A stretch of DNA of 64,000 bases from Streptomyces lienomycini (GTDB taxonomy: Bacteria > Actinomycetota > Actinomycetes > Streptomycetales > Streptomycetaceae): positions 6,322,001 through 6,386,000 of the forward strand of contig NZ_CP116257.1 of assembly GCF_027947595.1 (NCBI RefSeq), given 5' to 3'. A program made the translations under genes and the position numbers. Of this stretch, positions 1 through 64,000 are shown in pieces; positions within the stretch are counted from its first letter, which is position 1; every line of letters begins with the position of its first letter. The notes under the pieces were generated by a model. It made no database searches. It was not told where the DNA came from and was given only the letters and a program-made list of their open reading frames with translations.

Positions 1-58
1 TCAGTCCGCCCGCGGTGAGCCCGGCCACCCGGGCCGTGGTGAACGCGCCGCGCTTCAT
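1..58 (-). CDS. MCE family protein, N-terminal fragment (fifth mce gene, runs off window)
   Basis: Only the first 19 codons are inside the window. The ATG at 58 overlaps the stop of the preceding MCE gene in an ATGA junction. The visible residues start MKRGAF and lead into a small-residue-rich stretch, which suits the cytoplasmic start and single membrane anchor of an MCE protein. Four complete MCE genes precede it on the same strand, so by operon position it should be the fifth (MceE position, often a lipoprotein). The fragment is too short to show an MCE domain or a lipobox, so the assignment rests on context. Confidence 0.6.
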   Translation of the reverse strand, partial: MKRGAFTTARVAGLTAGGL

Positions 59-1080
59 CGGCCGTCCCCCTCGCCCTGGTCGGCCGCTCCGGCGACGGGC
101 AGGGGCAGCAGCGGGCCGCCCATGCTGATCTCGTTGAGGTTGGCGCGGCCGTCGAGAGTGCGGGTGTCGGGGTTGTAGGCGCCCACGACGTTGCCCGCGG
201 CCAGCGGTGCCACGTCCAGGGCCTCGGCCAGGGAGGCCCGTTGCTCGACCAGGGTCCGGGTGAGGGGGACGAGCCGGTCGACGTTCTTCTTCAGTTCGCC
301 CCGGTTGTCCTCGATGAAGGTCTTGACCTGGCCGAGGGCCTTGCCGAGTTCCTCCAGCGCGCCGGTGAGGTCGTCCTTGTTGTCGGCGAAGAAGCTGACG
401 ACCTCGTCCAGGCGTTCCTGCGCGGTGCGCACCTCGGTGTCCTTGTCCTTCAGCATGGTGGTGAAGGTCTGGAGGCTGCCGAGCGTCTTGAACAGGTCGT
501 CGCTGCTGCCGTCGAGGGTTTTGGCGGCCTTGCCGAACTGCTCGACGCTGTCGCCGATGGCCTCGCCGTTGCCGTCGAGGTTGGCGGCGCCGGTCTTCAG
601 CAGTTCGGACAGGGCGCCGTCGGAGTTGGCGCCGTCCGGGCCGAGGGCGTCGCCGAGTTGGGTGATGGAGTCGTAGATCTGGTCGATCTCGACGGGGACC
701 CGGTTGCGGGAGGCCGGCAGTACGGCTCCGTCGGCGAGGTCGGGGCCCTTGCTGTAGGCGGGGGTGAGCTGCACGTAGCGGTCGGCGACGACGCTGGGTG
801 CGACGACGACGGCCCGCGCGCCCCGGGGGACCTTCACCCCCTCGTCGAGGCGGAGTCCGACGCGGACGGTGGTGCCCTCGGGCCGTACCGACTCCACCTC
901 GCCGACCCGTACCCCGAGGATGCGCAGGTCGGACCCGGCGTAGACGCCGATGGCGCGGTCGAAGTAGGCGGTGAGGCGGACGCCGTCGGAGGCGAGGACG
1001 CGCACGGTGACCAGGCCGGCGGCGGCGAGCACCGCGAAGGCGAGCACCCCGGTGAGGATCTTTCTGCGTCGGTTCATCAC
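55..1080 (-). CDS. MCE family protein (MceD position), lipid import
   Basis: Substrate-binding subunit of an actinobacterial Mce transporter, which shuttles lipids or sterols from outside the cell to a YrbE/MceG ABC permease. The protein has a basic start (MNRRRK), one membrane helix at about residues 9-28, an MCE/MlaD domain at about 33-120 (GSDLRILGVRVGEV, then PSVVADRYVQL), and a long alpha-helical region rich in D, L, K and E at about 150-290. That is the usual MCE layout of anchor, beta domain and helical barrel. The start is either GTG at 1080 or ATG at 1077, since both overlap the upstream stop. The first residues of the next MCE gene overlap its own stop. Confidence 0.88.
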   Translation of the reverse strand: MMNRRRKILTGVLAFAVLAAAGLVTVRVLASDGVRLTAYFDRAIGVYAGSDLRILGVRVGEVESVRPEGTTVRVGLRLDEGVKVPRGARAVVVAPSVVADRYVQLTPAYSKGPDLADGAVLPASRNRVPVEIDQIYDSITQLGDALGPDGANSDGALSELLKTGAANLDGNGEAIGDSVEQFGKAAKTLDGSSDDLFKTLGSLQTFTTMLKDKDTEVRTAQERLDEVVSFFADNKDDLTGALEELGKALGQVKTFIEDNRGELKKNVDRLVPLTRTLVEQRASLAEALDVAPLAAGNVVGAYNPDTRTLDGRANLNEISMGGPLLPLPVAGAADQGEGDGR

Positions 1081-2129
1081 TCACCGCTCCCCTGGGCCGC
1101 CGCCGGTTGTTTCGGCGGCTCGCATCCGGTGTCGGGCTGGGAGGTCTTGGGCAGGTAGGAGCGGGGCACGACACCGCAGAGGTAGCTGTCGAACCAGCGG
1201 CCGTTGCCGAGGGTGTTGCCGACCAGGCGGTAGTAGGGGCCGACCAGGGCGAGGGTCTTGCCGAGCTGGGTGTTGTTCTTCTCCAGGACGCCGGTCACGC
1301 GGCTGAGGGCCTTGAGGGTGGGCCCGAGCTGCTTCTCGTTGTCCTTGACGAGGCCGCCGAGTTCGGTGCCCAGGTCCCGGCTGCCCTTGAGCAGGGCGCT
1401 GATGGCGGCGCGGCGGTCGCGGAGTTCGCCGAGCAGGGGGCCGCCGTCCTCGATGAGGGTCTCGAAGCTGGACTTCTTGTTCTCCAGTGTCTTGGTGAAC
1501 CGGGCGCTGCCCCCCAGGAGTTCGGCGAGTTCCGCGTCGCGCTTGGAGACGGACTTCGACAGGTCGGACAGTCCGGTGGCCGCCTTGCGCACGTGCGGCG
1601 GGGAGTCCTTGAAGGTCTCGGAGATGGTCTCGAAGCTCTCCGCGAGCTGTCCGGTGTCGATGGCGTCGACGGTGCCGCTGAGGTCCTGGAAGGCCTGGGT
1701 CACGTCGTAGGGGGAGGTGGTGCGGGTCAGGGGGATGCGGCTGCCGGGGTCCTGGCGGCCGGAGCCGAGCGGGTCGAGCGCCAGGTACTTGTCGCCGAGG
1801 ACGGTCTTGATGGCGATGGCGGCGGTCGTGCGGTCGCCCAGCCAGGCGTCCTCGACCTCGAAGACGACCTTCACCTTGGCCCCGTCGAGCGCGACGCCGG
1901 TGACCTGGCCGACCTTGACGCCGGCGATGCGTACCTCGTCGCCCTCGTCCAGGCCCGCGGCCTCGGAGAAGTCGGCGCTGTAGGAGGTGCCGCCGCCGAA
2001 GGGCAGGCGGTCCACGTTGTAGGCGAGGAGGGCGATCAGGGCGAGGACGACGAGTCCGGCGACGCCGACGGCGACGGGGTTGCGTTCCTTGACCGGTTTG
2101 ATACGGGGACGGGGGCGGGGGCGCTTCAT
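1077..2129 (-). CDS. MCE family protein (MceC position)
   Basis: MCE subunit of about 350 residues. The proline/arginine-rich cytoplasmic start (MKRPRPRPR) is followed by a membrane helix at about 19-38, an MCE domain at about 45-125 (GDEVRIAGVKVGQV, then TVLGDKYLAL), a long helical region, and a C-terminal segment with two cysteines (SYLCGVVP and TGCEPP) that could form a disulfide outside the cell. I chose ATG 2129 because it makes an ATGA overlap with the upstream gene, as at the other operon junctions. A longer reading to 2234 would run into the coding region of the preceding MCE gene with poor composition. Confidence 0.88.
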   Translation of the reverse strand: MKRPRPRPRIKPVKERNPVAVGVAGLVVLALIALLAYNVDRLPFGGGTSYSADFSEAAGLDEGDEVRIAGVKVGQVTGVALDGAKVKVVFEVEDAWLGDRTTAAIAIKTVLGDKYLALDPLGSGRQDPGSRIPLTRTTSPYDVTQAFQDLSGTVDAIDTGQLAESFETISETFKDSPPHVRKAATGLSDLSKSVSKRDAELAELLGGSARFTKTLENKKSSFETLIEDGGPLLGELRDRRAAISALLKGSRDLGTELGGLVKDNEKQLGPTLKALSRVTGVLEKNNTQLGKTLALVGPYYRLVGNTLGNGRWFDSYLCGVVPRSYLPKTSQPDTGCEPPKQPAAAQGSGE

Positions 2130-3190
2130 CCGCGGCACCTCGATTCGGTGATCGCGATGCCGGTCGGCGGTTCGGAGCCGTCGGAGGTGGTCACTTGGCT
2201 CACGCGCGCCTCGCAGAGGTAGAGGTTGAACCACGAGCCGTAGGAGGACAGTCGGGCGAGGGCGGTCATCTTGGCGGGGGTCTTCTCGAGGAAGTCCTCG
2301 ATCTGCGGGGTGTGCTCGCCGAGGTTGGTGGAGAGCCGGCCGAGTTCGCCGATGTCCTGCTTGAGGGGGGCGCGTCCGTCCTTGAAGAGGTCGGCGGTGA
2401 CGGTGGTCAGGTCGCCCATGGCCGCGACGGCCCTGCCGAGGGGTTTGCGGTCCTCGTTGAAGCCGGTGACCAGTTCCTGGAGGGTGACGACGAGGTCGTC
2501 GAAGCTGTCCTCGCGGTCGTTGAGGGTGTCCAGGACGGTGGTGAGGTTCTGGACGACCTGCCCGATCACCTTGTCCTTGGCGGCGACGGTCGTGCCGAGC
2601 GAGCCGATGTGGCGGATCAGGCTGTCGACGGTGGCGCCCTCGCCCTGGAGCACCTGCACGATCGACCCTGCGAGTTCGTTGACGTCCTTCGGGGAGAGCC
2701 CCTCGAACAGCGGCTTGAAGCCGTTGAAGAGGAGGGTCAGGTCGAGTGCGGGCGTGGTGCGGTCCAGCGGGACGGTGCCGCCCTCCTCCAGGGTGCCGGT
2801 GAGGTCGCCGCTGCCGCGGCCGAGGGAGACGTAGCGCTGGCCGACCATGTTGAGGTACTTCACGGCCGCGGTGGTCGAGCGGGGCAGGCCGCGGTCGTCG
2901 CGGACGGTGAAGGTGACCTGCGCGGTGCGCCGCTGGACGACGCGTACGTCGGTGACCTCGCCGACCGTCACTCCGGAGATCCGCACGCTGTCCCCGTCCA
3001 TGAGCCCGGTGACGTCGGTGAACAGCGCCTTGTACGTGCTGGTGCCGGTGCCGGAGTCGACGCCGGTGCCGGCCACGCTCAGGCCGAGCACGGTGGTGGC
3101 GAGGGCGGTGACCACCACGAACACGAGGGACTTGACGAGCGGCCCGGTCAGCGGGCGGCGCCGGGTGTGCGCGTTGTCGGCCCGGGTCAT
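2126..3190 (-). CDS. MCE family protein (MceB position)
   Basis: MCE subunit of 354 residues. A basic N-terminus (TRRRPLTG) precedes one membrane helix at about 19-42, then an MCE domain at about 50-130 (GDSVRISGVTVGEV, then NMVGQRYVSL), a helical region at about 150-310, and a C-terminus with two cysteines (LYLCEARV and ESRCRG). The LYLC motif near the end matches the SYLC motif of the next gene, which supports a shared fold for these paralogues. It starts with ATG at 3190, overlapping the stop of the upstream MCE gene, and its stop overlaps the next start. All genes here are therefore likely translated from one message. Confidence 0.88.
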   Translation of the reverse strand: MTRADNAHTRRRPLTGPLVKSLVFVVVTALATTVLGLSVAGTGVDSGTGTSTYKALFTDVTGLMDGDSVRISGVTVGEVTDVRVVQRRTAQVTFTVRDDRGLPRSTTAAVKYLNMVGQRYVSLGRGSGDLTGTLEEGGTVPLDRTTPALDLTLLFNGFKPLFEGLSPKDVNELAGSIVQVLQGEGATVDSLIRHIGSLGTTVAAKDKVIGQVVQNLTTVLDTLNDREDSFDDLVVTLQELVTGFNEDRKPLGRAVAAMGDLTTVTADLFKDGRAPLKQDIGELGRLSTNLGEHTPQIEDFLEKTPAKMTALARLSSYGSWFNLYLCEARVSQVTTSDGSEPPTGIAITESRCRG

Positions 3191-4443
3191 CGCAGCGTCA
3201 CCTCCGTGCCGCGGTAGACGGGGCCGACCAGCAGGCTGCTCCAGTCGGGCAGGTCGGCGGGGCTCTCGCCGGCGGCGGGGGCGAGGAGTTCGTTGACGAG
3301 GTCGTTCTCCTGCGGGGAGTTGGCGGGCCCGAGGTCCTGGTCGGCCGCGGCGGAGGCGGCCCGCACGGTGGGCCGGGGCAGCGAGCCGACGTAGGGCACG
3401 GTGGGGCAGCGGGGGCCGCCGCCGGCGTCGTAGGCGGGGGTGTCGCGGCCGGGGCGGTAGGCGCCGCGGGAGGCGACGGTGGTGACGTCGACGTGGATGC
3501 CGGGCCGGTCGGTGCCCTTGCCGAGCGCCTTGTCCATGGCCGGCACGAACTCGGCGAGGGTGCGCAGGGTGCAGGGGAAGGCGGAGGAGTACTCGGCGAG
3601 CAGTTCCAGCGTGGGCCGGCTGGTGGCGCTGAGCCGGATGATGTTGTCCTCGTTCTTGCGCAGGAAGGCCGTCACGTCCTCGGCCGTGCGGGTGGTGGCG
3701 CCGAGGGTGGAGGCGAGCTGGGCCTCCTGCTCGGCCAGGGTGCCGCTGGTGGTGGTGAAGTCGGTGAGCGCCGTGATGATGTCGGGCGCGGCGTCCGCGT
3801 AGACGTGGCTGACCTTCACGAGTTCCCTGAGGTCGCGGTTGAGGGCGGGCAGGTGGGGGTTGAACTCCGCCAGGTGCTCGTCCAGCAGGGTGAGCGTGTC
3901 GCCGAGCCGCTCTCCGCGTCCTTCGAGGGCCTGGGAGACGGCGGACAGGGTCGCGGACAGCTTCTGCGGCTGGACGGCGGTGAGCATCGGCAGCACGTTG
4001 TCGAGGACCTGCTGGAGTTCGATGGCGTTCGCGGACCGGTCCTGGGGGACGACGGACCCGGCGGGCAGGGGGTCGGGCGAGGGGTCCGGGGGCGGTACGA
4101 GGGCCACGAAGCGCTCGCCGAACAGGGTGGTCGGCAGCATCTGCGCGCGGACGTCGGACGGTACGTCGTCCAGCGTCCCGGGCTTCATGGCGAGGGTGAG
4201 CCGGGCGCCGTCGCCGGTGGCGTCGATGGCGCGGACCTCGCCGACGACGACGCCGCGCAGTTTCACCTCGGCGCCCGGGTGCATCTGGTTGCCGGCGCTG
4301 CCGGTCTCGACGACCACCGGGTCGGAGTCGGTGAACTTCTTGTCGTAGACGGCGACGGCCAGCCAGATCAGCAGGGCGGGCACCAGCACGAACACCACCC
4401 CGGCCAGCCGGTGGCGCAGCGCCTGTCCTCTCGGTCGGCTCAT
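3187..4443 (-). CDS. MCE family protein (MceA position)
   Basis: First MCE gene after the permeases, 418 residues and the longest complete one here. It has a membrane helix at about 12-30, an MCE domain at about 40-125 (PGAEVKLRGVVVGEV, then TTLFGERFVAL), a long helical region, and a C-terminal extension of about 100 residues containing CPTVPYVGSLP. MceA-position proteins are often the longest of the set. The ATG at 4443 lies one base from the stop of the YrbE gene upstream, so it sits in the usual YrbEA-YrbEB-MceA order. Confidence 0.88.
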   Translation of the reverse strand: MSRPRGQALRHRLAGVVFVLVPALLIWLAVAVYDKKFTDSDPVVVETGSAGNQMHPGAEVKLRGVVVGEVRAIDATGDGARLTLAMKPGTLDDVPSDVRAQMLPTTLFGERFVALVPPPDPSPDPLPAGSVVPQDRSANAIELQQVLDNVLPMLTAVQPQKLSATLSAVSQALEGRGERLGDTLTLLDEHLAEFNPHLPALNRDLRELVKVSHVYADAAPDIITALTDFTTTSGTLAEQEAQLASTLGATTRTAEDVTAFLRKNEDNIIRLSATSRPTLELLAEYSSAFPCTLRTLAEFVPAMDKALGKGTDRPGIHVDVTTVASRGAYRPGRDTPAYDAGGGPRCPTVPYVGSLPRPTVRAASAAADQDLGPANSPQENDLVNELLAPAAGESPADLPDWSSLLVGPVYRGTEVTLR

Positions 4444-4444
4444 C

Positions 4445-5251
4445 TCACCCCGCCACCTTCACGGTCGTGGTCGCGCCCCACAGGGCCAGCGACAGGAAGA
4501 AGTCGGTGACGCTGATCAGCACGATGGCGTTGCGCACGGAGCGGCCGACGGCGACACCGACACCGGCGGGGCCGCCGGAGGCGCGGTAGCCGTAGTAGCA
4601 GTGGGCGACGATCACCATGACGCTGAAGATCAGCACCTTCAGTACGGACAGCAGTACGTCCGTCGGGGACAGGAACAGGTTGAAGTAGTGGTCGTACGTC
4701 CCCCGGGACTGGCCGTTGAACAGGACGGTCACGTAGCGGGAGGCGAGGAAGGAGGAGAGCAGGCCGATGGCGTAGAGCGGGATGATGGCGACGACGCCGG
4801 CGATGATGCGGGTGGTGACGAGGTAGGGCATGGAGCGGATGCCCATGCCTTCGAGGGCGTCGACCTCCTCGTTGATGCGCATGGCGCCGAGCTGGGCGGT
4901 GAAGCCGGCGCCGACGGTGGCGGAGAGGGCGAGTCCGGCGACGAGGGGGGCGATCTCGCGGGTGTTGAAGTAGGCGGAGACGAATCCGGTGAACGCGGCG
5001 GTGCCGATCTGGTCGAGGGCCGCGTAGCCCTGGAGTCCGACGACGGTCCCGGTGAAGAGCGTCATCGCGATCATCACGCCGATGGTGCCGCCGATGACGC
5101 CGAGACCGCCGGAGCCGAAGGCCACCTCGGCGAGCAGGCGCTGCACCTCCTTGAGGTAGCGGCGCAGGGTCCGCGGGATCCAGAGCAGGGCCCGGGCGTA
5201 GAAGAGCAGTTGGTCGCCGGAGCGGTCGAGCCAGACGAGCGGGGAGGCCAT
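4445..5251 (-). CDS. MlaE/YrbE-type ABC permease (YrbEB position)
   Basis: Integral membrane permease of the Mce lipid importer, 268 residues with about five or six hydrophobic segments. The family hallmark is seen around residues 120-150: a glycine-rich membrane segment with acidic residues (GAMRINEEVDALEGMGI), which matches the MlaE coupling region that contacts the ATPase. It follows the other YrbE gene by six bases and precedes MceA by one base. The two permeases probably form a heterodimer energised by the ATPase at 6019-7029. Confidence 0.9.
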   Translation of the reverse strand: MASPLVWLDRSGDQLLFYARALLWIPRTLRRYLKEVQRLLAEVAFGSGGLGVIGGTIGVMIAMTLFTGTVVGLQGYAALDQIGTAAFTGFVSAYFNTREIAPLVAGLALSATVGAGFTAQLGAMRINEEVDALEGMGIRSMPYLVTTRIIAGVVAIIPLYAIGLLSSFLASRYVTVLFNGQSRGTYDHYFNLFLSPTDVLLSVLKVLIFSVMVIVAHCYYGYRASGGPAGVGVAVGRSVRNAIVLISVTDFFLSLALWGATTTVKVAG

Positions 5252-5257
5252 CGGTCC

Positions 5258-6022
5258 TCAGCCTCCCTTCGGCGGGACGATCTGGAGGTAGACGGCCGTC
5301 ATCACCATGTTGACGAAGAAGAGCAGCAGGAACGTGATGACGACGGACTGGTTGACGGCGTCGCCGACGCCCTTGGGGCCGCCGCGCGGGTTGAGGCCCC
5401 GGTAGGCGGCGACGATGCCGGCGATGAACCCGAAGACCAGCGCCTTGAGTTCGCTGACGTACAGGTCGGGCAGCTGGGCGAGGGCGGAGAAGCTGGAGAG
5501 GTAGGCGCCGGGGGTGCCGTCCTGCATGATGACGTTGAAGAAGTAGCCGCCGAGGATGCCGACGACGGAGACCAGGCCGTTGAGCAGGACGGCGACGCCC
5601 ATGGCGGCCAGGACCCGGGGCACGACCAGTCGCTGCACCGGGGAGACGCCCATGACCTCCATCGCGTCGAGTTCCTCGCGGATCTTGCGGGAGCCGAGGT
5701 CGGCGCAGATGGCCGAGCCGCCCGCGCCGGCGATCAGCAGGGCCACGATGAGCGGGCTGGCCTGCTGGACGACGGCGAGGACGCTGGCGCCCCCGGTGAA
5801 CGACTGGGCGCCGAGCTGCTCGGTCAGGGAGCCGACCTGGAGGGCGATGACGGCGCCGAAGGGGATCGAGACGAGGGCGGCGGGCAGGATGGTCACGCTC
5901 GCGACGAACCAGAACTGCTCGACGAACTCCCGGAACTGGAAGGGTCTTCGGAAGACGGCACGGCCGACTTCGAGGGCCAGCGCGAAGAGCCGGCCCGTCT
6001 GCCGCAGCGCGCCGGTGATCAC
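5258..6022 (-). CDS. MlaE/YrbE-type ABC permease (YrbEA position)
   Basis: Second permease of the Mce system, 254 residues. It carries the same family motif as its neighbour (GSRKIREELDAMEVMGV at about 130-146) and the GGPKGVG loop near the C-terminus. The predicted start is GTG at 6022, which overlaps the stop of the ATPase gene in a GTGA junction, implying coupled translation of ATPase and permease. The two YrbE proteins differ clearly in sequence, as expected for heterodimer partners and not a recent duplication. Confidence 0.9.
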   Translation of the reverse strand: MITGALRQTGRLFALALEVGRAVFRRPFQFREFVEQFWFVASVTILPAALVSIPFGAVIALQVGSLTEQLGAQSFTGGASVLAVVQQASPLIVALLIAGAGGSAICADLGSRKIREELDAMEVMGVSPVQRLVVPRVLAAMGVAVLLNGLVSVVGILGGYFFNVIMQDGTPGAYLSSFSALAQLPDLYVSELKALVFGFIAGIVAAYRGLNPRGGPKGVGDAVNQSVVITFLLLFFVNMVMTAVYLQIVPPKGG

Positions 6023-7029
6023 GCGCCGCTCCCGGCGGCGGGCATCGGCACGGTGGCCGCCTCGGCGTCCTTCGCGTAGGTCTCCCGGATGGCGGAGCGC
6101 GCGGCGGGCGGCAGCGTGTCGATCACGCCCAGGACGCGCTCACGCCGGCGGGCGACGGCCCGGCGCGGCGGGAGGCCGGGCGACGGTTCCAGCTGCGGCA
6201 CGATCGCCCGGGGTGCGGTGGGGACGGCGGGGGCGGCGTCCGCCTCGGCGGCGAGGGTGGCCGCGTCCTTCTCCTCGGACATCCCGATCGGGCCCTCGCG
6301 CCGCCCGCCGAGGAACTGGGAGACGACCGGCTCCTCGCTGGTGAGCAGCACCTCGCGCGGGCCGAAGGTGACCAGTTCGCGCAGGAAGAGCATCCCCATG
6401 TTGTCGGGCACGGTGGCGGCGATGTCGAGGTTGTGGGTGACGATCAGCATCGTCGCGTCGAGCTGCGCGTTCAGGTCGATCAGCAGTTGCGAGATGTAGG
6501 CGGTGCGGACCGGGTCGAGTCCGGAGTCCGGTTCGTCGCACAGGATGATCTGCGGGTCGAGGACGAGCGCGCGGGCCAGTCCGGCCCGCTTGCGCATGCC
6601 GCCGCTGATCTCTCCCGGAAGCTTGCCCTCCGCGCCGAGCAGTCCGACGACCTCGATCCGCTCCATGACGATGCGGCGGATCTCGGACTCCTTCTTGCGG
6701 GTGTGCTCGCGCAGCGGGAAGGCGATGTTGTCGAAGAGGGACATGGACCCGAAGAGGGCTCCGTCCTGGAACATGAGGCCGAACAGTTTCCGGGTCTCGT
6801 AGATGTCCCTTTCGGGACTGTTCACCATGTCCACTCCGTTGATGAGGACACGGCCCTTCTCCGGCTTGAGCAACCCTATGAGCGACTTCAGGAAAACGGT
6901 CTTCCCGGTGCCGGACGGGCCCAGCATCACGCTCACCTCACCGGCAGGAAGAGTGAGTGACACGTCCCGCCAGATGCTCTGCTTACCGAAGGACTTGGTC
7001 AGGCCCTCGACCACCACTTCGATTCCCAT
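6019..7029 (-). CDS. Mce transporter ATPase (MceG/MlaF type)
   Basis: ATP-binding subunit that powers the Mce lipid importer at the cytoplasmic face of the membrane. Seen: Walker A GPSGTGKTV, a signature loop ISGGMRKRAGLARAL, Walker B IILCDEPDSGLD, and the switch histidine in IVTHN. About 90 residues follow the ABC domain, consistent with the C-terminal extension of actinobacterial MceG proteins. I set the start at ATG 7029 (MGIEVVVEG) because GGAGGTGAT lies directly upstream on the minus strand. The longer reading to 7050 would need TTG and would place this ribosome site inside the gene. It is the first gene of the operon, so its promoter should lie in the gap at 7030-7679. Confidence 0.92.
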   Translation of the reverse strand: MGIEVVVEGLTKSFGKQSIWRDVSLTLPAGEVSVMLGPSGTGKTVFLKSLIGLLKPEKGRVLINGVDMVNSPERDIYETRKLFGLMFQDGALFGSMSLFDNIAFPLREHTRKKESEIRRIVMERIEVVGLLGAEGKLPGEISGGMRKRAGLARALVLDPQIILCDEPDSGLDPVRTAYISQLLIDLNAQLDATMLIVTHNLDIAATVPDNMGMLFLRELVTFGPREVLLTSEEPVVSQFLGGRREGPIGMSEEKDAATLAAEADAAPAVPTAPRAIVPQLEPSPGLPPRRAVARRRERVLGVIDTLPPAARSAIRETYAKDAEAATVPMPAAGSGA

Positions 7030-8312
<1,283 letters not shown>

Positions 8313-8330
8313 ACCGCTCCCGCTCATGTC

Positions 8331-8356
8331 CGCCCGGCCGGCATCCCGGCCGGGCG
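8331..8356 (+). terminator. rho-independent-type hairpin after first secreted-protein gene
   Basis: A perfect 11-bp stem (arms 8331-8341 and 8346-8356, CGCCCGGCCGG paired with its complement) around a 4-base loop, 19 bases after the stop codon. There is no clear T-run, which is common in Streptomyces terminators. It may end or attenuate transcription between the first and second secreted-protein genes. Confidence 0.6.
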
Positions 8357-8418
8357 TTCGCGAGCCCGTGCCGCCTCCCGGCACCGGCGCCCCGTCCAAG
8401 CCACCCGAGCGGAGTCGC

Positions 8419-10014
8419 ATGAAAGCCCAAGGAACCGCCGCCCCGCGGCCGCCCCGGATCCGCGCCCGGACCACGTCGATCGCCGCGTTCGTCGTGCTCG
8501 CCGCGCTGATCCCGACCACGGCCTCCGCCTCGGGCACCCAGCAGGCCGAGGCGGAACTCCCCTACGTCTGCGCCCTCCCCTCGGGCGGGCTGCCGGCGAC
8601 GGTGCGGATCTCGGCGGACCTCCCGGAACGCGCGGACCGGGGCGAGACGTTCACGCCCGACGCCGTCACCACCACCGTGGAGCTGCCCGCGGAGGCGGTC
8701 GCGGACCTCACGGCGACCGCGCCCGACGCGACCGAGGTGCGGGCGGCCACGCGGCTCGGCATCGGCCTCACCCAGAACGCGGCCACGGCCGCGGCGACCT
8801 GGCGGGGCGGCAGCGGGCCCGTCGCACTGCCCGCGTCGGGACCGCTGACGCTGGTCTCGAAGGGCGACGTCCCCTCGGTGGCCGGCCAGAGCGACGGCGA
8901 CCTGGCCTTCTCGGCGGGCGACCTCTCGATCGACCTGGCACTCGGCGCCGCGGACGGGGCCGCCACCGACACGGCCGCCGACGCCCCCGGCTCGCTGACC
9001 GTCGACTGCTCCCTCGCCGATGACGCCCCGGACCAGGGGCTGCTGGCCACCGTGCCGGTCGGCACGGGCGGCCCCGGGGCGAGCGGTTCGCCCTCCCCGT
9101 CCGGGTCCGCGACGGCGTCGGGCCCACCGCGGGACGGGCAGGGGGGCCAGGCGGAGGAGCGGCAGGGGGAGCGGTCGCCGAAGGTGCTGGAGGACTCGCC
9201 CGGTGCCGCCGCGGACCGCGACGTGCCGCCGTGCCGCTACGACGAGCAGCACCCGCCCGCGTCGCAGTCGCTGAACGCCTACATCACGGGCTACACCAAC
9301 GTGAACAAGATGAAGGGCGCCTCGTACCTCCCGGTGTCCTGCATGCTGATCGAGCAGGGTATCCCCGAACTGGTCTCCATCGACGCGGAGTCGATGGTCT
9401 TCAACACGGTGTCGTACGGCAACTTCCACTACCGGGAGCGCCAGGAGACACCACCCTTCCAGAGCACCTTCCTGACCTTCGACTTCGTCCCGGTGAAGGC
9501 CACCATGGTGCTGAAGCAGACGGGCCCCGTCAGGATCGACTCGCTCCTGAAGACGCCGCTGATCCCGTTCGAGGGTTCGGTGACCACGATGGACACCTAC
9601 ATCCGCGCTCCGTTGACCCTGCAGGTGACCGCCCTGGAGGTCAACGGGACACCCCTGGACGTCGGTTCCGAGTGCCGGACCGAGACGTCCCTCACCTCCG
9701 CCGAGCCGGACCCGGCGAACTTCCCCGGTGATCACTTGGTGGTGTTCGGGCGGGGCGAGCAGGTCTACGGCCAGGTCGTCGTCGGCTACCAGCTCACCTC
9801 GGGCGGTGTGCTGTCCGGCGAGGTGTCCATCCCGGCCTTCACCGGCTGCGGCACCGACGGCGAGGATCTCGACCGGCTGCTCACCGCCTCCGTCTCCGGC
9901 CCCGGCAACTACATCAAGCAGGTCCAGGGCCAGACGTGCGCGGTCATGAACGTCAACGTGCAGGAGTGCACCGAGGACCTCCAGCCCCTCGAGATCCCGG
10001 TCGCCGAGCGCTGA
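8419..10014 (+). CDS. secreted protein with DUF6801-like domain
   Basis: 531 residues. The basic N-terminus and hydrophobic stretch (SIAAFVVLAALIP), with a likely cut after ASA, mark it for secretion. Residues about 47-205 resemble DUF6801 of actinobacterial exported proteins: it opens YVCALP, continues ISADLP, and closes with a cysteine and LATVPV. A Gly/Ser/Pro/Gln-rich linker (about 215-275) leads to a second domain (about 280-530) with about seven cysteines, probably disulfide-bonded. No enzymatic motif is seen. ATG 8419 is chosen because GGAG lies just upstream and the sequence before it is the terminator of the previous gene. Its role may relate to the cell surface or lipid handling, given the neighbouring mce operon, but this is inference. 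Confidence 0.8.
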   Translation: MKAQGTAAPRPPRIRARTTSIAAFVVLAALIPTTASASGTQQAEAELPYVCALPSGGLPATVRISADLPERADRGETFTPDAVTTTVELPAEAVADLTATAPDATEVRAATRLGIGLTQNAATAAATWRGGSGPVALPASGPLTLVSKGDVPSVAGQSDGDLAFSAGDLSIDLALGAADGAATDTAADAPGSLTVDCSLADDAPDQGLLATVPVGTGGPGASGSPSPSGSATASGPPRDGQGGQAEERQGERSPKVLEDSPGAAADRDVPPCRYDEQHPPASQSLNAYITGYTNVNKMKGASYLPVSCMLIEQGIPELVSIDAESMVFNTVSYGNFHYRERQETPPFQSTFLTFDFVPVKATMVLKQTGPVRIDSLLKTPLIPFEGSVTTMDTYIRAPLTLQVTALEVNGTPLDVGSECRTETSLTSAEPDPANFPGDHLVVFGRGEQVYGQVVVGYQLTSGGVLSGEVSIPAFTGCGTDGEDLDRLLTASVSGPGNYIKQVQGQTCAVMNVNVQECTEDLQPLEIPVAER

Positions 10015-10066
10015 CCCGGCACCCAGCCCCGCACCTCCCCTCCCACCTCCACGGAAGGCCACCACC

Positions 10067-11008
10067 ATGCGCCCGATCTCCGCCCGCACCCGGCTCGCCA
10101 CCGTCTCCGCGCTGACCGCGCTCGGCGCCTTCGCCTCCCTGGGCACGGCGACCGCCGCCGACCCCGCGCTGAACGGCGAGTGGGCCCCCTTCACCCGCTG
10201 TCCCGTGGACGCCCCGGCGATGCTGGCCGCCGACGGCTTCGACAAGACCCCGCAGTGCGTGGTGTCCACCTCGGCGAGCGGCTCCATCAAACTGGGCGAC
10301 ACCACCGTGACGACCGGCAGGACCAACCTCCAGATCGGGGTCGTCCAGAACGCGGACGGCACCAGCAGCGTGGTCGCCCCGGCCTCCGGCGCGCTGGTCG
10401 CCGAGCCCGCCACCGTGCCCGGCGGACTGCTCGGCCTGATGTGCCCGAGCGACATATTCGTGATCACCGGCATCTGCGAGTCGCTGGAGAACTCCAGCCT
10501 CAACAAGATCACCGCCACCATGGAGTCCGCCGGCGCCCCCTACGCCTTCGACCAGACCGCGGGTGTCCTCACCGACATGCCCATCGTCGCCCTGCCGGTC
10601 CGCATCCACCTGGAGAACCCGCTGCTCGGCTCCAACTGCTACATCGGCTCGGCGGCCAACCCGATCGTGCTGCGCCCGGAGAACCGGAACTACCCGGAGT
10701 TCGGGATGACCTTCTACGACGGTGACGGCACCGTGAACGCGGCCGGCGAGATGAGCCGGATCAACCTCAGCGGCGCCACCCAGAACGACAGCACCTTCGC
10801 GGTGCCCGGCGCCACCGGCTGCGGCCTGAACGTCGGACTGATCAACCTGGCGGTGAACGCGAAGACCGGGCTGCCCTCCGCCGCCGGCGACAACAGCCTG
10901 ACCCTCAACGACACGCGGACCCACCTCACCGGTCTCAACGCTCCCGGGACCGTCGTCCCCGACGCCGGGAAGACCATGGCCGAGAACTGGCACTCCGCCG
11001 TGAAGTAA
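10067..11008 (+). CDS. secreted protein of unknown function
   Basis: 313 residues with a signal peptide (RTRLATVSALTALGAFASLGTATAA; likely cut after TAA). The mature protein has about six cysteines, a glycine/asparagine-rich beta-type composition and no recognisable catalytic site. It follows the DUF6801-like gene by 52 bases with ribosome site GGAAGG before ATG 10067, so the two are probably co-transcribed. A strong terminator hairpin follows at 11120. The three secreted genes look like a functional set, perhaps forming an extracellular complex, but nothing in the sequence shows which substrate they act on. Confidence 0.8.
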   Translation: MRPISARTRLATVSALTALGAFASLGTATAADPALNGEWAPFTRCPVDAPAMLAADGFDKTPQCVVSTSASGSIKLGDTTVTTGRTNLQIGVVQNADGTSSVVAPASGALVAEPATVPGGLLGLMCPSDIFVITGICESLENSSLNKITATMESAGAPYAFDQTAGVLTDMPIVALPVRIHLENPLLGSNCYIGSAANPIVLRPENRNYPEFGMTFYDGDGTVNAAGEMSRINLSGATQNDSTFAVPGATGCGLNVGLINLAVNAKTGLPSAAGDNSLTLNDTRTHLTGLNAPGTVVPDAGKTMAENWHSAVK

Positions 11009-11119
11009 CGGTCACGGGCACACACAACCGTGACACGATTCCTCCCCAAGAGATGTACACCGCACCAAAGTTGATTTACCGTCAGCTTTGCCAGACCGGT
11101 GAACGCCCGGTGGACCGGT

Positions 11120-11150
11120 CCGGGCCCCGCCCGTCGCGGGCGGGGCCCGG
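11120..11150 (+). terminator. strong terminator hairpin after secreted-protein operon
   Basis: A perfect 14-bp GC stem (arms 11120-11133 and 11137-11150, CCGGGCCCCGCCCG and its complement) with a 3-base TCG loop, placed between the last secreted gene and the PucR-type regulator. It should separate the two transcription units. Confidence 0.75.
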
Positions 11151-11191
11151 CCGGCCACCCCACCGGACATGTCGACGGCAAGGGATCACTC

Positions 11192-12403
11192 ATGCCCTCA
11201 ATCGCGCGTCCCTCGGTGCTCGGTGAACCGCTCGACCCGCTCCCCAAGAAGTTCGCCGCCTTCATGCGACCGCTGCTTCCGGGACTGCTCAACGAGATAC
11301 GGACCGAGGTCACCCGCACCTACCCGGTCTACGGCAGGCTGCTCAACGGCCCGGACGGCGACGCGATCCGCCAGGGCGTCGAGCAGGCGCTGACCGCCTT
11401 CGTGGACCGGGTGGCCGACCCCTCCAGCAGCTCCGAGCTGCGGGACGAACTGCTGCGCAGGTTCGGCCGGGTGGAGGCCTACGAGGGCCGCGACCTGGAG
11501 GTGCTCCAGGGCGCCTACCGGCTCGGCGCCCGCATCGCCCTGCGCCGGGCCAAGACACTGGGACGGCAGTACAGCCTCTCCCCCACCCTCATCCTCGCCT
11601 TCGCCGACGCCCTCTTCGCCTACGTCGAGGAGCTGGAGGCGATCACCCGCGAGGGGTACGCGGAGGTGCGCGAGCGCGCGGCCTCCGAGGAGTCCGCGTT
11701 ACGAAGACAGTTACTGCACTTCCTCCTGGCCTCCTCCCCGCTGCCCCGGACGACCGTCTCGGAGCTGTGCAAGGCCGCCGCCTGGGAACTGCCCCGGTCG
11801 TGCTTCCTCGTCGCCCTGCGCCCTCCGGTGCCGGAACACATCCAGCTGGGGCTCGACCGCGACGTCCTCGCCGACCTGGACATCCCGCAGCCGCATCTGC
11901 TGGTCCCCGGGGATCTCACCCCCGCCCGCCTCGACATGATCCGCACGGCCCTGGCCGGCACCCGCGCCGCGGTGGGCCTGACCGTCCCGCTCGAACAGGC
12001 CGCCGACTCCGTCCGCTGGGCCCGCCGGATCCTCCAGCTCGTTGACGACGATGTCATCACCGACGCCCCGCTGATCCGCTGCGAGGACCACCTGACGACG
12101 CTGTGGCTGCTGTCCGACTCCGCCCTCGTGGACCGTGTCGCGGCCCGTGAACTGGCCCCGCTCGACGACCTGCCCGCCAGGCGGCGCGACCGGCTCGTGG
12201 AGACCCTCCGCGTCCACGTCTCCACCCGGGCGCCCGCGGAGCAGGTCGGCGAGGTGCTGGGCGTGCACGCCCAGACCGTCCGCTACCGGCTGCGGACGCT
12301 GGACGCCTACCTGGGCGACCGGCTCGCCGACCCCGACCACCGCTTCGCCATCGAGGTGGCCCTGCGCTCGCTGCACCTGCGCGGCCACGACGACGCGACG
12401 TGA
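11192..12403 (+). CDS. PucR-type helix-turn-helix transcriptional regulator with two TTA codons
   Basis: 403 residues. The C-terminus is a PucR-type HTH (about 340-395): LVETLRVHV, then AEQVGEVLGVHAQTVRYRLRTLDAYLGDRL. The middle part resembles the CdaR/GGDEF-like region found before such HTHs, and the N-terminal 170 residues form an all-helical domain. PucR-family proteins are usually activators or repressors of neighbouring genes, so the secreted-protein operon is the likely target. ATG 11192 has AGGGA upstream. In-frame TTA codons at 11699-11701 and 11711-11713 lie in a short run with rare CGA and AGA arginine codons. TTA is decoded in Streptomyces only by the bldA tRNA, so translation may be linked to development. 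Confidence 0.85.
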   Translation: MPSIARPSVLGEPLDPLPKKFAAFMRPLLPGLLNEIRTEVTRTYPVYGRLLNGPDGDAIRQGVEQALTAFVDRVADPSSSSELRDELLRRFGRVEAYEGRDLEVLQGAYRLGARIALRRAKTLGRQYSLSPTLILAFADALFAYVEELEAITREGYAEVRERAASEESALRRQLLHFLLASSPLPRTTVSELCKAAAWELPRSCFLVALRPPVPEHIQLGLDRDVLADLDIPQPHLLVPGDLTPARLDMIRTALAGTRAAVGLTVPLEQAADSVRWARRILQLVDDDVITDAPLIRCEDHLTTLWLLSDSALVDRVAARELAPLDDLPARRRDRLVETLRVHVSTRAPAEQVGEVLGVHAQTVRYRLRTLDAYLGDRLADPDHRFAIEVALRSLHLRGHDDAT

Positions 12404-12483
12404 CCCGCCGCGGATGACGCACCGGTGAACTCCTGGCGGACGGTCGGCGCTCCCGCCCCCGGCCGTGTCCCGCTGCCGCCACC

Positions 12484-14055
12484 ATGGGCCGCGTGAAGGG
12501 TGTTTCGTGGGAGTCGGTCATCGCCGTGCTCGGCCTCGCCGTGCCGGTGACCGCCGCGCTGTGGGAGTTCTTCCTCGCCGGGCGCAAGCGGCTCGGCTAC
12601 CGCGTCCAGATGGACACCACCGTCCGGGACTCGTCGACCTCGGGGCCCGAGACCCGGGTGTTCCAGCGGATGCAGTGGGACGGCAGGACGCTGACCGACC
12701 CGTCCGTGGTGCTGCTGCGGATCGAGAACGCGGGCTGGTCCCCGATCGTGGAGAGCGACTACGTGGCGCCCGCCACCGATCCGGTGGGCGTCAGCATCGC
12801 CTTCCCGGGCCGGCGGGTCGTCGGCATGGCCGTGACGGAGCGCAGCCGGAACGTGCCGCGCAGCTTCTTCACGCCCGACCGGCCGGGATTCGCCGCCACC
12901 GACGGCGTGATCAGGCTGCCCAAGGTGATACTCAACCGCCGGGCCCACTACAAGGTGCTGGCGGTCCTGGACCGCGAGGCGGGGTTCGACGACACCGAGT
13001 TCCCCGATCCGGAGGTCACCGCGGGCGTCGTCGGCGGGGTGCGGGGCGGGACCGCCAGGAAGACCGAGTACTCCCCGTTCGCCTCCCGGCCGGTCCGCTG
13101 GCTGCTCGCCGTCCTCGTCCTGGTGAGCGTCGCCCAGTCGGTGTCCACGTTCGCGCGGGGCGAGGAGGCCGCGGCCGCGCCGCTGGACTGCGCCGCCGGG
13201 ACCCTGCGCCTGTCGGGTTCCACCGCGTTCCGGCCGGTCCTGGAACTGGCCGCCGAGCAGTACACGAAGACCTGTCCGAACGCGCGGATCCCGCTGTCCG
13301 ACGGCTCCTTCGAGGGCAGTGTCCCGGGGCTGGACACGCTGGCCGCGGCCGGGGACGCGGCCGCCCCGGCGGACGGTGCGGGGCTGGGCGACCGGCTGGC
13401 GTTCAGCGACGGGCCGAAGTCCGACGGCCGCCCTCGGCTGCTGCCCAGGCCCGTCGCCCTGTCCCTGTTCACGCTGGTGGTGAACCCGGACACCGGCGTC
13501 CGGGACCTCTCCCTGCGGCAGGTCAGGGACCTCTACGCGGGGCGGATCACCAACTGGCGGCAGGTCGGCGGCGACGACCTGCCCGTCCGGCTCGTCAGCC
13601 GCAACCCGGGCTCCGGCACCCGCACCGCCCTGCAGCGGCGGGTGCTGGACGACCGGCCGCTGCCCGCGGTCACGGCGAACGACTGCCGGAGCCTGGACAC
13701 CGGCCGGGCCGGACGCTGCGAGGTCGCCGACACCCCGGTCCTGCTGGACACCGTCGCCTCGGTCCCCGGCGCGCTCGGGCACAGCGAGGTCGGCGCCGCG
13801 GCCGCCCACCGGGGGGTGCGGCAGGTCCGCATCGACGGCTTCCCGGCGACGCTGGAGGGCGCCGACCAGGGCGCGTACCCCTACTGGGAGACCGAGATCG
13901 CCTACACCTACGGCGAACCGCCGGCCGACTCGATCGCCGCGGGCTTCCTGCGCTACCTCGCCGACGAGGTCGGCAAGGACGTCATCCGCTCCCAGGGCCA
14001 CCGCCCCTGCGCCGAGCTGGACGAGCCGCTGCTGTGCCGGCCGGACGGGAGGTGA
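12484..14055 (+). CDS. membrane protein with C-terminal PstS-like substrate-binding domain
   Basis: 523 residues. A membrane helix near the N-terminus (about 8-30) is followed by a domain of about 150 residues (IENAGWSPI at about 80). A second helix at about 200-217 (WLLAVLVLVSVAQSV) leads to an extracytoplasmic PBP-like domain. That domain shows LRLSGSTAF near its start, LSLRQVRDLYAGRITNW, then SRNPGSGTRTALQ, the pattern of phosphate-binding PstS proteins. There are no PstA, PstB or PstC genes beside it, so it is probably a sensor or orphan binding protein, not a transporter subunit. No clear ribosome site precedes ATG 12484; GTG 12493 is an alternative. Confidence 0.75.
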   Translation: MGRVKGVSWESVIAVLGLAVPVTAALWEFFLAGRKRLGYRVQMDTTVRDSSTSGPETRVFQRMQWDGRTLTDPSVVLLRIENAGWSPIVESDYVAPATDPVGVSIAFPGRRVVGMAVTERSRNVPRSFFTPDRPGFAATDGVIRLPKVILNRRAHYKVLAVLDREAGFDDTEFPDPEVTAGVVGGVRGGTARKTEYSPFASRPVRWLLAVLVLVSVAQSVSTFARGEEAAAAPLDCAAGTLRLSGSTAFRPVLELAAEQYTKTCPNARIPLSDGSFEGSVPGLDTLAAAGDAAAPADGAGLGDRLAFSDGPKSDGRPRLLPRPVALSLFTLVVNPDTGVRDLSLRQVRDLYAGRITNWRQVGGDDLPVRLVSRNPGSGTRTALQRRVLDDRPLPAVTANDCRSLDTGRAGRCEVADTPVLLDTVASVPGALGHSEVGAAAAHRGVRQVRIDGFPATLEGADQGAYPYWETEIAYTYGEPPADSIAAGFLRYLADEVGKDVIRSQGHRPCAELDEPLLCRPDGR

Positions 14056-14074
14056 GCCCTCGCGGGGCCCGCGG

Positions 14075-14581
14075 CTACGGGTTCTCCCAGGCGGCCGGTT
14101 CCGCCGCGAGCCGCCGTACCGGGTCCGGCAGGGCGTCCGCCGCGAGGTCGGCGATCGTCACGCCCTCCAGGATCTCGCGCACATTGGCGCGCAGCGCCAC
14201 CCACAGCGGCAGCAGGGGCCCCGCCGTGCCCGTGTACACCAGGCCCGTCGGCCGTTCCCCGCGCACCGAGACGATCGGGCCGTCCACCGCCCGGATGACG
14301 TCCGCCACCGTGATGCCCGTCGCCTCGCGCGCCAGCCGGTAGCCGCCGCCCCCGCCGCGCCGGCTCTCGACGACGCCGCCGCGCCTGAGGTCCCCGAGGA
14401 TCCCCTCCAGGAATTTGTGCGGAATGTCCTGTGCGGCGGCCACGTCCTCCGCCCTGACCGGGGCACCGGCCGGGCAGCCGGCCTGCGAACCCTCCGGGGA
14501 ACCGACCTGGGAACGGCCCTGCCGCACGGCCAGTTCCACTACCGCCCGTACCGCGTAGTCCGCACGCGCCGAGATCCTCAT
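14075..14581 (-). CDS. Rrf2 family transcriptional regulator
   Basis: 168 residues with the Rrf2 opening MRISARADYAVRAVVELA, a recognition region (EDVAAAQDIPHKFLEGILGDLRRGGVVESRRG) and the GGGYRLARE wing. Rrf2 proteins such as IscR and NsrR bind Fe-S clusters through three cysteines after the wing. Here that region has none; the only cysteine is in an insertion near residue 36. The protein is therefore unlikely to be an Fe-S sensor and is closer to the cluster-free YwnA/CymR type. The insertion of about 15 residues (GSPEGSQAGCPAG) between helix 1 and the HTH is unusual. It starts 96 bp from the divergent GH35-like gene, with an inverted repeat between them. Confidence 0.9.
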   Translation of the reverse strand: MRISARADYAVRAVVELAVRQGRSQVGSPEGSQAGCPAGAPVRAEDVAAAQDIPHKFLEGILGDLRRGGVVESRRGGGGGYRLAREATGITVADVIRAVDGPIVSVRGERPTGLVYTGTAGPLLPLWVALRANVREILEGVTIADLAADALPDPVRRLAAEPAAWENP

Positions 14582-14586
14582 GCCGA

Positions 14587-14613
14587 CCATTGTGGCGTCC
14601 GCTGGGACAATGG
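14587..14613. promoter_or_regulatory. inverted repeat between Rrf2 regulator and GH35-like gene
   Basis: CCATTGT-N13-ACAATGG, a perfect 7-bp inverted repeat starting six bases upstream of the Rrf2 start codon, in the shared divergent promoter region. Its position and dyad symmetry suit an operator for the Rrf2 protein, which would repress itself and perhaps the divergent gene. Binding is inferred. Confidence 0.4.
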
Positions 14614-14677
14614 CCCGGCACGGGCGGTCCCGCGCACGGCGACGGGACCGGAGGCACAGGCAACAGGAGAGGCTCCC

Positions 14678-17425
14678 TTGGAGCACAGCGGGTTCAGCAG
14701 ACGAGCGTTCAGCGCCCTCGCGGGCACCACCGTCCTCGGTCTCGCGCTGGGCGGCAGCGTGAGCAGCGCGGCGCTGCCCGCCTCCGGTGCTCCCGGCCCC
14801 GTGCCCACCGGGCCGCCGCCCGGGCCGCCCGCCGCCGACGGGGTGCGCCACCAGGTCGCCATGGACCGGCACTCCCTGCTGGTGGACGGCAGGCGGCTGG
14901 CGCTGTGGTCGGGCGAGCTGCACCCCTTCCGGCTGCCGAGCCCCTCCCTGTGGCGGGACGTGCTGCAGAAGATGCGGGCGTACGGCCACAACGCGGTCAG
15001 CGTCCGCCTCGCCTGGAACCAGCACTCCCCCGCGCCCGGCGTGTACGACTTCTCCGGCGTCCGCGACCTCGACCTGTTCCTGCGCACGGCCGCCGAGTGC
15101 GCGCTGTACGTCGTGCTGCACCCCGGCCCGTACATCGGCGCGGACGTGGACGCCGGGGGCCTGCCCGGCTGGCTGACGACCGTCGGGGCCGGGGCCGGGG
15201 CCGCCGACCCGGCGTACCTGCGGCACGCCGACGAGTGGCTGAGCCGGGTCAACGCCGTCGTCGCCCGCCACCAGTTCACCCGGGGCACCGGCACGGTCCT
15301 GCTCTACCGGGCCGACACCCCCGAACGCGCCGACCTGGACCACCTGCGCACCAGGCTCCGCGCCGACGGCATCGAGGTGCCCCTGCTCCACGCGGGCGCC
15401 CCGCTCGCCTGGGAGGAGCCGGAGCGGACCCGGGACGCCGCCGAGGCGCGGCGGCTCCACCTCGCCCGGCTGGCACGGGGCAGCACGCTGCACAACGTCC
15501 ACATGGCGTTCGGCGGCACCTCCTGGGGGTGGCTGCCCGCGCCGTCCGCGCCGTCGCCGACGTACGACCCCACGGCGGCGATCGACGAGGCACGCCGGCC
15601 GACGGACAAGCTCGCCCCGCTCCACCAGCTCGGGCACCTGCTGCGCCACGTTCCGGACTTCACACGGATGACCGGGGCGCCGGCGGTCCGGGCCGCGGAC
15701 GCCCGCCTGCGGGTGCGGCATCTGGCCAACCCGGACACCGGCGCCCACGCGTACGTCGTGCGCAACGACTCCGCCGCCGACGTCACCTCGACGCTGCCGA
15801 TGGGCGGGACCGACGTGGAGGTCGCGGTCCCCGCCCGGGACGCGAAGCTGTTCGCCACGGGGCTGCACCTGGGCGCGGGCCGGAAGCTCGCCCACGCCAC
15901 CGTGCAGCCCATGCTGACGATGAGCGTCGGGCGGCTGGACGTCGCCGCGTTCGTGGGCCGGGCCGGGGAGATGGCGCACGTGGTCCTCGACTGCCCGAAC
16001 GAGCCGTGGCCGACCCGGCTGGACGAGGAGGCGGCCTGGGCCTTCGACGACGGCAGGCTGCACGTGTCGGTGCCGCTGAAGGAGGACCGGCTGACCCGGG
16101 TGCGGGTGCGCAGCGGCGAGACCGACCGCACCCTGCTGCTGATCGTCGCCGACGACGCCGCCTCCCTGCGGCTGTGGCCGTACGAGACCCCGTCGGGCCG
16201 CGTCCTGGTGCGGGGCCCCGAGCTGCTGCGCGAGGCCGCCCTCGACGGTGCCGTGATCCGGCTGACCGGCGACACCGTCGACGAGCGCGAACTGGAGGTG
16301 TGGGCGCCGCCCGGCATCACCGACGTCACCTGGAACGGCGAGGCGGTGCAGTCGGGCCTGGGCCGCGCCCTGAGCCTGATGACCGTGTGGCCGCTGCCCG
16401 GCGCGGCCGGTCCGGAGCTGCCCGCGCTGGACGGCTGGCGGCAGCGGACCGAGAACTTCGAGTCCCGGCCCGAGTACGGCGACGAGGGCTGGACGGCCGC
16501 CGACCGGCGCACGTCCGCGAGTACGACACCGGTCCCCGACGGGCAGCCGGTGCTCTTCGCCGACGACTACGGCTTCCACTACGGCGACGTCTGGTACCGG
16601 GGCCGGCTCACCGGCGCCGCCGGCCTGGAGTCGGTGTCCCTGTCGTACAGCACGGGCGCGCACGGGCTGCTGATGGCCTGGCTGGACGGGGAGCCGCTGG
16701 GCACGCACCGGCCGGGGGACGGGGACGACGGGGACGGGAAGGGCACCTGGACGGGCACGGCGGACCTCCGGCTTCCGGCGGCGGTGCGCGAGGCGCTGGG
16801 CGAGCGGCGCGGCGAGGACACCGCGGCCGTGCTCTCCGTCCTGGTCCGGCGCACCCAGCACGCCCAGGAGGACCCCCGCGCGGCCCGCGGGCTGACGGCG
16901 GCCCGGTTCGAGGGCGCCTCGCCCCGGGTGAGCTGGCGGATCATGGGCGCGGCCGCCGCCGACCCCGTGCGCGGGCCGCTCAACAACGGCGGGCTGTACG
17001 GGGAGCGCCACGGCTGGCACCTGCCCGGCTACGACGACGGCGGCTGGGAGCCGGTGTCGTCGCCGTCCCGCGGGGACCGGCGCCAGGGCGTGACCTGGTA
17101 CCGGACCGGGTTCCGGCTGGACGTCCCGCCGGAGGTGGACGCCTCGGTCGGGCTGCTCCTCGACGACGGCCCGGGCCGCGCCTCGCGCGTCCAGGTCTTC
17201 CTGAACGGCTGGAACCTGGGCGAGTACGTCGGTGGCGGCGCCCCGCACACCTTCGTGCTGCCGAACGGCGTCCTGCGCACCCGTGCCGCCGCCAACACCC
17301 TGGCCCTGGCGGTGCTGTCCGACGGCGAGAGCGCGCCGGGGCCCGGCGCGGTGCGCCTGGAGGCGCTGGGCAGCGCGGCCGGAGGGGTGCCGGTGGAGCC
17401 CGTCCCCTCCCCCGGGGCGCGCTGA
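14678..17425 (+). CDS. GH35 beta-galactosidase-like secreted protein, catalytic residues apparently missing
   Basis: 915 residues from TTG 14678, with AGGAGA seven bases upstream. A twin-arginine signal (SRRAFSALAG) suggests Tat export. The GH35 fold is recognisable: GELHPFRLP, LQKMRAYGHNAVSVRLAWNQHSP, VVLHPGPYIGADVDAGGLPGWL, and later VHMAFGGTSWGW, then YDPTAAIDEARRPTDK. In active members the strand after TRGGG-VI-YQ ends in the acid/base Glu of the ENEYG motif; here it reads TRGTGTVLLYRADTPE. The stretch that should carry the nucleophile (an EFW-type segment) is shortened to about 60 residues without it. C-terminal jelly-roll domains (about 600-900) remain. The enzyme is probably inactive or a carbohydrate-binding relic, although the reading frame is intact. 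Confidence 0.8.
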   Translation: MEHSGFSRRAFSALAGTTVLGLALGGSVSSAALPASGAPGPVPTGPPPGPPAADGVRHQVAMDRHSLLVDGRRLALWSGELHPFRLPSPSLWRDVLQKMRAYGHNAVSVRLAWNQHSPAPGVYDFSGVRDLDLFLRTAAECALYVVLHPGPYIGADVDAGGLPGWLTTVGAGAGAADPAYLRHADEWLSRVNAVVARHQFTRGTGTVLLYRADTPERADLDHLRTRLRADGIEVPLLHAGAPLAWEEPERTRDAAEARRLHLARLARGSTLHNVHMAFGGTSWGWLPAPSAPSPTYDPTAAIDEARRPTDKLAPLHQLGHLLRHVPDFTRMTGAPAVRAADARLRVRHLANPDTGAHAYVVRNDSAADVTSTLPMGGTDVEVAVPARDAKLFATGLHLGAGRKLAHATVQPMLTMSVGRLDVAAFVGRAGEMAHVVLDCPNEPWPTRLDEEAAWAFDDGRLHVSVPLKEDRLTRVRVRSGETDRTLLLIVADDAASLRLWPYETPSGRVLVRGPELLREAALDGAVIRLTGDTVDERELEVWAPPGITDVTWNGEAVQSGLGRALSLMTVWPLPGAAGPELPALDGWRQRTENFESRPEYGDEGWTAADRRTSASTTPVPDGQPVLFADDYGFHYGDVWYRGRLTGAAGLESVSLSYSTGAHGLLMAWLDGEPLGTHRPGDGDDGDGKGTWTGTADLRLPAAVREALGERRGEDTAAVLSVLVRRTQHAQEDPRAARGLTAARFEGASPRVSWRIMGAAAADPVRGPLNNGGLYGERHGWHLPGYDDGGWEPVSSPSRGDRRQGVTWYRTGFRLDVPPEVDASVGLLLDDGPGRASRVQVFLNGWNLGEYVGGGAPHTFVLPNGVLRTRAAANTLALAVLSDGESAPGPGAVRLEALGSAAGGVPVEPVPSPGAR

Positions 17426-17438
17426 CCCGGGCGGTCGC

Positions 17439-18944
17439 TCAGCGCAGCCGGATCACGTTCCAGGACAGCGGCTCCAGGGCGGCGGTGAGCCTGCCGCCGC
17501 TCAGCGCGGTGCCGTCCACCGGGTGCGGGGCGACGCGCTCGGGGTCGGCGAGGGTGTTGCGGGCGTCGGGGTCGGCGTCCGCGAGGGCGCTGTGCTCGAC
17601 GATGTCCGTCAGGTGGAGGCCGCTGAGGGCGACCTCCAGCGGGAGGGCCCCGGTGCGGGAGCGGTTGACGGCGAAGACGGTGACCGAGCCGTCCTCGGCG
17701 CGCACGGCGGTGGCGTGCAGCAGGTCGGCCTCGCCGTACTTCGCCGTCCCGTACGTCGGTGAGTCCACGCGGACGTCGAGGACCTCGCCGCGGCCGTACC
17801 GGGAGGCCTGGGAGAAGGGGAAGAACGTCGTCTGGCGCCAGGCCGGGCCGCCCGGCTCGGTCATGATCGGGGCGATGACGTTGACGAGCTGGGCGAGGCA
17901 GGCGACGGTGACGCGGTCGGCGTGCCTCAGCAGGGCGATCAGGAGCGAGCCGAGGACGACGGCGTCCAGGACGCTGTAGTTGTCCTCCAGGAGGCGGGGC
18001 GCCTCGGGCCAGTCCAGGGCGCTGACCTCGGCCTGCGCCTTGGACATGTACCAGACGTTCCACTCGTCGAAGGAGAGGTCGATCCGCTTCGTCGACTTGA
18101 GTCGGGCGCCGACGTGGTCGCAGGTGGCGACGACGCTCTCGATGAACGACTCCATGTCGACGGCGGAGGCGAGGAAGGAGTCGACGTCCCCGTCGTGGGG
18201 TTCGTAGTAGGCGTGCAGGGAGATGTGGTCGACCAGGTCGTAGGTCTCCTGGAGGACGGTCGCCTCCCAGGCGGCGAAGGTATCCATCGCCCGGCTCGAC
18301 GAACCGCAGGCGACCAGTTCGACGTCCGGGTCGATCCGGCGCATGGCGCGGGCGGTCTCGGCGGCGACGCGGCCGTACTCCTCGGCGGTCTTGTGGCCGG
18401 TCTGCCAGGGGCCGTCCATCTCGTTGCCGAGGCACCACAGCCGGATGCCGAAGGGGTCCTTGTCGCCGTGCTCGGCGCGCAGGTCGGAGAGCGCCGTGCC
18501 GGCGGGGTGGTTGGCGTACTCCTGGAGTGCGAGGGCCTCCGCCACGCCCCGGGTGCCGAGGTTGACGGCGATCATCGGCTCGGCCTGCGGGCCGATCTTC
18601 TTGAGGAAGGCGATGTACTCGGACAGGCCGAAGCGGTTGGTCTCGGTGGAGCGCCAGGCGAGGTCGAGGCGGCGCGGGCGGTCCCGCAGCGGGCCGACCG
18701 AGTCCTCCCACCTGTGGCCGGAGACGAAGTTGCCGCCGGGGTAGCGGACGGCGGTGACGCCGAGTTCCCGGACGAGTTCCAGCACGTCCTGGCGCAGGCC
18801 CTCGGCGTCCGCCGCGGGGTGGCCGGGTTCGAAGACGCCGGTGTACACGCAGCGACCGAGGTGTTCGACGAAGGAGCCGAAGAGACGGGGGTTGACTTCG
18901 CCGACGGTGAAGGCGGGGTCGAGGGTGAAGCGGGCGGCGCGCAT
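17439..18944 (-). CDS. alpha-L-arabinofuranosidase (GH51), probably intracellular
   Basis: Hydrolyses terminal alpha-L-arabinofuranosyl residues from arabino-oligosaccharides. 501 residues, the normal length for GH51. Seen: FGSFVEHLGRCVYTG, RYPGGNF, acid/base Glu175 in GNEMDG, HAYYEPHDGD, nucleophile Glu294 in DEWNVWY, and the C-terminal beta-domain ending SWNVIRL. There is no signal peptide, so it acts in the cytoplasm on imported oligosaccharides. ATG 18944 has AAAGGA upstream. It is convergent with the GH35-like gene (14 bp between stops), so the two are not in one operon. No sugar ABC transporter is adjacent. Confidence 0.93.
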   Translation of the reverse strand: MRAARFTLDPAFTVGEVNPRLFGSFVEHLGRCVYTGVFEPGHPAADAEGLRQDVLELVRELGVTAVRYPGGNFVSGHRWEDSVGPLRDRPRRLDLAWRSTETNRFGLSEYIAFLKKIGPQAEPMIAVNLGTRGVAEALALQEYANHPAGTALSDLRAEHGDKDPFGIRLWCLGNEMDGPWQTGHKTAEEYGRVAAETARAMRRIDPDVELVACGSSSRAMDTFAAWEATVLQETYDLVDHISLHAYYEPHDGDVDSFLASAVDMESFIESVVATCDHVGARLKSTKRIDLSFDEWNVWYMSKAQAEVSALDWPEAPRLLEDNYSVLDAVVLGSLLIALLRHADRVTVACLAQLVNVIAPIMTEPGGPAWRQTTFFPFSQASRYGRGEVLDVRVDSPTYGTAKYGEADLLHATAVRAEDGSVTVFAVNRSRTGALPLEVALSGLHLTDIVEHSALADADPDARNTLADPERVAPHPVDGTALSGGRLTAALEPLSWNVIRLR

Positions 18945-19014
18945 CTGTTCCTTTCGACGGGGGCGTCCTGCGGGGCGCTCCACTGGCCGGCCAGGCCCGT
19001 GCGGGCGACATGTT

Positions 19015-19030
19015 GTCCGAAATTCCGGAC
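19015..19030. promoter_or_regulatory. near-palindrome downstream of arabinofuranosidase promoter
   Basis: The 16-base GTCCGAAATTCCGGAC is nearly palindromic (one mismatched pair of positions) and lies between the predicted -10 box and the arabinofuranosidase start, where a repressor would block elongation. A further TTCGGAC occurs a few bases away. The regulator is not known from the window. Confidence 0.35.
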
Positions 19031-19053
19031 GGCGCCCGTGACTTCGGACGGGA

Positions 19054-19082
19054 AACGTAGGTGTGCGGCGCTTGCGCGTCAA
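19054..19082 (-). promoter_or_regulatory. predicted vegetative promoter of arabinofuranosidase gene
   Basis: On the minus strand, TTGACG (19077-19082), a 17-base spacer and TACGTT (19054-19059) match the -35/-10 consensus of the principal sigma factor. It lies about 110 bases before ATG 18944. Confidence 0.5.
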
Positions 19083-19226
19083 TGGTTCGGGCAGGAACTC
19101 CGGCAGGACTCTCCGGAAACCGGGGGGCCGCGGCACCGGGCGGCCCCGGGAACTGGCCGGGACGGCAACCCTCTTGGCATATTGCACTGGTGACCGAACG
19201 GCGGCCGGGGGAACGAGGAGACGACG

Positions 19227-19757
19227 GTGCGGACCAGGAAGGAGATGCGTCGCCTCGCTGACGCCCTCATCGACCCCATCCGGGTGACCGTGCCGGCCGA
19301 TCCCGAGGTGCTGTTCGAGGCACTCGTGGCCTCCGTCGGCGCGTGGCGGGGACGCGAGGTGGTCGTGCACCGGGCGGCCTTCCCGCCGCACACCGCGAGC
19401 GGCCTGTGGCTGGAGCGCGAGAGCCACGACGACGTGGTGGTGGACGAACGCGCCGCAGTGTGGCACCAGATCGTGATCCTCTGCCACGAGGTGTGGCACA
19501 TGAACCGCCGGGCGGCGGCGGAAGCGGGCGCCGGGGACGCCGGCGGTCCGCGGCCGGTGGCCGCGCGCACCGACTTCTCCCTGGCCGAGGAGCAGGAGGC
19601 GGACCGCTTCGGCATGCTGATGGGCAGTCGGCTGCGCGTGTGGCTGGACGCCTCCACCGACTCGGTGTTCGCCGCGGAGGGCGGCGGCCCGGAGAGCCCC
19701 CGGGACCTCGCCGGGCGCATCGGGGCCGCGCTCAACTACCGCGGGACGACCAGATGA
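19227..19757 (+). CDS. HExxH-motif protein, ImmA/IrrE-like putative metallopeptidase
   Basis: 176 residues. Centre: ILCHEVWHM with His87, Glu88 and His91 forming a zinc-binding HExxH motif, then EEQEAD at 122-127, whose acidic residues could be the third ligand as in ImmA/IrrE peptidases. No signal peptide or membrane helix, so it is cytoplasmic. GTG 19227 follows GAGGAG by six bases. Its stop overlaps the start of the next gene (ATGA), indicating coupled translation with the membrane protein. Relatives next to such membrane proteins are often labelled toxin components, but no HTH antitoxin partner is seen here and toxicity is not shown. The active site looks intact. Confidence 0.75.
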   Translation: MRTRKEMRRLADALIDPIRVTVPADPEVLFEALVASVGAWRGREVVVHRAAFPPHTASGLWLERESHDDVVVDERAAVWHQIVILCHEVWHMNRRAAAEAGAGDAGGPRPVAARTDFSLAEEQEADRFGMLMGSRLRVWLDASTDSVFAAEGGGPESPRDLAGRIGAALNYRGTTR

Positions 19758-20938
19758 ACAGCGTGATCAACTACGCGAGTTGCGGCGCCCTGTGGCTCGG
19801 CCTCGCGGTGCGCGCCCCCGACCTGCTGCGGCACCGGCACGATCCGTATCTGCGGGCGATCTGCGCGGTCCTGGGGCTGGCCGGGCTCTGCTTCCTGCTC
19901 GGGGCGCCGCCCACGGTCGGCGCCGTCAACCGGCTGAGCGGCGTGCCCAACCTCGCGGCTCCGCTCACCTACGCGGCCATCACCGGCTACTGCGCCGCCT
20001 CCCAGGTCCTCGTCGTCCACTGGCGCGGCGGACCCCGGGTGCGGCGCACCGCCCGCCGGTGGACACTCGCCTACGCCGCCGTGGTCCTGGGCATCGCGGT
20101 GGCCTTCGCGCTCGGCGACGCGCCCGCGGAACGCCGCACCGACCTGGACACCTACTACGCGACGACCCCGTACCTCGCCCAGATGATCGTGCTGTACCTG
20201 CTCGCCCACCTCACCGCGGCGAGTGTCACGACGGTGTCGGCGCTGCGCTGGGCCCGGCGGGTGCGCGGCGGACTGCGGGCGGGACTGCTGCTGCTGGGGA
20301 CCGGTTCGCTGTGCGGCGCCGGGTACAGCGTCACCAAGCTCGTCGCGGTGGGCGCCCGCTGGTCCGGGCGTGACTGGTCGCGTCTCGGCACCACCGTCTC
20401 CCCGGCCGCCGCGGGCCTCGGCGCGCTGGTGACGGTCGTCGGGGTGCTCGTGCCGCTGGTGGCGCCGCGGCTGGCCGGGCGGCGGCGGGCGGTACGGGCG
20501 TACGCCCGGCTGGAGCCGCTGGAGCGGGCGCTCGACGACCTGCTCGTCCGGCGGGCGCTGCGGCTGCCGCGCCCGCGGTTGGCCTCGCCCGAAACCCTCC
20601 TGATGTGGCGCCGGACCAGCATCCACAACGCGCTGAGCCACCTGGAGGCGTACGCCGACCGGGACCTGTACGACCGCACCCGCGCCGACGCGCTGACGGC
20701 GACGGGCGACCCGGCCCTGGCCGGGGCGCGGGCCTGGGCCGCGGTGATCACCGACGCGCTCCGGCACGAGGCCGGCCCGGGGCGGGCGGCGCCGTCGGCC
20801 CCCGGCGCCGGGCCGCTGCCCGCTCCGTCCCCGGACCCGGCCGACCTGGCGCGGATCTCCGACGTGTTCGCGGACGCCGTACGCGTACCGGCCGCCCCGG
20901 CCGTGCCGAGCGGGACGAGTACGGCGGGCACCGCGTGA
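19754..20938 (+). CDS. seven-helix membrane protein (MAB_1171c-like putative transporter)
   Basis: 394 residues: seven hydrophobic segments in the first 240 residues, then a cytoplasmic helical tail of about 150 residues ending in a Pro/Ala-rich stretch. Between helices 4 and 5 is RRTDLDTYYATTPYLAQM, which its neighbour at 21009 repeats almost exactly. Other shared marks are the GVPNLAAPLTY loop (GVPNFGAPLTY next door) and a WRGGPR loop. The transporter label belongs to the family name only: no transport motif is visible, and a 7TM sensory role is equally possible. It overlaps the HExxH gene by four bases. Confidence 0.75.
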   Translation: MNSVINYASCGALWLGLAVRAPDLLRHRHDPYLRAICAVLGLAGLCFLLGAPPTVGAVNRLSGVPNLAAPLTYAAITGYCAASQVLVVHWRGGPRVRRTARRWTLAYAAVVLGIAVAFALGDAPAERRTDLDTYYATTPYLAQMIVLYLLAHLTAASVTTVSALRWARRVRGGLRAGLLLLGTGSLCGAGYSVTKLVAVGARWSGRDWSRLGTTVSPAAAGLGALVTVVGVLVPLVAPRLAGRRRAVRAYARLEPLERALDDLLVRRALRLPRPRLASPETLLMWRRTSIHNALSHLEAYADRDLYDRTRADALTATGDPALAGARAWAAVITDALRHEAGPGRAAPSAPGAGPLPAPSPDPADLARISDVFADAVRVPAAPAVPSGTSTAGTA

Positions 20939-21008
20939 CGGGGCCCCGCCGCACGGGCGACCGGCGGGGCCCCGGCGGGGCGGCCCCGCACGAGAGGAGT
21001 GGTCCGGC

Positions 21009-22220
21009 GTGAGTCTCGTCGTCTACCTGGCGGCCCTGGTGTTCGGCATGACCTCCGTGCTGCTGTTCCGCCGCCCCCGCACCGCCATGCGCGATCCGCT
21101 GACCCTGTCCACCTGCGCGGCGGTCCTCCTCGGCGCCCTGGTCTTCGTGTGCGCCGCCCCGGCCACCCTGCGCACGGTCAACGACCTCACCGGAGTGCCC
21201 AACTTCGGGGCGCCGCTGACGTACGGCATGCTCTCCGCGTACAGCTGCGCGGTGCTGGTGCTGCTGATCAACTGGCGCGGCGGGCCGCGGCCGCTGGTGC
21301 GGCGGATGGTGCTGCGGAGCATGGCCGCCTACGGTCTGCTGGTGGCCGCCGTCGTCGTGCTGTTCCTGCTCGCCGACGCGGACACCGAGCGGCTGACCGA
21401 CCTCGACACGTACTACGCCGGTACGCCGTTCATGCGGGAGATGATCCTGCTGTACCTGCTCGGGCACAGCGCGGCGATGCTGGTGATGTGCGCCGTCTGC
21501 GTCAAGTGGGGCCGTGAGGTGGGCGGTCTGCTGCGGGCCGGGCTGCGGCTCATCCTGCTGGGCGCGCTGCTGGACGTGGTGGGGTTCCAGCTCACCAAGT
21601 ACACGGCCGTCGTGGCGCGCTGGGCCGGGCACGACCTCGACTTCCTGTCCACCACGGTGGCCCCGCCGATGGCCTCGCTGGCCGCGCTGCTGTGTTCCGC
21701 CGGGTTCGTGCTGCCCCGGCTGCTGCCGCCCGTGCTCGCCCACTGGCGGGGACTGGACGACTACCGGCGGCTGGATCCGCTGTGGTCGCTGGTGCGGTCG
21801 GTCTCCACCGCGCCGAAGCCGCCCGCCTCCTGGTGGCAGCTCCCCCGGGCCCGGCTCCAGTGGCGCGAGGTCTCCATACACGACGCCCTGCTCACCCTGG
21901 CGCCGTACTTCGACCACGACCTGCGCACCCGGGTGCGGGACGCGGCCCTGGGCGCGGGCCGCTCCGCGCACGCGGCCCGGCTGGCGGCGGAGGCGGCGAT
22001 GCTCGCCGACGCCGCGCGCCGGGCCGCGGCCCGCGAGGAACCGCCCGACACCGCCGGCAGCTACCGCCTGCACGCCACCGAGGTGCCCGGCCCGAGCGGC
22101 CTGGTGGAGCTGGCCCAGGCACTGCGCCGTCCGCCGGGCCGGGGCACCGCGTCCGGCGGCGCGCGTCCGTCCTCCCTGACCGGTACCGTTTCCGAACCCG
22201 AGGAGCCCCATGTCGCGTAG
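21009..22220 (+). CDS. seven-helix membrane protein, paralogue of the preceding gene (MAB_1171c-like)
   Basis: 403 residues starting at GTG 21009 (GAGAGGAG upstream). The topology matches the preceding gene: seven helices in the first 230 residues and a long cytoplasmic tail. Shared motifs include DLTGVPNFGAPLTY, NWRGGPR, and LTDLDTYYAGTPFMREMILLYLLGH. In the tail, WREVSIHDALLTLAPYFDHDLRTRV aligns with WRRTSIHNALSHLEAYADRDLYDRT of the first copy. The pair therefore arose by duplication and may act as a heterodimer. It overlaps the following monooxygenase gene by 11 bases. Confidence 0.75.
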   Translation: MSLVVYLAALVFGMTSVLLFRRPRTAMRDPLTLSTCAAVLLGALVFVCAAPATLRTVNDLTGVPNFGAPLTYGMLSAYSCAVLVLLINWRGGPRPLVRRMVLRSMAAYGLLVAAVVVLFLLADADTERLTDLDTYYAGTPFMREMILLYLLGHSAAMLVMCAVCVKWGREVGGLLRAGLRLILLGALLDVVGFQLTKYTAVVARWAGHDLDFLSTTVAPPMASLAALLCSAGFVLPRLLPPVLAHWRGLDDYRRLDPLWSLVRSVSTAPKPPASWWQLPRARLQWREVSIHDALLTLAPYFDHDLRTRVRDAALGAGRSAHAARLAAEAAMLADAARRAAAREEPPDTAGSYRLHATEVPGPSGLVELAQALRRPPGRGTASGGARPSSLTGTVSEPEEPHVA

Positions 22221-23610
22221 AGCTGTCGTCGTCGGCGCCGGACTGGCCGGCATGCTGGCCGCGGCCGTGCTGGCCCGGGCGGGCGTGGAGGTCGTCGTGG
22301 TGGACCGCGACGAGCTGCCCGACGGGCCCCGTCCGCGCCGGGGGCTGCCGCAGGGACGGCACGCGCACCTGCTGATGGCCGGCGGGCTGAGCGCCATGGA
22401 GGAGACGGTGCCGGGCGCGCGCCTGCGTGCGGCGCTGCTCGCCGCCGGGGCGCACGAGGTGTCCCTCAGCTCGGGCATGCTGGCCCTCACCCCCGAGGGC
22501 TGGCTGCGCAGGTGGCGGCGCGAGGGGCCCACCATGCTCACCTGCACCCGGGCGCTGCTGGACTGGACGGTGCGGGCCGCGGTGCTCGGACACACGCGGG
22601 TCGAGGTGCGCAGGGCGGCCGTGGTCGCACTGGCCGGGTCCCCGGAGCGGGTGCGGGGCGTGCGGGTCTCGGGGCCCGACGGCGAGGCGGTCCTCGACGC
22701 CGACCTGGTCGTCGACGCCAGCGGGCGCGGTACGCGGATCGTCCCGTGGCTGGACGGGCTCGGGCTGTCCGGCGTCCGGACGCGGACCGTGGACTCGGGT
22801 CTGGTCAACGCGTCGCGCCTGTACCGGGTACCGGCCGGGGCGGAGCGGTTCCCGCTGACGGTCGTGCACGCCGATCCGTACGTGTCGCGGCCGGGGCGGA
22901 GCGCCATGGTCATGCCGGTCGAGGGGGGCCGCTGGCTGGTGAGCTGCGGCGGCACGCGCGGCGGTGAGCCGCCCGCCGACCCGGACGGCTTCCTGCGGTA
23001 CACGCTCGACCTGCCCGACCCGATCGTCGGCCGGCTGGTCTCCGGCGCCGAGCCGCTCACCGACGTGCGTCTGAGCCGCTCGACCAGCAACGTGCGGCAC
23101 TACGTGGACAAGGCACGGAAGTGGCCGGAGGGCCTCGTGGTCCTCGGCGACGCGCTCGGCACCTTCAACCCGGCCTACGGGCAGGGCATGTCGGTGGCCG
23201 CGTTCGGCGCCCGCGTCCTCGCCCGCGAGCTGGAGCGGGCCGGCGGTCCCGACGCGCCCGGTCTCGCCCGGCGGGTGCTGCGGGGCGCGGCACGCCCGGT
23301 GGACGCGGCCTGGTCGGTGGCCGTCGGCCAGGACGTCCTCTACCCCGGGGTGCGCGGTGGGCGGCCGGGCGTCGCCGACCGGGCGGTGACGGCGTACACG
23401 CGGCGCATGACGAGGGCGGCCACCGGCTCCTTCGCGGCGGCGTCGGCGCTCTGGGACGTCACCAGCATGCGCACGCCGCCGACCCGTGTGTTCCACCCCG
23501 CCGCGGTCCTGGCGGCCCTCACCGGCCCCCCGCTGCCGCTGCTGACCGGCCCGCCCCTGACCCCGGCCGAGCGCGAGGTGCTCACCGGTCTCGACCGCAC
23601 GGGGGTGTGA
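22210..23610 (+). CDS. FAD-dependent monooxygenase/oxidoreductase
   Basis: 466 residues. The N-terminus has the Rossmann motif VVVGAGLAGMLAAAVLARAGVEVVVVDRD for FAD. The middle carries a DADLVVDASGRGTR strand like the DG motif of aromatic hydroxylases, and the second FAD motif GLVVLGDALGTFNPAYGQGMSVA at about 310-332 contains the flavin-binding GD. These are features of PHBH-like, tryptophan-halogenase-related monooxygenases. The substrate is unknown. It overlaps the membrane-protein gene by 11 bases and ends the four-gene unit, so it is probably co-expressed with the HExxH protein and the two 7TM proteins. Confidence 0.85.
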   Translation: MSRRAVVVGAGLAGMLAAAVLARAGVEVVVVDRDELPDGPRPRRGLPQGRHAHLLMAGGLSAMEETVPGARLRAALLAAGAHEVSLSSGMLALTPEGWLRRWRREGPTMLTCTRALLDWTVRAAVLGHTRVEVRRAAVVALAGSPERVRGVRVSGPDGEAVLDADLVVDASGRGTRIVPWLDGLGLSGVRTRTVDSGLVNASRLYRVPAGAERFPLTVVHADPYVSRPGRSAMVMPVEGGRWLVSCGGTRGGEPPADPDGFLRYTLDLPDPIVGRLVSGAEPLTDVRLSRSTSNVRHYVDKARKWPEGLVVLGDALGTFNPAYGQGMSVAAFGARVLARELERAGGPDAPGLARRVLRGAARPVDAAWSVAVGQDVLYPGVRGGRPGVADRAVTAYTRRMTRAATGSFAAASALWDVTSMRTPPTRVFHPAAVLAALTGPPLPLLTGPPLTPAEREVLTGLDRTGV

Positions 23611-23703
23611 GCGCGGCCGGACGGCGCCGAGCGCGCGGCACGGGGCCGGTCCCGGCGGGCTCGGTGCCCGGTGGACTCGGTGCCTGGTTGGCCGCGGCGG
23701 CGT

Positions 23704-24567
23704 TCAGCCCGCGAACGCCGGCTGCGCCAGCCCTCGACCGGCGTCCGGTACCACCAGCAGCGAGCCCGCGAGCGGGTGCGGGGCCGCCAGGCCGACCCGG
23801 GCCGTGGTGATGTACAGGTCGGTGAGGTCCGGGCCGCCGAAGGCGCAGGCCGTGACCCGGGGGACGGGCAGGGCGATCACCCGGTCCAGGGCGCCGGACG
23901 GGGTGTAGCGGCGTACCGCTCCGCCGTCCCACAGGGCGACCCACACACAGCCGTCGGCGTCCACGCACAGGCCGTCGGGGAAGCCCGCGCCCTCCTCGAC
24001 GACGGCCAGGGGGCGGCGCCCGGTGACCCGGCCGTCCCCGGCGGCGACGTCGAAGACGTCGATGCGGCGGGTCGGGGTGTCGACGTAGTACATCAGCCGG
24101 CCGTCCGGGCTCCAGCCGTTGCCGTTGCTCACCGTCACGTCGTCGAGGACCGTGTCGGCCGTGCCGTCGCCGGTGAAGCGGGTGAGCGTGCCTCCGCCCG
24201 GCGCCTCGTCGTAGCGCATGGTGCCGGCCCAGAGGCTGCCGTCGGGGGCGACGGCGGCGTCGTTGCCGCGGCGGCCGGGGACGGGCTCCCGGTGCAGCCA
24301 GCGGAAGGTGTCGTCGGCGTCGAGCAGGCCGATCCCGTCCCGCAGGTTGAGGACGAGGCCGCCGCCTGCGCGGGGCTTGACGGCGCCGACGTGCTGGTCG
24401 GTGCGGCGCAGGGTGCGCCGGCCGGTCGCCGGGTCGTAGGTGTGGACGCGGGAGTTCAGGATGTCCAGCCACAGGAGGCGTTCCGTCGCCGGGTCCCAGG
24501 TGGGCCCCTCGCCGAGGGTCGCCTCGTGGTGGACGGCCACCTCGAAGGCCGTGCCGGTCGTCGTCAT
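23704..24567 (-). CDS. SMP-30/gluconolactonase family protein
   Basis: 287 residues of a six-bladed beta-propeller lactonase. Metal-site residues of the family are present: Glu20 in LGEGPTWD, Asn in RGNDAAVAPDG, Asn in TVSNGNGWSPDG, and Asp in FPDGLCVDADG. It probably opens a sugar lactone in a catabolic pathway. It overlaps by four bases with the upstream IclR regulator gene, so both come from one message and the regulator is likely to respond to the same pathway. No sugar dehydrogenase or transporter lies beside it to reveal the sugar. Confidence 0.88.
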   Translation of the reverse strand: MTTTGTAFEVAVHHEATLGEGPTWDPATERLLWLDILNSRVHTYDPATGRRTLRRTDQHVGAVKPRAGGGLVLNLRDGIGLLDADDTFRWLHREPVPGRRGNDAAVAPDGSLWAGTMRYDEAPGGGTLTRFTGDGTADTVLDDVTVSNGNGWSPDGRLMYYVDTPTRRIDVFDVAAGDGRVTGRRPLAVVEEGAGFPDGLCVDADGCVWVALWDGGAVRRYTPSGALDRVIALPVPRVTACAFGGPDLTDLYITTARVGLAAPHPLAGSLLVVPDAGRGLAQPAFAG

Positions 24568-25337
24568 GCCGCGCTCCTGTGGCCGAGCCGCTCGGAGAGG
24601 TCGGCGGCGCCCTTGACGGCCAGTTGCTCCAGTTCGGCGCGGCGTTCCTCGCTCCAGCGGATCATAGGCACCGAGATCGACAGCGCGGCGACGACACGGC
24701 CGGTGCGGTCGCGGACCGGGGCGGCCACGCAGGAGACGTCGGGGTTGGACTCGCGGCTCTCGACCGCGGTGCCGCGTTCACGGATCGCGGCCAGCGCCTC
24801 GCGCAGGGCGGCGGGGTCGGTGATGCTGTTCGGCGTCATCGCGGTCAGCTCGGCGCCGTCGGGGAAGCGCGCGGCGACCTCCGGCCCGGGGAGGGAGGCG
24901 AGCAGCATCTTGCCGACGGACGTGCAGTGCGCGGGCAGTCGGCGTCCGGCCGCGGACACCATGCGCACCGCGTGCGTGGAGTCGACCTTGGCGATGTAGA
25001 TGACGTCCGTGTCCTCCAGGATCGCCACGTGCACCGTCTCGTCGCAGGTCTCGGCGACGGTGCGGGCGACCTGCTGGCCCTCGGCGGCGAGGTCGAGGTG
25101 CTCGGCGTAGCGCGCCCCGAGCTGGTACGGGCGCACGCCGAGCCGGTACCGTCCGGGCTGCCCGGCGACGGGGACGATGTACTTGCGGGCGGCGAGCGTG
25201 GTGACCAGCTCGTGGACGGTGGTGCGCGGCAACTGGAGCCGGCGCACGATGTCGGGGGCGGAGAGCGTGCCGTCCCCGTCGAGGAAGAGCTCCAGTATGT
25301 CGAGAGCCCGGGTCACGGCCGGCACGAGACGTCCCAT
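24564..25337 (-). CDS. IclR family transcriptional regulator
   Basis: 257 residues: N-terminal winged HTH (VTRALDILELFLDGDG, then APDIVRRLQLPRTTVHELVTTLAARKYI) and a C-terminal effector domain (about 85-250) with HAVRMVSAAGRRLPAHCTSVGKMLLA, where small acids or sugars bind. I set ATG 25337 because GGAGGG lies upstream; a longer reading to 25373 would begin inside the operator region. It likely controls itself and the SMP-30 gene through the inverted repeat at 25359-25396. Confidence 0.9.
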   Translation of the reverse strand: MGRLVPAVTRALDILELFLDGDGTLSAPDIVRRLQLPRTTVHELVTTLAARKYIVPVAGQPGRYRLGVRPYQLGARYAEHLDLAAEGQQVARTVAETCDETVHVAILEDTDVIYIAKVDSTHAVRMVSAAGRRLPAHCTSVGKMLLASLPGPEVAARFPDGAELTAMTPNSITDPAALREALAAIRERGTAVESRESNPDVSCVAAPVRDRTGRVVAALSISVPMIRWSEERRAELEQLAVKGAADLSERLGHRSAA

Positions 25338-25358
25338 GTCCAGCCCCCTCCCTAGGTG

Positions 25359-25396
25359 TGTTCGAAATTTCAACAGTCGATCGGAATCGCGAACAC
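25359..25396. promoter_or_regulatory. putative IclR operator
   Basis: The outer repeat TGTTCG (25359-25364) and CGAACA (25390-25395) flanks a region containing the palindrome GAAATTTC (25364-25371). It lies just downstream of the predicted -10 box of the iclR gene, a normal place for an IclR autorepressor. The sequence shows the dyad; binding is inferred. Confidence 0.4.
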
Positions 25397-25426
25397 AGGC
25401 TACTCACATCGCGTTTGCCTGGGCAA
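25397..25426 (-). promoter_or_regulatory. predicted promoter of iclR-SMP-30 unit
   Basis: On the minus strand, TTGCCC (25421-25426), an 18-base spacer and TAGCCT (25397-25402), adjacent to the putative operator and about 60 bases before the start codon. Confidence 0.4.
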
Positions 25427-25484
25427 TGGGCGGGCGGGGCGCCGCTCCGCTCCCCGCGGCCCGCGTGATCCGCCGTGGTCCACG

Positions 25485-26087
25485 ATGATGGTGCCCATGC
25501 CCACCGGAAACCGGCCCGCGGGGCCGTTCACCCCGCGCGACCTCCAGTTGGTCCTGCTGCGCCGCATGGCCGACCACAACCCGGGCCCCGTGGAGGACGC
25601 CCGCCGGGCGCTGGGCGCCTCGGTCGCGGACATGCGCGAGGCCAACAGGCGCTGGCAGGCGATGCTCCGCTCCCCCCGCTCCCGCTCGGCCGCCTCCCGG
25701 TACCGCTCGGTCCTCGGTGAACCGGAGTCGGTGGCGCCCCGCCGGATCGGCGACCTGGAGTGCGAGGCCCGGCAGTGGGCGCTGCCGCTCTGGCCCGACC
25801 TGCGGTTCGAGGTGCTCGTCGCCGACAGGGGCGTGGTCTGGAACGAGTGGCTGGTGCGCGCGCCCGGCGCGCGGGGTCCGGAGCTGCGCACGCTGGACGA
25901 CCTCACGCCCTGGTCGTGCACGGTCGACGAGGCGGCCCGCGCCTTCGCCCCCGCCCGGCCGCTCCAGGGCTCGGCCCCGACCCGCTGGGGGCTGGCCTTC
26001 ACCGCCCCGGACCGCGACGGCGTACGGCACGAGGTGGTCGCGGAGTTCACCTGGGGGCTGTTGCAGCGCACGGCGGTCGGCGGCTGA
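25485..26087 (+). CDS. hypothetical protein
   Basis: About 200 residues with no recognised family. It contains an N-terminal helical part (FTPRDLQLVLLRRMADHNPGP, then DARRALGASVADMREANRRWQAML) and a C-terminal part rich in Trp and Arg (WALPLWPDLRFEVL, then VWNEWLVRAPG). No signal peptide, membrane helix or known catalytic motif. Third-position GC bias supports coding. The start is uncertain: ATG 25485, 25488 and 25497 are all in frame and none has a good ribosome site. It is convergent with the GntR gene. Confidence 0.7.
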   Translation: MMVPMPTGNRPAGPFTPRDLQLVLLRRMADHNPGPVEDARRALGASVADMREANRRWQAMLRSPRSRSAASRYRSVLGEPESVAPRRIGDLECEARQWALPLWPDLRFEVLVADRGVVWNEWLVRAPGARGPELRTLDDLTPWSCTVDEAARAFAPARPLQGSAPTRWGLAFTAPDRDGVRHEVVAEFTWGLLQRTAVGG

Positions 26088-26129
26088 CGCGGGCCCCGCG
26101 GGGGTGGGCCGTCCGGCGGGGGCGGGCGG

Positions 26130-26837
26130 TCAGCGTTCGTCCTCCGGGTCCCAGTCCAGCAGGCGGACCTTGGCGACCGTACGGACGTGGCGGCGCATCG
26201 CGGCGGCGGCCTGCCGGGGCTCCCGGGCGGCGACGGCGTCCAGGATCGCCCGGTGCTGGGCCAGGGAGCGGCCGGGGCGGCCTGGCTGGCGCAGCGACTC
26301 GGTGCGGCTCTCGGCGATCTGGTGGGCGATGGAGCGCATGAACTCGGCGAGCAGGCTGCTGTGCGCCGCCGCCGTCACCGCGGCGTGGAACAGCCGGTCG
26401 CCCTCGACGCCGTGCCCGTCCCGGTCGATCTCCTCGGCCATCACGTCCAGCGCGGACCGCATCGCGGTGAGGTCGTCGTCCGTGCGGCGCTCGGCGGCCA
26501 GTTCGGCGAGTTTCGTCTCCAGGGCCTCGCGGGCCTCCAGGACGTCCGGGAGGCGCCGGCGGCGTTCGACCATCTTCTCGACCGGCTCGACGTCCAGGCT
26601 GTCGCGGACCAGATAGGTCCCGCCGCCGTGCCGCGCCTCCACCAGGCCCTGCACCTCCAGGACCACGATCGCCTGCTTGACCGAGGCACGGCTGACGCCG
26701 AGGCGCTGGGCGAGGTCCCGTTCGGGCGGAAGCCGGTCGCCGGCCCGCAGGCCGCCGTCGGTGACGTACTGACGCAGCCGCTCCAGCACCTGTTCGTACA
26801 GGCGCTGCCTGGTCATGGGGCGCAGGGCGTCGGTCAT
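26130..26837 (-). CDS. FadR-type GntR family regulator, likely malonate operon repressor (MatR role)
   Basis: 235 residues. The winged HTH (YEQVLERLRQYVTDGGLRAGDRLPPERDLAQRLGVSRASVKQAIVVLEVQGLVEARHGGGTYLV) is followed by a helical FadR/FCD ligand domain (about 90-225) with FHAAVTAAAHSSLLAEF and QHRAILDAVAAREPRQAAAAMRRHV, whose histidines and acidic residues usually bind a metal and a carboxylate. It is divergent from the malonate carrier gene, with AGTGGCT palindromes between them, so it probably represses both until malonate or malonyl-CoA appears. ATG 26837 was chosen by its fit to the GntR start; the upstream extension enters the operator. Confidence 0.9.
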   Translation of the reverse strand: MTDALRPMTRQRLYEQVLERLRQYVTDGGLRAGDRLPPERDLAQRLGVSRASVKQAIVVLEVQGLVEARHGGGTYLVRDSLDVEPVEKMVERRRRLPDVLEAREALETKLAELAAERRTDDDLTAMRSALDVMAEEIDRDGHGVEGDRLFHAAVTAAAHSSLLAEFMRSIAHQIAESRTESLRQPGRPGRSLAQHRAILDAVAAREPRQAAAAMRRHVRTVAKVRLLDWDPEDER

Positions 26838-26893
26838 GAGGTCCCCCCTCTCGACGGGAGCGTAACACCGGGCCGACGGCGGGCCGATGGACG

Positions 26894-26996
26894 AGTGGCT
26901 GAGCCAATTGTTGCGCGACCCCTTGACGCCGGACCGGGCCGGGCCCACGCTGACCTGCCAACCGCACCATCCAAGTGGCTCAGCCACTCAGCCACT
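26894..26996. promoter_or_regulatory. GntR-type operator sites in matR-matC divergent region
   Basis: Two dyads of the same design: AGTGGCTGAGCCAAT (26894-26908, one mismatch) and the perfect 7-1-7 palindrome AGTGGCTCAGCCACT (26974-26988). A third half-repeat, AGCCACT, follows directly at 26990-26996. They flank a predicted promoter. The repeated sequence is plain in the DNA; its binding by the adjacent GntR protein is inference. Confidence 0.6.
26923..26951 (+). promoter_or_regulatory. predicted promoter of malonate operon
   Basis: TTGACG (26923-26928), a 17-base spacer and CACGCT (26946-26951). The -35 is good and the -10 is weak. It lies between the two operator dyads, so a bound repressor would block it. 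Confidence 0.4.
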
Positions 26997-27033
26997 CCTA
27001 TCGGCAGTCAGGTCAGCACTCGGGAGCCCCCGC

Positions 27034-28470
27034 ATGTCCCCCGAACTCATCTCGATCCTCGTCCTCGTCGTGGTGTTCGTCATCGCCACGACCCGCTCCG
27101 TCAACATGGGCGCGCTCGCCTTCGCCGCCGCGTTCGGGGTGGGCACGCTCGTCGCCGACCTCGACGCGGACGGCATCTTCGCCGGGTTCCCCGGCGACCT
27201 GTTCGTCGTCCTCGTCGGCGTCACCTACCTGTTCGCGATCGCGCGGGCCAACGGCACCACCGACTGGCTGGTGCACGCGGCCGTCCGGCTGGTGAGGGGC
27301 CGGGTCGCGCTGATCCCGTGGGTGATGTTCGCGCTCACCGGCGCGCTCACGGCGATCGGCGCGGTCAGCCCGGCCGCGGTGGCGATCGTCGCGCCGGTGG
27401 CCCTGAGCTTCGCCACCCGGTACTCGATCAGCCCGCTGCTGATGGGCACCATGGTGGTGCACGGCGCGCAGGCCGGCGGGTTCTCGCCGATCAGCATCTA
27501 CGGCTCGATCGTCAACGGCATCGTGGAGCGCGAGAAGCTCCCCGGCAGCGAGGTCGGCCTGTTCCTCGCCTCGCTGGTCGCCAACCTGCTCATCGCGGCC
27601 GTGCTGTTCGCGGTGCTCGGCGGGCGGAAGCTGTGGGCGCGCGGGGCGGTGACGCCGGAGGCGGGCGGCGGCCTCGGCGAGGGCGCGGAGCCGAGCGGCG
27701 GCGGCAGCAGCAGTGAGCGGGGCAGCGGGACGGGCACCGGCAAGGACGGCACGGGCAAGGACGGCACCGGCACCGGCCCCAGCACAACCCCCGCCGGCGG
27801 CGGCACCGCGCCCACCGCGGTGGCCGTCCGTCCCGACCGGGAGACCGGCGACGCCGACGGCACCGGCGTCCGCCTCACCCCCGCCCGCATCGCCACCCTC
27901 GCCGCCCTGGTCGCCCTGGTGGTGGCCGTCCTCGGCTTCGACCTGGACGCCGGTCTGACCGCGGTCAGCCTCGCCGTCGTGCTGAGCACCGCCTGGCCCG
28001 ACGACAGCCGCCGCGCCGTCGGCGAGATCGCCTGGTCCACGGTGCTGCTGATCTGCGGCGTCCTCACCTACGTCGGCGTACTGGAGGAGATGGGCACCAT
28101 CACCTGGGCCGGTGAGGGCGTCGGCGGCATCGGCGTCCCGCTGCTGGCCGCCGTACTGCTCTGCTACATCGGCGCGATCGTGTCGGCCTTCGCGTCCTCC
28201 GTGGGCATCATGGGCGCGCTGATCCCGCTGGCGGTGCCGTTCCTCGCGCAGGGCGAGATCGGGGCGGTCGGCATGGTGGCGGCGCTCGCGGTGTCGGCGA
28301 CGGTGGTGGACGTCAGCCCGTTCTCGACCAACGGCGCGCTGGTGCTGGCGGCGGCGCCGGACGTGGACCGCGACCGCTTCTTCCGGCAGCTGATGGTGTA
28401 CGGAGGGATCGTGGTGGCGGCCGTGCCCGCGCTGGCCTGGCTCGTCCTGGTGGTGCCCGGCTTCGGGTAG
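27034..28470 (+). CDS. matC: MatC-type malonate/dicarboxylate carrier
   Basis: 478 residues, an integral membrane protein with about ten to twelve helices and the layout of the MatC/ion-transporter superfamily. The N-terminal half includes AIGAVSPAAVAIVAPVALSFA and VHGAQAGGFSPISIYGSIV, and the C-terminal half SAFASSVGIMGALIPLAVPF and ATVVDVSPFSTNGAL, whose paired serine/proline/asparagine motifs resemble substrate and cation sites of these carriers. A hydrophilic Gly/Thr/Lys-rich loop of about 60 residues (about 215-275) separates the halves and is longer than usual. ATG 27034 has GGGAG upstream. The next gene is MatB, so malonate is the probable cargo. Confidence 0.85.
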   Translation: MSPELISILVLVVVFVIATTRSVNMGALAFAAAFGVGTLVADLDADGIFAGFPGDLFVVLVGVTYLFAIARANGTTDWLVHAAVRLVRGRVALIPWVMFALTGALTAIGAVSPAAVAIVAPVALSFATRYSISPLLMGTMVVHGAQAGGFSPISIYGSIVNGIVEREKLPGSEVGLFLASLVANLLIAAVLFAVLGGRKLWARGAVTPEAGGGLGEGAEPSGGGSSSERGSGTGTGKDGTGKDGTGTGPSTTPAGGGTAPTAVAVRPDRETGDADGTGVRLTPARIATLAALVALVVAVLGFDLDAGLTAVSLAVVLSTAWPDDSRRAVGEIAWSTVLLICGVLTYVGVLEEMGTITWAGEGVGGIGVPLLAAVLLCYIGAIVSAFASSVGIMGALIPLAVPFLAQGEIGAVGMVAALAVSATVVDVSPFSTNGALVLAAAPDVDRDRFFRQLMVYGGIVVAAVPALAWLVLVVPGFG

Positions 28471-28544
28471 ACGCCAGTGGAAATCCGGCAGGATCCGGCA
28501 GCCTTGAGCGACAGCTCTCGGGCAACAGCTAAGGAGTACGACGC

Positions 28545-30002
28545 GTGTCCTCTCTCTTCCCGGCCCTCTCCCCGGCCCCTGTCGGCGCTCCGGCCGACCG
28601 GCCCGCGCTGCGGTTCGGCGAGCGCTCCCTGACGTACGCGGAACTCGCCGCCGCGGCGGGCGCCACGGCCGGGAGGATCGGCGGCGCCGGACGCGTCGCC
28701 GTCTGGGCGACCCCGGCGATGGAGACGGCGGTGGGCGTCGTGGCGACGCTGCTGGCCGGAGTCGCGGCCGTGCCCCTCAACCCGAAGTCCGGCGACAAGG
28801 AACTCGCGCACATCCTCTCCGACAGCGCGCCCTCCCTCGTCCTGGCGCCCCCGGGCGCCGAACTCCCGCCCGCCCTGGGCGCCCTGGAGCGCGTCGACGT
28901 CGACGTGCGCGCCCGCGGCGCCGTCCCCGAGGACCGTGCCGGGGACGGCGACCCCGCGCTCGTCGTCTACACCTCCGGCACCACCGGACCGCCCAAGGGC
29001 GCCGTCATCCCCCGGCGCGCGCTCGCGACGACCCTGGACGCGCTGGCGGACGCGTGGCAGTGGACCGGCGACGACGTCCTGGTGCAGGGGCTGCCGCTGT
29101 TCCACGTGCACGGGCTGGTCCTCGGCATCCTCGGTCCGCTGCGCCGGGGCGGGTCCGTGCGGCACCTGGGCCGGTTCTCCACCGAGGGCGCGGCGCGGGA
29201 GCTGAACGACGGCGCGACCATGCTGTTCGGCGTGCCCACGATGTACCACCGGATCGCCGAGACGCTCCCCGGCGACCCGGAGCTGGCGAAGGCCCTCGCC
29301 GGGGCGCGGCTGCTGGTGTCGGGGTCGGCCGCGCTGCCGGTGCACGACCACGAGCGCATCGCCGCCGCCACCGGCCGCCGGGTGATCGAGCGGTACGGCA
29401 TGACGGAGACGCTGATGAACACCAGCGTGCGCGCCGACGGCGAGCCGCGTGCCGGGGCGGTGGGCGTGCCGCTGCCCGGCGTGGAGCTGCGGCTGGTGGA
29501 GGAGGACGGTACGCCGATCGCGGCGCTGGACGGGGAGAGCGTCGGCGAGATCCAGGTGCGCGGCCCGAACCTGTTCACCGAGTACCTGAACCGTCCCGAC
29601 GCCACGGCCGCCGCCTTCACCGAGGACGGCTTCTTCCGCACCGGCGACATGGCGGTGCGCGACCCCGACGGCTATGTCCGCATCGTCGGCCGCAAGGCCA
29701 CCGACCTGATCAAGAGCGGCGGGTACAAGATCGGGGCGGGTGAGATCGAGAACGCCCTGCTCGAACACCCGGGGGTGCGGGAGGCCGCGGTCACCGGGGA
29801 GCCCGACCCGGACCTCGGGGAGCGGATCGTGGCGTGGATCGTGCCGGCCGACCCCGCCGCGCCGCCCGCCCTGGACACGCTGGCCGGCCATGTCGCGGGC
29901 CGGCTCGCCCCGCACAAGCGGCCCCGCGTCGTCCGGTACCTGGAGGCGCTGCCCCGCAACGACATGGGGAAGATCATGAAGCGGGCGCTGGACCGTGGCT
30001 GA
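28545..30002 (+). CDS. matB: malonyl-CoA synthetase MatB
   Basis: Makes malonyl-CoA from malonate, CoA and ATP; S. coelicolor MatB also accepts methylmalonate, feeding polyketide synthesis. 485 residues of the acyl-adenylate family: P-loop TSGTTGPPKGA, FHVHGLVLG, ERYGMTETLMN, FFRTGDMAV, GRKATDLIKSGGYKIGAGEIE, and the catalytic Lys in NDMGKIMKR near the end. The sequence is almost the same as I recall for S. coelicolor MatB (SCO2444). GTG 28545 follows AAGGAG. Its stop overlaps the next gene's GTG start by eight bases. Confidence 0.96.
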   Translation: MSSLFPALSPAPVGAPADRPALRFGERSLTYAELAAAAGATAGRIGGAGRVAVWATPAMETAVGVVATLLAGVAAVPLNPKSGDKELAHILSDSAPSLVLAPPGAELPPALGALERVDVDVRARGAVPEDRAGDGDPALVVYTSGTTGPPKGAVIPRRALATTLDALADAWQWTGDDVLVQGLPLFHVHGLVLGILGPLRRGGSVRHLGRFSTEGAARELNDGATMLFGVPTMYHRIAETLPGDPELAKALAGARLLVSGSAALPVHDHERIAAATGRRVIERYGMTETLMNTSVRADGEPRAGAVGVPLPGVELRLVEEDGTPIAALDGESVGEIQVRGPNLFTEYLNRPDATAAAFTEDGFFRTGDMAVRDPDGYVRIVGRKATDLIKSGGYKIGAGEIENALLEHPGVREAAVTGEPDPDLGERIVAWIVPADPAAPPALDTLAGHVAGRLAPHKRPRVVRYLEALPRNDMGKIMKRALDRG

Positions 30003-31371
30003 GCGACTGAGCGCCCGGGAGTTCCTCGCCCTGGTCACGGACGACGCCTCCTTCGCCGAACTCCCCCACCCGGACGGCGCGTGGCGGCCCGACGGCCCCC
30101 TCGGCTGGCCCGGCTACGACGCCCTGCGGGCCCGCGCCGCCGAACGCACGGGTGAGGAGGAGTCCGTCGTCTGCGGCACCGGTCTGGTCGAGGGCGTCCG
30201 GGCCGTGCTCGTCTCCTTCGAGTTCGGGTTCCTCGGCGGCTCGCTGGGCCGCCGCACCGGCGACCGGCTGGAGGCGGCCTACGCGCACGCGCGCGAACAG
30301 CGGCTGCCCGTGGTGCCGTTGGTCGCGACGGGGGGCAGCCGGATGCAGGAGGGGATGCTCGCACTGACCCAGCTCCAGCGGGTGGCGCGGCAGTCGGCGC
30401 TCACCCGGCAGGCCGGGCTGGCGCAGATCGCGGTGGTGCGGGACCCGGCGACCGGGGGCGGCTGGGCGACGCTGGGCGCGGGCGCCGACGTGGTCCTCGC
30501 CCTGCCCGGCGCCCAGGTCGGCTTCGCCGGCTCCCGGGTCCGGCCGCCGGACGCCGACCCCGCCGCGTACACGGCCGAGGCGCAGGTGGCGGCGGGCAGC
30601 GCGGACGCCGTCGTACCGGCCGGGGAGCTGCGCGCGACGCTGGGGCGCTGGCTGCGGCTGCTGACGGCGCCGTCCGGCGGTCCGGCGCCGGTGCCGGAGC
30701 CGCTGGGCGCGCGGGACCTGCCGGCCGGCGGCTGGGACGCGGTCCGGCGGGCCCGCGCCGCCGGACGTCCGCGCGCGGGGGCGTACCTGGACGCCTACTT
30801 CACCGACCGCGTCGCCCTGTCCGGCGACCGCTGCGGCGGCACCGACCCGGAGGGCATGCTGTGCGGCTTCGGCACGCACGCGGGGCGGGCCGTCGCGTAC
30901 GCCGCCCAGACCGGGACGGCGACCCGGCCCGCCGGGTACCGCACCGCGACCCGGCTGATCGGTCTCGCGGACCGGCTCGGCATCCCGGTGCTGACCCTGG
31001 TGGACACGCCGGGCGCGGCCAACGACGCGGCGGCGGAGCGGGAGGGGGTGGGCCCGGCGATCGCCGACCTGTTCGGGGCCGTGGCCTCGGCGCGCACGCC
31101 GGTCACCACGCTGGTGATCGGCGAGGGCGGCTCGGGCGGGGCGCTGGCGCTGGCCGCACCGGGCCGCACCTGGGCCACCCCGGACAGCTACTTCTCCGTC
31201 ATCGCACCCGAGTCGGCGGCGGCGATCCTGAAGCGCCCGCCGACGGAGGTGGAGGAGACGGCCGACCAACTGCGGCTGCGTCCGCAGGACTTGGCCGAAC
31301 TTGGCGTGATCCGAACAAACGAGCAGTTGTTCCCTGGAACAGGTGATCGTCGCTCTGAAGAGCGTATGTGA
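29995..31371 (+). CDS. carboxyltransferase-fold protein, AccD/AccA-type fusion in malonate operon
   Basis: 458 residues. The first half resembles the beta-type carboxyltransferase (SFEFGFLGGSLG, LVATGGSRMQEG, TLGAGADVVLALPGAQVGFAGSR) but has no four-cysteine zinc finger. The second half resembles the alpha type (GYRTATRLIGLADRLGIPVLTLVDTPGAA, VIGEGGSGGALALA, YFSVIAPESAAAIL). The family includes acetyl-CoA carboxylase, and malonate decarboxylase subunits with the same fold. Beside MatB and MatC, the protein could decarboxylate malonyl-CoA or transfer its carboxyl group, replacing the unrelated MatA decarboxylase of rhizobial operons. This role is inferred; the residues shown only establish the crotonase/carboxyltransferase fold. 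It overlaps matB, so expression is coupled. Confidence 0.85.
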   Translation: MAERLSAREFLALVTDDASFAELPHPDGAWRPDGPLGWPGYDALRARAAERTGEEESVVCGTGLVEGVRAVLVSFEFGFLGGSLGRRTGDRLEAAYAHAREQRLPVVPLVATGGSRMQEGMLALTQLQRVARQSALTRQAGLAQIAVVRDPATGGGWATLGAGADVVLALPGAQVGFAGSRVRPPDADPAAYTAEAQVAAGSADAVVPAGELRATLGRWLRLLTAPSGGPAPVPEPLGARDLPAGGWDAVRRARAAGRPRAGAYLDAYFTDRVALSGDRCGGTDPEGMLCGFGTHAGRAVAYAAQTGTATRPAGYRTATRLIGLADRLGIPVLTLVDTPGAANDAAAEREGVGPAIADLFGAVASARTPVTTLVIGEGGSGGALALAAPGRTWATPDSYFSVIAPESAAAILKRPPTEVEETADQLRLRPQDLAELGVIRTNEQLFPGTGDRRSEERM

Positions 31372-31501
31372 CTGCCGAGACCAACGATACTTACGGTGTG
31401 CAAGCGACGGGCTGCAGACCGTAGTTGACGCACATGTCCCGAGTAGTCCCGGCGGGGCCCGGCGGGTCCCGCACATGAACAGCGCAAGGAGCTGCACGAT
31501 C

Positions 31502-31561
31502 ATGAACCTTCTCACCGACATCCTCGCCGGCATCGTCCACTTCGTCGGCTGGCTGGTCTGA
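31502..31561 (+). CDS. 19-residue hydrophobic peptide
   Basis: ATG 31502 to TGA 31561 encodes MNLLTDILAGIVHFVGWLV. AAGGAG at 31486-31491 lies ten bases upstream, and a strong terminator starts 18 bases after the stop. The peptide is almost wholly hydrophobic with single Asp and His residues and would span or lie in a membrane. An in-frame ATG at 31475 would add nine residues (MNSARSCTI), but the ribosome site favours the shorter form. It is probably on its own message or the end of the malonate operon transcript. Function unknown; it is too small for confident assignment but the arrangement of ribosome site, frame and terminator is clean. Confidence 0.6.
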   Translation: MNLLTDILAGIVHFVGWLV

Positions 31562-31578
31562 CGGTCCGAGAACCCAGG

Positions 31579-31613
31579 CGGCGCCGCCTCCCCGTCCCAG
31601 GGAGGCGGCGCCG
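31579..31613. terminator. strong bidirectional terminator between malonate operon/peptide and subtilisin gene
   Basis: A perfect 14-bp stem (arms 31579-31592 CGGCGCCGCCTCCC and 31600-31613) with a 7-base loop. It lies between convergent genes and can end transcription from either side. Confidence 0.8.
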
Positions 31614-31646
31614 TCCGCGTGCCGTCGCACGGAAGCGGTCGCGGGC

Positions 31647-34600
31647 CTACCGCACGGCCACCGCCCGCACGATCTCCTGGGTGACCGAGCCGCCCCGGTC
31701 GTCGCGCGCCGACGCCCGCAGTGAGACGTGCTCCGCGCCGCGCGGCACGCTCAGCGTCCCCTGCCAGGACGCCTTCCCTCCGGTGCCACCGCCGCGCAGC
31801 CGGACCTGGTGCCAGCTCTTCCCGTCGTCGTAGGACGCCTCCAGCTTCCCGCCGCCGAGGGTCCCGGTGTCCGGGGCGCCCGCCACGTACCGCGCGCCGA
31901 GCCCGACGCGCAGCTTCTTCCCCCCGCGCACCTTCCCCGCGAGGTCGGTGTCCACGTCGAAGGAGAGGTTGATCAGCGGCAGGTAGGTCCACCGGTCCTG
32001 CGGTGTGGCCGCCGAGCGGAAGGTCCACTCCGCGTGCCCCTCGGTCGCCGACGGCCAGCGCGCCGCGTCGAGCGCGGTGTCGGTGACGAGCCGGTACGTG
32101 TGCTCGTCGGCGGGCGCGTTTGAGACGTAGGCGGCGGAACTCGGTCCCTGGTCGACCAGTTCGCCGTCCAGGTACACCGACGTCGTCTGCGTCATGCCGC
32201 TGTCCTCGTTCCACACGTCGCCGAAGCCGGTGTGGTCGGGGCCGGAGTCGCCCCAGCCGGGCGCGTTGAACTGGAGCCGGTTCCCGGCACGCTGCTGGCC
32301 CCAGCCGAGCCCGGTGCCGAGGTAGGGGTGCCACACCGGCTTGAACCAGTTCAGCTCCGTGTGCGAGCCGCCCCGGTACTCGACCAGTCCGCCGCGCTCC
32401 TCCAGCGCGTCACCCGCGCTGGTCACGGTCTCGTGCCACCGCTGGCCGGGTCCGGTGGAGACGTACTCGGTGCGCTCGACGGGGTAGCCGATCCGCTCGC
32501 GGAAGCCGAGGCCGATCGGGAAGGTGTCGGTGATCGAGTACCGGAACTCGCCGCCGCTCGCCGGTGCGTCGCCGTGGTACCTGGTGCGCAGCACGGCGAG
32601 GTCGCGGTGTCCGGGCTCGAAGGTGAGGTCCCGGTCGGGCACGGCGCCGGGGTGCCCCTCGGAGAGGTCGTACACGTAGGGCGTGTCGCGGGTGCCGGTC
32701 ATGTCGACCCGCCCGGCCTCGCGCAGTCGCCGGGCGTCGGCCGCGTCGACCGTGGCGATCTGCAGCGGCCGGTCGGCGTTGTCGTCCGTGCCCCACCACG
32801 ACGTCAGCCGTCCTGGCGTGTCGTCGGTCACGAACAGCGCCTTGACGCCCGCGTCCTGCGCGGCCCGCGCGAGCGCCGTCGGTGCGCTCCCGTCGGTGAG
32901 CCGGGCGAGGACCGCCTTGCCGCGTACGCCGTCCGGGAGGGCCCCGTCCCCGACGTCACCCGCGTCGACCAGCGGCAGCCGGGTGCGGCCCTCGAGCAGG
33001 GTGCCGCCGGCCTGGACGACGGCCTCGTCGATCCCCTTCACGTCGAGGAGCGGCTTGCCGAGCCGCCACACGGTCCGGTACTCGAAGCCGCCCTCGGTGA
33101 CCTTCTCCGTCGGTGCGGCGAAGACGCTGTCGTACGTCAGGGGCACCTGGACGGCGCCGAACAGGTCGGAGCCGTTCGCCTCGCGGTCGTACTCCATGAG
33201 GAGCTGCCGGGTCTCGGTGCGCCGGCCGACGTCCGCGCTGATCTCGCGCAGTTCGCGGCCGTCCAGGGTGATCTCGCGGTCGCGGTCGAGGACGACCTCC
33301 GGGGCGGCGAGGAAGCCGAGGCCGAGCGAGTCGGCGCCGTGGCTGCCGCGCACGTCGAGGAAGGACGCCAGGCTGTACGTCCCGGGCGCCAGCCGCAGCT
33401 CCAGGGTGCCGGAGTCACCGACGTGCGCGGGGAAGGGGTCGACGCCCTCGGTGAGCCGCTGGACGGTCAGGTCGGCCGGGGCGGCGGCGCCGGAGCGGTC
33501 CTTGACGTGCACGGTGAGCGTGTACCGCTCGTCCTCCTTGACCAGGCCGAACGCGGTGTGCGCGAGAGTGGTCCCGCTCGCGTCGGCCGCCACGACCTGC
33601 CCGCTGGTGCTGCCGACCGGCGCCTTGGCCCCGTCCCCGGTGAGGGTCGTGGCGGCGGTGCCGTGCGCGGGCACGGTGAGGGAGGTGTCGGCGAGCGTGG
33701 CGACGCCCTCGGGAGCGCCCCGCACGGACAGGGTCAGCTCGACGTCCGTGTCGGAGGAGTTGGTGTAGGTGACGGTCCTGGTGACCGGTTCGTTGCCGTC
33801 GTACGGCCAGGAGTAGAAGCCCAGGTCGGCGCTGCCGGTGGCGGTGACGTCGGCGTGGACGGCGTCCGGCACGCTGACCCGGCCCGCGCCCAGCTGGTAG
33901 GCGGAGGCGTCCAGCTCCATCGACGTGGACATCAGCGCGTCCTTGAGCCGGGCGCCCGTCCAGTCGGGGTGCTCCTCGGCGAGCAGGGCGGCCACCCCGG
34001 CGATGTGCGGCGTCGCCATCGACGTACCGTCCATGGACGTGTAGTCGCCGCTGCCCTCGGCGAGGCGGGAGCGGGCGGCGAGGATGCCGACGCCCGGGGC
34101 CGACAGGTCGGGCTTGAGGGCGTTGTCCCGGTAACGGGGCCCGGCGCTGGTGAACCAGGCGGCCTGGTCGGCGGAGTCGACCGCGCCCACGGTGAGGGCG
34201 GCGTCGGCCGCGCCGGGCGAGCCGATGGAGGACGGGGCGCCGGTGTTGCCGGCCGCGATCACGAACAGGGCGCCGGTCTCGCGGGACAGGGTGTTGACGG
34301 CCTCGGCCATCGGGTCGGTGCCGTCGCTGGGTTCGGTCGAGCCGAGGCTCATGGACACGATGTCGGCGTCCACGTCCCGGGCGGCCCACTCCATGCCCGC
34401 GATGATCTCCGACTCGCTGCCGAAGCCCTCGTCGTCCAGGACCTTGCCGACCGCGAGCGTGGCACCGGGGGCGACGCCCTTCTCCTTGCCGTCGGAGGCC
34501 GCGCCGCTGCCGCCCACGGTGGAGGTGACGTGCGTGCCGTGACCGTGCCGGTCGGCGACCTCCTCGCCGGGAATGAAGCTCCGGCTCCGCGCGATCCGCC

Positions 34601-35318
34601 CCGCCAGGTCGGGATGCCCGGCGTCCACGCCGCTGTCCAGGACGGCCACGGTGACGCCCTTGCCGGTCAGCCCCGCCTCCCAGGCCTCGGGCGTGCCGAT
34701 CTGGGCGTTGGACTCGGCCATGTCCGCGGTGACCCGCCCGTCGAGCCACACACGGTCGACACCGGCGCCGCCACGGGTGAATTCCCGCCAGAATTCACGG
34801 CTCTTGTCGGCCTCCACGGCCGCTCCGCGCACGCTGGGCAGCGCCCGGGTCCGCTCGGTCCCCCTCGGGGTGGCGGCCCGTGCGCTCCCGCCGTAGGTCA
34901 CGATCAGCGGCAGTTCGCCGGTCTCGGTGTCGGCGAGTCCCTGGTCCAGCAGCTCACCGACGTCGAAGAGCCGTTCGTCGAGGCTGCCGTCGCGCAGGTA
35001 GGGCACGGCCTCGTCCGGTACGACGGTGGTCCGGCCGCCGGAGCCGCTGGTGCGCACGGCCCCGGTGGCGCCCTCGGGCCGGTCGACCGTGACGGTCTTT
35101 CGGCCGCCGCCGAGGTCGGTGACGGTCACCCGGTCGCCGGTGACGAGGGTGACGGTGCGGGCGGCGCCTGCCGCGGTGGCCGTGCGGACGGAGGCCGCCG
35201 GGGTGTCCGCCGGGTGCGGGGCCGGTTCCCGCGCGGCCGCCGTCCAGGCGGGCAGCAGCGCGATCACGAGCCCCGCCGACAGGAGGGCCGCCCCACGTCT
35301 GACTGGTCCTGTGCTCAT
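31647..35318 (-). CDS. secreted subtilisin-like serine protease (S8), large multidomain
   Basis: 1223 residues. Signal peptide (RRGAALLSAGLVIALLPAWTAAA, cut near residue 28), a propeptide (about 30-205), and an S8 catalytic domain with Asp228 (AVLDSGVDAGHPDL), His260 (HGHGTHV), oxyanion Asn358 (AAGNTGA) and Ser433 (GTSMATPH). About 750 residues of beta-rich C-terminal domains follow, including a PA-like region (about 780-880). The triad is complete, so it should be an active extracellular peptidase. It corresponds in position to S. coelicolor SCO2446. ATG 35318 has only a weak ribosome site (AAGAGAGA). It is transcribed away from the conflict-type cluster that follows. Confidence 0.92.
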   Translation of the reverse strand: MSTGPVRRGAALLSAGLVIALLPAWTAAAREPAPHPADTPAASVRTATAAGAARTVTLVTGDRVTVTDLGGGRKTVTVDRPEGATGAVRTSGSGGRTTVVPDEAVPYLRDGSLDERLFDVGELLDQGLADTETGELPLIVTYGGSARAATPRGTERTRALPSVRGAAVEADKSREFWREFTRGGAGVDRVWLDGRVTADMAESNAQIGTPEAWEAGLTGKGVTVAVLDSGVDAGHPDLAGRIARSRSFIPGEEVADRHGHGTHVTSTVGGSGAASDGKEKGVAPGATLAVGKVLDDEGFGSESEIIAGMEWAARDVDADIVSMSLGSTEPSDGTDPMAEAVNTLSRETGALFVIAAGNTGAPSSIGSPGAADAALTVGAVDSADQAAWFTSAGPRYRDNALKPDLSAPGVGILAARSRLAEGSGDYTSMDGTSMATPHIAGVAALLAEEHPDWTGARLKDALMSTSMELDASAYQLGAGRVSVPDAVHADVTATGSADLGFYSWPYDGNEPVTRTVTYTNSSDTDVELTLSVRGAPEGVATLADTSLTVPAHGTAATTLTGDGAKAPVGSTSGQVVAADASGTTLAHTAFGLVKEDERYTLTVHVKDRSGAAAPADLTVQRLTEGVDPFPAHVGDSGTLELRLAPGTYSLASFLDVRGSHGADSLGLGFLAAPEVVLDRDREITLDGRELREISADVGRRTETRQLLMEYDREANGSDLFGAVQVPLTYDSVFAAPTEKVTEGGFEYRTVWRLGKPLLDVKGIDEAVVQAGGTLLEGRTRLPLVDAGDVGDGALPDGVRGKAVLARLTDGSAPTALARAAQDAGVKALFVTDDTPGRLTSWWGTDDNADRPLQIATVDAADARRLREAGRVDMTGTRDTPYVYDLSEGHPGAVPDRDLTFEPGHRDLAVLRTRYHGDAPASGGEFRYSITDTFPIGLGFRERIGYPVERTEYVSTGPGQRWHETVTSAGDALEERGGLVEYRGGSHTELNWFKPVWHPYLGTGLGWGQQRAGNRLQFNAPGWGDSGPDHTGFGDVWNEDSGMTQTTSVYLDGELVDQGPSSAAYVSNAPADEHTYRLVTDTALDAARWPSATEGHAEWTFRSAATPQDRWTYLPLINLSFDVDTDLAGKVRGGKKLRVGLGARYVAGAPDTGTLGGGKLEASYDDGKSWHQVRLRGGGTGGKASWQGTLSVPRGAEHVSLRASARDDRGGSVTQEIVRAVAVR

Positions 35319-35343
35319 CCACGTCTCTCTTCGTGTCGTCGTA

Positions 35344-35366
35344 GAGTGCTGTGACGAGTGCTGTGA
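35344..35366. repeat. 12-bp-period direct repeat in divergent promoter region
   Basis: GAGTGCTGTGA occurs at 35344-35354 and again at 35356-35366, upstream of the subtilisin start (35318) and of the Trypco1 gene (35545). It may be a regulator site. There is no obvious -35/-10 pair next to it. Confidence 0.4.
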
Positions 35367-35544
35367 GCAGTCTCAGGGGCCCTGTGGGACAAGGGAGTTG
35401 GGCGGAGGCGGCGGTTAGTCGCCCTGGCGGGTTCCCGCCAGTGGCCCGGCGCTCCGGCGGCATGGGGCGGGACACGGCCGAGTACCGTCCGTCACAATGG
35501 TGCTGCGCACGGACACGTACGGCACACGGGGAGCGAGCGACGTC

Positions 35545-35931
35545 ATGGACGGATTGGTCGAGTTCAAGACCGAGGACGGCGTACGGGTGGTCGTGGAAGG
35601 CGTCGAGGACGAGGACGGCGCGCGGCTGGTCTCGCGCGGCGACGGACCGGCCCGGGCGGCCCGCACGTTCGAGGAGTCGCTGGACGGGGTGCGGGCGGCG
35701 GCCGCCTCCGCGCTGCGGGTGTTCAGGGACGGCTCGCTGCGACCCGACTCGGTGGAGCTGGAGTTCGGGGTGAAGCTGAGCGCGGAGGCCGGGGCCGTGA
35801 TCGCGAAGGGCTCGGCGGAGGGCCATCTGGTCGTGAAGCTGAGCTGGTCGCCCGAGCCGTCCCCGACCCGCTCCGAGCCGGAGCCCGCTTCGACGCGTCC
35901 CGAGACCCCGGACGCCGCCCCGCTGTCATGA
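35545..35931 (+). CDS. Trypco1-type (CU044_2847-like) protein
   Basis: 128 residues. Beta-strand start (MDGLVEFKTEDG), then ASRTFEES-like segment (ARTFEESLDGVRAAAASALRVF) and the family-like core DSVELEFGVKLSAEAGAVIAKGSAEGHLVVKLSW. This is the small domain known as trypsin-co-occurring domain 1, found beside trypsin-like proteases and MoxR ATPases. It has no catalytic site and probably guides or holds the protease. The chosen ATG 35545 has GGGGAG eleven bases upstream; a longer reading from 35497 lacks support. Its stop overlaps the protease start (ATGA), which indicates a stoichiometric pair. Confidence 0.8.
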   Translation: MDGLVEFKTEDGVRVVVEGVEDEDGARLVSRGDGPARAARTFEESLDGVRAAAASALRVFRDGSLRPDSVELEFGVKLSAEAGAVIAKGSAEGHLVVKLSWSPEPSPTRSEPEPASTRPETPDAAPLS

Positions 35932-37598
35932 GCGGTGCCGCGTGGCACGCCCGCGTGGAGTGCGGCAAGGAGGTCGGCGCCGGATTCCTGGTCTCCGCCC
36001 GCCGGTTGCTCACCTGCGCCCACGTCGTCCGATGGGCCGACCGTGCGCCGGTGACGGTGTCCTTCCCCGGCCGCCGGGAGCTGGGCGAGCTGTCCGGCAC
36101 CGTCGCCGTGCACGGCGGCTGGCGGGACGGCCCCGCCGACCCCGGCGACCTGGCCGTACTGGAACTGGACCGCGAGGTGCCGCTCGCCCCGGCCGCCTTC
36201 GCCCCGCCCGGCGCCGAACGGACCACGCCCGCCCCCGAACTGATCGCCTACGGCTTCCCCAAGGGGTACGACGAGGGCATGCTCGCCTCCTACCGGGCCC
36301 TGCCCGGACCGCTCATCTCGGACGAGTGGGTGCAGTTGGAGGCGCTCACGGGGCACGGGCAGCCGCTGGCGGCCGGGTTCAGCGGCGCGGCGCTGACGCT
36401 GGCCGACGGCACGGTCGTCGGGATGGTCTCCGCGGTCGCGGGCGCCCGTGACGTGCGCGTCGGCAGGATGCTGCCCGTCGAGGTCATGGCCCGCTACTGG
36501 CCGGAGCTGGGCGAGCTGGTGCCCACGCCCGGCCATCGGGCCGACGCCCGCAGACGGTTGTACGCGCTGGTGCGGCGGGCCGAGGAGACCGGCCTGGACT
36601 GCGACCCGAACCGGCTGTACGTCTCCGCCATGGACGCGTTCGACCCGCCGCCCCCGGAAGGGGGGTTCGCCTCCCTGCGGGAGGTCGCCGCGTACGTCCA
36701 GTGGGAGGTGCCGGAGCCGGCGGCCGTGGCCCGGTTCGCCGACCGGCTGGAGCGGCGGCTGCACGCGCCGCCGCCGCCCGCCGCGGCCTGGTCGCCCATC
36801 GTCGTGGAGATCGACCACAGCGGTGCCGGCGCCGACCAGGTCACCGTCGAGGTGTCCGCCTACCGGGACGGGCAGCGCCGCCCGGTGGGCTCGCGCCGAC
36901 TGGCCCGCGGCGCCGTGCGGGCCTACGTACAGGAGTGCATCGACGAGGCGTTCGCGCAGCTCGACCCCGGCGCCGACGAACTGCTCACCTTCGTCCTCCC
37001 GCGCGAGTGGCTGAACGAGCCGGTGGCGCACTGGGCGTGCGGGGAGGACGACTCCACGCCGCTGGGCTGCGCCTACCCGCTCGTGGTGACCGACCGGTAC
37101 CGGCACCGCAGCGGACGCCTGCGCCACCAGCTCCGGAAGAAGTGGCGCAAGCTCGGCGCCAGTCCGGGCGGCACGCTGCACCGCGTCGACTGCGGCACCC
37201 GCGAGCGGCCGGCCGGGCTGCGCAAGCGGCTGCGGGACGACGCGGAGCTGGCCGGTTTCGCCACCGCGCCCACGGCGGCACCGGAGTACTTCGAGGTCGG
37301 CCTCAACCTCCCCGTCCCCGTCCTGCTGTGGCCCCGTCACGGCTGCCACGGCAACGGACACGACGGGCCCGACGGCCCCGACGGCCCGTGCTCCGGCGCG
37401 GAGTTCCTCGACGAACTGGCCCTGTCCGTGGCGGGCGTGCCCCCGGCCGAACTCCCCCGCCTGGTCATGGAGCTGCGCGAGACGGCGGACGCGTCCGACA
37501 CCCCGGAGCGGCACTGGGCGCGGGACGTCCAGCTCCTGTGGGACGACCCCCGCTGCTTCACCGAGCCCCCCGCCCTGCTCCACTCCCCCGTCGGATGA
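35928..37598 (+). CDS. trypsin-like serine protease with VMAP-C-like C-terminal region
   Basis: 556 residues, no signal peptide, so cytoplasmic. Catalytic triad of a chymotrypsin fold: His32 (TCAHVV), Asp74 (GDLAVLEL) and Ser152 (AGFSGAAL). From about residue 195 the protein follows the VMAP pattern (vWA-MoxR-associated protein): a helical middle (RRRLYALVRRAEETGL, then FASLREVAAYVQW), then a beta/alpha domain starting IVVEIDHSG, with FVLPREWLNEPVAHWA and YPLVVTDRYRHRS, and the ending LLWDDPRCFTEP. The design suggests a protease held inactive until a signal is relayed by its MoxR and Trypco1 partners. It starts inside the stop of the Trypco1 gene. Confidence 0.85.
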   Translation: MSGAAWHARVECGKEVGAGFLVSARRLLTCAHVVRWADRAPVTVSFPGRRELGELSGTVAVHGGWRDGPADPGDLAVLELDREVPLAPAAFAPPGAERTTPAPELIAYGFPKGYDEGMLASYRALPGPLISDEWVQLEALTGHGQPLAAGFSGAALTLADGTVVGMVSAVAGARDVRVGRMLPVEVMARYWPELGELVPTPGHRADARRRLYALVRRAEETGLDCDPNRLYVSAMDAFDPPPPEGGFASLREVAAYVQWEVPEPAAVARFADRLERRLHAPPPPAAAWSPIVVEIDHSGAGADQVTVEVSAYRDGQRRPVGSRRLARGAVRAYVQECIDEAFAQLDPGADELLTFVLPREWLNEPVAHWACGEDDSTPLGCAYPLVVTDRYRHRSGRLRHQLRKKWRKLGASPGGTLHRVDCGTRERPAGLRKRLRDDAELAGFATAPTAAPEYFEVGLNLPVPVLLWPRHGCHGNGHDGPDGPDGPCSGAEFLDELALSVAGVPPAELPRLVMELRETADASDTPERHWARDVQLLWDDPRCFTEPPALLHSPVG

Positions 37599-37686
37599 GC
37601 CGCGGCCACGAGGACGCCCCCGCCCCCGCCCCCGCCGTGCACGCGACGAACCGACCGCCGTACCGATCGTTCGGAGAGAAGAACCC

Positions 37687-38712
37687 ATGCCCCTGTGGCC
37701 CGTCTACACCGGCGCGCCGGCCCCCCACGACGGCATCACCCGGCTGCCCGCGCCCCCGCCCTGGCGGGACTTCGACGGCGGCCCCGTACTGGATCCGCCC
37801 GGCACGGACGGCGAGGCCCCGGCCGCCTCGCCCGACCGCGTCCACCGCGCCGCGACCTACCAGGCCACCGAGGACACGGTGCAACTGGTCAACGCGGCCC
37901 TGTACCTGCGGCGCCCGCTGCTGGTCACCGGCCCGCCCGGCACCGGCAAGTCCTCCCTGGCCTACGCGGTCGCCCGTGAGCTGCGGCTCGGCCCGGTCCT
38001 CAGGTGGAACATCACCAGCCGCAGCACGCTGGGCGACGGCCTCTACACCTACGACCCGCTCTCCCGGCTGTACGCGGCCCGCCACGCCCCGCAGCGGGAC
38101 GACGCCGCGGCGGAGGCACCGGGCGTCGAGGACCACCTGCGGCTGGGCCCGCTCGGCACCGCCCTGCTGCCCTACGCCCGGCCGCGCGCCCTGCTCATCG
38201 ACGAGATCGACAAGAGCGACCTCGACCTGCCGAACGACCTGCTGCACGTCCTGGAGGAGGGCCAGTACGAGATCCCGGAACTCGTCCGGGCCTCCCGTCA
38301 GATCCCCGGCGGGCGGGCCGAGGTGCTGATCGACGGCACCGACCGGCGGGTGCCGGTGGAGCGCGGCCGGGTCCGCTGCAAGGCCTTCCCCTTCGTCGTC
38401 CTCACCAGCAACGGCGAACGCGAGTTCCCGCCCGCGTTCCTGCGCCGCTGCGTCTCGCTGCGGCTGCGGCAGCCCGACGACGACCACCTCGCCGAGATCG
38501 TCCGCGCCCACCTGGGCGAGCCGGACGGGTACGCGCAGCAGCTCATCCACCGGTTCCTGTCCCGGGTGGGCAGCGGCGAACTGGCCACGGACCAGTTGCT
38601 CAACGCCATCTACCTGGCCCGCTCCTCCGGCCTCGGCACCGATTCCCTGGACGAGCTGGCCGAGCAGCTGATGCCGTACCTGGGCAGGTCCGCGCAGCCC
38701 GACGCCTTCTGA
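37687..38712 (+). CDS. MoxR-type AAA+ ATPase
   Basis: 341 residues. Walker A TGPPGTGKSS (81-90), Walker B ALLIDEIDKSD (Asp172, Glu173), sensor I VLTSNGERE, and an arginine-finger region FPPAFLRRCV. MoxR ATPases act as chaperones that assemble or remodel partner proteins. The N-terminal 50 residues are proline-rich. It sits between the protease and the 1356-residue protein; its stop and the next start overlap (TGATG), so they are translated together. In the related systems the ATPase is thought to license or threshold the effector response. Confidence 0.9.
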   Translation: MPLWPVYTGAPAPHDGITRLPAPPPWRDFDGGPVLDPPGTDGEAPAASPDRVHRAATYQATEDTVQLVNAALYLRRPLLVTGPPGTGKSSLAYAVARELRLGPVLRWNITSRSTLGDGLYTYDPLSRLYAARHAPQRDDAAAEAPGVEDHLRLGPLGTALLPYARPRALLIDEIDKSDLDLPNDLLHVLEEGQYEIPELVRASRQIPGGRAEVLIDGTDRRVPVERGRVRCKAFPFVVLTSNGEREFPPAFLRRCVSLRLRQPDDDHLAEIVRAHLGEPDGYAQQLIHRFLSRVGSGELATDQLLNAIYLARSSGLGTDSLDELAEQLMPYLGRSAQPDAF

Positions 38713-41700
38713 TGCCCGCCGACCGCACCGGCCGCACCGGCCCACCGGAGCCCCCTCCGCTGCCCCGCCTGGCCGGCATCCTCGGCAGGACGGCGGCCTC
38801 CGGCGACCGTCCCACCCCGCTCGAACTGGCCGAACTCCTGTGGCTCGCCGGCCACATGGAGCCCCCGGCGCAGGACCCGCCGGACGGCCCGGCGTCCGCA
38901 GCCCGGCCCGAGGGACCGCCGGGGGCCGCACCGGAGCGGGACCGGGAGCCGGGGCGTCGGCACGGTGCGGAGCGGAACCGGCACGAGGACGGAGAGCGGC
39001 ACGACGACCGGGACCGGCACGAGGACGGGGAGCCGTGGCAGGGCCGCCGGTCCGGGGGCGACCGCCCGTCGAAGACCCCGCACCGGGCCGAGGCGCCCCG
39101 CACCCCGCTGCGCCTGCCCTCCCCGGCCCCCGCCCCGGGCACCTCGGCGGCCCAGCCGCACAGTGCCCTGCTCGCGCCCGCACCGCCGATGCTGCGCCGC
39201 ACGCTGGCGCTGCAGCGTGCCCTGCGTCCGCTGAAGCGCCGTACCGACGCGCCCGTGGGCCGGGAGGTGGACGAGTCCGCGACCGCCGACCGCATCGCGC
39301 GCCTGGGTGCGGACCCCGAGCACTGGCTGCCCGTACTGCGCCCCGTGCGGGAGCGGTGGCTGCGCCTGCACCTGGTGCACGACGCGGGTCCCACGATGCC
39401 CGTCTGGCAGCCCCTCGTCCGCGAACTGCACGCCGCGCTGGCCCAGTCGGGTGTCTTCCGCACCGTCGCCCTGCACCGCGCGGAACCCGACGGCACCGTC
39501 CGCGGCGACGGCGCCGAGGTCCCCGCCGACGGCCGTACGGTCACGCTGCTGATCAGCGACTGCATGGGCCCGCAGTGGCGCGAGGGGCGGGCCGGGACCC
39601 GCTGGTTCGCCACCCTGCGCCGCTGGGCGCACCGCACGCCCCTGGCCGTCCTGCAACCGCTGCCCGAGCAGCTGTGGCGGGACACCGCCCTGCCGCCGGT
39701 GCCGGGCCGGCTGTCGGCCCCGCACCGGGCCGCGCCCAGCGCCTCGCTCGCCTTCACCCCCTACGACGACGGGGCGCCCCGGGACCCCGGACGGGCGGTG
39801 CACGTGCCCGTGCTGGAGCCGGGCCCCGAGTGGCTGGCGAACTGGGCCGCGCTGGTCGCGAGCCCGGGCGGCACCCGGTACCCGGGGGCGGCGGCCACGC
39901 TGCGGCGCCCGCTGCCCGCCGACGCCGACGACCGTGCCGACCCGGCGCGGCTGTCCGCCGAGGAACTCGTCCTGCGCTTTCGCGCGAGCGCGTCCCCACA
40001 GGCCTACCGGCTGGCCGGACACCTCGCGCTGGGGCGCCCCGACCTGCCCGTGATGCGGCTGGTGCAGGCCGCGGTCGAGCCCGACCCGCGGCCCCAGCAC
40101 CTGGCCGAGGTCATCCTCGGCGGACTGCTCACCGCGGTCGCCGGGCCGCCCGGCTCCTACGCCTTCCGCCCCGGCGTGCGCGACCTCCTGCTGCGCGGGC
40201 TGCCCCGCACCGCCCGCAACCGCACACACGAACTACTGCTGCGCACCGGCGGCCTGATCGACGAACGGGCGGGGCGCTCGCCCGGCGAGTTCCGCGCGCT
40301 GATCCCGTCCCGGGAGGGCACCGAGCGGGCCGACGCGAGCGAGTCGTTCGCCGCGATCAGCCAGGAGAGCGCCCGGCAGCTGGCCGTGCGGGAGCGGCCC
40401 TCGCCCCCCTCGCCCCCCTCGCCCTTCCCGGCCGCCCTCGGCGCGCGCTACCGGCCGACGCGCCGGCTCGCGCCGGCCGGGAGGATGTGGCTGGCGGAGG
40501 ACACCACGGCGGACCGGACGGCCGCGAACCGGACGGTGGCGATCCGCCTGCACGACACGGACGCCGACCCGGCCTCGCGCCGGGCGTTCCTGCGGGACGC
40601 GCGCCACCTGACGCGGATCGCCCACCCGAACGTCGTGACCGTCCTCGACGCGGGTATCGAGGACGACGTGCCGTACGTCGTCATGGAGCACCTCGACGGC
40701 ATGGCGCTGAGCGCCCTCACCCGGTCGGGTGAACGGCGGCTGCCGTTGCCGCTGACGGTGTCGGCGGGGGCGCAGCTGGCACGGGCACTCACCGCCCTGC
40801 ACCGGGCGGGCGTCGCGCACGGACGTCTGGAGGCGTCCCGGGTGGTCCTGCTGCCGGACGGCACGGTCCGGCTCAGCCTCTTCGAACCGGGACGGGCCTC
40901 GGGCCCCGCGGGTCGCTCCGCGGACCTGAGGGGTCTGTGCGCCCTCATGCTGCACCTGACCTCGGGGGCCTCGCACCCGACCGCCCCGATCGACTCCCGC
41001 CGCCTGGACCGGCTCCCCGCCGACCTGCGCATCCACTACGCGCACGCCTTCGACCAGCTGATGTCCACCTCGTCGGCGGCGCAGGCCCGGGGGCTCGAAC
41101 TGCTCGCGGACCCGCGGCTGCTGGCCCGGGCGAAGGAGGCGTACACGCCGCGCCGGTACCGTGCCCTGGGCCCGCTGCGCGTCGACCTTCTGGACGCCCC
41201 GCCCCGCCCCGACCCGGACGTGCGCGCGCTGCTGGCGATGCTGCTGCTCAAGCACGGCCGCACGGTGACGCACGAGGAGCTGCGGTGGGGTTTGTGGGAC
41301 CCGGGCGACGAGCCCCGCAACCCGAAGGCCGAGGTGACCCGGCTGGCGACGCGCCTGGCGGACGTCCTGGGCCCGGGCGTCCTCGCGAAGTCCGCCCACG
41401 GCTACGCCCTGCACACCAGCGCCGACGACCTGGACCTGGTGCGCTGCGACGAACTGGTGCGCCGCGCCGACGCGGCCGGTCTCCAGGACGCGCCGGCCGA
41501 GGCCCACCGCCTGTTCACCGAGGCGCTGGCGCTGTGGCGCGGCACCGAGCCCCTCGCGGACGTGCCCGGTCCCGCCGCCCGTACCGCCCGCACCCGCCTG
41601 CTGCGGCTGCGGCTCGCCCTGCACACCAAGCGCGCCGAACTCGACCTGGCCCTCGGCGAGTACGACCGGGCCTCCACCGAACTGTCCGGACTGCTGCGGG

Positions 41701-42782
41701 CCCACCCCCACCGGGAGGACTTCCGCCGCCTGTACCTGATCGCGCTGCGCCGCCAGGGCCGGGGCGAGGAGGCCCTGGAGGTGTACGAGGAGTACGAGCT
41801 GTCCGGGGGGCGCAGTCCGGCCCTGACGGCACTGGGCCAAGAGCTGCGCGAGGAGCACGCCGGGCCGGTGGACGACGCGCCGTGGTCGGAGTACGAGGAG
41901 CGGCCCCAGGGCCCGGACGGCACCGAGTCCGTCGTGGCCGCGCCGGACGAGCTGCCGGAGGGCCCCTTCCCCACCGAGGACCGTCTGTGGACGCCGCTGC
42001 TGTCGGACGACGCGGAGCACGACACGGCACGGGCCCACGAGCGCAGGGCGGCGAGGGAGGATCGGGAGGAGAGGGAGGAACGCGCGGCGCGGCGGGACGC
42101 GCTGCGGGACGAGGGACCGGAACCGGAACCCGAACGGGACGAGGAGCCAGGACCCGGCCCGGCGGCCGGGGAGCCGGACGACCCGGAGGACGACCTCGAC
42201 ACCGCCTTCCGTGGCTGCGCCCGCTACGCCTTCGCCGCGGAGCCGGCGGGCCGGGGCAGCCCGCGCAGCCCGGGAAACCCGGCCGACCACGACGCCCGCG
42301 CGGCCCTGCACGGCGTGGTCACGGACCTGCTGGCGGACAGCGGCATGGACGGCGCCTCCTACCAGCTCCTGGACGACGACGGCGGCCTGCTGGTGCTGCT
42401 GTCGCCGCGCGCCGAGGCCGCCCCGCTGCTGAGGGCGACCGTGGCGGGTCTGCCCGGGCTGCTGCCGCACCTGGGAGGCCGGCGGCTGCGGGCGGAGTTC
42501 TGGCAGACGGAGTTCTGGCTGGACGGCACCGGGGAGCAGGCCTTCCGCGCCGCCGAGGAGTCGGTCGGCGCGGTCCTGGACGCCTCCCCCGCGCAGGCGG
42601 TCGTCGCCCTCTCGGACTCCCTCTACTACGACGAGGTGTGCGAGGAGGGCCAGGACGGGCCCGCCTTCCCGCCGGACCTCTTCCGGCCGCTGCCCGACGA
42701 CACCGGCTGGTACCGCCTGGTCGACGGCGCCGGCGCCGGCGCCCCGGGCGAGGGCCCGGCGGACGGGGCCGGCGGGAGCTGA
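38712..42782 (+). CDS. large multidomain protein: SAV_2336-type N-terminus, pseudokinase, SARP-like wHTH/BTAD, degenerate cyclase-like tail
   Basis: 1356 residues from ATG 38712. Residues about 20-570 match the SAV_2336 N-terminal-type region (LALQRALRPLKRR, WLPVLRPVRERWLRLHLVHDAGPTM, LLISDCMGPQWREG, FRASASPQAYRLAGHLA). About 578-806 is a kinase fold without catalytic residues: VAIR for the lysine strand VAIK, HGRLEASRV for HRDxKxxN, and SLFEPG for DFG. About 815-1053 is an OmpR-type winged helix plus BTAD tetratricopeptide domain (LGPLRVDLLDAPPRPDPDVRALLAMLLL; LRLRLALHTKRAELDLALGEYDRA), as in SARP regulators. An acidic/Arg-rich linker follows, then a cyclase-like domain (about 1163-1350; LHGVVTDLLADSGM, DGGLLVLLSPRAE, VALSDSLYYDEV) lacking metal-binding aspartates. 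Probably a sensor/scaffold for the protease and ATPase. Confidence 0.8.
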   Translation: MPADRTGRTGPPEPPPLPRLAGILGRTAASGDRPTPLELAELLWLAGHMEPPAQDPPDGPASAARPEGPPGAAPERDREPGRRHGAERNRHEDGERHDDRDRHEDGEPWQGRRSGGDRPSKTPHRAEAPRTPLRLPSPAPAPGTSAAQPHSALLAPAPPMLRRTLALQRALRPLKRRTDAPVGREVDESATADRIARLGADPEHWLPVLRPVRERWLRLHLVHDAGPTMPVWQPLVRELHAALAQSGVFRTVALHRAEPDGTVRGDGAEVPADGRTVTLLISDCMGPQWREGRAGTRWFATLRRWAHRTPLAVLQPLPEQLWRDTALPPVPGRLSAPHRAAPSASLAFTPYDDGAPRDPGRAVHVPVLEPGPEWLANWAALVASPGGTRYPGAAATLRRPLPADADDRADPARLSAEELVLRFRASASPQAYRLAGHLALGRPDLPVMRLVQAAVEPDPRPQHLAEVILGGLLTAVAGPPGSYAFRPGVRDLLLRGLPRTARNRTHELLLRTGGLIDERAGRSPGEFRALIPSREGTERADASESFAAISQESARQLAVRERPSPPSPPSPFPAALGARYRPTRRLAPAGRMWLAEDTTADRTAANRTVAIRLHDTDADPASRRAFLRDARHLTRIAHPNVVTVLDAGIEDDVPYVVMEHLDGMALSALTRSGERRLPLPLTVSAGAQLARALTALHRAGVAHGRLEASRVVLLPDGTVRLSLFEPGRASGPAGRSADLRGLCALMLHLTSGASHPTAPIDSRRLDRLPADLRIHYAHAFDQLMSTSSAAQARGLELLADPRLLARAKEAYTPRRYRALGPLRVDLLDAPPRPDPDVRALLAMLLLKHGRTVTHEELRWGLWDPGDEPRNPKAEVTRLATRLADVLGPGVLAKSAHGYALHTSADDLDLVRCDELVRRADAAGLQDAPAEAHRLFTEALALWRGTEPLADVPGPAARTARTRLLRLRLALHTKRAELDLALGEYDRASTELSGLLRAHPHREDFRRLYLIALRRQGRGEEALEVYEEYELSGGRSPALTALGQELREEHAGPVDDAPWSEYEERPQGPDGTESVVAAPDELPEGPFPTEDRLWTPLLSDDAEHDTARAHERRAAREDREEREERAARRDALRDEGPEPEPERDEEPGPGPAAGEPDDPEDDLDTAFRGCARYAFAAEPAGRGSPRSPGNPADHDARAALHGVVTDLLADSGMDGASYQLLDDDGGLLVLLSPRAEAAPLLRATVAGLPGLLPHLGGRRLRAEFWQTEFWLDGTGEQAFRAAEESVGAVLDASPAQAVVALSDSLYYDEVCEEGQDGPAFPPDLFRPLPDDTGWYRLVDGAGAGAPGEGPADGAGGS

Positions 42783-43018
42783 CCGCGGCGGACGGCGGCA
42801 GACGAAGCGGACGAGGCGGACGGCGGCGTACCCCTCGTACCGGAGCCGCGTCCGCCGCGCGCGCCCGCCCGGGACCGCAGACCGCCCGCACACCGCCCGT
42901 TCGGCGGCCCCCCGCCCGGCCCCCTCCAGGGGGCGCCCTTCCCCCGCGGCGCGCAGGATGCCCAAGAGGCCGGACTCCGGACGGCCCCGCACGGTCCGCG
43001 CTCTCGGGAGGATTCGCC

Positions 43019-44068
43019 ATGACCGCCAGTACCCCCAGCCTGGAGGCGCTGCGCCGCTGCCACTTCGCCGTCGACCTGGGCGCGGCGCGGACCCGCGTGT
43101 ACGTGAAGGGTGCCGGGCTCGTCGTCGACCAGCCGTCCGCCGCGGCGATCAACACCCGGACCGGCGCGCTCATCGCGGTCGGCGAGTTCGCGGAGAAGAT
43201 GACCGGCCGCACCCCGGGCTACATCCGCGTCGTACGGCCCGTCTCCGGCGGCACGGTCGTCGACATCGAGATGGCCCAGCGCATGCTGCGGCACCTGCTC
43301 GGCGACCGGGTCCGCCGGGCCCTGCGCCGCAAGCCCCGGCTGCGCGCCGCGGTCTGCACTCCGCACGACGCGGACCCGCTGTCCCAGCGGGCGGCGATCG
43401 AGACGCTGGTCGGGCTCGGCGCGCGCCGGGTGGAACTCGTCGACACGCTGATCGCCGCGGCGGTCGGCTGCGGACTGCCCGTGGAACAGCCCGAGGCGAC
43501 CATGATCATGGTGTGCGGGGCGCACGCCACGCAGGTCGCGGTGCTCTCCCTCGGCTCGATCGTGACCGCCGTACGCATCCCGGTGGGCGGTGAGGCCGTG
43601 GACCACGCGATCGTGCAGCTCCTGCGCCACCAGCACGAACTGGTGCTTCCCAGCCAGTCCGTGCGCCCGCTGCAACTCGCCCTGTCCGGCAACGGGCTGA
43701 CCCCGCAGGGGCCGTCCACCACCGAGATCCACGGGCGGGACGTGGCGACCGGCCTCGCGCGCAGTGTGCGGGTCGACACGGCCACGGTGCGCAACGCGAT
43801 CCAGACGCCGCTGACGGCCGTGCTCGACGGCATCGGCAAGGTGCTGCGGGACTGCCCGCCGGATCTGGTCGCGGACCTCGCCGACCGCGGGATCATGATG
43901 GTCGGCGGGAGCGCGCTGCTGCCGGGCTTCGACCAGATGCTGCGTCAGGCCACGGGCATGCCGGTGCACATCGCGGAGCGGCCCGACGTGTGCGCGGTCC
44001 AGGGCCTCGGCAGCATGCTGGAGGGCCGGGTCGAGCCGCTGGTGCTGCACCCGACGTCCGCGGACTGA
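43019..44068 (+). CDS. mbl: MreB-like actin homologue Mbl
   Basis: 349 residues of the MreB/Mbl actin family, involved in spore wall synthesis in Streptomyces. Seen: N-terminal phosphate-1 motif FAVDLGAARTRVYVKGAG, VRPVSGGTVVDIEMAQRMLRHLL, PHDADPLSQRAAIETLVGLGARRVELVDTLIAAAVG, and ADRGIMMVGGSALLPGFDQML. The second phosphate motif (DIGGGTT in MreB) is degenerate here (MVCGAHATQVAV), which also marks the Streptomyces Mbl type. ATG 43019 follows GGGAGGA. By order it matches S. coelicolor SCO2451, the mbl gene. There are no mreC or mreD genes beside it, unlike the mreB locus. Confidence 0.9.
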   Translation: MTASTPSLEALRRCHFAVDLGAARTRVYVKGAGLVVDQPSAAAINTRTGALIAVGEFAEKMTGRTPGYIRVVRPVSGGTVVDIEMAQRMLRHLLGDRVRRALRRKPRLRAAVCTPHDADPLSQRAAIETLVGLGARRVELVDTLIAAAVGCGLPVEQPEATMIMVCGAHATQVAVLSLGSIVTAVRIPVGGEAVDHAIVQLLRHQHELVLPSQSVRPLQLALSGNGLTPQGPSTTEIHGRDVATGLARSVRVDTATVRNAIQTPLTAVLDGIGKVLRDCPPDLVADLADRGIMMVGGSALLPGFDQMLRQATGMPVHIAERPDVCAVQGLGSMLEGRVEPLVLHPTSAD

Positions 44069-44111
44069 GCCGCCGCCCGCGGGAACCGAGGAAGCCGACG
44101 GAGCCGGACGG

Positions 44112-45581
44112 ATGACCGCGCGCCCCGCGCCCCGACTGACCCGCCTGCTGGAAGTCGTCCTGGAGGCCGGTACCGACCGGGGCCTGCGCGGCGTCCTGCA
44201 GCGCATCGTGGACGGCGCCGCCGAACTGACCGGCGCCCGCTGCGCGGCCCTGGCCCTCACCGGCCCCGACGTGGAGGGCCTCGCCGGGATCCGCACCCCG
44301 GGCCCGGGCCCCGCGCCGGAGGCGGCGCCCCGGCTGCGGGTGCCGGTCCACGTGCACGACGCGGAGTTCGGCGAGCTGCGGCTGACCGGGCGGCCCGGAG
44401 CCGGCCCGTTCACGACCGAGGACGAGCAGTTGCTGCGGGTCCTGGCCACGCAGGCCGGCATCTCGATCGGCAACGCCCGGCTGCACGAGACGGCCCGGCA
44501 GCGCGAGCGCTGGATCGAGGGCGCGGCGGCCGTCACCACCGCGCTGCTCACCGAGGAGGGCGCCGACGACGCCCTGACGACGGTCGCCGAACGGGCCCGG
44601 CTGCTGGCCGGCGCCTCCGCGGGCGTCATCCTGCACCCGACCGCCGAGGGCGGCATGGAGATCGTGACCGCCTCGACGCCCGACGACCCGGACGGCATCG
44701 TCGGCGCGACCATCGCACCGGGCAGTCCTGTACTGGAGCAACTGCTCGGCGGCGAGCCGGTGTTCATCGCCGACTCGGCGACCGATCCGCGGATGACCAC
44801 GCACGTGCGGCACCGGTTCGGGCCGAGCATGATGCTGCCGCTGCAGGCCGGTGGCCGCCTGATCGGCACCCTCGCCCTGCCCCGCCGTCGCGGCGGGCCG
44901 CCCTACACGGACGTGGAACGGCTGCTCGCGACGCAGTTCGCCTCCCAGGCGGCCCTCGCCCTCGTGCTCGCCGACGCCCGGCGCGGCAGGGAGCGGCTCG
45001 CGGTGTACGAGGACCGTGACCGCATCGCCCGGGACCTGCACGACCTGGTGGTGCAGCGGCTGTTCGCCACCGGTCTGATGCTGGAGTCCACGCAGCGGAG
45101 GCCGGGGGCGCGGGACGTGGGCGACATCCTCGGCCGGGCGGTGGACGAGCTGCGGTCCACGGTCCAGGAGGTCCGTACCGCGATCTTCGCGTTGCAGCAG
45201 CCCCCGGCCGACCCGCCGACGGGGCTGCGCGGCCGGGTGCTGCGCGAGACCGCGTCCGCCGCCGCCCGGCTCGGCGTCGCACCGTCCACGCACTTCCGGG
45301 GCGCCGTCGACACCCGCGTACCCGACCGGGTCGCCGACCGCCTCCTCACCGTCCTGCGCCGCGCCCTGACCGACGCGTCCGCCCGCGCGGGCGTCTCCCG
45401 CGTCGAGGTCGTCGTCGACACGCCCGCCCGGTCGCCGCAGGGGCGGGAAGGGGTACGTCTGACGGTCTTCGACGACGGTGAGAAGGACGGGGGCGGCAGG
45501 GAGGGCCGGGGGACGACGGTCTGCTGGTGGGCGCCGCTCGGCCCGGGCGCGGCGGGGGCCCGGACCGGTGAGCGGCGATAG
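44112..45581 (+). CDS. GAF-domain sensor histidine kinase (DevS/NarL-type) with weakened ATPase domain
   Basis: 489 residues: two GAF domains (about 12-150 and 160-300) and an H-box of the HisKA_3 type with His310 (DRIARDLHDLVVQRLFATGLMLEST). The C-terminal ATPase region is poor: the N-box asparagine that follows in active kinases (ALTNA) reads ALTDA, and no clear G1 or G2 glycine motifs (DNG or GxGL) remain, with only VFDDGEKDGGG. The protein may depend on a partner for ATP or have lost kinase activity. No response regulator with receiver domain is adjacent; the next gene is a STAS-ANTAR protein, a possible non-classical partner. Confidence 0.8.
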   Translation: MTARPAPRLTRLLEVVLEAGTDRGLRGVLQRIVDGAAELTGARCAALALTGPDVEGLAGIRTPGPGPAPEAAPRLRVPVHVHDAEFGELRLTGRPGAGPFTTEDEQLLRVLATQAGISIGNARLHETARQRERWIEGAAAVTTALLTEEGADDALTTVAERARLLAGASAGVILHPTAEGGMEIVTASTPDDPDGIVGATIAPGSPVLEQLLGGEPVFIADSATDPRMTTHVRHRFGPSMMLPLQAGGRLIGTLALPRRRGGPPYTDVERLLATQFASQAALALVLADARRGRERLAVYEDRDRIARDLHDLVVQRLFATGLMLESTQRRPGARDVGDILGRAVDELRSTVQEVRTAIFALQQPPADPPTGLRGRVLRETASAAARLGVAPSTHFRGAVDTRVPDRVADRLLTVLRRALTDASARAGVSRVEVVVDTPARSPQGREGVRLTVFDDGEKDGGGREGRGTTVCWWAPLGPGAAGARTGERR

Positions 45582-45713
45582 ACATTACCCACCCTTGGCC
45601 TGGCCATTCCCCGCGGCCGGGTGTATTCCGTTCGGCGGCGGGCAGGCGCACCCGCAGCGGCGGGGCCGGCGAGGCCCGTGCGACGCCGCTGACGTCTGTC
45701 GGGGAACGAAGCA

Positions 45714-46415
45714 ATGGACGGACAGGGCGGTGACATGACCCCAGCGGCACCAGTACGACCGGCGGGTGAGCCGGCCGCCCTGGCCGTCGAGGGCCGGGTG
45801 GAGGCGGGCCGGGCGCTGCTCGTCCCACGGGGAGAGCTCGTCCACGGGTGCGCGGACGTCCTCGCCGAGGCGCTGGCCGAACTGCCCGCCGACGTGGACC
45901 GGGTGAACCTGGACATGGGACACGTGGTGTTCATGGACACGGCCGGTCTGCGCTTCCTGGACCAGCTCGGCGGCTACGGCCGACGGCAGGCGGTGCCGGT
46001 GACGGCCACGAACTGGCACGGCCAGCCGCTGCGCGTCCTGGAACTGGCCGGCCTGGACCCCGCCGACCCCCTGAACACCGCGGTCCACCGGCCCCGGCCG
46101 GACCCCCGGCCCGCCCCCGAGACCCCCGAGGCGCCCGCCGAGCGGCTGCACGTCCTCGAGGAGGAGGTGGCCCAGCTGCGCCGGGCGATCGCCTCCCGTC
46201 CCGTCATCGACCAGGCGCGGGGCGTGCTGATGGCGCTGCACGCCTGCACCTCGGACGAGGCGTGGCACCTCCTGCGCGAGACGTCCCAGTTGTCCAACAC
46301 AAAGCTCCGCGACGTCGCCGCCGCCGTCACCGCGGGCGCCGAGAGCGACGGACCGCCCCCGCCTGCGGAGGTGCGCAGGGCCCTGCGGACGGCACTGGCC
46401 CGCCTCGGACGCTGA
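45714..46415 (+). CDS. STAS-ANTAR fusion protein
   Basis: 233 residues. N-terminal STAS fold (about 18-120): the phosphorylated loop typically DSSGL reads FMDTAGLRFLDQL, with Thr for Ser. A Pro-rich linker and coiled coil (EEVAQLRRAIASRP) lead to a C-terminal ANTAR domain (about 160-215: VIDQARGVLMALHACTSDEAWHLLRETSQLSNTKLRDVAAAV), which binds RNA hairpins and relieves terminators. Fusing an anti-sigma antagonist fold to ANTAR lets a phosphorylation switch control antitermination. ATG 45714 follows GGGGAA; ATG 45735 is an alternative. It follows the histidine kinase by 132 bp. Confidence 0.85.
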   Translation: MDGQGGDMTPAAPVRPAGEPAALAVEGRVEAGRALLVPRGELVHGCADVLAEALAELPADVDRVNLDMGHVVFMDTAGLRFLDQLGGYGRRQAVPVTATNWHGQPLRVLELAGLDPADPLNTAVHRPRPDPRPAPETPEAPAERLHVLEEEVAQLRRAIASRPVIDQARGVLMALHACTSDEAWHLLRETSQLSNTKLRDVAAAVTAGAESDGPPPPAEVRRALRTALARLGR

Positions 46416-46498
46416 CCCGGCCCGCATCCGGTGGTGCCGGCGGCCGGGACGGGGTACCCGGAGCGCGACCCGCCCGCCCGGCAGGAGGAGGTACCACG

Positions 46499-46657
46499 AT
46501 GAGCGAGCCGACCCCGTCCCAGGCCGAGGGCGAACGCGACGACGAGCCGGACACCCCGGACGTGCCGCACACCACGCCGTCCCAGGCCGAGGGCGAACGC
46601 GACGACGGGACCGAGGACGTCGTGGAGGGATCCGCGGAGGAGACACGGGGCCCCTAA
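46499..46657 (+). CDS. small acidic protein with internal duplication
   Basis: 52 residues, strongly acidic, with two copies of TPSQAEGERDD in the protein. The DNA duplication is 31 bp perfect (46514-46544 and 46577-46607). The strong ribosome site GGAGGAGG precedes ATG 46499, so translation is likely despite the low complexity. No fold or motif is recognised; it is probably disordered. Its stop codon overlaps that of the convergent membrane protein gene by three bases. Confidence 0.65.
   Translation: MSEPTPSQAEGERDDEPDTPDVPHTTPSQAEGERDDGTEDVVEGSAEETRGP
46514..46607 (+). repeat. 31-bp perfect direct repeat within the small acidic protein gene
   Basis: Two identical 31-base copies at 46514-46544 and 46577-46607, separated by 32 bases. 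The period of 63 bases keeps the reading frame, giving the repeated TPSQAEGERDD peptide. Confidence 0.85.
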
Positions 46658-47754
46658 ACCGCGGAAAGGTCCACCCGCGGGCAGGCGCGGGATTCGGCGG
46701 CCGCGTCCAGGAAACTCTGGAATGTGGCCCGTCTGACCTGGGCGTACTCCGCCGCGGAGTGATGCGTGCTGTCCAGGAGAGCGCCCTCGTACCCGGTGTT
46801 CCAACGGGCGCCGAAGTAGGTGTCGCCGCCCTCGCAGTGGAGAACGGCCTGTCCGGTGGCCGCGGAGCCGGTGTTCCCGGGGAGTTTCCTCAGGGCGTCC
46901 GGATCCTGGAGCGCCGCGGCGACGACTGCGGCATCGGACGTCGCCACGAACGACACCCCGGCGTTGCCCGTCCCCGCGAGGTCCAGGTCGCACGCCCAGG
47001 TGTGCGAGGTGCCGCTGTTCACCTGTTCCCGCCCCACGTCGGCCACGCCCTTGACGAGGGCGTTCGCGGGAAGCGAGAAACCGGGCAGGCCGCACACGCT
47101 CCGCGCAGCGGTGTCGTGCGGGCCCGAGGGCGCGGAGAGGCCGCTGCTCCGAGCCTGCTCCGGCGTGCCGCAGCCCGCCTCCTCGGCCACCTTCCGGGCC
47201 GTCTGCCTCAGCAGGTGCGCCAGGCCCGCCCGGTCGGCCGATCCCCGCTCCACGGTGGCCTCGACAGCGGCCACCGTGCCCTCGCCCTGCCCGGCGACCC
47301 GGTTGCCCCGGAGCCCGCCCACTGTCTCCCAGCAGGCCCGGGGCAGCACGACGTAGCCGCCTGTCTCCGACACGGCCCCCGCGACACCGTCCTTGAAGTA
47401 GGACCTGGCCGCCGGGTTCTTCCAGACGCCGGTGGTGAAGGGGAAGGCCCCCTTCTCGGCCGCGGTCGTCAGGCTCAGCCGCTGGTCCTCGCCCCCGACG
47501 AAACGGCTGGTCCGTTCGACGGAGCACTCGAACTCGGGCCCGCTCGACGCGGCCCGGACCAGCACCTCGGAAACCCGGCCGGGCGAGTCGAGAGCCTGCC
47601 GCACGTCCCCGGAGTCCACCCGACCGTCGCAGAAGGACTCCGCGCCCAGCACGTTCGTGTTCCACCAGCAGTACAGGGAGACGAGAACGGCGATCACGAC
47701 AAGAGCACAGGCCCCGATGATCGTCGGCCGTTTCCTTCGCGTCTGGGTACCCAT
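46654..47754 (-). CDS. membrane-anchored protein of unknown function in WXG-type cluster
   Basis: 366 residues. Basic start (MGTQTRRKRP), one membrane helix (about 12-29) and an extracytoplasmic part with about eight cysteines (ESFCDG, FECSV, RACWET, AGCGTP, SVCGLP, WACDLD, LHCEGG and RACPR), pointing to disulfide bonds. No catalytic motif seen. It lies downstream of the 760-residue WXG-like gene, so it may be its exported partner or immunity protein. The region 47755-47796 lies between them. ATG 47754 has no clear ribosome site. Confidence 0.7.
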   Translation of the reverse strand: MGTQTRRKRPTIIGACALVVIAVLVSLYCWWNTNVLGAESFCDGRVDSGDVRQALDSPGRVSEVLVRAASSGPEFECSVERTSRFVGGEDQRLSLTTAAEKGAFPFTTGVWKNPAARSYFKDGVAGAVSETGGYVVLPRACWETVGGLRGNRVAGQGEGTVAAVEATVERGSADRAGLAHLLRQTARKVAEEAGCGTPEQARSSGLSAPSGPHDTAARSVCGLPGFSLPANALVKGVADVGREQVNSGTSHTWACDLDLAGTGNAGVSFVATSDAAVVAAALQDPDALRKLPGNTGSAATGQAVLHCEGGDTYFGARWNTGYEGALLDSTHHSAAEYAQVRRATFQSFLDAAAESRACPRVDLSAV

Positions 47755-47796
47755 GGTCGTGTGCTTACCGATTCCTTGCGTCGGGGACTGCTGAGC

Positions 47797-50079
47797 TCAG
47801 GTGCGTGAGCGCAGAGCTTCGTACGCTGTCTCGCGGCCCTTGTAGTAGCTCTGCCCGGCCTCTCCCGCTGCCGCATCCGTCCAGTCGGGGTTCATGTGGC
47901 GCTCCTCGCCCCACTTGTCGAAGTAGGCGTCGAGCTTGTCCTCGGCGACGTCGTTGCCCCGGCTGAGTTCTTCCTTGGACAGCGAGCCCTCTTCCGCCTG
48001 TACGCCGGAGAGCCATTCGTTGAGGGAGATGTCCACCAGACGCTGGGCCCCGTCGCCGATGACCGGGATTCCGGTGATCAGGCCACCGCCGAGGTGGTAG
48101 CCGTAGAACCGCTTGTCCGTGGCGTCGCTGATCTTCTCGTCGTGGACGTCCATCCTGACGTCGCCGCCGACGGCGTTGAGCGCGCCCGTCACCTCTCCGA
48201 CCTTGCGTGCCTGGTTGGTGACCGCGGTGTCGCTGGTGAACTCCCCGTTCATCAGCTCCTGCGACATGTACCCCTGCTGTGCCTGGTACATCCGCTCGAA
48301 ATTGCTGACGTCGTCCGCCTCGGAGACGCCCCGCATGACGCGCAGCAGACTGCTCCTGCTGTTCTGGATCCTTGAGTCGTCGTCGCCCTGAGCGTAGGCG
48401 TCCTTCTCGCCGGCCCTGCCTCCGGGCGCGTCGCCGTCGATGATGTCCACCATGTCGGGCGAGTAGTCGGCCAGGGCGTTGGCGAGTGATTCGCGTACGG
48501 CCGCGTACTCGTCGGTCGCGAGCAACTCGTCCGCCTTGCCGACGCGCGGGTGGTCCTTGTCCTCACCGCTCTTGCCGTCGGCCGCCCCGTAGTCGAGGTA
48601 GTTGACGGCGTCGTGCATGATGCGCGCCTGCTCGGCCGAGTGCCGGCCGAACTCCGTCCCTTCGGCGCCGGGCCTGTTCCCGGTGGTTCCCGCCTCCAGC
48701 GCGAGTCCGAGCCCCGCACGGACATCCTGGTCGAAGGTGTCCTTCCCGGTCCTCTCGATGTTCCCCGTCCAGGTGCTGGTGTCCACGTGGTTCCAGTCCC
48801 GCTCGGTGAGCAGGTACTTGAGGTTGTCGTTCTTGTCGCCGGGCCCCGGGTCCAGGTAGGAGGTGGCCGTCTCCGGATCCCTGGACATGATGCCGAGGAC
48901 ACCGTCGAGGGGATCGTTGGCGAACCAGCCGTCCTCCTTGCCCTCGAACCGTCCCCGCAGGTCCCAGATGTCCGGGTCGCCCCCCTGCTTCTTGTCCTCG
49001 GCGGCGCGGATGTCGTCGGCGACGTCCGCCAGGAACCGGCCGGAGTACCCGTCCCCCTGCTGCATGAGAGTGATCAGGCTCTGATATCCGCGCACCTGCT
49101 GTCCGTGACCGGTGCCGACCGGGATCTTGTCACCGGCCACGTCCAGGTCGAACTTCTGGACGCCCGCTTTCCGGAGGTCGTCACGGAACTTCTTGTAGAA
49201 CTCGGACCCGGTGTCCCGCGTCGCGACGGAGAGCGTGTTCGCGAGGCTCTTCTGAAGGCCCAGATAGTCCTTCTTGCGGCCCGGGTCGCCGCCGTACGCC
49301 AAGTCGTTCAGGCTGTTGGTGAACTTGAGGGTGCCGGATGCGCCGAGGCCGTCGAGGAAGGTCCGGCTGAACTCCTTGCTGCCGGCGTTGTCCCGGAACG
49401 ATCGCTTGAGTTCGGCCAGGTCCTGCGCCGAGACCTTCTCACCGCCGTTGATCCTGGTGGCGATGTCCTTCGCGTGCTCCGCCTCGTACTCCTCAACGTC
49501 GTCCTTCGCTTGGCCGTTGAAGCCGTTGAAGGTGCCGTCCATCGGGTTGGCGTCGACGACCACCGCCTCCAGGGCGATCCGGACGCCGTCATCGGCATCG
49601 GAAACCGCTTTGACCGCCGCGGTGATGGCCTGGTTCCACTCGCCTGCCGCCTTGCGTGCGGACTCCTGGTAACTGGGGTCGTGCACATAGGCGGTGCGTT
49701 CGCCCTCGCTGAGCCGCGAGGTGTCGAAGGAGACGTAGCCCTGCTCGGAGACCTTCATCCGGGCCTTGACGGCGTCGTCGCGGACGCTCTCCACCTTGTT
49801 CCGCAAGTCGGCGAACTGCGTATGCGCGTCGCGCAGCAGGGAGGCGATGGCCTTGGCCTCCTTCTGGGCGGCCTTGTACTCGTTGAGCGTCACGGTGAAC
49901 CGGCCGTTCGCGGCGTTCGCGCTCACGCCGAGCCACGTCTGCCCCAAGGTGATCCCGTGCACGTCACGTCTGTACTGAGCTTCGAGCTTCTTGAACTCGG
50001 CCGCCATGTCGTCCCACTTGCCCGCGGCCGTGGTGAGCTTGGACAGGTCTGTGGTCATCACTTCGTGGTAGGTCGGCAC
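47797..50079 (-). CDS. large WXG/LXG-like protein, type VII secretion candidate
   Basis: 760 residues. The N-terminal 120 residues are helical with the WXG-like turn TWLGVSANAA between two helices (KWDDMAAEFKKLEAQYRRDVHGITLGQ and ANGRFTVTLNEYKAAQKEAKAIASLLRD). The rest is hydrophilic and mostly alpha-helical, with MDGTFNGFNGQAKDDVEEYEAEHAKDIA near 180-215. There is no signal peptide, as expected for ESX-type substrates. No known toxin domain is visible at the C-terminus. GTG 50079 has AGGGGG close upstream; ATG 50058 is an alternative. The small partner gene lies 46 bp upstream of it on the same strand, a usual ESX arrangement. Confidence 0.7.
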   Translation of the reverse strand: MPTYHEVMTTDLSKLTTAAGKWDDMAAEFKKLEAQYRRDVHGITLGQTWLGVSANAANGRFTVTLNEYKAAQKEAKAIASLLRDAHTQFADLRNKVESVRDDAVKARMKVSEQGYVSFDTSRLSEGERTAYVHDPSYQESARKAAGEWNQAITAAVKAVSDADDGVRIALEAVVVDANPMDGTFNGFNGQAKDDVEEYEAEHAKDIATRINGGEKVSAQDLAELKRSFRDNAGSKEFSRTFLDGLGASGTLKFTNSLNDLAYGGDPGRKKDYLGLQKSLANTLSVATRDTGSEFYKKFRDDLRKAGVQKFDLDVAGDKIPVGTGHGQQVRGYQSLITLMQQGDGYSGRFLADVADDIRAAEDKKQGGDPDIWDLRGRFEGKEDGWFANDPLDGVLGIMSRDPETATSYLDPGPGDKNDNLKYLLTERDWNHVDTSTWTGNIERTGKDTFDQDVRAGLGLALEAGTTGNRPGAEGTEFGRHSAEQARIMHDAVNYLDYGAADGKSGEDKDHPRVGKADELLATDEYAAVRESLANALADYSPDMVDIIDGDAPGGRAGEKDAYAQGDDDSRIQNSRSSLLRVMRGVSEADDVSNFERMYQAQQGYMSQELMNGEFTSDTAVTNQARKVGEVTGALNAVGGDVRMDVHDEKISDATDKRFYGYHLGGGLITGIPVIGDGAQRLVDISLNEWLSGVQAEEGSLSKEELSRGNDVAEDKLDAYFDKWGEERHMNPDWTDAAAGEAGQSYYKGRETAYEALRSRT

Positions 50080-50125
50080 GGGTCCCCCTGGAGCCGGTGG
50101 ATGGGCGGGCTTGGCCTCGTCGGAC

Positions 50126-50578
50126 TCAGAGGGTGTCGAGCACGGAGGACCGACGGACCTGGGCGGCGATGCCGAGGTCGTTGTTCTGGAACAGGAGCGA
50201 GGTCTGGCGCAGGGCGCCCTTCTCCGATGCCAGCCTGTCCATCAGGGCCTTGACCTGCTTCTCCCACGCCTCGTGCGCCTTCTTCAGCGCCGCCGAGGTG
50301 TCCCAGCCTTCCCCGTCCTTGCCGCTGAACTCCCTGACCGCGGCGCCCGTGTCCTCCTCGGCCGTGTCGCCGGCCTTCTTGGTGTCGGGCTCGAGATGCT
50401 CCTCGATGGCTTTGGCCGCGGCCTTCTTCTGCGCGGGTGACGACGCCAGGTCGGGGAGAGACCCGCCGCCACCCGCGGGAGCCAGTTGATTCAGCCGCGT
50501 CCGCGTACCCGAGTCGGCTTCGCTCCGGTCCTGTTCGCCCCAAGCCACGTTCTTCGCCCCCGTGAAGTTTTCGGCCAT
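50126..50578 (-). CDS. small WXG100-like partner protein
   Basis: 150 residues, all alpha-helical and without a signal peptide. The C-terminal half (GWDTSAALKKAHEAWEKQVKALMDRLASEKGALRQTSLLFQNNDLGIAAQV) looks like a four-helix-bundle partner of the larger WXG-like protein. The N-terminal half is Gly/Ala/Lys-rich and likely flexible. ATG 50578 is chosen by sequence style (MAENFTGAKN); a start at 50620 would add 14 residues. Its gene precedes the 760-residue gene, so both probably form one operon. Confidence 0.65.
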   Translation of the reverse strand: MAENFTGAKNVAWGEQDRSEADSGTRTRLNQLAPAGGGGSLPDLASSPAQKKAAAKAIEEHLEPDTKKAGDTAEEDTGAAVREFSGKDGEGWDTSAALKKAHEAWEKQVKALMDRLASEKGALRQTSLLFQNNDLGIAAQVRRSSVLDTL

Positions 50579-50759
50579 GACCAACGGCCACTGTAACCAA
50601 TCGGGTGATCCATTTGTCATCCGGGTTGACCGGCTCCGTCGTCCGGCTGCCGGCGTCCGTCAGCCCCTGACGCGGCGCCCCTCAGAGGCAGGACCTGCGC
50701 CCGGTGCGCCAGGTTCCCCTTCCTGGCCACGAGGGGCCTCCGGCGTCCAGAATGCCGTC

Positions 50760-51284
50760 ATGACCACCGGCGACGATGACGCGGACCGCCCATTCATCCG
50801 CAGCAAATGGGGCACGAACCGCTACGTCTACAACCCGCACAGCCCCGTCGGCCGCGCACTCATAGTCGGCTCCCTGTTGCTCGTCGTCGGCGGCGTCTAC
50901 CTGATCCGTCATCCGGACCTTCTCAGCAGCAGCGACGGCTGGGAGGGGAGCGAACTGCGGTCCGCTGTGACCGACGCCACGGCCGAACTGTCACGCGAGT
51001 CCGAGTTCGGGCCCGGGGGCACCGCGTTCGAGGACGTCCTGGAGGCCGCCATCGCCAGACACGGCGGTGGTTCCAAGGCCGCGCCGACCGTCTCGCTCGC
51101 CTCTGAACCGGCGGATTCCGGCCTGATCGACGGGGGCCTGGAACAGGCCGACTACACGGTCACCGCCGACGGCACGGACGCCTCCTTCTGCCTCGACGTC
51201 ACGGCCGCCAAGCGAAAGTCGGCGAGGGGCTACGAGTTCGTCAGCATCGGCATCGACGACGACGCCTGCCCCACCTCCCGATGA
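50760..51284 (+). CDS. membrane-anchored protein of unknown function
   Basis: 174 residues. A cytoplasmic start (MTTGDDDADRPFIRSKWG), one helix at about 35-52 (ALIVGSLLLVVGGVYLI), then an extracytoplasmic domain of about 115 residues with two cysteines (ASFCLDVTA and DDACPTS). The layout resembles the anchored protein at 46654-47754. It is divergent from the WXG genes and possibly under common control. Function unknown. Confidence 0.7.
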   Translation: MTTGDDDADRPFIRSKWGTNRYVYNPHSPVGRALIVGSLLLVVGGVYLIRHPDLLSSSDGWEGSELRSAVTDATAELSRESEFGPGGTAFEDVLEAAIARHGGGSKAAPTVSLASEPADSGLIDGGLEQADYTVTADGTDASFCLDVTAAKRKSARGYEFVSIGIDDDACPTSR

Positions 51285-51445
51285 GACCCCGCCCCGCCCC
51301 GAGGTGCCCGGTGAGCCTCCGGCACCGATCGCCCCACGCCGCTTCGAGGGGAGGGCCGCGGGCCGACGACGGTCGAGGGACTCCGCGCCCGGCGATGTTT
51401 CGAGCGGACACGCAAGTGAAAAACGTTCCTGCGGCCGAGAGGCCA

Positions 51446-51522
51446 TGGTGGGGCGGGTGGGACTCGAACCCACGGCCGGCGGATTATGAGTCCGCTGCTC
51501 TAACCGGCTGAGCTACCGCCCC
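51446..51522 (-). tRNA. tRNA with CAU anticodon (tRNA-Ile2 or elongator tRNA-Met)
   Basis: Cloverleaf: acceptor GGGGCGG/CCGCCCC, D-arm GCTC...GAGC, anticodon stem GCGGA/TCCGC with loop CTCATAA, T-loop TTCGAGT. CCA is encoded in the DNA. CAU can be elongator methionine or the lysidine-modified isoleucine tRNA. The body cannot separate these by eye. It is not the initiator, since the acceptor begins with a paired G1-C72. Confidence 0.9.
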
Positions 51523-51676
51523 ATAGCGGCGTGTCGCGTACATGTGTGCGCGCCGTCTGCCGCAGCATAGCCGCTCATACGATCTGCTGCCTCGGATGGT
51601 CGGCTTCCACGGCTGCCTTCATGACCTTGAGGACTCCGCAGCGTGCCGCATGGTTCCCGGGCGGGGGGCGGACATG

Positions 51677-51698
51677 AAAAAGGGCCCCTGAGGGCCCT
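51677..51698 (-). terminator. rho-independent terminator after tRNA-Asn pair
   Basis: On the minus strand, AGGGCCC, a 4-base loop and GGGCCCT are followed by TTTTT (51677-51681 as A on the plus strand). One of few classical T-run terminators in this window. It lies 12 bases beyond the second tRNA-Asn. Confidence 0.85.
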
Positions 51699-51709
51699 CG
51701 TTCACCGTG

Positions 51710-51782
51710 CTCCCCCGACTGGACTCGAACCAGTAACCTGCCGGTTAACAGCCGGCTGCTCTGCCAATTGAGCTACGGAGGA
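51710..51782 (-). tRNA. tRNA-Asn(GUU), copy 1
   Basis: 73 bases including G73; acceptor TCCTCCG/CGGGGGA (one T-G pair), anticodon stem GCCGG/CCGGC with loop CTGTTAA, T-arm ACTGG/CCAGT. CCA is not encoded. It lies five bases downstream of the second copy, so they are one transcript. Confidence 0.93.
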
Positions 51783-51787
51783 CCGAG

Positions 51788-51860
51788 CTCCTCGGACTGG
51801 ACTCGAACCAGTAACCTGCCGGTTAACAGCCGGCTGCTCTGCCAATTGAGCTACCGAGGA
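51788..51860 (-). tRNA. tRNA-Asn(GUU), copy 2
   Basis: The body is identical to copy 1. Only the acceptor stem differs (TCCTCGG/CCGAGGA, fully paired). CCA is not encoded. The two copies arose by duplication, with a compensated change in the acceptor stem. Confidence 0.93.
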
Positions 51861-52009
51861 AGGTCTCGTGTCGCATCGAACGCGTCTGCCTGGGTATTCG
51901 CCAGGGGGCGCGCGCTCGCTGCGACACATACATTAGCGCAAGCAGGGGGGTGCTCCGCCAATCGGTACTCGCCAGCACCCCGGAGCCAGTGAAGGGAAGG
52001 GTGGCCGAC

Positions 52010-52315
52010 ATGCGTTACCGGCTCACGTTCGTCGTCGGAGTAGCGGTGGGTTACGTGCTCGGCACCAAGGCCGGGCGGGAGCGCTACGAGCAGTTGCGGA
52101 AGTCCGCGCGGCAGGTCGCGCAGAACCCGGCCGTGCGCAACACCGCCGAGTCGGCGGCCCAGCAGGGCAGGCACTTCGCCGACAAGGCGTACCACGTGGT
52201 GAGCGACAAGGTCGGTGACCGGATGCCCGACTCGGTGGCCCACCGGGTCCGCTCGCTGCGGGAACGCGGTACGAACGGCAGCGGCCCGGACGACTGGGGC
52301 ACCAGCAACACCTGA
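52010..52315 (+). CDS. YtxH-like small membrane protein
   Basis: 101 residues. A short N-terminal membrane segment (RLTFVVGVAVGYVLGTKAGRERY) followed by a charged helix (EQLRKSARQVAQNPAVRNTAESAAQQGRHFADKA) and a flexible tail, as in YtxH/stress-type proteins. The ribosome site AAGGGAAGG precedes ATG 52010 by about nine bases; GTG 52001 is also in frame. It follows the tRNA genes on the opposite strand and is probably expressed alone. No enzymatic motif. Confidence 0.75.
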   Translation: MRYRLTFVVGVAVGYVLGTKAGRERYEQLRKSARQVAQNPAVRNTAESAAQQGRHFADKAYHVVSDKVGDRMPDSVAHRVRSLRERGTNGSGPDDWGTSNT

Positions 52316-52400
52316 GGGGGCACCCGGGGTCCCGGCCGCCCGCCGGACCCTGTGCCCCCACCGGGTACGGTCACCGCCTCGGTGCGGCAGAATTTCGGGT

Positions 52401-53855
52401 ATGGGGATAGTCGCCGGGTTGGACAGTTCGCCCGATTTCACTCGTATCGTCGTCTGCGATTCGGACACGGGTGCCGTGCTGCGCCAGGGCTACGCGCCGC
52501 ACCCGCTGGAGAGCCCCGAGGGCGGGGGCCGTCCCGCGGACGTCGATCCGCAGGCCTGGCTGCTGTCCCTCGGGGAGGCGGCCGGCGGCGGCCTCCTTGA
52601 GGGCGTGCAGGCCATCGGCGTGTCGGCGCAGGCCAACTCGGTCGTGCCGCTGGACGCGCAGGGCAACACCGTGCGTCCGGCCCTGGTCGGCGGCGACCGG
52701 CGCTCCCAGGTGGCGGCGGCCGACCTGATCGACGCGCTCGGCGGCCGCGAGGCGTGGGCGCAGGCCGTGGGTTCGGTGCCGCAGACCGCGCAGCCGGTGA
52801 CGAAGCTGCGCTGGCTGGCGCGGGCCGAACCGGAGGCCGCCGCGCGCACCGCCGTCCTGCTCCAGGCCCACGACTGGCTGGTGTGGCAGCTGCTCGGGCG
52901 GCCGGCGCGGCGGACCACGGACCGGGGCGGGGCGTCCGGCACCGGCTACTGGTCGGCGGCGACCGGCGGCTACCGGCCCGACCTGGTCGAGCTGGCGCTC
53001 GGCCACCAGGTGATGCTGCCCGAGGTGATCGGCCCGGCCGAGGCCGCCGGTACGACGCCGGAGGGGCTGCTGATCTCCGCCGGGACCGGCGAGACCCAGG
53101 CCGCCGCCTTCGGACTGGGGATCGGCCTCGGCGACGCGGTGGTGTCGCTGGGCGCGTCCGGGTCCGTGATGGCCGTGCACAACGAGCCGCTCGTCGACCA
53201 GTCCGGCATGATCACCGCCCTCGCCGACGCCACCGGCATGCACCTGCCGGTCGTCACCACCCTGAACGCCGTACGGACCCTGCGCGGCGCCGCCGAACTG
53301 CTGGGCGCGGCGGACCTGGAGGGCCTGTCCGAGCTGGCGATGAAGTCGACACCCGGGTCGCACGGGCTGGTGCTGCTGCCCTACCTGGAGGGCGAGCGGA
53401 CGCCGAACCTGCCGCACACCGCCGGGACGCTGGCCGGTCTGCGGCGCGAGTCGATGAGGCCGGAGCACCTGGCGCGGGCCGCGTTCGAGGGCATGCTGTG
53501 CGGTCTCGCCGACGCCCTGGACGTGCTGCGCGGCCGGGGCGTGGACGTACGCCGGGTGTTCCTGCTGGGCGCGGCGGCCGAGCTGCCCGCGGTGCAGGCG
53601 GCGGCGCCGGCGCTGTTCGGGACGCAGGTCGTCGTGCCGCAGCCCGCGGACTACGCGGCGATCGGCTCGGCCCGGCAGGCGGCCTGGGCGCTGGGCGTCT
53701 CCCAGGGCGTGCTGGACCCGCGCACTCCCCCGGTCTGGCAGGGCGCGGTGGCGCAGGTGCTGGAGCCGGGCGAGGAGCTGGCGGTGGGGCAGGCGGTGCG
53801 CCAGCAGTTCGTGGCGGTGCGGGAGCAGACGCATCCGGGGGCGCTGCGCGGGTGA
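52401..53855 (+). CDS. FGGY-family carbohydrate kinase (xylulokinase-like)
   Basis: 484 residues of the ribulokinase/xylulokinase fold. The N-terminal phosphate motif MGIVAGLDSSPDFTRIVVCD, LLQAHDWLVWQLLGRP, a sugar-site strand with TDRGGASGTGYWS, and the ATP-domain pattern LLISAGTGETQAAAFGLGIGLGDAVVSLGASGSV and VFLLGAAAELPAVQ. It phosphorylates a pentulose or polyol with ATP. No sugar transporter or isomerase is adjacent, so the substrate is unassigned. ATG 52401 fits the fold's first strand. Confidence 0.85.
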   Translation: MGIVAGLDSSPDFTRIVVCDSDTGAVLRQGYAPHPLESPEGGGRPADVDPQAWLLSLGEAAGGGLLEGVQAIGVSAQANSVVPLDAQGNTVRPALVGGDRRSQVAAADLIDALGGREAWAQAVGSVPQTAQPVTKLRWLARAEPEAAARTAVLLQAHDWLVWQLLGRPARRTTDRGGASGTGYWSAATGGYRPDLVELALGHQVMLPEVIGPAEAAGTTPEGLLISAGTGETQAAAFGLGIGLGDAVVSLGASGSVMAVHNEPLVDQSGMITALADATGMHLPVVTTLNAVRTLRGAAELLGAADLEGLSELAMKSTPGSHGLVLLPYLEGERTPNLPHTAGTLAGLRRESMRPEHLARAAFEGMLCGLADALDVLRGRGVDVRRVFLLGAAAELPAVQAAAPALFGTQVVVPQPADYAAIGSARQAAWALGVSQGVLDPRTPPVWQGAVAQVLEPGEELAVGQAVRQQFVAVREQTHPGALRG

Positions 53856-54008
53856 CCTCGGCCCGCGCGGGCGGGCCGCACCCCTCGTAGGCCGGAATTT
53901 GCCGCGCTCTTGGGTTAATTCGGTTGAGGTAACGCGGGTGGAGTGTTCGACGATAGGGGCCAGGGGCAACCAACCGCCGCCCCTTTCGCCGACTCCGAGA
54001 GACCCACG

Positions 54009-55742
54009 GTGCTCATACGACTCCTGCGGACCTGTCTCAGGCCCTACAAGAAACCCATCGCCCTGCTGGTGGCGCTGCAGTTCCTGCAGACCTGCGCCTC
54101 CCTGTACCTGCCGACCCTGAACGCGGACATCATCGACGACGGTGTCGTGAAGGGTGACTCGGGCTACATCCTGAGCTACGGCGCCCTGATGATCGGCATC
54201 TCGCTGGCCCAGGTGGTGTGCAACATCGGCGCGGTCTTCTACGGCGCGCGCACGGCCGCCGCCCTCGGCCGGGACGTACGGGGTGCCGTCTTCGACCGGG
54301 TGCAGTCCTTCTCGGCGCGCGAGGTGGGCGACTTCGGCGCCCCCTCGCTGATCACCCGGACGACCAACGACGTGCAGCAGGTCCAGATGCTGGCCCTGAT
54401 GACGTTCACGCTGATGGTGTCGGCGCCGATCATGTGCGTGGGCGGCATCGTGATGGCGCTCGGCCTGGACGTGCCGCTGTCCGGGGTGCTCGTCGGGGTG
54501 GTGCCGGTGCTGGCGGTCTGCGTCACGCTGATCGTGCGGAAGCTGCGCCCGCTGTTCCGGGCCATGCAGGTGCGGCTGGACACGGTGAACCGGGTGCTGC
54601 GCGAGCAGATCACCGGCAACCGCGTCATCCGCGCCTTCGTGCGCGACGAGTACGAGCAGCAGCGCTTCAGGAAGGCCAACGCCGACCTCACCGAGGTGGC
54701 GCTGGGCACCGGCAACCTGCTGGCGCTGATGTTCCCGGTGGTCATGACGGTGGTGAACCTGTCGTCGATCGCGGTGGTGTGGTTCGGCGCCCACCGGATC
54801 GACAGCGGCGGGATGCAGATCGGCGACCTGACGGCGTTCCTCGCCTACCTGATGCAGATCGTCATGTCCGTGATGATGGCCACCTTCATGTTCATGATGG
54901 TGCCGCGTGCGGAGGTGTGCGCCGAGCGCATCCAGGAGGTCCTGGAGACCGAGAGCAGTGTGGTGCCGCCGGTGGCACCGGTCACCCGGTTGCGCCGGCA
55001 CGGGCATCTGGAGATCCGGGGCGCGGGCTTCCGCTATCCCGGCGCGGAGGAGCCGGTGCTGCGCAACATCGAGCTGGTGGCCAAGCCGGGCGAGACGACC
55101 GCCGTCATCGGCTCGACCGGCAGCGGCAAGTCGACCCTGCTGGGCCTGGTCCCCCGGCTCTTCGACGCCACCGACGGGGAGGTCCTGGTCAACGGGGTGG
55201 ACGTGCGGACCGTGGCCCCGAAGACGCTGGCCGAGGTGGTGAGCCTGGTCCCGCAGAAGCCGTACCTGTTCGCGGGCACCGTCGCGACGAATCTGCGCTA
55301 CGGCAATCCGGCCGCCACCGACGAGGAGCTGTGGCACGCGCTGGAGGTGGCGCAGGCCAAGGAGTTCGTCGCCGAGCTGGAGGGCGGGCTCGACGCGCCG
55401 ATCGCGCAGGGCGGCACGAACGTGTCGGGCGGTCAGCGCCAGCGGATCGCCATCGCCCGGACGCTGGTCCAGCGCCCGGAGATCTACCTCTTCGACGACT
55501 CCTTCTCCGCCCTCGACTACGCCACCGACGCGGCGCTGCGGGCCGCGCTGGGCCGGGAGACGGCCGAGGCGACCGTGGTGATCGTCGCGCAGCGGGTGGC
55601 GACCATCCGGGACGCGGACCGGATCATCGTGCTGGACGAGGGGCGGGTGGTCGGTGTGGGCCGGCACCACGAGCTGATGGCGGACAACGAGACCTACCGG
55701 GAGATCGTGCTCTCCCAGCTGACGGAAGCGGAGGCCGCCTGA
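54009..55742 (+). CDS. ABC exporter half-transporter, degenerate-site partner
   Basis: 577 residues: six membrane helices in the first 310, then an ABC domain with Walker A GSTGSGKSTLL, signature VSGGQRQRIAIAR and Walker B IYLFDDSFSALD, where the catalytic Glu is replaced by Asp. That is the typical change in the inactive site of heterodimeric exporters. GTG 54009 is preceded by GAGAGA; the longer reading to 53943 adds a low-scoring tail. It overlaps the next gene (TGATG), so the pair is translated in equal amounts. Probable drug, lipid or peptide exporter; substrate unknown. Confidence 0.9.
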   Translation: MLIRLLRTCLRPYKKPIALLVALQFLQTCASLYLPTLNADIIDDGVVKGDSGYILSYGALMIGISLAQVVCNIGAVFYGARTAAALGRDVRGAVFDRVQSFSAREVGDFGAPSLITRTTNDVQQVQMLALMTFTLMVSAPIMCVGGIVMALGLDVPLSGVLVGVVPVLAVCVTLIVRKLRPLFRAMQVRLDTVNRVLREQITGNRVIRAFVRDEYEQQRFRKANADLTEVALGTGNLLALMFPVVMTVVNLSSIAVVWFGAHRIDSGGMQIGDLTAFLAYLMQIVMSVMMATFMFMMVPRAEVCAERIQEVLETESSVVPPVAPVTRLRRHGHLEIRGAGFRYPGAEEPVLRNIELVAKPGETTAVIGSTGSGKSTLLGLVPRLFDATDGEVLVNGVDVRTVAPKTLAEVVSLVPQKPYLFAGTVATNLRYGNPAATDEELWHALEVAQAKEFVAELEGGLDAPIAQGGTNVSGGQRQRIAIARTLVQRPEIYLFDDSFSALDYATDAALRAALGRETAEATVVIVAQRVATIRDADRIIVLDEGRVVGVGRHHELMADNETYREIVLSQLTEAEAA

Positions 55743-57673
55743 TGGCCGGGCCTGCGGGTCGCATGATGGCCGGGGCGGGCCGCCCCGACCAGCGTTCCAT
55801 GGACTTCAAGGGGTCGAGCAAACGGCTCGTCGCCCAGTTCCGGCCGGAACGGGCCACGCTGTTCACGCTGCTGGCGTGCGTGGTGGTCAGCGTCGGCCTC
55901 AACGTGGTCGGGCCGAAGATCCTCGGCCGGGCCACCGACCTGGTCTTCGCGGGCATCGTCGGGCGGGACATGCCGTCCGGCGCCACGAAGGAGCAGGTCC
56001 TGGACTCCATGCGGGAGCGCGGTGACGGCAACGTCGCCGACATGCTCCGCAGCACGGACTTCACGCCGGGCCGGGGCATCGACTTCGGTGCGGTCGGCGA
56101 GGTGCTGCTCCTCGCGCTGGCGACGTTCGCCGTGGCCGGGCTGCTGATGGCGGTGGCCACCCGGCTGGTGAACCGGGCGGTGAACCGGACGATGTTCCGG
56201 CTGCGCGAGGACGTGCAGACGAAGCTGTCCCGGCTGCCGCTGTCGTACTTCGACACCCGCCAGCGCGGCGAGGTGCTCAGCCGCGCCACCAACGACATCG
56301 ACAACATCCAGCAGACCCTCCAGCAGTCGATGGGCCAGCTGATCAACTCGCTGCTCACCATCATCGGCGTGCTGGCGATGATGTTCTACGTGTCCTGGAT
56401 CCTGGCGCTGGTAGCGCTGGTGACCGTGCCGCTGTCGTTCGTGGTGGCGACGCGGGTGGGCAAGCGGTCGCAGCCGCAGTTCGTGCAGCAGTGGCGCTCC
56501 ACGGGGCAGCTGAACGCGCACATCGAGGAGATGTACACCGGGCACGCGCTGGTGAAGGTGTTCGGGCGGCAGGAGGAGTCGGCGAAGCAGTTCGCCGAGC
56601 AGAACGACGCACTGTACGAGGCCGGGTTCAAGGCGCAGTTCAACAGCGGGATCATGCAGCCGCTGATGATGTTCGTGTCCAATCTGAACTACGTGCTGGT
56701 CGCGGTGGTCGGCGGTCTGCGGGTCGCCTCGGGCACGCTGTCCATCGGCGACGTGCAGGCCTTCATCCAGTACTCCCGGCAGTTCTCGATGCCGCTGACG
56801 CAGGTCGCGTCGATGGCGAACCTGGTGCAGTCGGGCGTGGCGTCGGCGGAGCGGATCTTCGAGCTGCTCGACGCCGAGGAGCAGTCGGCGGACCCGATCC
56901 CGGGCGCCCGGCCGGAGGACCTGCGCGGGCGGGTGGAGCTGGAGCACGTCTCCTTCCGGTACGACCCGGAGAAGCCGCTGATCGAGGACCTGTCGCTGAA
57001 GGTGGAGCCCGGCCACACGGTCGCCATCGTCGGCCCGACGGGGGCCGGCAAGACGACCCTGGTCAATCTGCTGATGCGGTTCTACGAGGTGTCCGGCGGG
57101 CGGATCGCCCTGGACGGCGTCGACATAGCGAAGATGTCCCGGGACGAGCTGCGGGCCGGCATCGGCATGGTGCTCCAGGACACCTGGCTGTTCGGCGGCA
57201 CCATCGCGGAGAACATCGCGTACGGGGCGTCGCGGGAGGTCACCCGCGGGGAGATCGAGGAGGCCGCGCGGGCCGCGCACGTCGACCGGTTCGTACGGAC
57301 GCTGCCCGACGGCTACGACACGGTGATCGACGACGAGGGCACGGGGGTGAGCGCGGGCGAGAAGCAGCTCATCACCATCGCGCGGGCGTTCCTGTCCGAC
57401 CCGGTGATCCTGGTGCTGGACGAGGCGACGTCGTCCGTGGACACGCGCACCGAGGTGCTGATCCAGAAGGCGATGGCGAAGCTGGCGCACGGGCGGACGT
57501 CGTTCGTGATCGCGCACCGGCTGTCGACGATCCGGGACGCGGACACGATCCTGGTGATGGAGAACGGGTCGATCGTCGAGCAGGGAGCGCACTCCGAGCT
57601 GCTCGCGGCCGACGGCGCGTACGCCCGGCTGTACCAGGCGCAGTTCGCGCAGGCCGTGGCCGAGGTGGACTGA
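55742..57673 (+). CDS. ABC exporter half-transporter, catalytic-site partner
   Basis: 643 residues: a 40-residue cytoplasmic tail, an N-terminal membrane domain with a large extracytoplasmic loop (about 80-115) and an ABC domain with Walker A GPTGAGKTTLV, canonical Walker B VILVLDEATSSVD and switch IAHRLST. The signature is VSAGEKQLITIARAFL, in which Gly is replaced by Ala-Gly-Glu, the counterpart of the degenerate signature in heterodimeric exporters. It thus supplies the intact Walker B of the pair. A terminator hairpin follows. Confidence 0.9.
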   Translation: MAGPAGRMMAGAGRPDQRSMDFKGSSKRLVAQFRPERATLFTLLACVVVSVGLNVVGPKILGRATDLVFAGIVGRDMPSGATKEQVLDSMRERGDGNVADMLRSTDFTPGRGIDFGAVGEVLLLALATFAVAGLLMAVATRLVNRAVNRTMFRLREDVQTKLSRLPLSYFDTRQRGEVLSRATNDIDNIQQTLQQSMGQLINSLLTIIGVLAMMFYVSWILALVALVTVPLSFVVATRVGKRSQPQFVQQWRSTGQLNAHIEEMYTGHALVKVFGRQEESAKQFAEQNDALYEAGFKAQFNSGIMQPLMMFVSNLNYVLVAVVGGLRVASGTLSIGDVQAFIQYSRQFSMPLTQVASMANLVQSGVASAERIFELLDAEEQSADPIPGARPEDLRGRVELEHVSFRYDPEKPLIEDLSLKVEPGHTVAIVGPTGAGKTTLVNLLMRFYEVSGGRIALDGVDIAKMSRDELRAGIGMVLQDTWLFGGTIAENIAYGASREVTRGEIEEAARAAHVDRFVRTLPDGYDTVIDDEGTGVSAGEKQLITIARAFLSDPVILVLDEATSSVDTRTEVLIQKAMAKLAHGRTSFVIAHRLSTIRDADTILVMENGSIVEQGAHSELLAADGAYARLYQAQFAQAVAEVD

Positions 57674-57692
57674 CGGGCCGTACGGCGTCGGG

Positions 57693-57716
57693 GGTGCCGC
57701 CGCGGCGGGCGGCACC
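57693..57716. terminator. bidirectional terminator between ABC exporter and hrdA
   Basis: GGTGCCGCC (57693-57701), a 6-base loop and GGCGGCACC (57708-57716) form a 9-bp stem between convergent genes. No T-run on either side. Confidence 0.65.
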
Positions 57717-57722
57717 TCCGGC

Positions 57723-58820
57723 TCAGTCCAGGTAGCCCCTCAGCTGGTCCGCGTAGGCGTGGTCGCGGAGTTTGCCGAGGGTCTTGGACTCGATCTGGCG
57801 GATGCGTTCGCGGGTGACGCCGAAGAGGCGGCCTATCTCCTCCAGGGTGCGGGGGCGGCCGTCGACCAGGCCGTAGCGGAGCTGGACGACCTTGCGCTCG
57901 CGTTCGCCGAGGGTGGAGAGCACCGCGTCCAGGTGCTGGCGCAGCAGCAGGAACGCGGCCGACTCGACGGGGCTGGCGGCGTCGCCGTCCTCGATCAGGT
58001 CGCCGAGGGCGACGTCGTCCTCCTCGCCGACCGGCGCGTGCAGCGACACCGGTTCCTGGGCCAGGCGCAGCACCTCGCCGACGCGCTCGGGCGGCAGCTC
58101 CAGGTGGGCGGCGACCTCCTGCGGGGTCGGCTCGTAGCCGCGTTCCTGGAGCATGCGGCGCTGGACGCGGACGACCCGGTTGATCAGTTCCACGACGTGG
58201 ACGGGGACGCGGATGGTGCGGGCCTGGTCGGCCAGGGCGCGGGACATGGCCTGGCGGATCCACCAGGTGGCGTAGGTGGAGAACTTGTAGCCCCGGGCGT
58301 AGTCGAACTTCTCGACCGCGCGGATCAGCCCCAGGTTCCCCTCCTGGACCAGGTCGAGCATGGTCAGCCCGCGCCCGACGTACCGCTTGGCCACCGACAC
58401 CACGAGCCGCAGGTTGGCCTCGATCAGGCGGCGCTTGGCGAGGCGGCCGATGACGACCAGCCGGTCGAGGTCGAGGGCGAGGCGGCTGTCCAGGTCGGGG
58501 GTGCGCCGCAGCTTGTCCTCGGCGAACAGCCCGGCCTCCACGCGCCGGGCGAGGTCGACCTCCTCGGCCGCGGTGAGCAGCGGGATCCGTCCGATCTCGC
58601 GCAGGTACTGCCGGAACAGGTCGGAGGAGGGGCCGCCGGTCTCGGTACGGGTGGGTGGCGGCGGTTCTGCGGGCTCGGGGGCGTCCACGGGGCCGCCTGG
58701 GTGGTGCGGGGCCGGTCCGGCACCGGGCTGCGCGGGCATCGCGACGAGCAGGCCGCGCTCGGCGTCCGGCTCCGCGCCGCCGGTAGCGGTGTCGGACGGG
58801 GTGAGGGTCTGGGTCTGCAC
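57723..58820 (-). CDS. hrdA: group 2 RNA polymerase sigma factor, HrdA type
   Basis: 365 residues of the sigma-70 family without region 1.1. Region 1.2 ([29 protein letters not shown]), region 2 ([54 protein letters not shown]), region 3 ([19 protein letters not shown]) and region 4.2 ([27 protein letters not shown]) are all present. Streptomyces HrdA is a non-essential relative of the principal factor HrdB. GTG 58820 follows GGAGG by eight bases. Position after dnaG fits S. coelicolor SCO2465. The N-terminal 90 residues are Pro/Ala/Glu-rich and variable. Confidence 0.93.
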
Positions 58821-59035
58821 GGGGGCGACCTCCAGGATGGACGCGGCCGGCGGGGACCGGCGGCGGTACTTCGGGGGCGGAGCCGGCTCACTCGCCGTGG
58901 TCCGCCCCGTACGCGGGCGCTCAGGCACCGCCCCCAGTGTGGGGTACGACACATCGCCGCCACGAGGGGCGTGCGGTGACTTTTTGCGTCCGGTCCGTGA
59001 CCGACGGGTTGTCCGCGGGTGTTCCGACGCCGGTG

Positions 59036-60961
59036 CTAGAGGGCCGCGGCGCCGTGTTCGCGCAGGGTCTGGTCGTACTGCTGGAGGACCCACAGCTCGT
59101 TCTGCACGGCCACCAGTTCGGCGGGGTCGCCGTGGCCGGAGAGGCGGGTGAGGCGGCCGGTGATGTCGCGGATGCGGCGTTCGACGGCGCGGCGGCGGAC
59201 GGTGACGAGCTGGGCGCCGGCGTAGACGTCGTCGACGCCCTTCACTCCCCGGTGCAGCATGATCGCCTCGACCGCGAGTTCGGTGACCGTGGCGCGGACG
59301 GTGTCGTCGGGGGCGGCCTCGCGGACCCGGACCAGGTAGTCCTGCGGGTCCTGGACGCCGAGCTCGGCGCCGCCCGCCTCCATGATCGCCTCGCGTACGG
59401 CGGCGTAGGGCGCGGCGGTGAACTCGTCGACGCCGTACGCGTCGAAGGCCGGGGAGACCAGCTCGGGGCGCTGGAGGGCGAGCTTGAGCAGCTCGCGTTC
59501 GGTGGCGAAGACCGGGTTGCGGAGGTTGAGGGCGGGGCCCCGGGGGTGCGGCCGGGCGGGTCCGGCCTGCTGCTGCGGGCCGCTGCCGCGCCGGTGCTGG
59601 TCGGGGGCGGGACCCTTGCCGCCGCGGTCGCGGGCCCAGCGGGCGAGCTGGGAGATCCGCTTGACCACGAACTGGGTGTCGAGGATGCCGAGCATCCCGG
59701 CGAGCTGCACGGCGACCTCGTGCTGGGCGCCGCTGTTCTTGATCCGGGCGACGACCGGGGCGGCCTCGTCCAGCGCGGAGGCCCGGCCGGCCGGGGTGTC
59801 CAGGTCGTAGCGGGAGACGATCTGGCGCAGCGCGAACTCGAAGAGCGGGGTGCGCGGCTCGACCAGGTCGGCGACCGCCTCGTCGCCCTTGGCCAGGCGC
59901 AGGTCGCAGGGGTCCATGCCGTCGGGGGCGACGGCGATGTAGGTCTCGGCGGCGAACTTCTGGTCGTCCTCGAAGGCGCGCAGGGCCGCCTTCTGGCCGG
60001 CCGCGTCGCCGTCGAAGGTGAAGATCACGCGGGCCGAGCCGTTGTCCATGAGGAGGCGGCGCAGGATCTTGATGTGGTCGCCGCCGAAGGCGGTGCCGCA
60101 GGTCGCGATGGCGGTGGTGACTCCGGCGAGGTGGCAGGCCATGACGTCGGTGTAGCCCTCGACGACCACGGCGCGGGAGGCCTTCGCGATGTCCTTCTTG
60201 GCGAGGTCGATGCCGTAGAGGACCTGGGACTTCTTGTAGATCGCCGTGTCGGGGGTGTTCAGGTACTTCGGGCCGTTGTCCGACTCGTGGAGCTTGCGGG
60301 CGCCGAAGCCGACGACGTCGCCGCCGATGTCGCGGATGGGCCACATCAGCCGGCCGCGGAAGCGGTCGATGGGGCCGCGGCGGCCCTCCTGGGCGAGGCC
60401 GGACAGGAGCAGCTCCTTGTCGCTGAAGCCCTTGCCGCGCAGGAAGCGGGTGAGGTGGTCCCAGCCCTGGGGGCTGTAGCCGATGGAGAAGTGCTCGGCG
60501 GCCCCCTGGTCGAACCCCCGGTCGGCGAGGAAGGCGCGGCCGGTGTCCGCCTCGGGGCTGCTCGCGAGCTGCTCCGCGTACCACCGGGCGGCGACCTGGT
60601 GGGCCTCGACCAGGCGGATGCGCTCACCGCGCTGGTGGGAGGGGTTGTACCCGCCCTCCTCGTAGCGCAGCGTGATGCCGGCCTGTCCGGCCAGGCGCTC
60701 GACCGCCTCCGAGAAGGTGAGGTGGTCGATCTTCATCACGAACGTGATGGTGTCGCCGCCCTCCTGGCAGCCGAAGCAGTGGAAGAACCCCTTGCTCGGA
60801 CTGACCTGGAAGGACGGCGACTTCTCGTCGTGGAACGGGCACAGCCCCTTCAGGTTGCCGCCGCCCGCGTTGCGCAGCTGGAGGTACTCCGAGACGACGG
60901 CGTCGATCGGGACCGCGTCCCGTACCGCCTTCACGTCCTCGTCGTTGATCCGTCCTGCCAC
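59036..60961 (-). CDS. dnaG: DNA primase
   Basis: 641 residues. N-terminal CHC2 zinc finger (Cys41, His44, Cys62, Cys65: CPFHDE and HCFGC), RNA polymerase core with TOPRIM ([15 protein letters not shown] and FDGDAAG), and a C-terminal helicase-binding region with a disordered Gly/Pro/Gln-rich linker (about 430-470). Makes RNA primers for replication. GTG 60961 (VAGRIND) has no clear ribosome site. It precedes hrdA on the same strand, a remnant of the primase-sigma gene pair of many bacteria. Confidence 0.95.
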
Positions 60962-61031
60962 GCGTGAAGTCTACGGTGCGGCGCCGGCACTCCTGCGCCG
61001 CGGTGATCGGCCCCCGGCCGTGGACCGGCAG

Positions 61032-62297
61032 CTAGGCGACGAGGCTCTCCAGCGGTACCCGCGGGTCGGCCAGCGCCTCCGTGTCCACCGGTGTCTTCGA
61101 GCGGATCAGCCGCTGGATCGGTTCCGTGACGTCCCACACGTTGACGTTCATCCCGGCCAGCACCCGGCCGTCCTTCAGCCAGAAGGCGATGAACTCGCGC
61201 TTCGCCGCGTCCCCGCGGATCACCACCTGGTCGTACGTGCCGGCGGGCGCCCAGCCGGAGTACTCCATGCCCAGGTCGTACTGGTCGGTGAAGAAGTAGG
61301 GCACGCGGTCGTGGGCGAGGCCCCTGCCGAGCATCGCTCGGGCGGCGGCCGGGCCGCCGTTGAGTGCGTTGGCCCAGTGCTCCACGCGCAGGCTGGTGCC
61401 GAAGAGGGCGTGGTGGAAGGAGGCCACGTCACCGGCGGCGTAGATGTCGGGGTCGGAGGTGCGCAGCTGCTCGTCGACGACGATGCCGCCGCCGTGGGCG
61501 CGGTCGGCGATCTCCAGTCCGGCGGCCTGGGCGAGCGCGGTGCGCGGGGCGGCGCCGATCGCGGCGAGCACGTCGTGCGCGGGGTGTTCGTCGCCGTCGT
61601 CGGTGCGGGCGGCGAGCACCATGCCGTCCTGGCCGACGATCTCGGTCAGCTTCACGCCGAAGCGGAAGCGGACGCCGTGCGACTCGTGCAGCGCGGCGAA
61701 GACGGCGCCCAGCTCGGGGCCGAGGGCGCCGTGCAGCGGGGTCGGTCCCGGCTCGATGACGGTGACCTCCGCCCCGTACTCGCGGGCCGCCGCGGCGACC
61801 TCCAGGCCGATCCAGCCGGCGCCGGCGATCACGAGGTGGCCGTTGTCCCTGCCGAGGGAGGCGAGGACGCCCTTGAGGCGCTCGGCGTGGGCGAGGCGGC
61901 GCAGGTGGTGGACGCCCGCCAGGTCGGTGCCGGGGACGTCGAGGCGGCGGGGTTCTGAGCCGGTGGCGACGAGCAGCTTGTCGTACCTGACGTGGGTGCC
62001 GTCGTCGCCGTAATGGACGGTCCTGGCGGCGCGGTCGATCGCGACGACGGTCTGGCCGAGGTGCAGCTCGATGTCGTGGCGCGCGTACCAGGCGGGCTCG
62101 TGCACGAAGACGCTGTCGCGCTCCTCCTTGCCGAGGAGGTAGCCCTTGGACAGCGGCGGGCGCTCGTAGGGGTGGTCGCGTTCGTCACTGATGAGGATCA
62201 CCCGGCCGGTGAACCCCTCCGTGCGGAGCGTCTCGGCCGCCTTCGCGCCCGCCAGGCCGCCTCCGACGATGACGAATGTCTGATCCGCGTCGACCAC
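61032..62297 (-). CDS. FAD/NAD(P)-dependent oxidoreductase, ferredoxin-reductase type
   Basis: 421 residues. FAD Rossmann motif FVIVGGGLAGAKAAETLR, PYERPPLSKGYL (typical of rubredoxin/ferredoxin reductases), second dinucleotide motif VIAGAGWIGLEVAAAAREYGAEVTVIE, and the FAD motif IYAAGDVASF. Transfers electrons from NADH or NADPH to a ferredoxin-like carrier, often for a P450. No ferredoxin or P450 is adjacent. GTG 62297 follows GAGGAGG; the longer reading to 62327 lacks one. Confidence 0.92.
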   Translation of the reverse strand: MVDADQTFVIVGGGLAGAKAAETLRTEGFTGRVILISDERDHPYERPPLSKGYLLGKEERDSVFVHEPAWYARHDIELHLGQTVVAIDRAARTVHYGDDGTHVRYDKLLVATGSEPRRLDVPGTDLAGVHHLRRLAHAERLKGVLASLGRDNGHLVIAGAGWIGLEVAAAAREYGAEVTVIEPGPTPLHGALGPELGAVFAALHESHGVRFRFGVKLTEIVGQDGMVLAARTDDGDEHPAHDVLAAIGAAPRTALAQAAGLEIADRAHGGGIVVDEQLRTSDPDIYAAGDVASFHHALFGTSLRVEHWANALNGGPAAARAMLGRGLAHDRVPYFFTDQYDLGMEYSGWAPAGTYDQVVIRGDAAKREFIAFWLKDGRVLAGMNVNVWDVTEPIQRLIRSKTPVDTEALADPRVPLESLVA

Positions 62298-62466
62298 TTG
62301 TCTGCCTCCTCGTCCGGGTGCCGCCACATGCGAGCGTCCCGCACGCGGCGTAATGCGGGAAGGGGGAGTGACCCGATCAGGCCACGGCCTGCCGTGTTCC
62401 GGTCGCCCGAGTGCCGCGTTTCGGGCACGCGGGCGGCGCCGGGTCGCACCCGTCCCGCCGCCAGTG

Positions 62467-63741
62467 TCACGGATGCCCCGTCAGACGGGCGTGAAGCGAG
62501 CGGGCCGAGGCGTCGGTGAGGGAGGCGATCTGGTCGACGATCACCCGTTTGCGGGCCCGGTCGCCGTCGGCCGTGTCGAACAGGGAGCGGAACTGGGGGT
62601 CGAGCCCGTCCGGCGCGCGGGCCGTGAGCGCCTCGGCCAGTTCGGCGACGACGATCCGCTGGTCGGCGCGGAGCCGCTCCTGCTCGGTGCGCTGCATGAC
62701 GTACCGGACGGCGACCGCCTTGAGGACGGCGCACTCCAGGCGGGTCTCGCGGGGCACGACCAGCTCGGCGGTGTACCGGGTGAGCCGGCCGTCCCCGTAC
62801 GCGGCCCGGGTGGCCGTCTCGGCGGCCAGGCAGAAGCGGCCGATGAGCTGGCTGGTGGCGTCCTTCAGCCGGGCCTGGGCGCCGGCCGAGCCGTCGTAGC
62901 CGTGCGGCCACCAGTCCTGGGCGAGGAGCCGGTCGAGGGCGTCGGCCAGCTCCGCGCGGTCGGTGCCGGCGGGGACGTAGCGTCCGACGGCGGCGTCGAA
63001 GACGGCCTCGCGCTCGGGGTCGGCGAGCAGGCAGTTCGGGTCGATGTGACCGGCGTGCAGGCCGTCCTCGACGTCGTGCACCGAGTACGCCACGTCGTCG
63101 GCCCAGTCCATGACCTGGGCCTCGAAGCAGGTACGGGCGCCGGGGGCGTCCTCGCGGAGCCACTCGAAGACGGGCCGGTCGTCGTCGTAGACGCCGAACT
63201 TGCGGGAGAGCGGGTCGGTGGGGTGGGCGCCGCGCGGCCAGGGGTACTTGGTCGCGGCGTCGAGGGTGGCGCGGGTGAGGTTGAGGCCGACGGAGCCGTC
63301 CTCGGTGAACCGTTTGGGCTCGATGCGGGTGAGGAGCCTGAGCGACTGGGCGTTGCCCTCGAAGCCGCCGCAGTCCTCGGCGAACGCGTTGAGCGCCTGT
63401 TCGCCGTTGTGCCCGAAGGGCGGGTGGCCCAGGTCGTGGGCGAGGCAGGCGGCCTCGACGAGGTCCGGGTCGCAGCCGAGGGCGGCGCCCAGCTCGCGGC
63501 CGACCTGGGCGCACTCCAGGGAGTGCGTGAGGCGGGTGCGGGGGCTGGCATCCCAGACGGGGCTGCCCTCCCCCGGCGCGACGACCTGCGTCTTCCCGGC
63601 GAGGCGGCGCAGGGCGGCGGAGTGCAGGATGCGGGCGCGGTCGCGCTGGAAGGCGGTGCGGCCGGGGCGTTTGTCGGGTTCGGGGGCGTAGCGGGCCACT
63701 GACGTGGGGTCGTACGGGGGTGGGGGTGCGGTGCCTTCCAT
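62467..63741 (-). CDS. dgt: deoxyguanosinetriphosphate triphosphohydrolase-like HD protein
   Basis: 424 residues. HD-domain metal ligands His73 (RLTHSLE), His102 and Asp103 ([14 protein letters not shown]), and the later Asp in [13 protein letters not shown]. Hydrolyses dNTPs to deoxynucleosides and triphosphate. N-terminal [23 protein letters not shown] is typical of the family. ATG 63741 has no strong ribosome site, and lies one base from the stop of the preceding gene, so coupling is likely. Confidence 0.92.
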
Positions 63742-63742
63742 G

Positions 63743-64000
63743 TCATGAACAGTATGCGGAAGGTGTGACAGTCGGGGGGCCTACTCGTCCGCGGGGTTCC
63801 GCGCTCGTGCGGCTGCGGGCCGTCCGGGGCCGGTCGCGCCGTTCCCCGCTCCCCTTCGGGGCACTGTCCTCGTCGCCTCCTTCACGTGCCGTGTCGTAGC
63901 GGTGCAGGAGCAGGCGGGCCATGGCCGGATGGGTACCCAGGGGGGCGGAGGCGATCCAGGGGGCCTGCGCGGCGCACTGTGCCGCGAAGCGGCCCGGGGC
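63743..64000 (-). CDS. C-terminal part of probable sirohydrochlorin chelatase-like (CbiX) protein
   Basis: The last 85 codons of a gene that begins beyond the window, ending at TGA 63743. Conserved-looking text: [37 protein letters not shown], where the PLG-HP-A-LLL-RYD pattern is like the end of CbiX-type chelatases that insert metal into sirohydrochlorin. A low-complexity Arg/Ser-rich tail of about 50 residues follows. Third-position GC bias supports coding. With only the end visible, the family call is tentative. Confidence 0.5.

Follow-up and report, generated by a model that had tools for sequence, protein, structure and literature searches.

VMAP ternary systems are conflict systems that combine a vWA protein, a MoxR ATPase and a VMAP component. 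Kaur et al. (2020, PMC7159879) have described such systems and give several marks of the components. By their account, the N-terminal motifs WxhapG and PsWRxa are confined to the MoxR proteins of these systems. The vWA proteins of the ternary systems carry the motif [D/E]xxx[D/E]xxxa in an N-terminal helix, and a C-terminal extension with conserved S, E and R. Kinase domains of the S/T/Y type, most of them inactive, are fused to the vWA component, and kinase-wHTH couplings and inactive cyclases have been reported as fused to it as well.

A further paper (PMC10907252) deals with VMAP systems that occur with diversity-generating retroelements and has proposed the vWA protein as the sensor. VMAP systems are widespread in Streptomyces, and the two published models disagree on which component is the sensor and which the actor. 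In PMC7159879 the protease frees the cassette, whereas in PMC10907252 the vWA protein senses and the VMAP protease acts. In the open-licence literature, we found no experimental test of a VMAP system.

Here, we analyzed a stretch of 64,000 nucleotides from Streptomyces lienomycini (NZ_CP116257.1, positions 6,322,001 to 6,386,000), which is called the window below; feature coordinates count from its first letter. Four genes lie on the plus strand in the order Trypco1 (trypsin-co-occurring domain 1), trypsin-VMAP-C, MoxR and a protein of 1356 aa (Table 1). The first-pass annotation, which was made from the letters alone, had drawn this four-gene cluster, and the cluster stands as drawn. The Trypco1 and VMAP genes overlap by 4 bp and those of MoxR and the large protein by 1 bp, which indicates a single operon; a gap of 88 bp lies between VMAP and MoxR. 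The annotation had staked its reading on profile matches for Trypco1 and VMAP-C and on linkage of the four genes in other genomes. Profile searches gave both matches, and of the 63 usable loci from named Streptomyces genomes, 62 keep the four genes in order; thus, neither the domains nor the linkage proved to be missing. The locus almost certainly belongs to the Trypco1-trypsin subtype of the VMAP ternary (vWA-MoxR-VMAP) conflict systems. The annotation had also proposed a conflict or signalling system; it was right about the known NTP-dependent type, and it missed that the large protein is the vWA component.

Table 1. Features of the VMAP locus in the window.
Feature	Coordinates	Strand	Evidence or remark
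Trypco1 (trypsin-co-occurring domain 1) protein	35545..35931	+	PF19493 1.2e-27; NF041216 3e-24
VMAP component: trypsin-like protease, helical middle region and VMAP-C, 556 aa	35928..37598	+	Trypsin_2 4.2e-11; VMAP-C 1.1e-44; structure model
Trypsin-like protease domain, residues 1-193	35928..36506	+	H32, D74 and S152 in 121/121 aligned rows
VMAP-C domain, residues 303-541	36834..37550	+	PF20028
MoxR AAA+ ATPase, 341 aa	37687..38712	+	WPVYTG, PPWRDF, Walker A/B, sensor 1
vWA component with C-terminal cassette, 1356 aa	38712..42782	+	profile matches
SAV_2336_NTERM region including vWA domain, residues 37-522	38820..40277	+	NF041121 2.3e-124
vWA core, residues about 215-320	39354..39671	+	MIDAS-type Asp224 and Asp283
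Pseudokinase, residues about 567-811	40410..41144	+	
SARP module (winged helix and BTAD), residues about 812-1050	41145..41861	+	2/12 AfsR DNA contacts kept
Short motif APDELPEGPFPTED, residues 1077-1090	41940..41981	+	kept in near relatives; in a linker modelled with low confidence
C-terminal alpha/beta domain, residues 1164-1338	42201..42725	+	labelled cyclase-like in the first-pass annotation

The Trypco1 frame is open from 35497. Because 14 of 17 aligned relatives begin at the Met at 35545, the gene most likely starts there. Of 2289 candidates, 668 are homologous to the protein at E <= 0.001, and it matches the NCBIfam family CU044_2847 above the family cut-off. A Trypco1 gene listed from S. 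lividans, a laboratory species, is 86% identical, a figure that refers to this gene alone. A PDB profile search with Trypco1 gave no meaningful match. Directly downstream of Trypco1, the VMAP-C domain scored 153.5 against a cut-off of 27, and the catalytic triad of the protease is intact in every aligned row.

Pfam gave MoxR only generic AAA_5/AAA matches (about 7e-7). Its N-terminal motifs are more telling: the tryptophan at position 4 is found in 73 of 76 aligned rows and PPWR in all 76, window included. The Walker A lysine, the Walker B acids and the sensor asparagine are likewise present in 76/76. PADLOC matches were generic for MoxR (IetA and the like), for the protease (RT-Protease and Avs1b, best 4.5e-6) and for the kinase region (PD-T4-6 kinases, best 1.5e-21). 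Proteases, kinases and SARPs filled the structure-alignment results, in which no row was centred on VMAP-C, vWA or the C-terminal domain, so that these results are silent on the folds of the three. The Foldseek matches shown for the large protein were SARP and kinase chains.

Among 7987 scored candidates, 832 are homologous to the large protein at E <= 0.001, counted irrespective of architecture. The alignments draw on the nearest 120 homologues out of 832 and out of 504, with a bias to near relatives. Residues 37-522 match SAV_2336_NTERM above the family cut-off. Pfam found no vWA match in the window's large protein, and VWA_CoxE was matched by one of 34 aligned members (0.015). A profile of the close relatives alone gave no significant vWA match, and a PDB profile search with the vWA alignment gave no meaningful one. 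Two aspartates of MIDAS type, D224 and D283, lie at predicted strand ends. Either one is kept in 119 of 121 rows, and gaps account for three of the four misses.

We then searched 246 genomes of the class with this region, and 42 of them had a match at 1e-8. The resulting alignment has 33 rows: 23 come from the 30 loci that the search gave, and ten are other rows, the window among them. By eye, the textbook DxSxS occurs in 11 of these 33 rows, and SD or TD stands at strand 4 in most. The 33-row core profile matched the CoxE vWA at p = 7e-5 (HHalign probability 63%, a middling value) and VWA_2 at 9.5e-5 (59%); five unrelated control profiles all gave 0.23 or more. With the full-length broad profile, the values were 1.8e-4 for CoxE vWA and 9.6e-4 for VWA_2, and those of the controls 0.055 or more. 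The match to the CoxE vWA sits in the MIDAS register. By eye, the candidate for the N-terminal helix motif in the window protein is LELAELLWLA, where the acids are spaced by three positions and not by four, and the stretch that follows the vWA core is well conserved in the alignment. On these profiles and positions, we take the large protein as the vWA component. The locus is thus a complete VMAP ternary system with VMAP, MoxR and vWA strictly in the published order.

The modules behind the vWA region form a variable cassette. Active Ser/Thr kinases have the VAIK Lys, the HRD Asp and the DFG Asp, at whose places the window has VAIR, HGR and LFE. The VAIK Lys position is Arg in 117 of 121 rows, with Lys kept in two; Asp is found at the HRD position in four of 121, and Leu replaces the DFG Asp in 104 of 121. 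The SARP module was compared with the 12 DNA-contact residues of AfsR given in PMC10936776. Nine of them are substituted in the window, one is unaligned, and W74 and R92 are kept. At the sigma/beta-contact positions, R62 is found in 118/121 rows, E68 in 104/121, E77 in 91/121 and D71 in only 1/121. By eye, the SARPs of P0082, P0104 and P0111 resemble AfsR closely and, to judge from this resemblance, may still bind DNA. The window genome also holds an AfsR-like gene, 45% identical to the cassette SARP, in a 993-aa frame.

The first-pass annotation had read the large protein as pseudokinase-SARP-cyclase-like. The pseudokinase and SARP modules were upheld; the cyclase-like part had no profile support. 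Searched as a putative class III nucleotide cyclase, the C-terminal domain gave no Pfam, PDB-profile or cyclase-profile match. The linker between the SARP and the C-terminal domain is variable except for a motif with the consensus APDELPEGxFPTED in near relatives. A pattern search found its core in 67 of 120 homologues and in four of 33 vWA proteins of the wider set. As a protease cleavage site the motif was set aside, since it is confined to near relatives. A leftover HAD domain was looked for downstream of the window's large protein and was not found. Judged by key residues, the cassette behind the vWA is degenerate, whereas the protease triad and the MoxR ATPase motifs are intact. The VMAP protease is the only predicted effector-type enzyme that we found with its catalytic residues intact.

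Of 100 relatives, counted with the window genome, 55 have VMAP-C, against none of 14 control genomes. The window VMAP (P0002) was matched in 91 of 199 Streptomyces genomes, in many over the protease alone; 35 Streptomyces genomes, its own included, match it at 4e-43 or better, and a few of these matches are fragments. A scan of named genomes gave 196 VMAP relatives. We retained the best 80 of them, and 63 of these 80 had enough flank to be usable. The one locus out of line with the four-gene order is L138, in which the vWA gene was undetected. Kinase-like and SARP modules occur together in 48 of the 63 loci. The cassette is kinase, SARP, C-domain and HAD in 39 loci, and kinase, SARP and C-domain, the window's type, in eight. 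Seven loci have C-domain and HAD, seven have kinase, C-domain and HAD, one has kinase and SARP, and one has none. On a quick tree of MoxR and vWA with 63 rows (62 loci and the window), SARP is missing from 14 rows; the kinase and SARP each require at least 6 changes and HAD at least 8, counts that missed detections or recombination would raise. In the 27 of 80 loci with all parts detected by tblastn, the median identity to the window is 85% for Trypco1, 79.5% for MoxR, 71% for vWA and 69% for VMAP; for the cassette parts it is 61.5% (SARP), 55% (kinase) and 39% (C-terminus). By these identities the cassette diverges faster than the core. Three other Streptomyces loci (L060, L064 and L068) have a partial VMAP without a MoxR or vWA match. 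Trypco1 is retained in L060 and L068, and all three are apparently decayed copies of the operon.

Other modules stand behind the vWA core in related loci. The cassette of L065 is AAA_16-TPR, and those of L067 and L070 are tubulin-like domains. The window genome itself has a second VMAP-C system (L066, G000:C1:2089000-2105000), whose vWA protein ends in NB-ARC-TPR and beside which no match to Trypco1 turned up. In L063, the core known from the window's system is followed by a kinase-like domain, with Lys, HxD Asp and DFG Asp all kept by eye, and by a NaeI domain (1.9e-111). A search of 295 Streptomyces genomes gave NaeI in 44, and we compared the best 30 loci. In 29 of these 30 it is a short frame of 320-491 aa without room for a vWA cassette protein; the fused one, L281, is the L063 gene. 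We compared a site whose lysine we take to be catalytic in NaeI. It is Lys in 28 of the 29 unfused frames, a gap in the other, and Val in the fused gene (L063/L281). A second fetch of 12 stretches gave Lys for the gapped frame and for two more, with nine unreadable by pattern, and none of the 12 stretches had a VMAP, MoxR or vWA match. The NaeI swap without the lysine is a single fused gene. It fits the statement in PMC7159879 that such modules are typically acquired in inactive form.

The position of the system on the chromosome was also compared. The upstream 9 kb could be compared in 67 named loci, and the carboxyltransferase gene that lies there in the window recurs in 64 of them. A divergent subtilase gene (1223 aa, 31647-35318, minus strand) adjoins the system in the window and is present in 36 of the 67 loci, which suggests that it was gained or lost independently of the system. 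A gene of 225 aa (43219-43896, minus strand) without a Pfam match at E 0.01 forms the downstream border, and the nearest tRNA lies at 51446. We examined nine genomes that have the upstream carboxyltransferase gene and no match to the window VMAP. In four of them the 43219-43896 gene comes next, without subtilase or system, at a spacing of 0.4-0.5 kb (L157 and L158) or about 2 kb (L153 and L154). In the others (L155, L156 and L159-L161) the downstream gene was not found in the stretch, and they are uninformative on the far border. From the kept upstream gene and the empty sites, the system is present or absent as a block, at a chromosomal position that is mostly constant.

How the parts work together may be explained as follows. 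In the resting state, the VMAP protease, Trypco1, a MoxR ring and the vWA protein would form an inactive complex. The cassette, with its pseudokinase, DNA-binding-impaired SARP and C-terminal domain, would serve as bait that mimics ordinary Streptomyces signalling proteins. When an invader protein binds the bait, the vWA would relay the signal to MoxR, which would remodel the complex at the cost of ATP. The trypsin-like VMAP protease would then be freed, and proteolysis would curb the invasion, perhaps through cell death. The complex, the bait role, the direction of the signal and the defence function are what we infer. The roles of protease as effector and large protein as sensor, which the first-pass annotation had also assigned, are those proposed in PMC10907252, and the aligned residues of the window's clade lean that way.

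We tentatively favour this bait or sensor cassette with a MoxR switch and protease output over a released effector, at somewhat less than an even chance, because the protease and MoxR motifs are intact and the checked cassette modules have lost key residues. Some observations speak against the bait: the AfsR-like SARPs of P0082, P0104 and P0111, the sigma/beta contacts that are kept, the two rows with a VAIK Lys, the kept kinase-like residues of L063, and the predicted AAA and NB-ARC-TPR modules in the cassettes of L065 and L066. A direct phage link was not found. In the model of Kaur et al. (PMC7159879), the variable middle region of VMAP senses the invader, MoxR-vWA remodels the complex, and the protease cuts the vWA protein, which sets the cassette free to act as the effector, whether as a decoy, a dominant-negative binder or a DNA-binding SARP. 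Besides having been proposed in print, this model would agree with a cassette that is the most variable part and that is swapped for NaeI, NB-ARC-TPR, AAA-TPR or tubulin-like modules in other loci, and APDELPEGxFPTED in its low-confidence linker is a candidate cleavage or docking site. However, key residues are missing from the one NaeI swap as well as from the kinase and SARP in the window's clade, so released enzymes or DNA binders would do little, although binding roles may be retained; the motif core is also limited to the fractions of homologues given above. We regard the release of the cassette as somewhat less probable than the bait.

Proteolysis of the vWA protein could instead free the SARP for a change in transcription, as a regulatory or developmental switch that is not mainly for defence. 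This is unlikely, given that most of the AfsR DNA contacts are substituted in the window, that SARP is missing from a number of tree rows, and that the system occurs patchily with empty sites. Among the flanking genes, several have ordinary metabolic or sensor functions, as would be expected if the locus were four unrelated housekeeping genes that are neighbours by chance. We give this view practically no credence, for the gene order is kept in nearly all usable loci, the genes overlap, and some sites lack all four.

The bait reading can be carried further. Streptomyces may repeatedly copy and disable pieces of its own signalling and restriction proteins and wire the copies to the MoxR-vWA switch, so that a phage protein directed at the genuine pathway trips the VMAP protease. 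We consider this rather improbable as a whole. If it were true, the system would be a counterpart of those plant immune receptors that carry integrated decoys, and the content of the cassettes would be a readout of phage targets in Streptomyces. The window's clade makes the question of sensor and actor testable, with its protease intact and the checked cassette modules not, and the natural empty sites and cassette variants offer controls. By their residues, the disabled cassette parts seem to resemble bait more than weapons.

The annotation had supposed that the combination with the pseudokinase-SARP-cyclase-like protein might be undescribed. This did not hold: inactive kinases, kinase-wHTH coupling and inactive cyclases are already published in PMC7159879, as is the type of system, and kinase plus SARP is the common state in our loci. 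In the open-licence literature we found no description of the SARP assignment with the altered DNA face, of the module-turnover counts, of the empty sites or of the NaeI swap without lysine. The terms 'btad' and 'sarp' are absent from the main text of PMC7159879, and in the main texts of the open-licence literature we recognized no paper that names a SARP in a VMAP system. SAV_2336_NTERM (NF041121) and CU044_2847 (NF041216), whose cut-offs the window proteins exceed, are family names listed without a function.

Compared with AfsR, the window SARP module is 40% identical over 237 residues in the structure alignment. However, it is fused behind a vWA region and a pseudokinase, most of its DNA contacts are changed, and Pfam detected no NOD/TPR part as in AfsR in the large protein. 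The window shares MoxR, the vWA target protein, the trypsin VMAP and Trypco1 with the loci in PMC10907252, but Pfam matched no C-type lectin or variable domain in its large protein. With vWA-MoxR subsystem 1 of Kaur et al., it shares VMAP-C with an N-terminal trypsin and an adjacent Trypco1, a MoxR with the WxhapG and PsWRxa motifs, and a vWA protein that is last in the operon and has a variable, often inactive C-terminal cassette. It differs from that subsystem in that the wHTH here is a full SARP, with winged helix and BTAD, whose DNA-contact surface is altered.
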